Both the position numbers and the translations under genes were made by a program. Positions 1-35,945 of a stretch of 35,945 bases of DNA are shown here, piece by piece. Each line of letters begins with the position of its first letter. Positions within the stretch are counted from its first letter, which is position 1. This stretch comes from an uncultured Gammaproteobacteria bacterium (GTDB lineage: Bacteria; Pseudomonadota; Gammaproteobacteria; GCA-001735895): assembly GCA_947260025.1 (NCBI GenBank), contig CAMYON010000019.1:1-35945 (forward strand), written 5' to 3'. The notes under the pieces were generated by a model. That model saw only the letters and a list, made by a program, of their open reading frames with translations. It had not been told where the DNA came from and searched no databases.

Positions 1-2
1 TA

Positions 3-89
3 CTGCGAGAGGGTCGACTGGTCGGGCAGATCAGCCGCCACGACATCATGCGCGCGCTCGACGACCAGTATCTGCGCAACGCGACCTGA
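3..89 (+). CDS. CBS-domain protein, C-terminal fragment
   Basis: Only the last 28 residues are inside the window. They read LREGRLVGQISRHDIMRAL followed by a short tail and a TGA stop. The pattern 'G-x-L-V-G-x-I-S-x-x-D-I-x-R-A' is the typical end of a CBS domain, the adenosyl-ligand-binding module found in pairs. The rest of the protein lies to the left, so its full architecture cannot be judged. It converges on the kinase gene at 148 with a gap of under 60 bases. Confidence 0.6.
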   Translation: MREGRLVGQISRHDIMRALDDQYLRNAT

Positions 90-147
90 TTTTCGTACTG
101 CTCCTGGCGTGCGTCACCGACAGGCTGGCAGGCTCGCGGTGGTATCG

Positions 148-1878
148 TTACTCGGGTTTTTTCGGCAGCGTGAATTCAATCGTACAGCCCTGTCGTTCGC
201 CGTCCGATTCCACGCGAACGGTTCCACCATGGGCTTCAATAATGCGCTGCACCAGCGATAATCCGATTCCGGTACCGTCTATTTCGGTGTTTAGACGCTC
301 GAACAGGTTAAAGATACGCTCGTGATACATCGGGTCTATGCCGATACCGTTGTCCTCGACCCGGCAGACGATTTCATCGCCGTTCTCGACCGCGCTTATC
401 CTGATGCGCGGTGAAGGTTGATCGCCCATAAACTTGATCGCGTTTTCCAGCAGGTTTTGAAGCACCTCGAGCAGGCGCAGCCGGTCTCCCCAGTACTGTG
501 GCATGCTTTCGTCTGTTTCGAGCTCGATGCCGCAGGAAACTATTTTCTCGCGAACACTATCGACGGCGTTACGCACCAGGTAGCTTAGTGATCCGGCCTC
601 CGGTGGATTGACGATACGGCCGATCCGGCTGAGTTCAAGTAATCCTTCGAGCAGCTCTCCCATGTTTTCGGCTGCCTTTGCAATCTGGTTCAGGTCGTTT
701 TTTATTCTATCGCTGTCATTTGATTCTATCGCCTGCTGGAGCATGCCGATATAGCCGGTAATCGTCACCAGCGGTGACTTGAGATCGTGCGAGACGGTAT
801 ACACGAAGCGCTCCAGTTCGGCATTCTTGGCTTCGAGTTCTTCGGTCAAGACTTCCTGTTGCCTGCGAACGACTTCTTCTACGGTAACATCGCGTACGAT
901 GCAAATCACTTCGTCATCGCCGTACTTGATGATGCGGGCTTCGTAAGATTCGTCCCTGTTGGGTAGATCGAATCCATAAACAGAAATCCGGGCAGTTTCC
1001 AGCTCGGTTGCAATGGCATTCGATAATCCCTGCTTCACGGCCTCCGGAATCGGCATCTCGATCAGCGATTTGCCGACGATGTCGTTACCTGTCGAGGTCA
1101 TAATCGTTTGCCGGCCCCAGGATTCGAGGACTCTGCCATCAGCGCTTAGGCGCATTACCGAATCAGGGAGTGCCTTGAGCAAGTTATTCAGTTGCCGCTG
1201 GCTGCGCAGCAATTCCCGCTCGGACAAGTGCTGTCGCTTTAGAGAGAGATTGATCAGCCCCTGTGCCCACTGAATCAAGAAATAACCCAGCAGCGCCAGC
1301 AGCAGCAGAAAAACCACCAGGTTTCTGTTATCGCGACGGATAGTCGAGTCCAGGTTTTGCGTCAGTTTCTGGTACTCGAGATCATGCAGCCGCTCCAGTT
1401 GCTCCGCGCTCAATAGCAGGCTTTGCAATTGTATTCGCATGCGGTTTGCGGCGCTTTTATCAGCGGGATCTGTTTCGAAACCAGAAGAAAACAGAATATT
1501 CAACTGCGATCCCAGCTTGTCGGTAACCGAATTGAGCGAGCCGGTTTTTACCTGCAATGCCTGGATTGAATCGAGCAGGAACTGGAGTGAGTAGCCGGTA
1601 ACAGTCGGGTTATATTCGCCGCCGTACAAATCCCTGGTGCCTTGCCGTGAATCTGTCATCGTCGATGAAACCTGCATCAAATGAAGTTGCATATTAGCCA
1701 ACTCTTCCTTCATTTTTACGCTGTAAACAATAATCTGTTTGTGGTCGGCGGCATTCATGGAGATCGCGCGCTGTTTATTCTCCTGCCACAAAACCAGGCT
1801 GATACCGATGGCCAGCACCAGGAGCATGATTCCCAGGAACAGCATTTGCTGTCTGGTGGATCTCGAAAAAATCTGCAC
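148..1878 (-). CDS. PAS-containing membrane sensor histidine kinase
   Basis: This is a 576-residue sensor kinase. It has a membrane helix at about 12-32, a periplasmic domain at 33-185, and a second helix at 187-208. A PAS-like domain follows at about 230-335, then a HisKA segment with FVYTVSHDLKSPL (phospho-acceptor His364). The HATPase domain carries an N box (NLLENAIKF, from Asn476), a G1 box (DNGIGI, from Asp509), an F box (FNLFERL) and a G2 box (GTGIGL). All catalytic boxes are intact. The start is GTG, chosen because AGGA lies seven bases upstream, overlapping the stop of the preceding PhnD-like gene; the gap between them is nine bases. Co-translation with that binding protein suggests it supplies the sensory input. 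No response regulator is next to it. The ligand is unknown. A closely similar but broken kinase lies at the right end of the window. Confidence 0.93.
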   Translation of the reverse strand: MQIFSRSTRQQMLFLGIMLLVLAIGISLVLWQENKQRAISMNAADHKQIIVYSVKMKEELANMQLHLMQVSSTMTDSRQGTRDLYGGEYNPTVTGYSLQFLLDSIQALQVKTGSLNSVTDKLGSQLNILFSSGFETDPADKSAANRMRIQLQSLLLSAEQLERLHDLEYQKLTQNLDSTIRRDNRNLVVFLLLLALLGYFLIQWAQGLINLSLKRQHLSERELLRSQRQLNNLLKALPDSVMRLSADGRVLESWGRQTIMTSTGNDIVGKSLIEMPIPEAVKQGLSNAIATELETARISVYGFDLPNRDESYEARIIKYGDDEVICIVRDVTVEEVVRRQQEVLTEELEAKNAELERFVYTVSHDLKSPLVTITGYIGMLQQAIESNDSDRIKNDLNQIAKAAENMGELLEGLLELSRIGRIVNPPEAGSLSYLVRNAVDSVREKIVSCGIELETDESMPQYWGDRLRLLEVLQNLLENAIKFMGDQPSPRIRISAVENGDEIVCRVEDNGIGIDPMYHERIFNLFERLNTEIDGTGIGLSLVQRIIEAHGGTVRVESDGERQGCTIEFTLPKKPE

Positions 1879-1887
1879 GCTGTAATC

Positions 1888-2823
1888 CTAGTTCAGTTTG
1901 TCAGCTGTAAGCATCGCGTCGGTTTCCTGCGCAATATTTGCCAGCGACAGAAATTCGTCGGGATTGGCGGGTATGTAACCTATCGCGTTCAGGTTTTCTA
2001 AAATCCTGCTGTGGTCGGCATTGCTGGGTGAAAGCTGCAGAAAGGCATCACGAATGCTCGTATTGAAACCCTCGGCAAACTGCGGACGAATCGCCCAGAC
2101 ATAGTCGGCATACGGCGGCGTTTCCCAGAGAATCCTGATTTCATTCGGCTTGATCAGGCCTTTTTCCAGCATCGAGCGAACCGTTGTAGCATTGGCCGCA
2201 CCGACATCGACCTTGCCGTCTCGTACCCAGTAGGCGGTCTTGTCGTGAGCTCCCGAGTACAGGACCGAGCTGAAGAACGATTCCGGGGTAATACTTTTTT
2301 GTTGCAAAAAGTGCCTGGGCATCAGGTGGCCGGAAGTCGACAGACTCGAACCGAAGGCGATACTCCTGTTTTCGAGGCTTTCCAGGGTTTGTGCCGGATT
2401 GTCGGCTTTCACGATAAACAGGCTGGTGAATCGGGTATCGATGCGGCGCATCACCAACGGAATCGCGCCATCCCGTTGTCTTGCCTTGACGTAGCTGTAA
2501 CCGCCAAAGTAAGCGAGATCGACCTTTTGGTCATGAAAAAGCCGCAGTAAATCCGGGTAGGATTTGGGTACGATCAATTCACAGCTTAGTTGCAACTTCT
2601 CGGACAGGTAGTCCAGTACCGGTTCGAAGCGCTTTTTGAGCGTTTCAGGGTCCTGGTCGGGTAATACGCCGATCCGTAATGTCTTGGTTGACTCGATACT
2701 ACTGGTTTCAGGCGGTGTTTCGTTGTTTGTAAAAAACAACACGACGAGAATCAGGAAGACGACGCTGGCCAGGGCCAGCCTGTATCCGTGTTTTAGCATT
2801 TCGCGAGGTTTGTTTGTCGACAT
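1888..2823 (-). CDS. PhnD-like substrate-binding protein, membrane-anchored
   Basis: The 311-residue protein belongs to the PhnD / phosphate-phosphonate-type periplasmic binding family (type 2 binding fold). Supporting segments are IGVLPDQDPETLKKRFEPVLDY near residue 51 (given here with its variable end), 'VDLAYFGGYSYVKA' and 'AFGSSLSTSGHLMPRHFL', all typical of the family. The N-terminus has a hydrophobic helix at about 16-32 with no obvious signal-peptidase site, so it is probably tethered to the inner membrane and faces the periplasm. No ABC permease or ATPase gene lies beside it. Instead it sits nine bases ahead of a histidine kinase. That context argues for a sensory role rather than uptake. 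PhnD-type proteins outside phosphonate operons bind various small anions, so the ligand should not be assumed to be a phosphonate. Confidence 0.88.
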   Translation of the reverse strand: MSTNKPREMLKHGYRLALASVVFLILVVLFFTNNETPPETSSIESTKTLRIGVLPDQDPETLKKRFEPVLDYLSEKLQLSCELIVPKSYPDLLRLFHDQKVDLAYFGGYSYVKARQRDGAIPLVMRRIDTRFTSLFIVKADNPAQTLESLENRSIAFGSSLSTSGHLMPRHFLQQKSITPESFFSSVLYSGAHDKTAYWVRDGKVDVGAANATTVRSMLEKGLIKPNEIRILWETPPYADYVWAIRPQFAEGFNTSIRDAFLQLSPSNADHSRILENLNAIGYIPANPDEFLSLANIAQETDAMLTADKLN

Positions 2824-2993
2824 TTCTGATAATCAAGTAAGAATGAAAACATACGCCAGGAATATGAGCGCATATCTTAAATCTAGCAGCCGATCAATAT
2901 AATGTGATTGATGCCGCTCGGGTTTAGCGCAGATCTTAAGCATTTTTGCGTTTTTCGGATTCCCGGGACGCGCTAGATTGCTCGACTGAACGC

Positions 2994-4190
2994 TCAATCC
3001 AGGGCCTGGTAAACCGCGTTGCGAAAATCCCGCCTGCCGGGGTGGTGCAGCGACGGCAGGTATTGCTGCATCAGGATTGCCACCAGCCGTTGTGCGGGAT
3101 CGATCCAGCAATAGGTGTCGGCCATGCCGCCCCAGCCGAAGTCGCCGCGCGAGCCCGCCGCCGCGGTATTGGCCGGATCCATGTTGATGCAGTAGCCGAG
3201 ACCGAAGCCGTAACCGCTGAAATCTCCCCTGGCGACTCCGTTGAAATCGAGCGGCAGCAAGTTTTCGGGTAAATGATTACGCGTCATCAACGCCACGGTT
3301 TCGGGTTGTATGATGCGGCGCCCATCGAGTTCGCCGCGATTCAGCATCATCTGCGCAAAACGCCAGTAATCGCCCGCGGTCGAGGTCAGTCCGCCACCGC
3401 CCGAATGCAGCCGCACCGGGATTCCCGAAATTGCCGAAATGAATGGTGAGCTGTCGTTGCGCTCGAGCTGCGCCAGCGGATCGTCCTCGCGGCAGCCGTA
3501 GAGCGTGGCGAAGCGGTCGATTTTATCCGCGCTGACTTCGAAAGCGGTATCGACCATGCCGAGCGGATCGAAAATAAACTGTTGCAAGTAATCGGCGAAC
3601 GGCATGCCGCTGATCAGTTCGACCAGGTAACCGCAAATGTCGGTTGCGATGCTGTAGTGCCAAAGCGTTCCGGGCTGCGCCACCAGTGGGAACTCGAGCA
3701 GGGTTTGCAGCAACTGTTCCATGCTCTGGTCGTGGATGCGTTCGCGCCAGATTTTGGCGTACAGCTGGTCGACCGGGTACTTGTCCGGTTCGAAGCCGTA
3801 GCTGAATCCGGCGGTGTGGGTCAGCAATTGGCGAATCGTGATATCCGATTCGATCTTACCCTGCTGGTAAACCTCGAGCTCCGCCAGCGCCGGTATCCAG
3901 CGTTTGGCGGTATCGTCCAGCTGAAAATGTCCCCGTTCCATCAGGGTCATCAGCGCCACGCTGGTAATCGGCTTGGTCATCGAGTAAATGCGGAAGATCG
4001 TATCTTCGCGGATCGGGGTCTGGCTTTCGATATCGGCCTGGCCGTAGCAGGACAGGTGCGCTATCTGCCCGTGGCGGCTTACCAGGGTCAGCATGCCAGC
4101 CGATTTTCCTGCGTCCACGTAGTCCCGCATCATGCGGTCGATACCGCCCTGGCTGAATCCACATGAGAGGCCGCTTTGGGTAGCTGTCAT
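2994..4190 (-). CDS. class C beta-lactamase-type serine hydrolase / esterase
   Basis: The 398-residue protein has the serine beta-lactamase / penicillin-binding fold of the EstB-like esterase group. The nucleophile motif is S70-M-T-K73 (in FRIYSMTKPITS). The second motif is Y181-S-I-A (WHYSIATDICG), the form usual in esterases rather than the YxN of true AmpC enzymes. A WGG-type third motif is present (FGWGGMADTYCW). There is no signal peptide, so it is probably cytoplasmic; this and the YSxA motif argue against antibiotic resistance. Its ATG overlaps the stop of the aminotransferase gene by four bases (ATGA), so translation is likely coupled. It is the last gene of a four-gene operon. Substrate unknown; family members hydrolyse esters, amides or peptides. 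Confidence 0.9.
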   Translation of the reverse strand: MTATQSGLSCGFSQGGIDRMMRDYVDAGKSAGMLTLVSRHGQIAHLSCYGQADIESQTPIREDTIFRIYSMTKPITSVALMTLMERGHFQLDDTAKRWIPALAELEVYQQGKIESDITIRQLLTHTAGFSYGFEPDKYPVDQLYAKIWRERIHDQSMEQLLQTLLEFPLVAQPGTLWHYSIATDICGYLVELISGMPFADYLQQFIFDPLGMVDTAFEVSADKIDRFATLYGCREDDPLAQLERNDSSPFISAISGIPVRLHSGGGGLTSTAGDYWRFAQMMLNRGELDGRRIIQPETVALMTRNHLPENLLPLDFNGVARGDFSGYGFGLGYCINMDPANTAAAGSRGDFGWGGMADTYCWIDPAQRLVAILMQQYLPSLHHPGRRDFRNAVYQALD

Positions 4191-5476
4191 ATTTGCAGCT
4201 GCGCCAGGGCAGTGTCGATGGCGGCAATCGCCCGGTCGGCGTCGGATCTGGAGAAGGGCAGCGGTGGGCGCAGCTTCAGGATCTGCCCGTAGCGTCCCGA
4301 CGTGCCGGTTATCACGCCCTGTTCGGCAATCAGGCTGCCCAGGTGTCGCATCTGTTGCGCGTTAAACCCTTCCCTGGATTCGCGATCCAGAACCATGTCG
4401 AGGCCCCAGAACAGGCCGAAGCCCTGGACGTCGCCGATCGTTTCATGGCGCGTTGCCAGTTCGCGCAGCCCCGCCTCCAGGTAAGTCCCGCTGTCGTGCG
4501 CATTCTGCAGCAGACCCTCGCTTTCGATGACCTCGATCACCGCCTTGCCGACCGCGGCCGATACCGGATTGCCGCCAAAGGTGTTGAAATAATGGTACTT
4601 GCGCGAGTAGTTTTCGATGATGTCACGGGTGGTCGACATCAGCGACAGTGGATGCCCGGCGCCCATCGGTTTGCCGCAGGTCAGGATATCGGGCTGCAGT
4701 CCGTAATTGTCGCTATGCCACCAGTTTTGCCCGCTGCGACAGTAGCCCGCCTGCACTTCGTCGGCAATCACCAGCCCGCCGCGCTTGCGCACCTCGGCGG
4801 CGAGCCCGAGCAGGTATTCCCGGGGCACGGCCAGCGGGCCGTTGGAATCCCAGGCCAGGTCGATCACGACCGCCGCGGGTTTGTGCCCGCGCCGCTCCAG
4901 CGCGTCGAGTTGCTGGCACGCCAGCTCCAGGTATTTCTGGCCCGCTTCCGGGTCGTCGCGGCGATAAGGGCCGCGATAGAGGTTGGGCGGTTCGATCACG
5001 CCCAGCCATTCGGGTCGATCCGCGGCGGGATAGCTATCGGTCGAGAGGTGGCGCGTCAGCTCGGACACCCCGTGGTAGGAGGCTTCGGTGACAATTACGC
5101 CCTGGTTGCCGGTGACGTGGCGTGCGATTTGTACCGCGAGGTCATTGGCTTCGCTGCCGGTACAGGTGAAGATGCAGATCTCGAGATCGCCGGGCAGTCT
5201 CTCCACCAGCATCTCACCGAGCTCGACCACAGTTTGGTGCAGGTAGCGCGTATGCGTATTGAGCGTCGCGGCCTGGTTACACAACGCCTCGACCACGTGC
5301 GGATGGCAGTGCCCGACCGAGACCACGTTGTTGTAACAATCGAGATATTCCCGGCCGCCAGCGTCCCACAGCGATGTGCCCGAGCCGCGAACCAGGTGCA
5401 GCGGTTCATCGAAGAAACTCTGATAGGTCGGGCCGAGCGTTTTCATGCGTCGCGCGATCAGTTCCTGCTTGTTCAT
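4187..5476 (-). CDS. class-III PLP-dependent aminotransferase (AGXT2-like)
   Basis: The 429-residue enzyme is a fold-type I PLP enzyme of the class-III omega-aminotransferase family. It shows the substrate/cofactor segment TCTGSEANDLAVQIAR, the Asp239 motif LVIADEVQAGYCRSG, and the PLP lysine K269 in ILTCGKPMGAGHPLS. The N-terminal features (GREYLDCYNNVVSVGHCHPH) resemble the AGXT2-like subgroup. That subgroup includes alanine-glyoxylate aminotransferase 2 and the ethanolamine-phosphate / phosphohydroxylysine phospho-lyases, so it could be either a transaminase or a lyase. It lies between an MBL hydrolase and a serine hydrolase in one operon. An open frame of the same length runs antisense to it but is a GC-rich shadow. 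Family assignment is firm, substrate is not. Confidence 0.93.
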   Translation of the reverse strand: MNKQELIARRMKTLGPTYQSFFDEPLHLVRGSGTSLWDAGGREYLDCYNNVVSVGHCHPHVVEALCNQAATLNTHTRYLHQTVVELGEMLVERLPGDLEICIFTCTGSEANDLAVQIARHVTGNQGVIVTEASYHGVSELTRHLSTDSYPAADRPEWLGVIEPPNLYRGPYRRDDPEAGQKYLELACQQLDALERRGHKPAAVVIDLAWDSNGPLAVPREYLLGLAAEVRKRGGLVIADEVQAGYCRSGQNWWHSDNYGLQPDILTCGKPMGAGHPLSLMSTTRDIIENYSRKYHYFNTFGGNPVSAAVGKAVIEVIESEGLLQNAHDSGTYLEAGLRELATRHETIGDVQGFGLFWGLDMVLDRESREGFNAQQMRHLGSLIAEQGVITGTSGRYGQILKLRPPLPFSRSDADRAIAAIDTALAQLQI

Positions 5477-5501
5477 AGATAGTGGTTCGATTTAATCGTG
5501 G

Positions 5502-6386
5502 CTAATTGATGCTGACACGGGTTTCGCCGCCCAGCACCGGCTTGTGCAAACTGATCGTCATGCCTTCGGCCGCGCAGACGCTGCGCGTCGGCGTACGGTT
5601 AGACCTGAGATAGATTTCGTTTTCGAGCTGTATTTCGTCGAGTTCGGAATCGCTGCGATCGGGATCGTGGTGAAACATCACCAGCGTCCCGACTTCGGCA
5701 TCGGTAGCCAGCTGCCTTACCTGGGAAATCAGGCTATGGCCCCAGCCGTGTTTGTGCGGCATGTCGTCCTCGGTGTACTGCGCATCGTGGATCAGTACGT
5801 CGACGCCGTGCAGGTAATTAACCCACTGATCGTAGTTGGTGACAGGCGTGTTCGGTGGATCGAGTTCGTTATCGGTGACGTAGGCGCAGCTGGCGCCGTT
5901 TTCGTTGATCTTGAAGGCAACGCCGCCGCCCGGATGATTCAATTGTTGCTTGACGACCTGGATACCCTCGCGCTCGTAAAGCTCGCTTTCGATTCCCTTG
6001 AATTTCGAAAAGCTATTCGATGGCAGGTCACTCGCCCTGACCGGGAAATGGGTTCCATCCATTTGGTCGAACAGCTTGCTTAGCAGCTTGCGACCGGACT
6101 CGATGCTGATGTAGACGTGAATATCGCGGTCTGGCTGGTAAATCGGCTCGAAAAACGGGTAACCCTGGATATGATCCCAGTGCCCGTGTGACAGCAGGAT
6201 ATTGGTGGGTGTCGACTTTTTCGCCAGCTCGCGTCCGAGCAGCCGGATACCGGTGCCCGCGTCGAGGATCAGGTCGTGACCGGTTTCCAGCTCGATATGA
6301 ATGCATGACGTGTTACCGCCGTACTTCGCTGTCAGCGGTCCGGGAGCCGCGGTCGAGCCGCGCACACCGTAAAAGGTAATAATCAT
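5502..6386 (-). CDS. MBL-fold metallo-hydrolase, PhnP-like phosphodiesterase
   Basis: The 294-residue protein has the metallo-beta-lactamase fold. The metal motif is H67-G-H69-W-D71-H72 (LLSHGHWDHIQG). Further ligand candidates are in NHPGGG, DVLIHDAQYTEDD and MFHHDPDRSD. The opening segment ITFYGVRGSTAAPG and KYGGNTSC are characteristic of the COG1235-type group related to PhnP and other cyclic-phosphate phosphodiesterases. No signal peptide, so it is cytoplasmic. It follows the DMT transporter by 12 bases and precedes the aminotransferase by 25. Despite the PhnP resemblance there are no C-P lyase genes here, so a role in phosphonate breakdown is not shown. Confidence 0.88.
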   Translation of the reverse strand: MIITFYGVRGSTAAPGPLTAKYGGNTSCIHIELETGHDLILDAGTGIRLLGRELAKKSTPTNILLSHGHWDHIQGYPFFEPIYQPDRDIHVYISIESGRKLLSKLFDQMDGTHFPVRASDLPSNSFSKFKGIESELYEREGIQVVKQQLNHPGGGVAFKINENGASCAYVTDNELDPPNTPVTNYDQWVNYLHGVDVLIHDAQYTEDDMPHKHGWGHSLISQVRQLATDAEVGTLVMFHHDPDRSDSELDEIQLENEIYLRSNRTPTRSVCAAEGMTISLHKPVLGGETRVSIN

Positions 6387-6398
6387 TTCAACCCGCGG

Positions 6399-7328
6399 CT
6401 ACGAGATTGATTCGGTCGTCGCGGCTGCATTGATTTCATTGGCTTCATCCCCGTTATCCGGATTGACCAGTAGTAATCCGAGCAACATCACGATCACCGA
6501 TATCCAGACCCAGAGGGTATGTTGCTCCGAAAAAATCATGATACCCCAGATCACACCCGAAATCGTCACGACATAGGCGCACTGGCTGGCAAAAACCGGG
6601 CCCGAACTCTTGATCGTATAGAAAAACATCGCGTATGCGAGGCTGCTGCCAACCGCGATGCCGCCGATCGCGAGGCCGGCATCGCTTGCCAGCCAGGTCC
6701 AGGATTCGTCGAGGTCGAGGTAGATGGCCAGCGGAAACTGTATCAGACTGGCGACTACGTTGGAGGCGAAAAGCAGTTCGCGAATGTCGATTAGCGGTGG
6801 AATGCCGCGGCTGATGTAGACGTTTTCGATCGCGTAAAGCACCGAACACAACACCACCAGCAGGATCCAGAAACTGGCGTCGTCGCTGCTCAGGCCCTGG
6901 TCGGGAATCACCAGTAACAGGATTGCAATCATGCCGAGCACGATGCCGACCAGGCGCCGCGCGATAACCGATTCGAAGCGCAGCACCAGCATGATGGCGT
7001 AGGTGAACAAAGGTACGGTCGAGACCGTAATCGCCAGGATTCCCGCCGACAGGTGCGGCGCGGCGTAGTAGTAAAACAGGTTGGGGGCGGTGATGCCGAC
7101 CAGCGCCAGTACCACGTAGTGGCGCAGGTTCTTGAAGTCGAACAGGGTAATCCGCCCGAGCAGACAAATGACCAGCATAATCGCGGCGGTCAACAACACG
7201 TGCCAGGCCGACAGGCCCAGCGGATGCGCGCCCCCGGCGGTGGCAATCAGGGCCAGCGAAAATGTTGCACCCCAGATGCCGCCGGAGGCGAGAATCAGCA
7301 GGTAGGGGAAGAGTCGATGTTCGGTCAT
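6399..7328 (-). CDS. DMT-superfamily EamA transporter
   Basis: This is a ten-helix membrane protein of about 309 residues with two EamA repeats, typical of drug/metabolite exporters. Recognisable pieces are the N-terminal LASGGIWGATFSLALIA and the second-repeat GSSLAYAMFFYTIKSSGPV. I place the start at the ATG at 7328 (protein begins MTEHRLFPYLL). A longer reading to 7457 would add a basic, non-hydrophobic 43-residue leader and would run across the start of the divergent crotonase gene. It is the first gene of the operon running to 2994. It may export a product of, or import a substrate for, the aminotransferase and hydrolases downstream. Which compound is unknown. Confidence 0.88.
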   Translation of the reverse strand: MTEHRLFPYLLILASGGIWGATFSLALIATAGGAHPLGLSAWHVLLTAAIMLVICLLGRITLFDFKNLRHYVVLALVGITAPNLFYYYAAPHLSAGILAITVSTVPLFTYAIMLVLRFESVIARRLVGIVLGMIAILLLVIPDQGLSSDDASFWILLVVLCSVLYAIENVYISRGIPPLIDIRELLFASNVVASLIQFPLAIYLDLDESWTWLASDAGLAIGGIAVGSSLAYAMFFYTIKSSGPVFASQCAYVVTISGVIWGIMIFSEQHTLWVWISVIVMLLGLLLVNPDNGDEANEINAAATTESIS

Positions 7329-7455
7329 GTAACCGTTATGATTCGATATGCGCTCCGGAAAGCGTCGATTATAGTGATCAATGCGGCGTCTCGATATGTA
7401 TTTTTTGGCGCCAGTCGACGACAATCGGCTCCAGGCGAACGCAAACGAGGGTGAC

Positions 7456-8205
7456 ATGAGCTACCAAACCGTGGAGTACGACGTCAGCGACCAGGTCGCG
7501 ACTATTCGCCTGAACCGCCCCGAATGCCTGAACGCGATGAACCGGCAACTGGTCGACGACGTTGCGCGGGCGTTTCACCAGGCCAATCGTGACGCGCAGG
7601 CGCGGACGATCCTGTTTTGTGGCGCCGGCCGCGCGTTTTGCGCCGGCGACGACCGCCGTACGCACCAGCATTTTGTCGACGAGGCCAGCGCGCGCGAATT
7701 CGTCGACGCGATCCAGCAGGCGACGCGTGAGATTCTGTTCGGGGAAAAAATCGTGGTCGGCGCGATCCAGGGCTGGGCCGTTGGCGGCGGTTTCGAATGG
7801 GCGCTCAACTGCGATTTTTCGGTCTGGGGCCAGGGCGCCAGGGCGTTTTTTCCCGAGGTTTCGCTGAACCTGTTGGTAACCGGTGGCATCACGTCGCTGC
7901 TGCCGGCGATGGTGGGGCTCAGCAAGGCGCGTGAAATGTTGCTGCTGGGAGAACGTTACGACGCCGCGGCGCTGCAGGATATGGGTATCGCCTGGCGCGT
8001 GGTCGACGATGATGCGCTGCTGACGGAGGCGCGGGCGCTGGCGTCGCGACTGGCAATGTTACCGCTGCATTCGTCGCGCGCAATCAAGCGGGTCCTGAAC
8101 CAGGTGGCGACACAGTCTATCGAGACCGCGTTGCAACTCGAGACCGAGGCCACGGTGACCGGTTTTCTGGATCCGGAAACCACGCGCTTATTGCAGGATT
8201 TTTGA
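7456..8205 (+). CDS. enoyl-CoA hydratase/isomerase (crotonase) family
   Basis: The 249-residue protein has the crotonase fold. The oxyanion-hole segments are GAGRAFCAGDD and QGWAVGGGFEWALNCD. Both catalytic glutamates of hydratases appear to be present: one in FFPEVSLN and one in KAREMLLLGE. The start is the ATG at 7456 (MSYQTVEYDV), preceded by GAGG; an upstream in-frame ATG at 7381 would add 25 unlikely residues. It is divergent from the DMT gene, with about 127 bases between starts. It is followed after 79 bases by an aldehyde dehydrogenase. Likely acts on a short acyl-CoA; substrate unknown. Confidence 0.9.
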   Translation: MSYQTVEYDVSDQVATIRLNRPECLNAMNRQLVDDVARAFHQANRDAQARTILFCGAGRAFCAGDDRRTHQHFVDEASAREFVDAIQQATREILFGEKIVVGAIQGWAVGGGFEWALNCDFSVWGQGARAFFPEVSLNLLVTGGITSLLPAMVGLSKAREMLLLGERYDAAALQDMGIAWRVVDDDALLTEARALASRLAMLPLHSSRAIKRVLNQVATQSIETALQLETEATVTGFLDPETTRLLQDF

Positions 8206-8284
8206 GAATTTACTTGCACAAAAATGCGCTTCGCGGCACATTTCACCTTCTGTAATACTCACCCTTTTCCTGGATCGGATTAGC

Positions 8285-9712
8285 ATGGATTACCTAAAGT
8301 TTTTTATCGATGGCGAATGGGTCGACCCGTTGACCCCCGCGACCATCGACGTTATCAATCCCGCCACTGAGAAACCCTGCGCCCAGATCAGCGCCGGTAG
8401 CCCGGAGGATGTCGATCGCGCCGTGTCCGCCGCGCGCGATGCGTTCACCAGTTACTCGCAGTGGAGCGTGCAGCAGCGACTCGAACTGCTGGAGAAAATT
8501 CGCGCGACCTACAAAGACTACTTCGACGACATCGCGCAGGCGATCTCCGATGAAATGGGCGCCCCAATCGATCTCGCGCGCGGATCGCAGGCCAAGCTAG
8601 GCCATGGCCACATCAAGAGTGCAATCAAGGCCCTGCTGAATTTTCCCTTCGAAACGGTCGAAGACGACATGATTCTGCGTTACGAGCCAATTGGCGTCTG
8701 CGGCATGATCACGCCATGGAACTGGCCGATGAACCAGGTCGCGGTCAAGGTGATGCCGGCGCTGGCCGCCGGTTGCACCATGGTGCTGAAACCCAGTGAA
8801 GAGTCACCGCTCGATGCGATGATCTTCACCGAGGTGCTGCGTCAGGCCGGCGTGCCCGCGGGCGTATTCAACCTGGTCAACGGCTACGGCCCGGTGGTCG
8901 GCGAGGCCATGTCGAAGCACCCGGGCATCGATATGATGTCTTTTACCGGTTCTACCCGTGGCGGCATCGCGGTCGCGAAGGCGGCTGCGGATACGGTCAA
9001 GCGTGTTGGCCAGGAACTCGGCGGCAAATCGGCCAATATTATTTTGAGGGATGCCGACATCGTCGCGGCGGTTACCGAGGGCGTGCAATACATGATGGGA
9101 AACAGCGGCCAGTCCTGCAACGCGCCGACGCGCATGCTGGTGCCTAACGCAGACATGGAGCAGGCGATCGAGGCGGCGCGTGCCGCGGCCGAAAGCATCG
9201 GCGTCGATGATCCCGCCAGGCAAGGCAATCATATCGGGCCGGTGGTTAACCAGGCCCAGTTCGACAAGATCCAGGGCTTGATCCAGCAGGGGATCGACGA
9301 GGGTGCGACCCTGGTTACCGGCGGTACCGGTCGCCCGGAGCATTTACCGACGGGTTATTACGTCAAGCCAACCGTTTTTGCCAACGTCGATAACAACATG
9401 ACGATCGCGCGCGAGGAAATCTTCGGGCCGGTACTCGCGATTCTGGGTTATGACAGCGAGGATGAAGCGGTGGCTATTGCCAACGATACCGTTTACGGCC
9501 TTTCGGCCTATGTCTACTCGACCGAAATGGAGCGTGCCAAGGTGGTTGCCCGGCGGTTGCGCGCCGGACAGGTAGCAATCAACTACGTCGGCGGCACCTC
9601 CGATACGCCGTTTGGTGGCTACAAGCAGTCCGGTAACGGGCGCGAAAAAGGCAGGTGGGGACTCGAAGAGTTCCTCGAACTAAAGGCGATTACCGGAGCC
9701 ATGGTGGGCTAG
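8285..9712 (+). CDS. NAD(P)-dependent aldehyde dehydrogenase
   Basis: The 475-residue protein is a standard-length ALDH. It has the N146 region (MITPWNWPMNQV), the cofactor segment FTGSTRGG, the general base Glu244 (VGQELGGKSANI) and the nucleophile Cys278 (NSGQSCNAPTRM). The C-terminal part has EEIFGPVLAI and the closing 'FGGYKQSGNGRE' signature. It would oxidise an aldehyde to a carboxylic acid. The ATG at 8285 is the only sensible start. It ends six bases before the start of the SDR at 9718, so the two are surely co-transcribed. Together they could convert an alcohol or hydroxyl intermediate to an acid, but the specific substrate cannot be read from sequence. Confidence 0.94.
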   Translation: MDYLKFFIDGEWVDPLTPATIDVINPATEKPCAQISAGSPEDVDRAVSAARDAFTSYSQWSVQQRLELLEKIRATYKDYFDDIAQAISDEMGAPIDLARGSQAKLGHGHIKSAIKALLNFPFETVEDDMILRYEPIGVCGMITPWNWPMNQVAVKVMPALAAGCTMVLKPSEESPLDAMIFTEVLRQAGVPAGVFNLVNGYGPVVGEAMSKHPGIDMMSFTGSTRGGIAVAKAAADTVKRVGQELGGKSANIILRDADIVAAVTEGVQYMMGNSGQSCNAPTRMLVPNADMEQAIEAARAAAESIGVDDPARQGNHIGPVVNQAQFDKIQGLIQQGIDEGATLVTGGTGRPEHLPTGYYVKPTVFANVDNNMTIAREEIFGPVLAILGYDSEDEAVAIANDTVYGLSAYVYSTEMERAKVVARRLRAGQVAINYVGGTSDTPFGGYKQSGNGREKGRWGLEEFLELKAITGAMVG

Positions 9713-9717
9713 GAAAA

Positions 9718-10497
9718 ATGGGCAAGGCCTCGATCCGGTTCAACTTTAAAAAGCAGCGCGTGCTGATCACCGGCGGTACCTCGGGTATGGGCGCGGCGAG
9801 CGCGCTGGCCTTCGTCGAGGCGGGCGCCAGGGTCGTGATTACCGGTCGTAACCAGGAGCGTGCCCGGGACGTCATGAAGCGTTGCCAGGGCGAACGCGGC
9901 AGCATCGCTTTTGTCGCCGGCAATATCGGCAAGCGCAAGAAGTGCGACACAATCGTAAGCGAGGCCGTCGGCATCCTCGGTGGCCTCGATATCGTCGTCA
10001 ATAGCGCCGGTGTCATTTACCACGCGACCGCCGAGGAAACTACCGACGAGCAGTGGCTGGAAACAATGAAGGTCAACGTCAACGGCATGTTTTACATTTG
10101 CCGGGCGGCGTTGCCGCATTTACGTGAAACCAGGGGAACGATCGTCAATATCGCTTCGGATGCGGCCTTGAGCGGCAGTTATCACCTGACTGCCTATTGC
10201 GCCAGCAAGGGTGCGGTGCTGCAAATGACACGCGCGATGGCGCTCGACTACGCGCCCGCGGGCATCCGCATCGTGCCCATTTGCCCGGGCGACGTCGATA
10301 CCCCGATGCTGCGCGGGGAGTTTCGCGATCGCGGGCTCGACGCCGAGGCCGGGCTCAGGGAATCCGCCGAGGGGGTGCCGCTCAACCGGGTCTGCAGTGC
10401 CGAGGAAGTCGCGGACATGGTGCTCTACGCCTGCAGCGATTCGGCGCGTTTCATCACCGGTTATCCGCTGGTGCTGGACGGCGGCAGTCGCGCCTGA
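9718..10497 (+). CDS. short-chain dehydrogenase/reductase (SDR)
   Basis: The 259-residue protein is a classical SDR. It has the Rossmann glycine motif (VLITGGTSGMGAASA), the NSAG segment, and the catalytic triad Ser147, Tyr160 and Lys164 (AYCASKGA). The C-terminus 'FITGYPLVLDGG' is typical of the FabG-like group. I choose the ATG at 9718 because AGGA lies directly upstream, six bases after the aldehyde dehydrogenase stop. The longer reading from 9655 would overlap that gene by more than 50 bases. Probably oxidises or reduces a hydroxyl/keto group of an intermediate in the same pathway as its neighbour. The stop is ten bases from the stop of the convergent MarR gene. Confidence 0.92.
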   Translation: MGKASIRFNFKKQRVLITGGTSGMGAASALAFVEAGARVVITGRNQERARDVMKRCQGERGSIAFVAGNIGKRKKCDTIVSEAVGILGGLDIVVNSAGVIYHATAEETTDEQWLETMKVNVNGMFYICRAALPHLRETRGTIVNIASDAALSGSYHLTAYCASKGAVLQMTRAMALDYAPAGIRIVPICPGDVDTPMLRGEFRDRGLDAEAGLRESAEGVPLNRVCSAEEVADMVLYACSDSARFITGYPLVLDGGSRA

Positions 10498-10507
10498 GAC
10501 GCGGTCG

Positions 10508-10942
10508 CTAGAATTCGATTTCCTCGCTGAGTAAAGCCATCACCTGGCGCCAGTGTCTCTCTGCCGCCGGACCCGCCTGTTTGAAAATGTGACCGAAGCG
10601 CCGCCGCTGAACTTCGCTCAGTTCGAACTCCAGTTTCCTGCCTTTTGCCGAAAGCCGCAGGCGCCTGATGCGTCGATCGGCGATATCGGTTTCTTGCTTA
10701 ACGTAACCCAGGTCGAGCAGCTTCTTCAGCGGCTTGTGCAGGTATTGCTTGGTAATGCGCATGATTTGCAGTAAGTCGTTGATACTGCAATCCGGATTGC
10801 GACCAATGAAGTAGAGCAGGCGGTGGTGAACGCGGGCCAGCCCCAGTTTGGCCAGGCGTTGGTCGGGTTGGTAAACCATGGCGCGGAAGCCGAAGTGCAT
10901 CGATTCCAGCGCCTGGTTTAATTCCTGTTGTCTTTTCGGCAT
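10508..10942 (-). CDS. MarR-family transcriptional regulator
   Basis: The 144-residue protein has the MarR winged-helix layout: dimerisation helix, HTH at about 50-85 (INDLLQIMRITKQYLHKPLKKLLDLGYV) described here as 'NDLLQIMRITKQYLHKPLK', and wing with DRRIRRLRLSAKGRKL. The DRR and 'LSAKGR' wing is diagnostic. It is transcribed away from the class-IV aminotransferase at 11026. Two related inverted repeats lie between the two genes, one next to its own predicted -10 box. That arrangement predicts autoregulation and control of the aminotransferase. Effector unknown. Confidence 0.9.
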   Translation of the reverse strand: MPKRQQELNQALESMHFGFRAMVYQPDQRLAKLGLARVHHRLLYFIGRNPDCSINDLLQIMRITKQYLHKPLKKLLDLGYVKQETDIADRRIRRLRLSAKGRKLEFELSEVQRRRFGHIFKQAGPAAERHWRQVMALLSEEIEF

Positions 10943-10953
10943 GGCGGTTATTT

Positions 10954-10972
10954 ATGTCAATAGTGTTGACAT
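10954..10972. promoter_or_regulatory. inverted repeat, probable MarR operator 1
   Basis: ATGTCAA-N5-TTGACAT is a perfect seven-base inverted repeat. Its right arm contains a TTGACA that fits as the -35 box of the plus-strand aminotransferase promoter. Its edge also abuts the TATAAT (10971-10976, minus strand) that fits as the -10 box of the regulator gene. Binding here would block both promoters. Confidence 0.6.
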
Positions 10973-10993
10973 TATAAATTCTTTTGCTAGATT
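10966..10993 (+). promoter_or_regulatory. predicted sigma-70 promoter of the class-IV aminotransferase
   Basis: TTGACA (10966-10971), a 16-base spacer and TAGATT (10988-10993) preceded by TGC, which gives an extended -10. Transcription would start near 11000, inside operator 2. The 5' leader would be about 26 bases and lacks a clear Shine-Dalgarno sequence. Confidence 0.5.
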
Positions 10994-10998
10994 ATTAA

Positions 10999-11017
10999 AG
11001 GTCATCAATATTGACCT
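10999..11017. promoter_or_regulatory. inverted repeat, probable MarR operator 2
   Basis: AGGTCA-N7-TGACCT is a perfect six-base inverted repeat. It shares the GTCA...TTGAC core and the same 15-base span with operator 1. It lies over the predicted transcription start of the aminotransferase gene. Confidence 0.55.
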
Positions 11018-11025
11018 ATAACGAT

Positions 11026-11901
11026 ATGGCTAGCAACGCACTCTGCTGGATCGACGATTCGATCATTCCCGCCGACCAGGCCTCGGTCTCGGTTTTCGAT
11101 CATGGCTTGCTCTACGGCGATGGCGTATTCGAGGGCTTGCGTTTCTATCACGGCACGACCTTCATGCTCGAGGCGCACCTCGAGCGACTGCAGCAATCGG
11201 CCGAGGCTATCGGCCTGGTGCTCCCCCACAGCAGTCGCCAGATAACGACAGCAATCGAGTCACTGATCGAAGCCTATCCCACGGATTCGGGCTACCTGCG
11301 CCTGGTGGTAACGCGGGGACCGGGTTCGCTCGGCATCGACCCGCGATCCTGCAGCCGGCCGGTCATGTTCATCATAGCCGACGAGCTCAGGGTCATGAAT
11401 GTCATCGACCCGAGCGAAGGCGTTGGTCTGCATGTCGCGCGTACGCGACGGCTACCCGCGGCGTGCCTGAATCCGGAAATCAAGAGCCTCAACTACCTGA
11501 ACAATATTCTTGCGCGCATCGAAGCCAATCGCGCCGGCATGGATGAAGCCCTGATGCTGAATCTCGACGGTTTTGTCAGCGAGGGCAGCGTCGATAACCT
11601 GTTTGTCGTGACCGACGGCGTTCTGAGGACGCCGCCGATTAGCGACGGACTGCTTGCCGGCATTACTCGCGCGGTGGTCATCGAAGTCGCTATCGAGGCC
11701 GGTATCGCCTGCGCAGAAACCAGCCTGAAACTCGAAGACCTGCTGCAGGCGCAGGAATGTTTCCTGACCGGTACCGGCGCCGAGTTGATCCCGGTGAGGC
11801 AGATCGATGAGCGGATTTTCACAGCGACCGATAATCCACTGACCCCGATCATCATGCAGGGCTTCCGCGAGCGCATAGCAAAGGAATGTTTAAAAGGATA
11901 A
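11026..11901 (+). CDS. class-IV aminotransferase (branched-chain aminotransferase-like)
   Basis: The 291-residue protein is a fold-type IV PLP enzyme. It has the substrate segment VFDHGLLYGDGVFEGLRFYH, the PLP lysine K153 in NPEIKSLNYLNNIL, the family motif 'DEALMLNLDGFVSEGS' followed by NLFVV, and 'FLTGTGAELIPV' near the end. These are shared by branched-chain aminotransferases, D-amino-acid aminotransferase and aminodeoxychorismate lyase; the overall pattern is nearest to the IlvE group. I use the ATG at 11026; a TTG at 11011 would fall inside operator 2. The promoter carries two operators of the divergent MarR protein. A locally regulated copy suggests a catabolic rather than housekeeping role, which is an inference. 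Confidence 0.9.
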   Translation: MASNALCWIDDSIIPADQASVSVFDHGLLYGDGVFEGLRFYHGTTFMLEAHLERLQQSAEAIGLVLPHSSRQITTAIESLIEAYPTDSGYLRLVVTRGPGSLGIDPRSCSRPVMFIIADELRVMNVIDPSEGVGLHVARTRRLPAACLNPEIKSLNYLNNILARIEANRAGMDEALMLNLDGFVSEGSVDNLFVVTDGVLRTPPISDGLLAGITRAVVIEVAIEAGIACAETSLKLEDLLQAQECFLTGTGAELIPVRQIDERIFTATDNPLTPIIMQGFRERIAKECLKG

Positions 11902-11932
11902 CATTGCGGCTCTAACTGCCCGGGGAGGCTGC

Positions 11933-12532
11933 ATGAAAATTATCGTAGTTGGCGCTGGCGGCGCCGTCGGAAAAACCGCGGTCGACGCACTGGCGCCGCG
12001 CCACGAAATCATCAAGGTCGGTCGCAGCAGTGGAGACGTCCAGGCCGATATCGAGGATATCGAGAGCATTCGCGCGATGTACCAGCAGGTCGGCAAGGTC
12101 GACGCCGTGGTCAGCGCGGTCGGGCACGGTCATTTCGGTGCGGTCGCTGAGATGACCAGCGAGCAATTCATGAAGGGCATCAATCACAAGGTTTTACCGC
12201 AGGTTAACCTCGTACTCGAAGGTTTCGCCTACATCAACGACGGCGGTTCGTTTACGCTCACCAGCGGCGTATTGAACCGCGATCCGATTGCCGGCGGCTC
12301 CTGTGCCGCAGCGGCCAACGGCGCGCTCGACGGTTTCGTACTCGGCGCCGCGGTCGATATGCCGCGCGGCATTCGCATCAACTGCGTCAGCCCTGAAGTG
12401 CTCGAAGTTTCGCGGGCCAAATACGACGGTTTTTTTCGCGGCCACGTCCATGTCTCGGACGAGGCCGTCGGCCTGGCCTACAGCAAGGCGGTCGAAGGCT
12501 GCCTCAGCGGGCAGGTATTCATCGTCGATTAA
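11933..12532 (+). CDS. atypical short SDR lacking the catalytic tyrosine
   Basis: The 199-residue protein starts with a Rossmann nucleotide-binding motif (IIVVGAGGAVGKTA) and keeps the order of SDR elements: AVVSAVGHG, the Ser strand SFTLTSGVL, and a C-terminal RINCVSPEVLEVS. Where classical SDRs have YxxxK, this one reads SCAAAANGALDG, so both the Tyr and the Lys are absent. A known subfamily of short bacterial SDR-like proteins has the same feature, so this is not a mutation of one gene. It may bind NAD(P) without classical oxidoreductase chemistry. A strong Shine-Dalgarno (GGGGAGG) precedes the ATG, 31 bases after the aminotransferase stop. Confidence 0.85.
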   Translation: MKIIVVGAGGAVGKTAVDALAPRHEIIKVGRSSGDVQADIEDIESIRAMYQQVGKVDAVVSAVGHGHFGAVAEMTSEQFMKGINHKVLPQVNLVLEGFAYINDGGSFTLTSGVLNRDPIAGGSCAAAANGALDGFVLGAAVDMPRGIRINCVSPEVLEVSRAKYDGFFRGHVHVSDEAVGLAYSKAVEGCLSGQVFIVD

Positions 12533-12564
12533 ATCCTTCCGACCGCGAGATTCGCTACATCCCA

Positions 12565-12602
12565 GCCGGCAAGGATTGTCGCTGATCCTTATCATTGCCG
12601 GC
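12565..12602. other. strong GC-rich hairpin between genes
   Basis: An outer stem GCCGGCAA / TTGCCGGC encloses an inner pair AAGGAT / ATCCTT, which competes for two of the bases. It lies 33 bases after the SDR stop and 66 before the next ATG. There is no T-run after it, so it is not a canonical Rho-independent terminator. It may be a Rho-dependent pause or a processing site. Confidence 0.4.
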
Positions 12603-12667
12603 GGGGTGATCCACGATTTGTCACGATTCGTATAGAATTCAAAGACCTGACCGGACAAGGACTATAA

Positions 12668-13324
12668 ATGAAATCACAGATGATGAATCGCGGACGCCTG
12701 CTACCGGCGCTGGGCCTGATGCTGACATTTGCGCTGCAGATGCCCATAGCTGACGCCGCCGACGGCTACAAACCACAGTTCAAGCGGGTTCCGACTCAAT
12801 ACATCGCGGCCCTGGGCGATCTCGATGCGACTTCGGGCAACAACGCGCAGACCTGGGGTCTGTGGACCGTGGATCCAGGCCCGAGAGGCGTGCGCTTGAG
12901 CAGCTTCGAACAGCTGCAGGACGCTGGCGGGGTAGCCCCGGCGAAGTGGCAATTCGACAGCCAGGACTGGTGGCTGGAGGAAAACGGTTTGATCATGGAG
13001 CCGCCGGAATTTCCGCTGCCGCCCGGGAAGTATATCGTCACCGGCTATCGTGAGAAGTCGGCGGTGTTGACGGTCTATCCCTCGGACGAAGATGGCAATC
13101 GACGCTGGGATCTCAACAGGGACGCTAATCTGTATGACGTGACTCACCTGGGTTGCCGTTCGGCACGCTATACCCCGGCGGCAGGCGAAAACTCCTGCTC
13201 GCCCGCGCAAGCGCCGCAATCCGCTTTCCGCGTGGCCGCGGGAGCTCCGATGCCACCGGTATCGGGCTGCAACAAGCAGGACTACCTGGTGTTGGTCGTA
13301 GTGGCCGTAGCGGAAGATAGTTAA
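12668..13324 (+). CDS. exported protein of unknown function
   Basis: The 218-residue protein has a clear signal peptide at about 1-31 (basic start, hydrophobic core, cleavage near ADA-AD). The mature part is rich in Trp, Pro and Gly and contains four or so cysteines near the end (LGCRSARY, NSCSPA, SGCNKQD) that could form disulfides in the periplasm. A recognisable stretch is GNNAQTWGLWTVDPGPRG followed by VRLSSF. I do not recognise a domain. AAGGA precedes the ATG. The gene is monocistronic, ahead of a convergent MFS gene whose stop is only 17 bases away. Confidence 0.75.
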   Translation: MKSQMMNRGRLLPALGLMLTFALQMPIADAADGYKPQFKRVPTQYIAALGDLDATSGNNAQTWGLWTVDPGPRGVRLSSFEQLQDAGGVAPAKWQFDSQDWWLEENGLIMEPPEFPLPPGKYIVTGYREKSAVLTVYPSDEDGNRRWDLNRDANLYDVTHLGCRSARYTPAAGENSCSPAQAPQSAFRVAAGAPMPPVSGCNKQDYLVLVVVAVAEDS

Positions 13325-13341
13325 GAGGAATCCTCAGGCGG

Positions 13342-14574
13342 TCAGGCCATCGAGGCTCGCCGGGTCCGATAGGCGTAGTGGGCCAGTGCCGAGGTGACGA
13401 AGATATAAGCCGCGGCGGCGAGAGCGAGGGTTTCCATTCTGGTGCCGAGGTCGATCTGCCAGCCGATCAGGATCGGCGACAGCGCGGTACAGAAAACCAT
13501 CGCCGCGGCGCCGAGCGACTTGATCGAGCCGAGATGCCTGTTGCCGTACATCTCGGACCAGAAAGGCGCGGTGGTCGTCGACTGGTAGCCGACCGTGATG
13601 CCAGTCAGCACCAGGAACAGGGCTCCCCCCACCAGGCTGCTCGAGTAAGCCAGGACGATCAGGCCGACACCCATCGGCAAAGCCACCAGCGGGACCATGC
13701 GAATCGCGCCGTAGCGATCGATCAGCAGGCCCGACACGAGCTTGGTGCCGACCGATACCAGGGCGTATACCGAAAACAGCGCGGCCCAGCCGATCAATGG
13801 CCAACCCTTGGATTCGACCAGGTGTACCTGGTGGAAAATAAAACCGGTGAACATCAATGGCTGCGACATCAGGCCGGGAGCGAACAGGTAAAAATACCGG
13901 TCGCGCAGGACTTCCGCGCGCGTCCACTGGCGACGCCGGATAACCTTGACCGAGTCGTCGCTCTCCTGCGTCAGCTCTCCCAGGTAACGTTCGTGCCTTT
14001 GCGCATGGCCGCGCAGCAGGTAAAAAATAGCCGGCAGCATGAACGCCAGCAGCAGCAACCCGGCTATCTGCCAGCTATGTCGCCAGCCCACCCACATCAG
14101 CAACGCCACCAGCAGGCTCGGCATGATCGCCTCGGCGACCGCGTAACCCATACTGGCAAGCGCGGAAGCCTTGCCCTTGTGCTCGTCGAGATAGCGCACC
14201 ATCGCCGTCGAACTGACGATAAACATCAGCCCCTGGCCCAGTTGGCGCAGCAGGAACAGGCTTATCAGCAGCGTGATAACGTTGTAGCTGAACGACATCA
14301 TGCCGCAGCTAATCGCGAGACCGAGCACGATCGCGAGCGACAGTCGTTTCAGGTCGAGTCGATCGACCAGCGAGCCGCTCCAGATCATGACGATCGCGCT
14401 CAGCAGCGTCGCCAGCGAATATATGCCTGCGAACTCGCCGTCGCTAAGCCCGAGGTCGGCGCGCAGCTCCCCGCTGAACAGCGAAATCAGGAAGGTTTGT
14501 CCCGGCGACGACCAGAAGGTCATCAGGAATCCGAACAGCAGTAACTGCCACTCGGAACGAATCAACTTTAACAC
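13342..14574 (-). CDS. MFS permease
   Basis: The 410-residue protein has about twelve hydrophobic helices. The loop between helices 2 and 3 carries a degenerate MFS signature (WSGSLVDRLDLKRLSL) and there is a second half-signature (VSGLLIDRYGAIRM). It belongs to the major facilitator superfamily, closest in style to the oxalate/monocarboxylate-type transporters. The start is GTG at 14574 and overlaps the acyl-CoA synthetase stop by seven bases, so translation is coupled. It probably brings in the acid that the synthetase activates; substrate unknown. Confidence 0.88.
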   Translation of the reverse strand: MLKLIRSEWQLLLFGFLMTFWSSPGQTFLISLFSGELRADLGLSDGEFAGIYSLATLLSAIVMIWSGSLVDRLDLKRLSLAIVLGLAISCGMMSFSYNVITLLISLFLLRQLGQGLMFIVSSTAMVRYLDEHKGKASALASMGYAVAEAIMPSLLVALLMWVGWRHSWQIAGLLLLAFMLPAIFYLLRGHAQRHERYLGELTQESDDSVKVIRRRQWTRAEVLRDRYFYLFAPGLMSQPLMFTGFIFHQVHLVESKGWPLIGWAALFSVYALVSVGTKLVSGLLIDRYGAIRMVPLVALPMGVGLIVLAYSSSLVGGALFLVLTGITVGYQSTTTAPFWSEMYGNRHLGSIKSLGAAAMVFCTALSPILIGWQIDLGTRMETLALAAAAYIFVTSALAHYAYRTRRASMA

Positions 14575-16673
14575 GAGGAGTCGGGCTTTTTACGCAGTAT
14601 CAATGCATCCACGGCAAGCGCCTGGTCCGGGTTTACCAGAACCGGGTTCAGGTCGATTTCGGCAATGCAGTCTTGCAGTTCAAAGGCGATTTGCGACAAG
14701 CGAACGATAGCGTCGATCAACGCCTGCCGGTTAGCCGCCGGCTGGCCCCTGGGACCGAGCAGCAGGCGATTCGCCTTGAGCGACGCGAGCATCCGGTCGG
14801 CTTCCCTGGGATCGATCGGGCACATCGCGACCGCGCGGTCCGACAGCAATTCGACCAGCACGCCGCCCGCGGCAACCATGACGATCGGCCCGAACTGCGG
14901 GTCGTTTACCGTGCCCAGGCCGATTTCGACACCGCCATCGATCATTTGCGAAAGCAGGGCGGCGGGGCCGAGCCGGGTGCACAGGTCGTCATAGCGTTGC
15001 AGCAACTCGGGCTCGGATTGAACATTGACGAACACGCCCTGGCTGTCGCTTTTATGGTTTATCCCGGGTTGCGCGGTTTTAAGCACCAGCGGGTAGCCGA
15101 TGGCGTTAGCCGCCGCCAGCAGTTCTGCCCGGGTCGAAACCGGTTGGTTTTTGACGACCGGCATCTCGAAATCCCGCAGCAGTCGCAGCGCCTCGACTTC
15201 ACCCAGCGATGCGTCGGCATGCCCGGAGATTATTTGCCGCCAGCCTGCGACGCGTTGCGGATCCAGCTCGATCGCGCTCGCGAGCTGCGATCGGTTTCTC
15301 CTGTAGCGGTGATATTCGAACAGGTGGCGGAAGGCGAGCAGCGTCTCCCGGGCGCCGTCGATCAGCGGAATTCCCGCCTCGTGCGCGCGCCGGCAAATCT
15401 CGACGTTGGCGAGGTCGGCATAGCAGGTTGCCAGCGCGATCGGCTTGGCGGTCTTGCGACTCACCGCCGCGACCACCCGGTAAATCGCTTCCGACAGGTA
15501 ATAACCGTCGCGCAAGTTACTGATAAAAGCGCCCGCGGCAACGTTCGGATCCTGCATCATCAATTCCATGCAGGCCTCGAAGCGCTCCTCGAAGCGGTCA
15601 TGCGAACCCCAGGCGTCGAGTGGATTCTCCGCCTTGAGGCCGGCATCGAGATGCGGTTTCAGCGCCTCGATGGTGCTGTCTTCGAGTGTCGCGAATCTGA
15701 TTCCCATTTCGTGGGCCTCGTCCGTGATCAATTCGCGGAAGCCGCCGGACTCGAAGACCGCGGCAAAGCCGCCATCGGCCGCCTCGCGGCCGGACTGCAG
15801 CAGCATCAGGATCGCCGCCATTTCGTCGAAGTCCTTGACCTCGATCACGCCGTGGCGTCGGAACAGCGCCTCGAAGGCGGCGTGATTGCCGGCTATCGCG
15901 CCGGTATGGGTTACCGCCATTGCGGCGCTCAGCGGGGATTTGCCGATTTTTAATACGACAACCGGGATGCCTTTGTCATTCGCCTTCTCGAGCGCCGCGA
16001 CGAAAGCTTGTGGCTCGCGCACGGTCTCGAGGAACAGGCCGATGACGCTGGTATCGGGCTGCTCCAGGCACCAGTCCATGTAATCGGCGACGCCGGTGGC
16101 AATTTCGTTACCGGCGGAGACGCACAGGTTGAAGCCCAGCCGGCAACCGTTGTGGCATAGCGTCGTAAACGCCGATCCCGACTGCGCGATGTAGCTGATC
16201 TGGCCCTTGATGATTTCAGGCGCGCGCGGAAAGATGCCGGCATACAAATCCTGCCGGACGTTGTAGAAACCCATGCCGTTTACACCGCAGACCATCACGC
16301 CGGCGTCCTGCGCCATGGCGGCGAGGCGTTGCATCAGCCGGGGTTCGGGGTCCTGCTCGAGCACGCCGCTGGAGTAGATGGTCACGGCCCGGGTGCCATG
16401 ATCGATGGCGGCCTGCAGCGCGCTCTCGAGATGTTGATTGCCGAGCGCGATGATGACGTGATCGACGGTCACGGGGAGCGACTCCAGGTAGGGATAGCAG
16501 GTCTGGCCGAGTATTTCGGAATAACCCGGATTCACCGGGTAAGCGTCGCCGGCGTAATCTGATTCGATCACCATTCTGGCCAGCACTTGCCCGGGGCTGT
16601 CAGGTCTGTCGGAAGCGCCGACCAGCGCGATGCTTTCGGGATTCAGTAGTGGATCGAGAGGATGTTCAGGCAT
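14568..16673 (-). CDS. acyl-CoA synthetase (ADP-forming type), single-chain
   Basis: The 701-residue protein combines all the parts of an NDP-forming acyl-CoA synthetase (acetate-CoA ligase, ADP-forming; pimeloyl-CoA-synthetase-like). It has an N-terminal CoA-binding Rossmann domain (ALVGASDRPDSPGQVLARM), a succinyl-CoA-ligase-like domain with the conserved phospho-His region (AVTHTGAIAGNHAAFEAL), and a C-terminal ATP-grasp domain (YPLVLKTAQPGINHKSD). It would form an acyl-CoA from an acid with ATP and CoA, giving ADP and phosphate. It overlaps the crotonase gene upstream by eight bases and the MFS gene downstream by seven. The three together look like uptake, activation and hydration of an organic acid. 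Confidence 0.92.
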   Translation of the reverse strand: MPEHPLDPLLNPESIALVGASDRPDSPGQVLARMVIESDYAGDAYPVNPGYSEILGQTCYPYLESLPVTVDHVIIALGNQHLESALQAAIDHGTRAVTIYSSGVLEQDPEPRLMQRLAAMAQDAGVMVCGVNGMGFYNVRQDLYAGIFPRAPEIIKGQISYIAQSGSAFTTLCHNGCRLGFNLCVSAGNEIATGVADYMDWCLEQPDTSVIGLFLETVREPQAFVAALEKANDKGIPVVVLKIGKSPLSAAMAVTHTGAIAGNHAAFEALFRRHGVIEVKDFDEMAAILMLLQSGREAADGGFAAVFESGGFRELITDEAHEMGIRFATLEDSTIEALKPHLDAGLKAENPLDAWGSHDRFEERFEACMELMMQDPNVAAGAFISNLRDGYYLSEAIYRVVAAVSRKTAKPIALATCYADLANVEICRRAHEAGIPLIDGARETLLAFRHLFEYHRYRRNRSQLASAIELDPQRVAGWRQIISGHADASLGEVEALRLLRDFEMPVVKNQPVSTRAELLAAANAIGYPLVLKTAQPGINHKSDSQGVFVNVQSEPELLQRYDDLCTRLGPAALLSQMIDGGVEIGLGTVNDPQFGPIVMVAAGGVLVELLSDRAVAMCPIDPREADRMLASLKANRLLLGPRGQPAANRQALIDAIVRLSQIAFELQDCIAEIDLNPVLVNPDQALAVDALILRKKPDSSC

Positions 16674-17484
16674 CCTGGTCCAGCCGCGCCTCGCGCCATG
16701 CCAACGCGGCCTTCATGCCCTCGCTCCGCAGGATCTGGTTGAAACGCCCGCGCAGCTCGGTTTCGAGGGTTTCGATTTTGACCGAGGTATCGGCGCCCAT
16801 GCGCAGCGCCTTGCCCAGCCCCATGATTTCATAGGTCTGGTTGATCGCCTGCTTGGTCATCCTGACCGAATCCGGATCCATTAGTGCGACCTCGCGCGCC
16901 AGCGATACACCGCGCTCCAGGGCGTTACCCTCGGCTACTACTTCGTTGACGATGCCGTGCCGCAGGGCCTCCTCGGTATCCATGCGATCCTGCCCGCTGA
17001 GCAGCATTTTCTTGGCACGCTTGGGATTGACGTACCACGGCAACAGCAGCGCCACGATACTGCTACCGAAGCGCAGCTCGGGTTCGCCAAACAGGCTGGT
17101 CGCATCGCAGACCGTCATGTCACAGGCCAGCGCGATCTCGAAGCCGCCGGCCAGCACGTAACCGTGGACCGCGGCCACGGTGGGCTTGGGGGAATGCCAG
17201 AAACGCATGATCAGGTCGAGATCGGCATCTATGGCCGCGCGCCATTCGGCCTCGGTGCTGCGATTGGCCTCCAGCCCCGCCTGCAAATCGAAACCCGCGC
17301 TGAATGCGCGGCCGTTACCGTAAACCACGATCGCGTGAATCGCATCGTCGGCTTCGATCTCGTCCAGCGCGCGGTTAATCTCGGCGATCATCGTCGCGTT
17401 GATCGCGTTGAGCTTGTCGGGTCGATTCAGGCCGAGCAGGGCAACCGGGCCCTGGTGGCTTAACTCGATGGTTTCGAAAGGCAT
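16666..17484 (-). CDS. enoyl-CoA hydratase/isomerase family protein
   Basis: The 272-residue crotonase-fold protein has oxyanion-hole segments (YGNGRAFSAGFDLQ and HGYVLAGGFEIALACD). The first catalytic glutamate is present (FGEPELRFG). At the second glutamate position the sequence is RAKKMLLSG, with Lys instead of Glu. That suggests isomerase, dehalogenase-like or another crotonase reaction rather than simple hydration. I start it at the ATG at 17484 (MPFETIELS), preceded by GGAG; an ATG at 17499 has no such site. First gene of the overlapping unit with the acyl-CoA synthetase and MFS genes. Confidence 0.9.
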   Translation of the reverse strand: MPFETIELSHQGPVALLGLNRPDKLNAINATMIAEINRALDEIEADDAIHAIVVYGNGRAFSAGFDLQAGLEANRSTEAEWRAAIDADLDLIMRFWHSPKPTVAAVHGYVLAGGFEIALACDMTVCDATSLFGEPELRFGSSIVALLLPWYVNPKRAKKMLLSGQDRMDTEEALRHGIVNEVVAEGNALERGVSLAREVALMDPDSVRMTKQAINQTYEIMGLGKALRMGADTSVKIETLETELRGRFNQILRSEGMKAALAWREARLDQDA

Positions 17485-17624
17485 GCAATCTCCGGGCATT
17501 GCAGAATGCAGCGATTATAAGCAGCTTTAGGCTGGAGCAAAATCTATTCTTGCCGGTTACCCGATAACGCCGTTTTCAGGTCGCATTCAGGACTTTACCG
17601 GGGCTGCGGCAAGAGGCTAGAATC

Positions 17625-17636
17625 GAGCGACCGCTC
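17625..17636. promoter_or_regulatory. inverted repeat in a divergent intergenic region
   Basis: GAGCG-AC-CGCTC, a perfect five-base inverted repeat, flanked by CTAG on each side. It lies 20 bases before the fatty-acid-hydroxylase ATG and between two divergent units. It could be an operator; no regulator gene is adjacent. Confidence 0.3.
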
Positions 17637-17655
17637 TAGTTGCAGGATTTCTGCG

Positions 17656-18639
17656 ATGGCATCAACTCCGTACAACCCAACCGGCCAGTACCAGCCCGAG
17701 TCGACCATCGGTTTGCCGGAACTTTATGCCTGGCCGCCACGCCCGCTGGCGGCGTTGAAATACCTGTTGTTCGGTATGCTGTTCCCCTGGGGGCATTTCT
17801 ATATCGGGCTGGCCTTTGTTACCTGGTATTACCTGACGCCGTCGCTGGCGGCCATGGCCGAATTCGAACCCGGCTGGATTGCGCTGATCTGGTTGCGCAA
17901 CGCGGCTTTGCTGACGCTGGTCGCCGGTGGTCTTCACTGGTGGTTATACATGCGCCGCGGTCAGGAACGTAAATACAAGTACCACGACAAGTGGCCGGCG
18001 ACCGATAACCGGCTGTTCCTGTGGGGCAACCAGGTCTGGGATAACGTGTTCTGGAGTATCGCTTCCGGGGTCACCATATGCACCGGGTACGAGGTAATCA
18101 CTTACTGGATTTACGCCAACGGCTACCTGTCCGTGCCGTCGATCGGCGAGCACCCGGTTTATTTCGGCTTTATGATCCTGTTCGTATTTTTCTGGGGTAC
18201 CTTTCATTTTTACTGGGTGCATCGTTTCATGCACTGGCAACCGGTATACAAGATCGTGCACGAGCTGCACCATCGCAACGTCAATACCGGGCCCTGGAGC
18301 GGTATCTCGATGCATCCGCTCGAGCACATGCTGTATTTCAGCGTTTTTATCCTGTTCTGGTTTCTACCGGTGCATCCGGTCATCATCGTTTTGCTGAGCC
18401 TGTTTATGGCTATCGGTCCTGCGCCTTCGCATTCGGGCTTCAACTTTGTCGAGATCGGGGGTAAGCGTTTTTTCAGCGGCGACTGGTACCACCAGCTGCA
18501 TCATCAGTACTTCAATTTCAACTACGGTAATACCACCGCGCCGCTGGACAAGGTATTCGGCAGCTGGCACGACGGCAGTAAGGATTCGCTACAGGCGCAG
18601 AAACAGCGCAAACGGCAACGACGCCGACAAACCACCTGA
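17656..18639 (+). CDS. membrane di-iron fatty-acid hydroxylase / sterol desaturase family
   Basis: The 327-residue membrane protein has several helices (about 35-60, 75-98, 130-155, 168-190, 225-255). Its histidine clusters fit the family: H184-FYWV-H189 with H193, H202-ELHH, H220-PLEH, and WYHQLHHQYF near residue 280. These bind a di-iron centre in hydroxylases and desaturases acting on lipids. The last 15 residues are very basic. It is the first gene of a unit with the MttB homologue, whose ATG follows 11 bases after its stop. Substrate unknown; lipid, sterol-like or carotenoid hydroxylation are the usual family roles. Confidence 0.9.
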   Translation: MASTPYNPTGQYQPESTIGLPELYAWPPRPLAALKYLLFGMLFPWGHFYIGLAFVTWYYLTPSLAAMAEFEPGWIALIWLRNAALLTLVAGGLHWWLYMRRGQERKYKYHDKWPATDNRLFLWGNQVWDNVFWSIASGVTICTGYEVITYWIYANGYLSVPSIGEHPVYFGFMILFVFFWGTFHFYWVHRFMHWQPVYKIVHELHHRNVNTGPWSGISMHPLEHMLYFSVFILFWFLPVHPVIIVLLSLFMAIGPAPSHSGFNFVEIGGKRFFSGDWYHQLHHQYFNFNYGNTTAPLDKVFGSWHDGSKDSLQAQKQRKRQRRRQTT

Positions 18640-18650
18640 GCCGGAGACGC

Positions 18651-20204
18651 ATGCCCAATACCGATAACGGCGGTCGCGCCAATCGTTCACGTCGCCGCCA
18701 GCGCGCCGGATCTTCGCGTTCGCAGAGCGGCGCGCCGCGCTTGAGCGGTATCGTCGGCGGTCGCTACCAGCCGTTGAACCCGGCGGATCTGCCGCGGCTC
18801 GACCAGGCGGTACGCAAGATTCTGCAGGACGTCGGCATGTCGGAGGCCCCCGATGTTGTGGTCGAGCGCGTTACCGCAGCCGGCGGCAGCCTGGATGACG
18901 ACGGGCGTCTGCACTTCTCGGCCGACCTGATCGAACGAGCGCTCGCAGGCATGCCGCGAGACTTCAGCCTCTGCGGACAGCGTCCCGAACACGACCTGCA
19001 ACTCGGGGGCGGCCGCGTGCATGTCGGTTCCGGCGGCGCCGCGCCGATGGTGCTGGATTTCGAAACCGGCCGCTACCGCGAATCGAATCTGCGTGACCTT
19101 TACGCCGCCGCGCGGCTGGTCGACAGCCTCGAAAATATCCATTTCTTCAGTCGCTCGCTGGTGGCGCGCGACATGCCCGACACGCACAGTCTCGATCTCA
19201 ACACCGCCTATGCCTGTCTGGCGGGCACCAGCAAGCACGTGTTCTCCTCGGTGTCGCTAGCCGCTCATGTCGAGGAAGTCGCCGAGATGTGTTTCGCAAT
19301 TGCGGGCTCGCGAGAGGCGTTCCTGGAACGGCCCTTTCTGTCGCTGAACATCAATCCACCGGTGCCGCCGCTGCGTTTCGATCCCGATTCCTGCGAAGTG
19401 ATGGCCGAAGCGGCGCGGCTGGGTATTCCGCTGCATTCCAATACCTTCGGGCAAATGGGCGCTTCGAGCCCGGTGACGATGGCGGGCACCATCGCCCAGA
19501 CCATCGCCGAAACCCTGTCCGGCATGATCTTCGCGTGGCTGATCAACCCGCAGGCCAGGATCATTTTCGGTACCCGCCCGATGCTGACCGACCTGCGCAC
19601 CGGCGCGATGAGCGGCGGCAGCCCCGAGGGCGCGATCGCGATGGCGGCCAGCGCGCAGATGGCGAGTTATTACGGCTTGCCGAGTTCGACCATTGCCGGC
19701 GCCACCGACAGCAAGATCGCCGATGCGCAGAGCGGCTACGAGAAAAGCCTGGCAATAACCCTGGCGGCGCAGGCCGGTTCCAACCTGATTACACAGGCCG
19801 CCGGTATGCAGGCGAGCCTGATGGGCTGCGCGCTGGAGAGTTACGTTATCGATAACGACATGCTCGGCGGCGTCATGAAATCGCTGAGCGCAATCGAGGT
19901 CAGCGACGAAACGCTCGCGCTCGACGCCATCGACGAAGTGGTGCACGGCGAGGGTCATTTTCTCGGGCGCCCGGAAACGCTGCAACGCATGCAGACCGAC
20001 TTCGTTTATCCGGATATCGGTGACCGTCGCACGATCGACGAATGGCAGGCGGACGGTGGCCGGGATATTCGCGAAGTCGCGCTGGAACGCACCCGGGATA
20101 TCCTGCAACGGCATTACCCACACCACATATCGGTCGAGCTCGATAACGATTTGCGCGAACGATTCGATATTCGCCTGCCGAGATCGGCAATGGAGGCAAT
20201 GTGA
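18651..20204 (+). CDS. trimethylamine methyltransferase (MttB) family homologue, non-pyrrolysine
   Basis: The 517-residue protein belongs to the MttB superfamily (COG5598). Recognisable segments are VHVGSGGAAPMVLDFETGRY, 'SLNINPPVPPLRFD', PLHSNTFGQMGASSPVT and the 'GGSPEGAIAMAASAQMASYY' region. The frame is uninterrupted, with no amber codon, so it is a non-pyrrolysine member; characterised ones demethylate glycine betaine or other quaternary amines and need a corrinoid partner protein. No corrinoid protein or reactivase gene lies nearby. The N-terminal 30 residues are basic (RANRSRRRQRAGSSRSQSG) and probably disordered. The ketopantoate-reductase-like gene overlaps its end by four bases. Function beyond the family is not established. 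Confidence 0.9.
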   Translation: MPNTDNGGRANRSRRRQRAGSSRSQSGAPRLSGIVGGRYQPLNPADLPRLDQAVRKILQDVGMSEAPDVVVERVTAAGGSLDDDGRLHFSADLIERALAGMPRDFSLCGQRPEHDLQLGGGRVHVGSGGAAPMVLDFETGRYRESNLRDLYAAARLVDSLENIHFFSRSLVARDMPDTHSLDLNTAYACLAGTSKHVFSSVSLAAHVEEVAEMCFAIAGSREAFLERPFLSLNINPPVPPLRFDPDSCEVMAEAARLGIPLHSNTFGQMGASSPVTMAGTIAQTIAETLSGMIFAWLINPQARIIFGTRPMLTDLRTGAMSGGSPEGAIAMAASAQMASYYGLPSSTIAGATDSKIADAQSGYEKSLAITLAAQAGSNLITQAAGMQASLMGCALESYVIDNDMLGGVMKSLSAIEVSDETLALDAIDEVVHGEGHFLGRPETLQRMQTDFVYPDIGDRRTIDEWQADGGRDIREVALERTRDILQRHYPHHISVELDNDLRERFDIRLPRSAMEAM

Positions 20205-21127
20205 AAATCGCTATTTTTGGCGTCGGCGCGATGGGTTCGGTATATGCGGGCCTGATGGCCGAGGCCGGGCATGAAGTCTGGGCGGTCGATATCTGGCAGG
20301 ACCATGTGGACGCGATCAATCGCAGCGGTCTGCGCGTGGAGGGCGCCAGTGGCGATCGCGTGGTTCAAGGCATCAGGGCGACGACCAGTGCCGCCGCCGT
20401 CGGCGCCTGCGATCTCTACGTGCTGGCTACCAAGGCCGCCGGCGTCGGCCCCGCGGCGGAATCGATTGCGCCATTAATGGGGCCAGAGTCGATAGTCATC
20501 ACGATTCAAAACGGCCTCGGGGCCGGCGAAAGGATCGCGCAGTACATGACGACCGATCGAGTGTTGCTCGGCGTTGCCGACGGCTTCGGTGCTTCGATGA
20601 AGGGCCCTGGCCACGTGCATCACAATGCGATGAACCTGATCCGCGTCGGCGAGATGAACGGCGGCATGAGCGAACGTCTCGAGCGCATTACCGGGGTCTG
20701 GCAGCAGGCCGGGTTCAACGCGCGGGCCTTCGAGGACATCGACCAGTTGATCTGGGGCAAGTATATCTGCAACGTCACCTTCAGCGGGCCCTGCACCGTG
20801 TTCGACTACACCCTCGGCGAGCTGATGGCCGACCCCGCCGCCTGGGTGATCGCGCAGGGTTGCGCGCTCGAGGTCTACGCGCTCGGCAAGGCGAAGCATA
20901 TTAACTTCACTTTTGACGATCCGATCGATTACGTTAGCGCCTTCGGTTGCAAGATGCCGGACGCGCGACCGTCGATGCTGCTCGATCACCACGCCGGACG
21001 TCCCTCCGAAATCGATGCCATCAACGGCATGGTGGTCGAGCTGGGCAGGCAACTCGATATCCCAACGCCGTATAACGAAGTGCTGAGCGTTATCATTCGC
21101 CACCGCGAAGCCGGCTTCCGGGCTTAA
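20201..21127 (+). CDS. ketopantoate reductase (PanE/ApbA) family oxidoreductase
   Basis: The 308-residue protein has the N-terminal NADP motif IAIFGVGAMGSVYAG and the catalytic-domain segments LIWGKYICNVTFSG and PSEIDAINGMVVELG, which are characteristic of the PanE/ApbA fold. It starts with GTG, overlapping the MttB-homologue stop by four bases (GTGA), with GGAGG just upstream, so the two are translationally coupled. Linkage to a methyltransferase homologue suggests a catabolic 2-keto-acid or hydroxy-acid reductase rather than pantothenate synthesis. That is an inference. Confidence 0.9.
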   Translation: MKIAIFGVGAMGSVYAGLMAEAGHEVWAVDIWQDHVDAINRSGLRVEGASGDRVVQGIRATTSAAAVGACDLYVLATKAAGVGPAAESIAPLMGPESIVITIQNGLGAGERIAQYMTTDRVLLGVADGFGASMKGPGHVHHNAMNLIRVGEMNGGMSERLERITGVWQQAGFNARAFEDIDQLIWGKYICNVTFSGPCTVFDYTLGELMADPAAWVIAQGCALEVYALGKAKHINFTFDDPIDYVSAFGCKMPDARPSMLLDHHAGRPSEIDAINGMVVELGRQLDIPTPYNEVLSVIIRHREAGFRA

Positions 21128-21166
21128 TCGGGCCGGCTTCTCGTTGGCGGCCTGTATCCCCTAAAA

Positions 21167-21191
21167 CAGCTAGCGGGAGTCCCTGCGGCTG
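21167..21191 (+). terminator. possible terminator of the ketopantoate-reductase unit
   Basis: An interrupted hairpin with outer pair CAGC / GCTG and inner pair GGGA / TCCC, preceded by AAAA and followed by TTATCT. It lies 40 bases after the stop. The T-run is poor, so this is a weak call. Confidence 0.3.
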
Positions 21192-21298
21192 TTATCTCGA
21201 ACTAGATCCGGCTAAATTCCTGATGAAAACAACCGGATAATCGCTACAAGTAAAACGGGGAGAAGTAGAAAATTTACCTTGTATTATTTTCATTGGCT

Positions 21299-21315
21299 GA
21301 TAACTACTAGTTATC
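21299..21315. promoter_or_regulatory. perfect palindrome, candidate operator
   Basis: GATAACTA-C-TAGTTATC, eight-base arms around one central base. It lies about 115 bases upstream of the small membrane-protein gene. No regulator gene is adjacent. Confidence 0.35.
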
Positions 21316-21431
21316 GGGGTTCCTTAAGCATCGGTTGAGTAAATGGTTATGAACCTTTTTACCTCCGCAATGTTATGCGTTCGGGAACACCGCGATACGA
21401 TTTTTAAATTTAATCGGGGCAGATATCAGTC

Positions 21432-21857
21432 ATGTTTAGATTGCTCGTAGTACCAGTATCTATCGGGATACTGGCTTTTTTATTTACCTGGTTTATAGCG
21501 CCCGTAATTGTTCCCGAGCCGGGCGTGGTCTCTTATGTCGCCGAGTTATCTCTATACCTGTCAAACGCGTATTTCGAGACGATGCCGCCGATTATCGCCA
21601 GTTACATAGCCCATTTGAATCTGCCAATGGCCGCCTTGACGGTGGGTTTGCTTTTAATGCTGGCGATTCAACTGCTCGTGATAACCGGAAGCACGGTTAT
21701 CTGGATAACGAAATGGATAATATTACGCCTGCAAAGAAACAGGGGAGAAGAGGTTGAGCAGGATTTGTCACCGATCGATATGGACCCGAGGTATATGGGT
21801 TCAGCGCCAGGGAAAGAAATCCTCGGACGCGGAATCGATTCGATTGACAGAGAATGA
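21432..21857 (+). CDS. small two-helix membrane protein, unknown
   Basis: The 141-residue protein has two hydrophobic helices, at about 4-27 and 70-96, separated by a segment of about 40 residues that is probably periplasmic. The C-terminal 45 residues are charged and probably cytoplasmic (RLQRNRGEEVEQDLSPID). I do not recognise a family. No strong Shine-Dalgarno precedes the ATG. It lies in an AT-richer patch with an outer-membrane barrel gene convergent to it. Length and clean helices favour a real gene. Confidence 0.65.
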   Translation: MFRLLVVPVSIGILAFLFTWFIAPVIVPEPGVVSYVAELSLYLSNAYFETMPPIIASYIAHLNLPMAALTVGLLLMLAIQLLVITGSTVIWITKWIILRLQRNRGEEVEQDLSPIDMDPRYMGSAPGKEILGRGIDSIDRE

Positions 21858-21984
21858 CGGACTCAAGATGCGTCAATAGCAACTTTGTTTTAACACAAGA
21901 CATTCATTGCACTTCTCGACAATTGGCGACTGCGCTTACTCAGTGCCCAGCAATATCGTTAATGCGTTTTACCAGCGACCTGGA

Positions 21985-22731
21985 CTAGAAAACAAATTGT
22001 CCACCCAGACTTAAAACCGATACTGATTCGTCATTTGCAAAATCTTCCACATCAAAAAAATTGTAGGCTTCAGCCCTGAGGCCAAAATGTCGATTGAGCA
22101 TAATCTCGATCCCTGCAGCAAGCAGAAATCCATTGCTATCCTCGCTCACACTATCAAATGGCCCGGATAAAGTAGAATCAGCGAAGTAAATCCCACCTTT
22201 GCCAAAAAAGTTTAGCGTTGATTCTCTATTTCTCGAACTATTAACCGTTAGTAAAAAGTTGATTGTTTCAACTTCAAATTCTATATCGGTCAAACTCGTT
22301 ACTTCCGACTCCCCTGAATTGAAAAATGACAGCTCATAACCCAGGCGGCTATTCTCGGGTCGATACCCAAAATGAAAAATCGATGCATCACCGTCTTCGA
22401 TATCATCGTAATCGAATTCAGACTTTCCTATGGCAATGCCAAGGTTGATATGACCGCTTAAACCGGAGCGTCCCGAACGAGTTGAACTTCTGTAGTGTGC
22501 GGAGGGGGTTGGATACACTGGTTCATAAAAGGGATCGCGGTAGTGGTCATGGTGGTCATAGTGGTCATGGCGATCATCATCGTCTTTATCTGCTTTTGGC
22601 GTAGTGATCTTTTCATATTCCGGTGTGTTCTTTATGATGTCTCCGTACTCAGAATCACTTCCAGAGTAGGATGCCAGACTCGATACTGATAATACGAAGA
22701 ACATTAAAAAGCGGATGGCGACAGGTTTCAT
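21985..22731 (-). CDS. outer-membrane beta-barrel protein with His/Asp-rich segment
   Basis: The 248-residue protein has a signal peptide (about 1-20). The mature N-terminus has a segment KADKDDDDRHDHYDHHDHYRD (residues 46-66, shown in part as DDDDRHDHYDHHDHYRD) that could bind metal cations. From about 90 on, alternating hydrophobic strands run to the end (SGLSGHINLGIAIG, HFGYRPENSRLGYELSFF, GFLLAAGIEIMLNRHFGLRAEAYNF). The last residue is Phe, as in proteins inserted by the BAM complex. It resembles small OmpW/OmpA-like barrels of the outer-membrane beta-barrel domain group. Codon use is AT-richer than in most of the window. Confidence 0.8.
   Translation of the reverse strand: MKPVAIRFLMFFVLSVSSLASYSGSDSEYGDIIKNTPEYEKITTPKADKDDDDRHDHYDHHDHYRDPFYEPVYPTPSAHYRSSTRSGRSGLSGHINLGIAIGKSEFDYDDIEDGDASIFHFGYRPENSRLGYELSFFNSGESEVTSLTDIEFEVETINFLLTVNSSRNRESTLNFFGKGGIYFADSTLSGPFDSVSEDSNGFLLAAGIEIMLNRHFGLRAEAYNFFDVEDFANDESVSVLSLGGQFVF
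22542..22577. repeat. four 9-base tandem repeats inside the barrel gene
   Basis: Units AGTGGTCAT, GGTGGTCAT, AGTGGTCAT and GGCGATCAT follow one another on the plus strand. On the coding strand they give the His/Asp/Tyr tripeptide repeats of the metal-binding-like segment. Such short repeats can expand or shrink by slippage. Confidence 0.8.
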
Positions 22732-22801
22732 GTAATTGACTTATCCCTTACAGGGCATCCGCTTTAAATGCATTATTCGATCTTTAGTGACATCCCGGTA
22801 A

Positions 22802-22936
22802 TCAAATCATGAGTTCTGATTTGGCATACTGATGCGAATCAATATTTATAGTAAGAGTCTGTCGTGAGTCGCCTGTCGCCGTTGACTTACTAATTCTGAG
22901 GGTCAGTTTTCTGGTAAGCAGGCCCTCATTCAGCAT
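22802..22936 (-). CDS. possible 44-residue peptide
   Basis: Frame beginning MLNEGLLTRKLTLRISK and ending KSELMI, stop TGA. It overlaps an 8-codon frame (MKPNTNAE, 22926-22952) that has an excellent Shine-Dalgarno (AGGAG, six-base spacer). The short frame could be a leader that couples translation into the longer one, or the two could be a single gene with a frameshift. No family is recognised, and coding cannot be shown from one sequence. Confidence 0.25.
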   Translation of the reverse strand: MLNEGLLTRKLTLRISKSTATGDSRQTLTINIDSHQYAKSELMI

Positions 22937-22952
22937 TAGTGTTCGGCTTCAT
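22926..22952 (-). CDS. possible leader peptide MKPNTNAE
   Basis: Eight codons and a TGA stop, preceded by AGGAG at 22959-22963 with a six-base spacer. The stop overlaps the beginning of the 44-residue frame by 11 bases. The ribosome site is better than that of many real genes around it, which is the only evidence. Confidence 0.2.
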   Translation of the reverse strand: MKPNTNAE

Positions 22953-23102
22953 AGTTGTCTCCTGGCCCCGTGCAATTCGTCGCGGAATTCTCACCTGCAA
23001 TTAACTTCATCACGAGGCGTTCAGCTGAGATGTTCCTGTATCTCCTCGCTAAGATTCGATAACTCGGCGAGGGGCTAATGCCCGCCTGGAGAGGGTAATC
23101 TT

Positions 23103-23615
23103 TCAGTCATCGATCGCCTCGAGCACCATTTGCAAATGCGGCTCGTCGTCCCACTCTCGCTTTCCGACGATCTTGTGCACCACGAATCCGTCGCGGTTAA
23201 CGACGAAGGTCATCGGCATGCCAATGACTTGCCAGCTTTGGCTGACGCGACCGCTCTGATCCAGCAAAACCGTAAAATCGATCGGATAATCGGCAGTAAA
23301 CGCCGCGACCGCTGCGCGGTCCTCGCCGACGTTGATCGCAAGCCAGGCTACTGGCTGCTCGAGCAACTTTCTCGCGGCGCGGTTCATCGACGGAAGTTCC
23401 TCGCGGCAGGGGACGCACCAGCTGGCCCAGAAGTTCACCACCAGAACCTTGCCGGCATAATCCGAGAGTCGATGCTCGTTGCGCTCGAGATCGGGCAATG
23501 CAAATGGCGGCGCTTCGGACAGCGATTCGCCCGCATCGACGGCAAGAGCATCGAAAGCCAGCAGCATCGGGAGCAGGCAGCTCAGGCAAAACCTCGATAC
23601 AGGGCCCGGCTTCAC
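23103..23615 (-). CDS. TlpA/ResA-type periplasmic thioredoxin-like protein
   Basis: About 170 residues from the GTG at 23615. It has a signal peptide (basic KPGPVSR then a hydrophobic stretch) and a thioredoxin fold with the active site WASWCVPCREE (Cys67, Cys70 in this numbering). The segment IGMPMTFVVNRDGFVVHKIVG includes the cis-Pro region. Family members reduce haem-binding or copper-site cysteines in the periplasm. The GTG lies seven bases after the SCO1 stop; a TTG at 23639 would overlap SCO1 and is less likely. Last gene of the mtoX unit, so a role in maturing the cytochrome and copper sites of its neighbours is plausible. Confidence 0.85.
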   Translation of the reverse strand: MKPGPVSRFCLSCLLPMLLAFDALAVDAGESLSEAPPFALPDLERNEHRLSDYAGKVLVVNFWASWCVPCREELPSMNRAARKLLEQPVAWLAINVGEDRAAVAAFTADYPIDFTVLLDQSGRVSQSWQVIGMPMTFVVNRDGFVVHKIVGKREWDDEPHLQMVLEAIDD

Positions 23616-23622
23616 GTCGGAA

Positions 23623-24192
23623 TTACCCGCCGGCTGCAATCATATCGCGCAGCAGGTTTTCAATATGCGCCGCGGGGAATCCGAACGGCACGATGGTGCT
23701 TAGTTTGCCGTTCTGGTCGATCACGAACAGGTTCGCCGTGTGGTCCATCGTGTACTGGTTGCTGGAGCGCGAATTTTTCTGGTAAACGACGCGAAACATT
23801 TTTGCAACTTCTGCTATTTGCTGCCGGGTGCCGGTAAGACCCACCAACGCGTTATCGAAATAACTGACGTATTGCGCCAGTACCTCGGGCGTATCGTGGT
23901 CGGGATCGACCGTGACGAACAGGCCGCGCACACGAGTCGAATCCTGGCCCAGGCGTTTCAGTGCCGTGGACATGTGCTGCACCTCGATCGGGCAGACGTC
24001 GGGGCAGAGCGTGTAACCGAAAAAAACCAGCACGATCTTGCCGCGTTGGTCCTGCAAACGAAAGGTCTTGCCGTGATGGTCGGTCAGCGAAAAATCGATT
24101 TCGAGATTGCTCGCACTCGCCGGTACCGGCACGATCGAAATCGACAACGCTAGTACTACCGAGGCAAATGCGACTCGCAGTAACGGAGGCAT
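23623..24192 (-). CDS. SCO1/SenC-type copper chaperone
   Basis: The 189-residue protein has a signal peptide (1-27) and the SCO fold. The copper/thiol motif is C63-PDV-C67-P in FGYTLCPDVCPIEV, and the conserved metal ligand His151 lies in YTMDHTANLFVID. The 'VDPDHDTP' loop is also conserved. SCO proteins carry Cu or act as thiol reductases in assembling copper enzymes. The ATG directly follows the TAA of the SCO-MauG gene (TAAATG), so translation is coupled. Known mtoX loci in methylotrophs contain SCO1 genes, which supports a role in maturing the copper-dependent oxidase encoded upstream. Confidence 0.95.
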   Translation of the reverse strand: MPPLLRVAFASVVLALSISIVPVPASASNLEIDFSLTDHHGKTFRLQDQRGKIVLVFFGYTLCPDVCPIEVQHMSTALKRLGQDSTRVRGLFVTVDPDHDTPEVLAQYVSYFDNALVGLTGTRQQIAEVAKMFRVVYQKNSRSSNQYTMDHTANLFVIDQNGKLSTIVPFGFPAAHIENLLRDMIAAGG

Positions 24193-26136
24193 TTACTGCA
24201 CCTCGACGTCGCTACCGTGTACCCAGGTCGGATCCCCTTTTTTGATATCGCCGATCGGCGCGGCGAAGGCATCGGCCACCAGCGTATCGACATTGCTGCC
24301 GGTCAGGGACTCCAGAAACTGTACCAGGTCATCTTTTTCCCGGGTATCCAGGTCGAGTGGCCTGATCAGCGGCGAGAGTCCCTCGTTGGGCACGCCGCCG
24401 GCGTCATAGAACTCGACCACGTCCAGCAGCCTGCTCAGCGAGCCGTTGTGCATGTAGGGTGCGGTCAGCTCGACGTTGCGCAATCCCGGGGTCTTGTACT
24501 TCCAGCGGTCATGAGGATTCTGCGTCACCTCGTAGAGTCCGACATCGGCTGGGGCAGGCTCGCCGACGCGGTCGATAATGTCGCGATCGATCTCGAGGAC
24601 AACCCCGGGCGCAACCTGTACCAGCTGTTTTTCCGGGCGTATACCCATCGATTCGCGGTAACCGAGGCCGGTGTTGTGCAGCTGGTTATCCATGAACAGC
24701 GCGCTGTCCTTGCCAACCAGGTGGCAGGCAGAGCAGGCCGCCTTGCCGGTGAACAGTTCGAAACCCCGCTGCGCCGATTTCGATAACGCGTCAGGGTCGC
24801 TACCGTAATACCAACGATCGAAAGCCGAGTCGCCCGATACCAGGGCGCGCTGGTAACTGGCGAGCGCGCTGCCGAGGGTCGCCATGGAAACATCGCGGCC
24901 ATCGAAGGCGGCTTCGAATAGGCCGTCATAGTCTTCGATCTGGCGTATCTTGTTGAGCACGTAACCGATCGACGGATTACCCATTTCGTTGTGCGCCAGC
25001 AGCGGACCCCAGATCTGCTGCTCGAGCCGATCTTCGCGACCGTCGTGAAACAGCAGTTCGGCGTAGGCAACGTTATAGATGGTCGGTGAATTGCGTCGCA
25101 CGCTGCGGCCCTCGATACCGACCGCCGTGGCGATTTCGTTGCTGGTAAATCCCTGGTCGGGCACGTGGCACATCGCACAGGAAAAGGTATCGTTCAGCGA
25201 CAGCCGTCGGTCGAAAAAGAGCTTGCGGCCAAGCTCGATTTTAGCTGGGTCGGTAGCCTTGGCGCCCGGCACCGCAGGCAGGCCCAGCGGCGGTGTCTCG
25301 ACGAACTCGAGCAAATCCGCCGGTTTGCCCCGGCGCAGTTCCAGCGCGCGCGAGCGGGTGGTGTAATCCTCGCTGTCGTAGCCGCTCTTGTCGTCGCCGG
25401 GCCCGGTCAGCGGTACTGCCGTCTGGCTCGCCGCAACCTGCAGTTTGATTCCCCGGGATTCCTGTAACAGGGTTTTGAAGTCGTTTAGTATCAGGTCCTG
25501 GTGCAGGAAGGCGACACTGTATATGTTGCGAATCTTCTTTGCCGGATCGATCAGAAAAACCCTGAGCAGGTGGGAATAGGCACCGCTGTAGCGACCCTCA
25601 GCGGTGTATTCGCGCTGGATATCCTGGCTGTAGGAATCGAGTATCGGTGCCAGCTGTTGCTCCGACGCGGTGGTGACGAATCGCCATTCGCCCTGGTCGC
25701 CGGCATACTTAAAATTATTGCCGTAGAGTCTCATGATCTCGGGAGTATCGGTCTCGGGATCGAAACTGAGGCTGATCAGCTTGAGATGCTGCGCGATCTC
25801 GGCATCGCGTTTCATCGCCGCCTTGATCTGGTAAAACACGTGCGACGTCAGCGGGCAACCGTTGACGTCGCTGCAGGTACTGTAGATGAAGGCCAGCAGC
25901 ACGTGGCTGTCGCCGAACAGCTCGTAGAGCCGGCGGGGTTTGCCGTCGCTATCCAGAACCTCGCCGTCGGCGGCATGTCCGAGCGGCGGCAGCGCGTAGC
26001 TGCCCGCGGTGGGCGGTTCGTAACCCAGGTCGCCGTATCCGGGCGCCAGCGCTACCGTTGCCGGCGCCTCGGATTGCGCATGGAGTGGCGCCTGGCACAG
26101 CAGCAAAAACAGAAAAACCGTTAAACGGATACTCAT
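24193..26136 (-). CDS. SCO domain fused to di-haem cytochrome c peroxidase / MauG domain
   Basis: The protein is about 647 residues from the ATG at 26136, which begins a clean signal peptide (MSIRLTVFLFLLLCQAPLHA). Residues about 50-230 are a SCO-like thioredoxin domain whose cysteines are spaced C-x5-C (STCSDVNGCPLTS, Cys88 and Cys94) instead of C-x3-C; the ligand His is probably in AYSHLLRVFLID. Residues about 285-620 are a CcpA/MauG domain with two haem-binding sites (CAMCH at 320-324 and CSACH at 468-472). It also has FHDGREDRLEQQIWGPL and the distal-ligand segment APYMHNGSL. Normally these are separate genes. It follows mtoX and precedes SCO1. The domain order suggests electron or copper delivery for post-translational maturation of the oxidase. 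The exact reaction is unknown. Confidence 0.92.
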   Translation of the reverse strand: MSIRLTVFLFLLLCQAPLHAQSEAPATVALAPGYGDLGYEPPTAGSYALPPLGHAADGEVLDSDGKPRRLYELFGDSHVLLAFIYSTCSDVNGCPLTSHVFYQIKAAMKRDAEIAQHLKLISLSFDPETDTPEIMRLYGNNFKYAGDQGEWRFVTTASEQQLAPILDSYSQDIQREYTAEGRYSGAYSHLLRVFLIDPAKKIRNIYSVAFLHQDLILNDFKTLLQESRGIKLQVAASQTAVPLTGPGDDKSGYDSEDYTTRSRALELRRGKPADLLEFVETPPLGLPAVPGAKATDPAKIELGRKLFFDRRLSLNDTFSCAMCHVPDQGFTSNEIATAVGIEGRSVRRNSPTIYNVAYAELLFHDGREDRLEQQIWGPLLAHNEMGNPSIGYVLNKIRQIEDYDGLFEAAFDGRDVSMATLGSALASYQRALVSGDSAFDRWYYGSDPDALSKSAQRGFELFTGKAACSACHLVGKDSALFMDNQLHNTGLGYRESMGIRPEKQLVQVAPGVVLEIDRDIIDRVGEPAPADVGLYEVTQNPHDRWKYKTPGLRNVELTAPYMHNGSLSRLLDVVEFYDAGGVPNEGLSPLIRPLDLDTREKDDLVQFLESLTGSNVDTLVADAFAAPIGDIKKGDPTWVHGSDVEVQ

Positions 26137-26193
26137 ATCGATCGGCAAAAATGAATCCGGGTCTGGATTATACCGCCCACGAGGCTGCAGGTG

Positions 26194-26221
26194 GCCAGAG
26201 CGGTTGAAAAACCGCCCTGGC
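26194..26221 (-). other. intercistronic hairpin between mtoX and the SCO-MauG gene
   Basis: GCCAG-N-GCGGTT / AACCGC-N-CTGGC, eleven pairs with one mismatch and a four-base loop. It begins 14 bases after the mtoX stop. No T-run follows. A structure here could protect the 3' end of mtoX mRNA or reduce read-through, so that more oxidase is made than maturation protein. Confidence 0.55.
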
Positions 26222-26234
26222 TACCGCGGTTCGA

Positions 26235-27629
26235 TTACTGCAGTACGGATTGCGTCCCGCTGGTCGTGCTCGCCAGTTTCTTCGCCTCGGGCGACTTGCC
26301 GCTGTAGAGCGAGTAGGCGCCAAAACGCATCTGGTGAGGACGACCGAGCTTCATCTCGGTGAAGTCGAGCGCGAACTGCTGTACCAGCTCCTTGCCGTTC
26401 CAGACGTAGCTTTTGAAGTACTGCTCGTTGTCTTCGCCTTTTTTATCCCAGTTGGCGAGCAGCGAGGAGGTGTAATAAACGCGCTTGCCGTCCCAGCTGG
26501 ACGAGGCCATGTTGACCTGCTTACCGATGACTTTTTCGTAAACCTGCTTGGGGTTATGCGGGTCGGTCAGGTCGAAGCGGCGAGTCTTGCCGTCCATGAA
26601 AGTATTGACCCAGAGGTAGCTGTCGTCGGCGCCGATCGAGATATCGACCGGTAGCGGTACCTGGGAGGCATCGCCGACATCGGCGACCGGCTTGGTCTGC
26701 CATTCACCCTGGTCATCCTCGTAGGCGAGCCAGATCTTCGAGGTTAGCGCGGTCGTGGTCAGGCACCAGTTGTTATGCGGCTGCCAGGCGCACCGGATTT
26801 CGAGCGGCGCGCCGGGTACGTCGAAAACTTTTTTCGGCTTCTTGCTGTGCAGGTTCCACAGCACCATGGTATTACCGAAACGTTTCATCGCCTCGGCATC
26901 CTGCAGCATCTTGCCGAAGTCCATCATGTAATTGGACCAGCCGGTAAAAGAAGACGTCAGCATGATGTTGCGTCGCGGCAGCACCCGCACGTCGTAGTTG
27001 TAGCCATCGGCGATTTTACCGCTCTTGACGGCACCCTGCAGGTTATCGTCGGTCGGCATCCAGTGGGTTGCAATATACTCGCCCTCGTTGGTGTATTCGA
27101 CCATCGCGGTGCGCCCGCCATTGTCCTGGTTGTTGGACAGGCCGGTAATCAGCATGCGGCCGGGCAGGGCGTAAGTCGTATGCGGGCCGACTACGCCGCC
27201 ACTCTTCTCGACGAAGTCGGTAATGACCCGGTGCAGCGTCGGCTTGGCCGGGTCGGTCGATACGTCGAAGATGAAAATCTTGTTGGTATCGAGGCCGCCG
27301 GCCCAGAGATACTTGCGATCGTCGGTCAGGCCGGAGTGATGCGCTTCGTTGCGACCACCGACCGATAGCGTCTGCACCACCTGCCCGTAGTTCGACGAAT
27401 TCGGATTGACATCGACCGTGACCAGCTTGTCCTGGCCGTCGCCCAGGCCCTCGACGCCGAGCGTCCAGATGTAAACGAAGTCCTCCTGGCCGACGATCTT
27501 GGCCATGTAGGGTGACATGCAGGTCTCGTCAGCCTGTGCGATCGGCAGCAGGCCGGTAAACGCGGTTAATACCGCGATGGCGAAAGTGTGCAAGCCAAAT
27601 CCGGCTCGCCTGGCTATTGTAGGTTTCAT
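26235..27629 (-). CDS. mtoX: methanethiol oxidase, periplasmic (SELENBP1 family)
   Basis: The 464-residue protein is of the selenium-binding protein 1 / methanethiol oxidase family. MTO converts methanethiol with O2 to formaldehyde, hydrogen sulfide and hydrogen peroxide. It has a signal peptide (about 1-33), then ETCMSPYMAKI, with a conserved Cys. Conserved histidine segments are NEAHHSGLTDD (His97, His98) and VVGPHTTYALPG (His150); histidines of this family are thought to bind copper. Other family segments are YLWAGGLDTNKIFIFDV and 'CAWQPHNNWCLTTTAL'. The start is supported by GGAGGAG seven bases upstream. Full length, no defects. Context (SCO-MauG, SCO1) matches known mtoX loci. Confidence 0.94.
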   Translation of the reverse strand: MKPTIARRAGFGLHTFAIAVLTAFTGLLPIAQADETCMSPYMAKIVGQEDFVYIWTLGVEGLGDGQDKLVTVDVNPNSSNYGQVVQTLSVGGRNEAHHSGLTDDRKYLWAGGLDTNKIFIFDVSTDPAKPTLHRVITDFVEKSGGVVGPHTTYALPGRMLITGLSNNQDNGGRTAMVEYTNEGEYIATHWMPTDDNLQGAVKSGKIADGYNYDVRVLPRRNIMLTSSFTGWSNYMMDFGKMLQDAEAMKRFGNTMVLWNLHSKKPKKVFDVPGAPLEIRCAWQPHNNWCLTTTALTSKIWLAYEDDQGEWQTKPVADVGDASQVPLPVDISIGADDSYLWVNTFMDGKTRRFDLTDPHNPKQVYEKVIGKQVNMASSSWDGKRVYYTSSLLANWDKKGEDNEQYFKSYVWNGKELVQQFALDFTEMKLGRPHQMRFGAYSLYSGKSPEAKKLASTTSGTQSVLQ

Positions 27630-27659
27630 CGATTTCTCCTCCGGTGTAACATTTTTTTA

Positions 27660-27687
27660 ATAATAAATCGTATAATGATCGTTCCAA
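27660..27687 (-). promoter_or_regulatory. predicted mtoX promoter
   Basis: On the minus strand TTGGAA (27682-27687), a 16-base spacer and TATTAT (27660-27665). A small inverted repeat GTTC-N5-GAAC (27681-27693) overlaps the -35 box. An imperfect, AT-rich fit, so a modest call. Confidence 0.35.
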
Positions 27688-27735
27688 ACGAACTCGATCC
27701 TGATCCCCGTCTACGATGTTGCAATGGATCATGCC

Positions 27736-27750
27736 GTCTGACAGTCTGAC
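27736..27750. repeat. direct repeat between mtoX and its divergent regulator
   Basis: GTCTGAC occurs twice with a period of eight bases (27736-27742 and 27744-27750). It lies about 110 bases upstream of mtoX and could be a regulator half-site array or chance. Confidence 0.25.
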
Positions 27751-27840
27751 CTGCCGTGGCAAAATACGGGCATCCGGGTTCTTCGTCGATCGATTACGGC
27801 AGTATATTTATAACGTCGGGCAATTTCATTTCGTTTACTA

Positions 27841-27862
27841 CCAATTAATCAAATAGAATTGG
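27841..27862. promoter_or_regulatory. inverted repeat upstream of the Lrp/AsnC gene
   Basis: CCAATT-N10-AATTGG, perfect six-base arms, 25 bases before the regulator ATG and just upstream of a TAATAT box (27873-27878). AT-rich spacing of this kind is common in Lrp/AsnC binding sites. Candidate autoregulatory operator. Confidence 0.45.
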
Positions 27863-27887
27863 CATTTTCTGCTAATATTCTGCGTTT

Positions 27888-28346
27888 ATGGATAAAATCG
27901 ACCAAAAGATTATCTCCGAGCTGCAGCGTGACGGGCGCCTGACCAACCACGAACTCAGCGAACGAGTGTCGCTATCGCCGTCGCCGTGCCTGCGCCGCCT
28001 GCGTCAACTCGAGCGAGATGGCGTGATCGAGGGTTATACGGCGCTGGTAAACCAGGAAGCCTGTGGCCTGCATATCACCGCCTTCGTTTCGATCCGGCTG
28101 GAAAAGCAAAATGACAAAACCATCCAGGCCTTTGAAAACGGAATCCGCAACCTCGACGAAATCGTCGCCTGCTACCTGATGTCCGGTTCATCCGATTACC
28201 TGTTGCATGTGCTGAGCGCTTCACTAAAGGATTATGAAATCTTTATTCGCGACAAGCTGTCCCGTACGCCGGGGATCGGTACGCTCGAAACGCACTTCGC
28301 CTTCGGCCAGGTCAAACGCAGTACGGTTTTTCCGGGTTTCGATTGA
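27888..28346 (+). CDS. Lrp/AsnC-family transcriptional regulator
   Basis: The 152-residue protein has the usual two parts. The N-terminal HTH begins MDKIDQKIISELQRDGRLT and continues HELSERVSLSPSPCLRRLRQL (recognition helix about 30-40). The C-terminal RAM effector/oligomer domain runs at about 65-145 (ITAFVSIRLEKQ, VACYLMSGSSDYLLHVLS). It is divergent from mtoX with 258 bases between starts, so it is the natural candidate to control mtoX. Family members usually sense amino acids; if it regulates mtoX its ligand might be a sulfur amino acid or related compound. That is speculation. Confidence 0.92.
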   Translation: MDKIDQKIISELQRDGRLTNHELSERVSLSPSPCLRRLRQLERDGVIEGYTALVNQEACGLHITAFVSIRLEKQNDKTIQAFENGIRNLDEIVACYLMSGSSDYLLHVLSASLKDYEIFIRDKLSRTPGIGTLETHFAFGQVKRSTVFPGFD

Positions 28347-28361
28347 ACGATCCCGTTTTTT

Positions 28362-28384
28362 CCTGTCGTCGGATTCGACGCAGG
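28362..28384. other. hairpin after the Lrp/AsnC gene
   Basis: CCTG-T-CGTCG-GATT-CGACG-CAGG, nine pairs with one bulged base, 15 bases after the stop. The T-run precedes the stem instead of following it, so it is not a canonical terminator for the plus strand. Confidence 0.35.
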
Positions 28385-28500
28385 CGATCGATTTGCCGGC
28401 GGAGCGCGCAACTTCTGAAACACCGCGGCTGGCATCGCCCGCCCGGGGATGACAATATCGTATTTACAAGGGATAACTTTGAGCCTGTGCTGTTGAATTA

Positions 28501-28531
28501 TTGACCAAATGGTCATAAACTAGCCTAAAAT
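28501..28531 (+). promoter_or_regulatory. predicted tetR promoter overlapping its operator
   Basis: TTGACC (28501-28506), a 19-base spacer and TAAAAT (28526-28531). The -35 box lies within the palindrome at 28502-28515. The spacer is longer than ideal. Confidence 0.35.
28502..28515. promoter_or_regulatory. palindromic operator TGACCA-AA-TGGTCA
   Basis: A perfect six-base inverted repeat with a two-base spacer, 48 bases upstream of the TetR-type regulator ATG. The size and position fit a TetR-family operator, and the likely function is autoregulation. Confidence 0.55.
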
Positions 28532-28563
28532 ACGACTACAGGGTAGTACCTCGGAACTGGAAG

Positions 28564-29130
28564 ATGGCAAGACCCAGACAATTTGACGAAGCCAGGGTTA
28601 TCGAAAGCCTGATGAACGTGTTTTGGGAAAAAGGCTACGAGGCAACCTCGATGCGGGACCTGGTGGCCGCGTCGGGTCTGCTCAAGGGCAGTCTCTACGG
28701 CGCCTTTGGCGATAAACATACCATGTATGTCGCCGCGTTGAAGCATTATGATCGCACCCGTATCCAGGCCGGAATCGATATTCTCAATGGCGAAGGCAGC
28801 GCGCGCCAGAAAATTGCGCGCCTGTTCGACAATGTCATCGAATCGACCAAGCGCGGCTTGTTTGCCGGTGGCTGCCTGTTGTGCAACGCGAGCCTGGAGA
28901 TGGCGGCCACAGACCCGGAGGTGAAGGCCGAGGTCAAGACCACGATCCGACGGCTCAAGGTCGCGATCATGGAAGCGCTCTCTCCCCGCATCGCCAACGA
29001 GGACCAGGCGGCCGCGCTGGCGGCCTTTATCGTCAGCGCCTATTTCGGATCGCGTGTACTCGCCAAGGGTGGTGCGCCGGCCGCGATGATCGGGGATACG
29101 CGAGATCATTGCCTGCAGCTGGTGCCCTGA
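28564..29130 (+). CDS. TetR/AcrR-family transcriptional regulator
   Basis: The 188-residue protein has an N-terminal TetR HTH (ARPRQFDEARVIESLMNVFW, 'YEATSMRDLVAASGLLKGSL' and YGAFGDKHTMYVAAL). The remainder is helical and should hold the ligand pocket, including two nearby cysteines (GGCLLCNASLEM), a feature seen in several TetR regulators of this subgroup. A palindrome overlaps its promoter. It precedes an alpha/beta hydrolase, a flavin oxidoreductase and a Rieske oxygenase, all on the same strand, which are its likely targets. Confidence 0.92.
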   Translation: MARPRQFDEARVIESLMNVFWEKGYEATSMRDLVAASGLLKGSLYGAFGDKHTMYVAALKHYDRTRIQAGIDILNGEGSARQKIARLFDNVIESTKRGLFAGGCLLCNASLEMAATDPEVKAEVKTTIRRLKVAIMEALSPRIANEDQAAALAAFIVSAYFGSRVLAKGGAPAAMIGDTRDHCLQLVP

Positions 29131-29199
29131 AATCCTGGCGCGAACGATTTGACGCTGCGACATAAACGGCGGCTTCGATCCCGGCGCGGGTACATAAAT

Positions 29200-29219
29200 C
29201 TGTCTCACTTTCCAGACAG
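29200..29219. promoter_or_regulatory. inverted repeat upstream of the alpha/beta hydrolase
   Basis: CTGTCT-N8-AGACAG, perfect six-base arms, 44 bases before the hydrolase ATG. It differs in sequence from the TGACCA palindrome, so it may be a site for another regulator or a second TetR site of different form. Confidence 0.45.
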
Positions 29220-29263
29220 TTGGGTTAGATTACCCCGATTCCCAACCAAACCTGGACTTTTGT

Positions 29264-30061
29264 ATGTCCGAAACCAGCAGTAACGGAACCGTCTACGAGA
29301 TTAGCGGACCGATCGATGCGCCAGTCCTGGTATTCGTTCATGGACTGGGCTTGAATCGACGGGTCTGGGAGCGCTATGCCTCCCGCTTTGCGCAGCGCTA
29401 CCGGGTATTAAACTACGATTTGTTTGGTCATGGTGAAAGCCCGGCACCGCCAGGCATGCCGTCGTTGACCATGTTTTCCGAACAGCTGCTGGCGTTGCTG
29501 AACGAACTCGCGATAGATCGATGCTCGATTATCGGGTTTTCCCTGGGTGGCATGATCAATCGTCGCTTTGCGATGGATCATGGCACGCGTTTGCAATCCC
29601 TGGTGATACTCAACTCCCCGCACGAGCGAGAACCCGAGGCGCAGCAACTGGTGGAGCAGCGCGCGCTCGATTCGGCTGCCGGCGGACCCGGCGCAACCCT
29701 CGACGCCACGATCGAACGCTGGTTTACGCCAGATTTCATAGCTGCCAATCCCGACTACATCACCCGGGTGCGCAACTGGGTGCTGGCGAATGATCCGGAC
29801 AGTTACGCCAGCTGCCGCAAGGTGCTGGCCTTCGGTGTAATCGAGCTGATCCGACCGCAGCCGCCAATCCAGCATCCGACCCTGATCATCACCTGCGAAA
29901 AAGACAGCGGCAGTACCCCGGCTATGAGCCAGGCAATCGCCGGCGAGATCGCGGGAGGGCAGGTCGTCGTCGTGCCACAGCTTCAGCATATGGGCCTGGT
30001 GGAGAATCCTTCGTTTTTTATCAACGCCATCGCTGAATTTCTGGAGGATAATTTACGCTGA
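29264..30061 (+). CDS. alpha/beta hydrolase
   Basis: The 265-residue protein has the alpha/beta hydrolase fold. The oxyanion segment is FVHGLGLNRRVW, the nucleophile elbow G-F-S93-L-G-G, and the C-terminal His is probably in PQLQHMGLVENP. The acid may be the Asp in TCEKDSGSTP. The style is close to 3-oxoadipate enol-lactonase (PcaD-like) and related esterases. No signal peptide, so cytoplasmic. Preceded by an inverted repeat, and the LLM gene follows after about 210 bases. It probably cleaves an ester or lactone made by the neighbouring oxygenases. Confidence 0.88.
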   Translation: MSETSSNGTVYEISGPIDAPVLVFVHGLGLNRRVWERYASRFAQRYRVLNYDLFGHGESPAPPGMPSLTMFSEQLLALLNELAIDRCSIIGFSLGGMINRRFAMDHGTRLQSLVILNSPHEREPEAQQLVEQRALDSAAGGPGATLDATIERWFTPDFIAANPDYITRVRNWVLANDPDSYASCRKVLAFGVIELIRPQPPIQHPTLIITCEKDSGSTPAMSQAIAGEIAGGQVVVVPQLQHMGLVENPSFFINAIAEFLEDNLR

Positions 30062-30273
30062 CAACCGTCGACGCTGAATCGAGAAAATGTCCTCAGGCCA
30101 GCGTTACGCACAAGGTGGGGATGCAAACCATTCGCTCGGTCACGGTTAATCATTGCTGCAGCCTCGTAATCCCGATATTGCCGGATTAAGTATCGAAATT
30201 TGAAGAATAGGATTAATATTTGCGGCATCACAAAGCCGTTGAGCACGGAAAACAGCATTAGAAGGTGAGCAAG

Positions 30274-31311
30274 ATGAAATTTCAGTTAGCAATCAATCTC
30301 GAGCGCATGGACGACAGCAAGGATATGAACGACGTCGCCAGGCATACGCTGGGAATGGTGCAGATGGCCGACCAGGCCGGCTTCAAGATTGCCTGGGCCG
30401 CGGAACATCATGCGCTGGAAATGACCATAGCGCCGAACCCGTTTCAGATTCTGACCTGGTGGGCTGGCCATACCGATAACATTCGCCTGGGGACCGCGGT
30501 TGCGGTAGCGGCGTACTGGCATCCGATCAACCTCGCGGGCGAGGCTGCGATGACCGACCTTATCAGCGGCGGCCGCCTCGAATTCGGCATCGGTTCCGGT
30601 GCCTATCAGCGCGAGTTCGATCGCATGCATCCGGGGCTCAAGCAATCCGATGCCTACAAACACATGCACGAAATGTTGCCAGCACTGAAGGCGCTGTGGG
30701 CCGGGGACTACGAGCACAACGGCGAGTTCTGGTCGTTTCCGACCGCGACCTCGGTGCCGAAACCGGTGCAGAAGCCGCACCCGCCGATCTGGATCGCGGC
30801 GCGCTCTCCGATCACCTTCGATTACGCGATCGAGAATAATTGCCATGTCATGTCGTGGCCGTTGACGCGCCCTTTTGCCGAGGCCGAGCTGTACAAATCC
30901 CAACTCGACGAGGCGATTGCGGCTCATCCGGGTGCCGATCGTCCCACATTTGCGCTGATGCGCCATACCGCGCTGTACGAAGACGCCGCCGGACGAGACG
31001 CCGCGATCAGGTCGATCCAGACGGTCCTGGGTCAGTTCGAAAACCTGTTTCGCAACCTCGGTGACGTCAATAACGGATTCCCGCGGCAAATTCCGCTGGA
31101 AGAGCTCACCGACCGGGAACAGTACAACGCAGAAATGCTCGAGGAAAACCTGATGTTCGGTTCGCCTGACGAGGTGATCGCGAAGCTGAAACGCTACGAG
31201 GCCCTGGGCGTCGATGAATTCATCTATTACGCCAGCATGGGGCTCGGACAGGCAGAGCAGAAACGTTCGCTGGAGCTATTCTGTTCAGAGGTTATGCCAG
31301 CGTTTGCCTGA
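30274..31311 (+). CDS. luciferase-like (LLM) flavin-dependent oxidoreductase
   Basis: The 345-residue protein has the bacterial-luciferase-like TIM barrel. Segments are FKIAWAAEHHALEM, NIRLGTAVAVAAYWHPINL, 'GGRLEFGIGSGAYQREFDRM' and HPPIWIAARSP. Members use FMNH2 (or F420) with O2 to oxidise small substrates. I start it at the ATG at 30274 with GAAGGTGAG upstream; a GTG at 30265 adds three residues. Length and motifs place it with the general LuxA-like group, not the longer NtaA/DmoA (dimethylsulfide monooxygenase) group. A separate flavin reductase gene is not present nearby. Confidence 0.9.
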   Translation: MKFQLAINLERMDDSKDMNDVARHTLGMVQMADQAGFKIAWAAEHHALEMTIAPNPFQILTWWAGHTDNIRLGTAVAVAAYWHPINLAGEAAMTDLISGGRLEFGIGSGAYQREFDRMHPGLKQSDAYKHMHEMLPALKALWAGDYEHNGEFWSFPTATSVPKPVQKPHPPIWIAARSPITFDYAIENNCHVMSWPLTRPFAEAELYKSQLDEAIAAHPGADRPTFALMRHTALYEDAAGRDAAIRSIQTVLGQFENLFRNLGDVNNGFPRQIPLEELTDREQYNAEMLEENLMFGSPDEVIAKLKRYEALGVDEFIYYASMGLGQAEQKRSLELFCSEVMPAFA

Positions 31312-31414
31312 AGCGATATTTGTCGCGACCGGATTTCCGCAATAAACTAGACCATTCGTCCTCGTACCGGGTCAGGCCGGTTCGGGGCGATCGTCTGACC
31401 GAGGGGTTCGCAAC

Positions 31415-32569
31415 ATGACACAATATTCCGCTAGTCACCCGGATCCGATGTTTCGCAAAACCCTGCGCTCGATCAGGGGCAGAGATTACGAACAGGGCTT
31501 TTCCCTTCCCGGGACATTTTATACCGACCCGACCTGGACGCAGACCGAATGCGATGAACTTTTCCTGCGAGACTGGTTCTGCGTCGGACGCGTCGAAGAG
31601 GTCGGCAAGCCGGGCGACTTTTTCAGTTTCGACCATGTCGGCCAACCGATACTGGTGGTTCACGGCCACGACGGTGTGATTCGCGCACTCGCTAACGTCT
31701 GCCGGCACCGCGGCACCGTAGTGGCCTCCGGCAGTGGCAATACCCGGAAATTTCTCTGTCCTTATCACCACTGGGCCTACGACACCACGGGGCAGTTGCT
31801 GAACGCCCCGCACATGGAGTCTCACCAGGCCTTCGACATCAAAAACTGCCGGCTCAAGGAATTAAGCAGCGAGACCTGGCAAGGATTCATATTCGTCAAT
31901 CTGAATCCGCGGCCGGCGAACCTTAAAAAGGAACTGGCGCCGTTGGAAAAAATAATACGGAATTATCACCTCGAGGAGATGTCGCTGCGCTATCTGGCGG
32001 ACGAAGTTTGGGATACCAACTGGAAGTGTCTGCTGGAAAATTTCATGGAAGGTTATCACTTGACTCCGCTGCACCGGGACACCCTGCACAAGGTCAATCC
32101 GAGCCGCCTGTGTAGCCACCTGAAACCGGGTAAGCGCCATTTCGGCTACAGCGTGGGTTTTACCTCGCGGCTGCCCGACGATCGTATCGGCCATCCGGAC
32201 CTGTCCGAGCAAGAGATGGATACCTGCGTCATGTTCGCCATGCCGCCCGGGCTCACCGTTGGCATCGGCAGCGATTACAGCTCTTTCCTTTGCCTGCGCC
32301 CGTTGTCTCCGTCCCGGGTCAGCGTCAAGCTGGGCCTGATCTTTCATGGCGATCACTGGTCGCAGCAGGAGGTCGATAACGCAATCGAGCTATTCCAGCA
32401 CACCATGGAAGAAGACAAGCAGGTTCTATTGCGGGTGCAGCAGGGGCTGGGTTCGCGGTTTCACCAGCCGGGACCGCTGGCGTCACGCGATCTCGAAGGC
32501 ACTATCTGGGACTTTTACCAGTACCTGAGCCGCAACCTGGGTGCGGTTAAGAAGGTGGTGAAAAGTTGA
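31415..32569 (+). CDS. Rieske non-haem iron oxygenase, alpha subunit
   Basis: The 384-residue protein has an N-terminal Rieske [2Fe-2S] centre with Cys96-x-His98 (NVCRHRGTVV) and Cys115-xx-His118 (FLCPYHHWAY). The C-terminal catalytic domain has the mononuclear-iron motif in LLENFMEGYHLTPLHRDT (His215 and His220). The third ligand, an Asp, is not certain. Such proteins hydroxylate aromatics or demethylate quaternary amines (the GbcA/CntA/stachydrine type). The general layout, including the FMEGYH-LTPLH segment, fits the demethylase-like subgroup, but this is tentative. GAGGGG precedes the ATG. No reductase or ferredoxin gene is adjacent, so electrons must come from elsewhere. Confidence 0.9.
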   Translation: MTQYSASHPDPMFRKTLRSIRGRDYEQGFSLPGTFYTDPTWTQTECDELFLRDWFCVGRVEEVGKPGDFFSFDHVGQPILVVHGHDGVIRALANVCRHRGTVVASGSGNTRKFLCPYHHWAYDTTGQLLNAPHMESHQAFDIKNCRLKELSSETWQGFIFVNLNPRPANLKKELAPLEKIIRNYHLEEMSLRYLADEVWDTNWKCLLENFMEGYHLTPLHRDTLHKVNPSRLCSHLKPGKRHFGYSVGFTSRLPDDRIGHPDLSEQEMDTCVMFAMPPGLTVGIGSDYSSFLCLRPLSPSRVSVKLGLIFHGDHWSQQEVDNAIELFQHTMEEDKQVLLRVQQGLGSRFHQPGPLASRDLEGTIWDFYQYLSRNLGAVKKVVKS

Positions 32570-32700
32570 AATCGGAAACCGGGGAACAGCGCTGCGAATG
32601 CTCGATCAGAAAACATGTCGTTCAGAAACTAGCGGGCTGCCGGTCAAGCGCTGCATCGCGATAATTTCGTTACAGCGTGTCTGTGAGTTATAAAACGAAA

Positions 32701-33354
32701 TTACTCGAGCAGCTGCCTGAGCTCCGCGACCTGTGTCTCCAGGTCGCTTACACGCTGTTCCAGTTCAGCAAGGCTCGAGCGGGCGGGGGTCTTCGCGGCC
32801 TGGCTGGACTCGGCCTGTTCCGCGTAGGCCGCGAGATCGACCGGGCCGCCGAACAGGTGCATGTACTCGGAATCCTTGCGCCCCGGCGTACGCGGTAATT
32901 GCACCACCAGCGGGTCGCTGAGCAATTCGTTTAACGCGTCGAGCGTCTCGGCCACTTCATTGTTGTCGGCAAATTCATGCAACCGCCCGCTGCGCGCGCG
33001 CAGCTCGCCCGGCGTTTGCGGGCCGCGCAGCAACAGCAGGCAGACGACAGCGTATTGTGCTGGGTCGAACTGCAGCTCGCTGAACGAGGTGTTGCAGAAG
33101 CGCTGCGAGTATTTCTCCACCCCGCGCTTGAAGTTATCTTCCATGCGCAGCAGGTGCTTCTCCTCCAGCTCGCGCACCGTGTGCTGCACCGCGCCCTGGC
33201 TTAGCGACATCACCGGTTCGCGCGAAGACTTCTGATTACAGGCGTTGGTGAGCGCATTCAGGGTCAGCGGGTACTGATCCGGGGTGGTCACTGATTTTTC
33301 CATCAGGCAGCCGATAACCCGGATTTCGTTAGCAGTTAAATTCTGGGGCAACAT
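32701..33354 (-). CDS. yceH: YceH-family protein (UPF0502, DUF480)
   Basis: The 217-residue protein matches the YceH family. Opening [20 protein letters not shown], then '[19 protein letters not shown]' and '[19 protein letters not shown]' are characteristic. It holds two winged-helix domains; the C-terminus is a short coiled coil ([21 protein letters not shown]). Function is not established. Common in gammaproteobacteria, which supports the taxonomic guess. Its stop lies 131 bases from the Rieske-gene stop, in convergent orientation. Confidence 0.93.
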
Positions 33355-33632
33355 GTCAGTCTCTTCGTATTTGGGATTTGCCTTCGTAAGGGCAATTACG
33401 GATTGTAGCCTAAACCGGTTCGCGCACCGCGTTATCGTTTAACTGATCGAGGCGGGATTGTCATGGTGAATTCCTCCGAATCCCGGTTGCTGCGGATGTA
33501 ATCTGTTTGGTGAAACGAATCGTAAGGTAATAAAAGCGCTCCTGTTGACGGCCTGAAACGATACCCGGCTGTTAGAAACAGGAGTCGAACACTGTTAGCA
33601 TTAAACGATTGTCCCAGCCAGGAGTGATAAAC

Positions 33633-34193
33633 ATGAGACCGATAGCGATTCTGCCGAAGATAATGTTGGGCCTGGCCCTGATTTTTCCGGTTATCGGCCA
33701 CGGCGATCAATCCGATCAGCGCCTGGGATCGCTGTTCGAAACGCTGCAAACCAGTCAGGATGAAACGGTATTGACAGAGACCGAGGCTGCAATCTGGGAA
33801 CTCTGGTATGACAGCGGCCAGGAAGAAATCGACGAGTCGATGCTGCAGGCCGCGGAACTGGTGCGAGCCGGCCAGCTTGCCGCCGCCGAAAAGATTTATT
33901 CCGAGGTCATCGCCGCGCTGCCGGAATTTTCCGAGGGCTGGAACCGGCGCGCCACGGTGCGTTTTTATCAACGCGATTACGAGGGTTCGCTGGCGGATAT
34001 CGAGCAAACCCTGCGACTCGAGCCACGGCATTTCGGTGCCATCTGGGGCCTGGGTATGATTCTCGGTTCGCAACGGGATTTCGAACGCGCCATCCTGGCG
34101 TTTGAGCGCCTGCTCGAAATCAAGCCCAATTCTCCCGATATCGCCCCGCGAATAGAATTGTTAAAGCAGGAACTGGCGAAACAGTCGGTCTGA
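33633..34193 (+). CDS. periplasmic TPR-repeat protein
   Basis: The 186-residue protein has a signal peptide (about 1-22) and roughly three tetratricopeptide repeats: residues about 70-100 (AAELVRAGQLAAAEKIYSEV), about 105-135 ('RRATVRFYQRDYEGSLADIE') and about 140-170 (GLGMILGSQRDFERAILAFE). TPRs mediate protein contacts. I choose the ATG at 33633 because AGGAG lies eight bases upstream; an upstream in-frame start at 33609 adds eight residues and lacks a site. It is divergent from yceH, with 278 bases between starts and no visible regulator site. Partner unknown. Confidence 0.85.
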   Translation: MRPIAILPKIMLGLALIFPVIGHGDQSDQRLGSLFETLQTSQDETVLTETEAAIWELWYDSGQEEIDESMLQAAELVRAGQLAAAEKIYSEVIAALPEFSEGWNRRATVRFYQRDYEGSLADIEQTLRLEPRHFGAIWGLGMILGSQRDFERAILAFERLLEIKPNSPDIAPRIELLKQELAKQSV

Positions 34194-34228
34194 TCGGGTC
34201 CGCTATGACCGGAATTAGGGCCAGGTCT

Positions 34229-35729
34229 TTATTCGTTTACCGCCTCGGGCTGAGGAACGGTCTGCTCTTCCATGGAGTGCGGCAACGTAAAGCAGAAGCG
34301 GGTGCCCTCGCTGCCGGCGGGTGAATCGATCCAGATCTCTCCGCCGTGGGTCTCGATAATCCGCTTGACCAGGGCCAGTCCAATGCCGGTCCCGCTAATG
34401 CTGGAATCCAGTCGTTCGAACAGCTTGAATACCTTCCGCATAAATTTTTACTCGCGGCGGTCTGTCATCGGCGGCGAACTTGATGGCATTCTCCAGCAAG
34501 TTTTGAATCACTTCCCTGATTCGATCGCGATCGGCATGCACCTGCGGCATCACAGGCATCAATGTTACTGCCGCCTGACGCTGCTGGATCGGTCCCTGCA
34601 GCAAGTCCACGACTTCGCTGCAGAGTTCCGTCATCGGAAACAGGGTGGATGGGTTGACAACCCGGCCTACCCGCGACAGTTCCAGTAAATCGGTGAGCAA
34701 GGTACCCATGGTATCGGTCGCGTCTTTCAGGAACTCGATATCCTTTTCGATAGCTTTTCTATCGCCAGACTCAATATCCTTTTCCAGCATGCCCAGGAAT
34801 CCTTTAACCGTCACCAGCGGGGATTTGAGATCGTGCGACACGGTATAGGTGAAACGTTCGAGCTCGGTGTTTTTCTGCTCCAGCTCTGCGATAAACTCCT
34901 GCTGCAGCTGCTTGTTGGCCTCGAGCTGCTGAGCCATGGAATTGAACGACCTTTGCAGCCTGCCGATCTCATCACCCCGGCCGGTATCGGGCGCCTGCGA
35001 GTAATCGCCCTTGCTGATATTTTCGGTTGCTATCGATAGGCTGGACAGCGGCCTGGTAATACCACGCACCACCATCCCTCCCAGTATCAGTACGAGAAGC
35101 GCAACGCCTAGCAGGCTGGCCCAGATATAGGTCTCGGTTCGCGCGATTGATTGATTGAGTTGGGCTGCTACTTCCTGGTGCTCGCTCGTCTCGTGAGCAA
35201 GGGCGGCATCCAGCGCGCTCAAGAAAGCCTGTTCGTTTTCTTCGAAACGTTCCCTGGCTGCCAGCAGCGCAGGTATGTCGACTGCCTCTGGTCGCATGCT
35301 TATCAACTCGAGGCTTTGCTGCGCCAGGAAATTACTGCTTGCTTCGACCGCTTCCAGAAGCCCGAGTTCGTCGGGAAAATAGGCGGTCACGAGATTGCGG
35401 TAACTTGCCGTTAATTGCTCCAGCTCCTGGGTGGCAGTCAGAATTTCCTGGTTTTCCTGCGGCAAGCTTTCTTCTTTATACTGTTCCAGGGAGTCAGTTA
35501 CATGGCGGGAGGCAGAAGCGAGCAACAGGTATTCACTGGTTGAAGAAACAACGCGTAATCCGTTGGAACGAATTTTTTCCAGCAGACTCGTGATCTCCAG
35601 GTTGCGATCGTGTAAAGCCTCGAACTCGGTCTTGGTCGAAACTACGGTGCGCGACAGGGTCAATGCGACGACGATGACGGCACCAGCCATCAACAGGTTA
35701 GTTAGCGCGAGTTTCTTACCAACGTTCAA
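34229..35729 (-). pseudogene. sensor histidine kinase broken by an out-of-frame deletion
   Basis: Two frames together make one kinase. The first (35729 down to 34395, TTG start) has TM helices at about 8-27 and 201-221, a periplasmic helical domain, HAMP (222-275) and HisKA with YTVSHDLKSPL (His299), then the N box NLLENAIKF from Asn410, ending after KIYAEG. The second (34441 down to 34229) continues in another frame with [21 protein letters not shown] and the end of the HATPase domain. Compared with the kinase at 148-1878, about 23 residues including the DNGIGI G1 box are missing at the junction. ATP binding should be lost even if the frame were restored. Alternatives are a sequencing or assembly error, or a truncated sensor without kinase activity. 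Confidence 0.85.
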
Positions 35730-35816
35730 TGTAAACGATCTTTACTCTCGTTAGTTTGCATCGAGTTTAGCCCAGTTTGCCTGCTTCGCCATCGGGGGAA
35801 AAGCAACGAGTTCGGG

Positions 35817-35945
35817 TCAGAGGTGGGTTTTCTCGAGCAATCCGGCTCCCTGCTCATCGATGATCTGGCGCGCCTTGGCGAGCGAATGGTCGATCGCCGC
35901 CTGCAGGTCGCTGTTCTGGTCGGCACGAATAAACTGAACCCGCTT
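35817..35945 (-). CDS. C-terminal fragment of an unknown protein
   Basis: The last 42 residues of a protein whose gene continues beyond the right edge. The segment reads KRVQFIRADQNSDLQAAID and ends GAGLLEKTHL, mostly helical with charged residues. The stop TGA lies 88 bases upstream of the kinase pseudogene start, in the same orientation. Not enough sequence to name it. Confidence 0.6.
   Translation of the reverse strand, partial: KRVQFIRADQNSDLQAAIDHSLAKARQIIDEQGAGLLEKTHL

Follow-up and report, generated by a model that had tools for sequence, protein, structure and literature searches.

A SCO-MauG fusion in an mtoX locus that is tied to methanethiol oxidase across genomes and is probably involved in its maturation

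Methanethiol oxidase acts on a gas that is important in the marine sulfur cycle, and the locus described here raises the question what a protein that joins a SCO-like to a MauG-like di-haem domain does directly behind the gene of this enzyme. The window, which is the whole analysed stretch of 35,945 nucleotides, carries four genes at 23103-27629 that are, by the list of open reading frames and the directly read sequence, all encoded on the minus strand, as are all features given below; the preliminary description does not mention the strand. According to open reading frames and domain profiles their order is mtoX, SCO-MauG fusion, SCO1, and TlpA-like thioredoxin, and the locus encodes a methanethiol-oxidising enzyme together with proteins that are thought to mature MtoX. 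MtoX (26235..27629; SBP56 superfamily, PF05694) scores 778.3 bits against the NCBIfam equivalog NF052453 and passes its cut-off of 650, which, with the partner genes in place, confirms the complete mtoX locus of the preliminary description. Judged by eye, it has an N-terminal leader, and the mature protein is expected to start at D34 by comparison with the N-terminal peptide DETXNSPF of the Hyphomicrobium enzyme (PMC5739008). The fusion comprises 647 residues from its ATG (24193..26136; an alternative start is TTG at 26148) and also has a leader peptide as judged by eye. Its TAA (24195-24193) directly abuts the ATG (24192) of a canonical SCO1 (23623..24192; PF02630, 164.7 bits) with the C-x3-C motif CPDVC. 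Only 7 bases separate the SCO1 stop from the GTG at 23615, the likely start of the TlpA/ResA-like thioredoxin (WCVPC; PF00578/PF08534), so that the tight coupling noted before is indeed present. The mechanical caller places this start at TTG 23639, overlapping SCO1 (frame 23103..23639). The thioredoxin reaches 110.8 bits with NF002854, under the cut-off of 170.

The fusion is a single open frame in which domain profiles recognise a SCO1/SenC domain (PF02630, aa 61-201, 25534..25956; 47 bits at a cut-off of 22.8) and a CCP_MauG domain (PF03150, aa 297-446, 24799..25248; 165.6 bits), accompanied by two CxxCH haem motifs at aa 320-324 and aa 468-472 (24721-24735). SCO and MauG are therefore united in one chain, as had been described. 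An assembly artefact is ruled out as origin because the two domains share one frame in 23 of the 43 loci of the class, although among these 23 one is interrupted by a frameshift (L021) and two are truncated by contig ends (L004 and L052); the class was defined by 45% identity and E<1e-80, a cut of our own choice. The fusion is also not new, because it has been published together with a very similar gene order (Eyice 2018, online 2017, PMC5739008; Kröber & Schäfer 2019, PMC6548844, on Methylophaga thiooxydans), and the window shows the published type, in which mtoX is immediately followed by a chain that contains both a SCO and a MauG domain. The SCO domain has C-x5-C (Cys88-x5-Cys94) instead of the C-x3-C of SCO1/SenC. 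This spacing had been called unusual; it is present but common to all 40 SCO domains recovered from the class, fused or split, and is thus not a special mark of the fusion. Two predicted structure models were made (mean pLDDT 84.2 and 79.0), and with a pTM of 0.59 for the fusion model the predicted arrangement of the domains is unsure.

The clade of the haem domain tracks MtoX genome by genome. In an even sample of 398 genomes of the phylum, five have MtoX, and exactly these five also have the haem domain at E<=1e-80, its absence elsewhere being incomplete because at most three candidates were scored per genome. On the same basis of up to three candidates, the haem domain at E<=1e-60 was found in none of the 29 genomes with only other-type SBP56. 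Similarly, 4 of 149 genomes of one larger family encode MtoX and the same four the haem domain, two of them being also among the five. All nine relatives' loci, the window included, have a MtoX over the cut-off. The suggested check on the co-occurrence of fusion and mtoX turned out in its favour: mtoX is present at 38 of the 43 class loci, four of the other five have MtoX elsewhere in the genome, and a fusion found mostly away from mtoX is thereby ruled out. In each of the four genomes whose fusion has no local mtoX, a MtoX of 744-772 bits is encoded elsewhere.

In the tree the mtoX-linked haem domains form their own clade (SH-aLRT support 100). Matches under 200 residues, L004 among them, were left out of the alignment, and the tree also omits the broken L021, the cut L052, and 43 of the 63 outgroup rows. 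Most outgroup rows stem from a scan in which, of at least 579 relatives, the best 80 were retained, and the two patterns used in that scan lie outside the compared columns. The curated models assign the fusion neither to MauG (TIGR03791, 196.8 bits at a cut-off of 443.85) nor to MbnH (TIGR04039, 229.2 bits at a cut-off of 362.85). His364 (25045..25047) of the fusion occupies the inter-haem position that Trp93 holds in MauG; of the 42 clade rows that cover this position, none has tryptophan and 37 have histidine. Histidine also occurs there in 2 of the 63 outgroup rows, one being L058, which with 43% identity lies outside the class cut, branches among the outgroup rows, and has MtoX elsewhere in its genome. 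Twelve residues further on, between the positions of MauG Gln103 and Pro107, stands the clade-specific Trp376 (25009..25011; 36/42 clade rows, 0/63 relatives). For the surface tryptophan of MauG, Trp199, no position was found in the alignment, and it was left out of the comparison. Other features of MauG are kept: Tyr577 (24406..24408) occupies the position of the haem ligand Tyr294, and Gln374, Pro378, and Glu384 align with the Gln103/Pro107/Glu113 pocket at identical spacing. The alignment thus suggests that the haem part does without the tryptophan on which MauG relies. Therefore, the earlier proposal of an oxidation as carried out by MauG is doubtful, although the tyrosine ligand and the pocket are retained. 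A published account of an mtoX-linked haem clade without the inter-haem tryptophan was not found in the main texts of the open-licence literature, and this is weak evidence; term look-ups gave no mention of Trp93, Tyr294, or CXXXC in PMC5739008, and none of tryptophan, heme, or CXXXC in PMC6548844. With a partner enzyme that seems to lack a residue regarded as essential in MauG, the chemistry of maturation can be put to a direct test.

Which residues of MtoX could be the target? We compared 43 MtoX with 33 SBP56 proteins of other type, leaving out seven loci that duplicate longer ones. The four proposed copper ligands (PMC5739008), His97-His98 (27336..27341), H150 (27180-27182), and H432 (26334-26336), are all present and conserved in MtoX and the other SBP56. 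The same holds for the published TTQ candidates W231 (26937..26939; W223 in Ruegeria pomeroyi) and W394 (26448-26450) (PMC10936201, PMC5739008), which are also conserved in the 33 proteins. The pair therefore fails to explain the need for a MauG, since it is common to SBP56 proteins without a partner of the mtoX-linked class. Eyice et al. took the conservation of the proposed TTQ tryptophans across all three domains of life as support (PMC5739008); we read this wide conservation in the opposite way. The comparison names other candidates: the clade-specific aromatic residues Y234 (26928..26930; 43/43 MtoX, 0/33 others), W55 (27465-27467; 43/43, 1/33), and W340 (26610-26612; 42/43, 1/33). Such differences are clade differences and by themselves no proof of modification. 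A sequence search for solved structures gave none of a MauG-linked MtoX, the sole match at E<=0.001 being Sulfolobus 2ece.

We consider it rather probable that the fusion serves in the periplasm as a maturation factor dedicated to MtoX, with a SCO domain for copper/thiol redox and a haem domain that oxidises MtoX side chains; a maturation role, proposed already in the preliminary description, is retained as the likeliest reading. What is observed is the anatomy, the genomic tie, the conserved metal-type residues, and the repeated change between fused and split forms. The reading is based on the co-occurrence of haem domain and MtoX, on the well-supported clade with its repeated fused/split changes (six by parsimony on the haem-domain tree, at least two of them forced), and on the retention of the Tyr ligand, the Gln/Pro/Glu pocket, and the Cys/Cys/His of the SCO domain. 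A further reason is the activity of about 16 umol/mg/min of the native Hyphomicrobium MTO (PMC5739008) compared to about 0.009 umol/mg/min for R. pomeroyi MTO expressed in E. coli, by our calculation from the published 77 uM after 30 min with 0.3 mg/ml (PMC10936201), a gap between different enzymes and laboratories for which absent copper alone could account. In M. thiooxydans grown on DMS both fusion genes are reported to be induced, and both MTOs likewise (PMC6548844). We infer that both domains act on MtoX: the SCO domain, with its Cys-x5-Cys and His, would supply or handle copper and/or thiol redox for apo-MtoX, and the di-haem domain would oxidise one or more side chains with H2O2 by an inter-haem route unlike that of MauG, with His364/Trp376 in place of Trp93. 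The likeliest targets would be residues peculiar to the MtoX clade that is linked to MauG rather than the widely shared tryptophan pair. Against this reading, human SELENBP1 produced in E. coli is active and requires copper (PMC10362175), and R. pomeroyi MTO expressed in the same host shows some activity (PMC10936201). The inter-haem tryptophan missing here is reported to be necessary for TTQ formation in MauG (PMC6405878). Also, one genome (G334) encodes a clade member but gave no match for SBP56, and two class loci (L029, L044) have no SCO of the C-x5-C type in the 19-21 kb examined. The examined parts of the literature report neither a modified residue nor a complex nor a phenotype of mutants in the fusion. 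More tentatively, and with the balance rather against it, the haem domain might represent a protein-oxidising enzyme of a class of its own, in which oxidising power passes between the haems via His364 and a relocated Trp376 without the MauG tryptophan, while the fused C-x5-C SCO domain would load copper into the same client. The target would then be an aromatic residue specific to periplasmic MtoX (e.g. W55, Y234, or W340) and not W231/W394, and the product a protein-derived cofactor or copper ligand absent from SBP56 of other organisms.

Alternatively, the haem domain could be a peroxidase that clears periplasmic H2O2 from MtoX, leaving the SCO domain only with copper supply. We regard this as unlikely, but it is the best of the alternatives: its fold belongs to the di-haem peroxidases, H2O2 production has been reported for MTO (PMC6548844, PMC10362175, PMC5739008), and BthA, which has a Tyr ligand and no inter-haem tryptophan, still turns over H2O2 (PMC6405878). 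However, the ligand position is tyrosine in every one of the 42 clade rows that cover it, where the Met-His cytochrome c peroxidases have the methionine ligand of the high-potential haem, and the class is devoid of the inter-haem tryptophan of characterised peroxidases (PMC6405878). H2O2 was not detectable from E. coli-made R. pomeroyi MTO, as reported in PMC10936201, and a fusion to a copper chaperone would seem to suit assembly better than detoxification.

Concerning the SCO domain, it is improbable that it is a thiol oxidoreductase guarding Cys37 of MtoX instead of a copper chaperone, with TlpA as reductant and a secondary haem part. Cys37 is specific to MtoX (41/43 compared to 0/33 other SBP56), its R. 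pomeroyi equivalent is required for activity (PMC10936201), and C-x5-C contrasts with the C-x3-C motif that 38 other SCO-type frames, two with weak scores, have in 11 mtoX genomes. Yet the copper-type Cys/Cys/His set, its histidine being His189 in the fusion, is kept in 40 of 40 aligned SCO domains of the class, and TlpA was recognised at only 11 of the 43 loci, some of which are short. Even less credible is a haem domain that accepts electrons from copper-loaded MtoX or the SCO domain and links methanethiol oxidation to the respiratory chain, which has only the co-occurrence and shared locus in its favour and against it the direct O2 consumption by purified MTO (PMC5739008) and a peroxide pocket (Glu384 position, conserved in 42/43) that would be unneeded. 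The O2/MT ratio of 0.75 of native MTO, which its authors blame on catalase traces (PMC5739008), lends no support to electron transfer of this kind.

The role in MtoX maturation that we prefer is identical to that proposed for the mto-clusters of M. thiooxydans, in which mtoX is likewise followed by a SCO1-MauG fusion and a SCO/TlpA-like protein (PMC5739008, PMC6548844). Judged by the published description, the window differs in that a canonical SCO1 and a TlpA follow as proteins of their own. The split SCO and MauG of R. pomeroyi (SPOA0270-0271) are 48% identical to the fusion over 84% of its length and share C-x5-C, inter-haem histidine, and Tyr ligand, but are encoded by two genes and have Val at the Trp376 position. 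For Hyphomicrobium sp. VS a split arrangement similar to that of R. pomeroyi has been described (PMC5739008). MauG of Paracoccus/Methylobacterium, which acts in TTQ synthesis, resembles the fusion in its two c-haems, Tyr ligand, Gln/Pro/Glu pocket, and fold, the exchange of the inter-haem Trp for His and the score far under the curated cut-off setting the two apart. Among solved structures MbnH (PDB 6e1c) is the closest match, both in sequence and in fold. MbnH is a MauG-like enzyme of copper homeostasis, a link taken from the title of the structure; its chain is shorter (388 aa), the fusion scores under its curated cut-off, and its inter-haem tryptophan has no safe placement because the MbnH tryptophan aligns one column off. 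BthA of Burkholderia (PDB 6nx0) has, like the fusion, a Tyr ligand and no tryptophan between the haems (Ser257), but is the weaker sequence match, and its gene lies downstream of a putative phosphatase gene (PMC6405878).

In the window, mtoX (27629-26235, minus strand) is followed after 98 bases by a single 647-aa chain that joins a SCO part to a di-haem MauG-type part (26136-24193, minus), by SCO1 (24192-23623, minus), whose ATG abuts the TAA of the fusion, and, after a gap of 7 bases, by a TlpA/ResA-like thioredoxin that probably starts with GTG at 23615 and ends at 23103 (minus). The gene order and the tight coupling past the fusion, as given in the preliminary description, are thus confirmed. 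The encoded methanethiol oxidase (MTO), MtoX, reaches 778.3 bits against a curated cut-off of 650 (NF052453), and the fusion matches SCO1-SenC at residues 61-201 and CCP_MauG at 297-446, with haem motifs at 320 and 468 and with Cys88-x5-Cys94 and His189 in the SCO part. A SCO1-MauG fusion beside mtoX has already been described by Eyice et al. (PMC5739008), and Kröber and Schäfer (PMC6548844) report two clusters from Methylophaga thiooxydans in which mtoX is accompanied by a SCO1-MauG fusion and by a SCO/TlpA-like protein; dimethylsulfide induces both fusions, which are predicted to carry signal peptides. With the fusion already in print, the locus is no unusual find but one more member of the published arrangement. 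Upstream of mtoX, across 258 bases, the window has a divergent Lrp/AsnC-type regulator (27888-28346, plus), whereas R. pomeroyi has an IclR regulator in this place. Some 6 kb away from mtoX the window also encodes a protein of the MTTB (trimethylamine methyltransferase) family (18651-20204, plus; a single open frame without in-frame stop), and elsewhere it has a luciferase-like monooxygenase gene (30265-31311, plus) and, after it, one for the alpha subunit of a Rieske ring-hydroxylating oxygenase (31415-32569, plus).

The class of mtoX-linked MauG-type haem domains (45% identity, E<1e-80) closely follows MtoX. Of 398 genomes sampled evenly across the phylum, 5 have MtoX. With the fusion as query and at most three candidates scored per genome, those 5 and no others gave a haem-domain match at E<=1e-80 (weakest 2.4e-90), about 1 kb downstream of mtoX. 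The next-best matches were a second copy in one of these genomes (2.5e-71) and one in genome G334 (2.1e-69). Among the 29 of the 398 genomes that contain only SBP56 superfamily proteins of a type other than MtoX, none had a haem domain at E<=1e-60 within the up to three candidates scored; G410, with two short matches in a 1,972-residue frame, was left out of the 29. Within the family of G205 (149 genomes) MtoX and the haem domain occur in the same 4 genomes, 2 of them common to the 5 of the phylum sample, and in 95 relatives MtoX exceeds the cut-off in 9, with SCO and MauG adjoining mtoX in 9/9 loci. Pooled, the haem domain lies near MtoX in 15/15 distinct MtoX genomes, SCO having been checked in all but G522 and G564. 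Tabulated over all sources, 38 of the 43 class loci contain mtoX, so the class is not found mostly away from it. Four of the other five have an SBP56 protein elsewhere in the genome (744-772 bits against the window's MtoX); G334, with class locus L029, has no SBP56 match in its genome. In L029 the MauG domain (8881-10101) is flanked by a PqiA gene on one side and a ribosomal-protein-S4-like gene on the other.

SCO and MauG are fused in 23/43 class loci and not fused in 20/43, three of which (L029, L044 and L055, contig end) show no recognised SCO of the C-x5-C type. In a haem-domain tree from a short search, comprising 41 clade rows and 20 of 63 outgroup rows (related domains outside the class), a branch with SH-aLRT 100 separates all clade rows from the rest, and there are 6 changes between the fused and split states, at least 2 of them forced by well-supported branches. 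This repeated joining and splitting suggests that both parts act on one shared client. Some loci deviate in detail: L024 (9764-13135) has, after the fusion, another MauG of the class that stands by itself, and then TlpA; in L021 (2555-4431, genome G068) a frameshift within the haem domain breaks the fusion in this assembly; and in L049, L054, L055 and L056 mauG is divergent from mtoX instead of downstream, and likewise from SCO on those contigs that include it. The C-x5-C spacing, previously regarded as unusual for the chimera, is present but is not specific to it: C-x-[DE]-x-x-G-C-P occurs in 40/40 SCO domains recovered in the class, fused or split, and Cys, Cys and His are kept in all 40. 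Of 52 SCO matches in 11 mtoX genomes, the 11 mtoX-linked ones, one per genome, are all C-x5-C, 38 other frames are C-x3-C (2 low-scoring), 2 are TlpA-like CxxC proteins and 1 is without hit. The motif thus marks the MtoX partner in both its fused and its split form, with the copper-type ligands retained.

The fusion would serve copper and oxidative maturation of MtoX, which we consider the best reading and a fairly probable one. That the haem domain is instead an electron acceptor is very improbable; the oxygen ratio that might speak for it is explained otherwise by its own authors (PMC5739008). Eyice et al. (PMC5739008) proposed that four histidines bind copper and that conserved tryptophans form a TTQ; R. 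pomeroyi Trp223 and Trp386, named as these tryptophans in PMC10936201, are W231 and W394 of the window's MtoX. In 43 MtoX compared with 33 other SBP56 proteins, W231 is conserved in 100% and 97%, and W394 in 100% and 85%, respectively. The link to MauG is not explained by this pair, given that the other SBP56 proteins lack a MauG of this class and that human SELENBP1 produced in E. coli shows activity with copper (PMC10362175). Better candidates, from residue conservation, may be W55 (43/43 against 1/33), Y234 (43/43 against 0/33), W340 (42/43; Tyr in 32/33 of the others), and W109, W379, W410 and Cys37, which are rare or absent in other SBP56 proteins; the equivalent of Cys37 is required in R. 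pomeroyi (PMC10936201). We found no published proposal of such clade-specific residues as better targets than the TTQ pair. The reported activity of native Hyphomicrobium MTO is about 16 umol/mg/min (PMC5739008). For the R. pomeroyi enzyme, expressed in E. coli by itself, consumption was 77 uM, and the methods give 30 min and 0.3 mg/ml (PMC10936201); from these figures we calculate 0.0086 umol/mg/min, about 1,900-fold less. This gap fits a need for maturation, although the comparison is weakened because enzymes and tags differ and copper may have been lacking.

The best solved-structure match of the haem domain, by sequence and by fold, is MbnH (6e1c), and the domain stays below the cut-offs of the curated MauG and MbnH models. 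In an alignment of 106 rows (43 class, 63 outgroup), the position of MauG Tyr294 is Tyr in 42/42 class rows having a letter and in 56 of the 63 outgroup rows (Met 2, Leu 2, Phe 2, His 1), and therefore separates the class from Met-type peroxidases and not from nearer kin. At the Trp93 position, anchored by the DGR motif and by Gln/Pro/Glu at +10/+14/+20 (the spacing of Gln103, Pro107 and Glu113), none of the 43 aligned class rows has Trp (His 37, Leu 3, Val 1, Gln 1, gap 1), against 56 of the 63 outgroup rows (Leu 3, His 2, Ser 1, Arg 1). Twelve residues further on, Trp is found in 36/42 class and 0/63 outgroup rows. Both are clade traits and thus count as few evolutionary events. A separate methanotroph/Cycloclasticus MauG-like group also has no inter-haem Trp, its residue there being His in L058 and Leu in both L066 and L070. 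The earlier proposal that the partner acts as MauG does is doubtful, and the route used by MauG should not be taken for granted. We found no published account of a MauG-like partner that lacks the inter-haem Trp and has a new Trp elsewhere. Methylobacterium MauG, unlike the class, has the Trp at this column; BthA has Ser there and still forms bis-Fe(IV) (PMC6405878), so loss of the Trp does not forbid high-valent chemistry.
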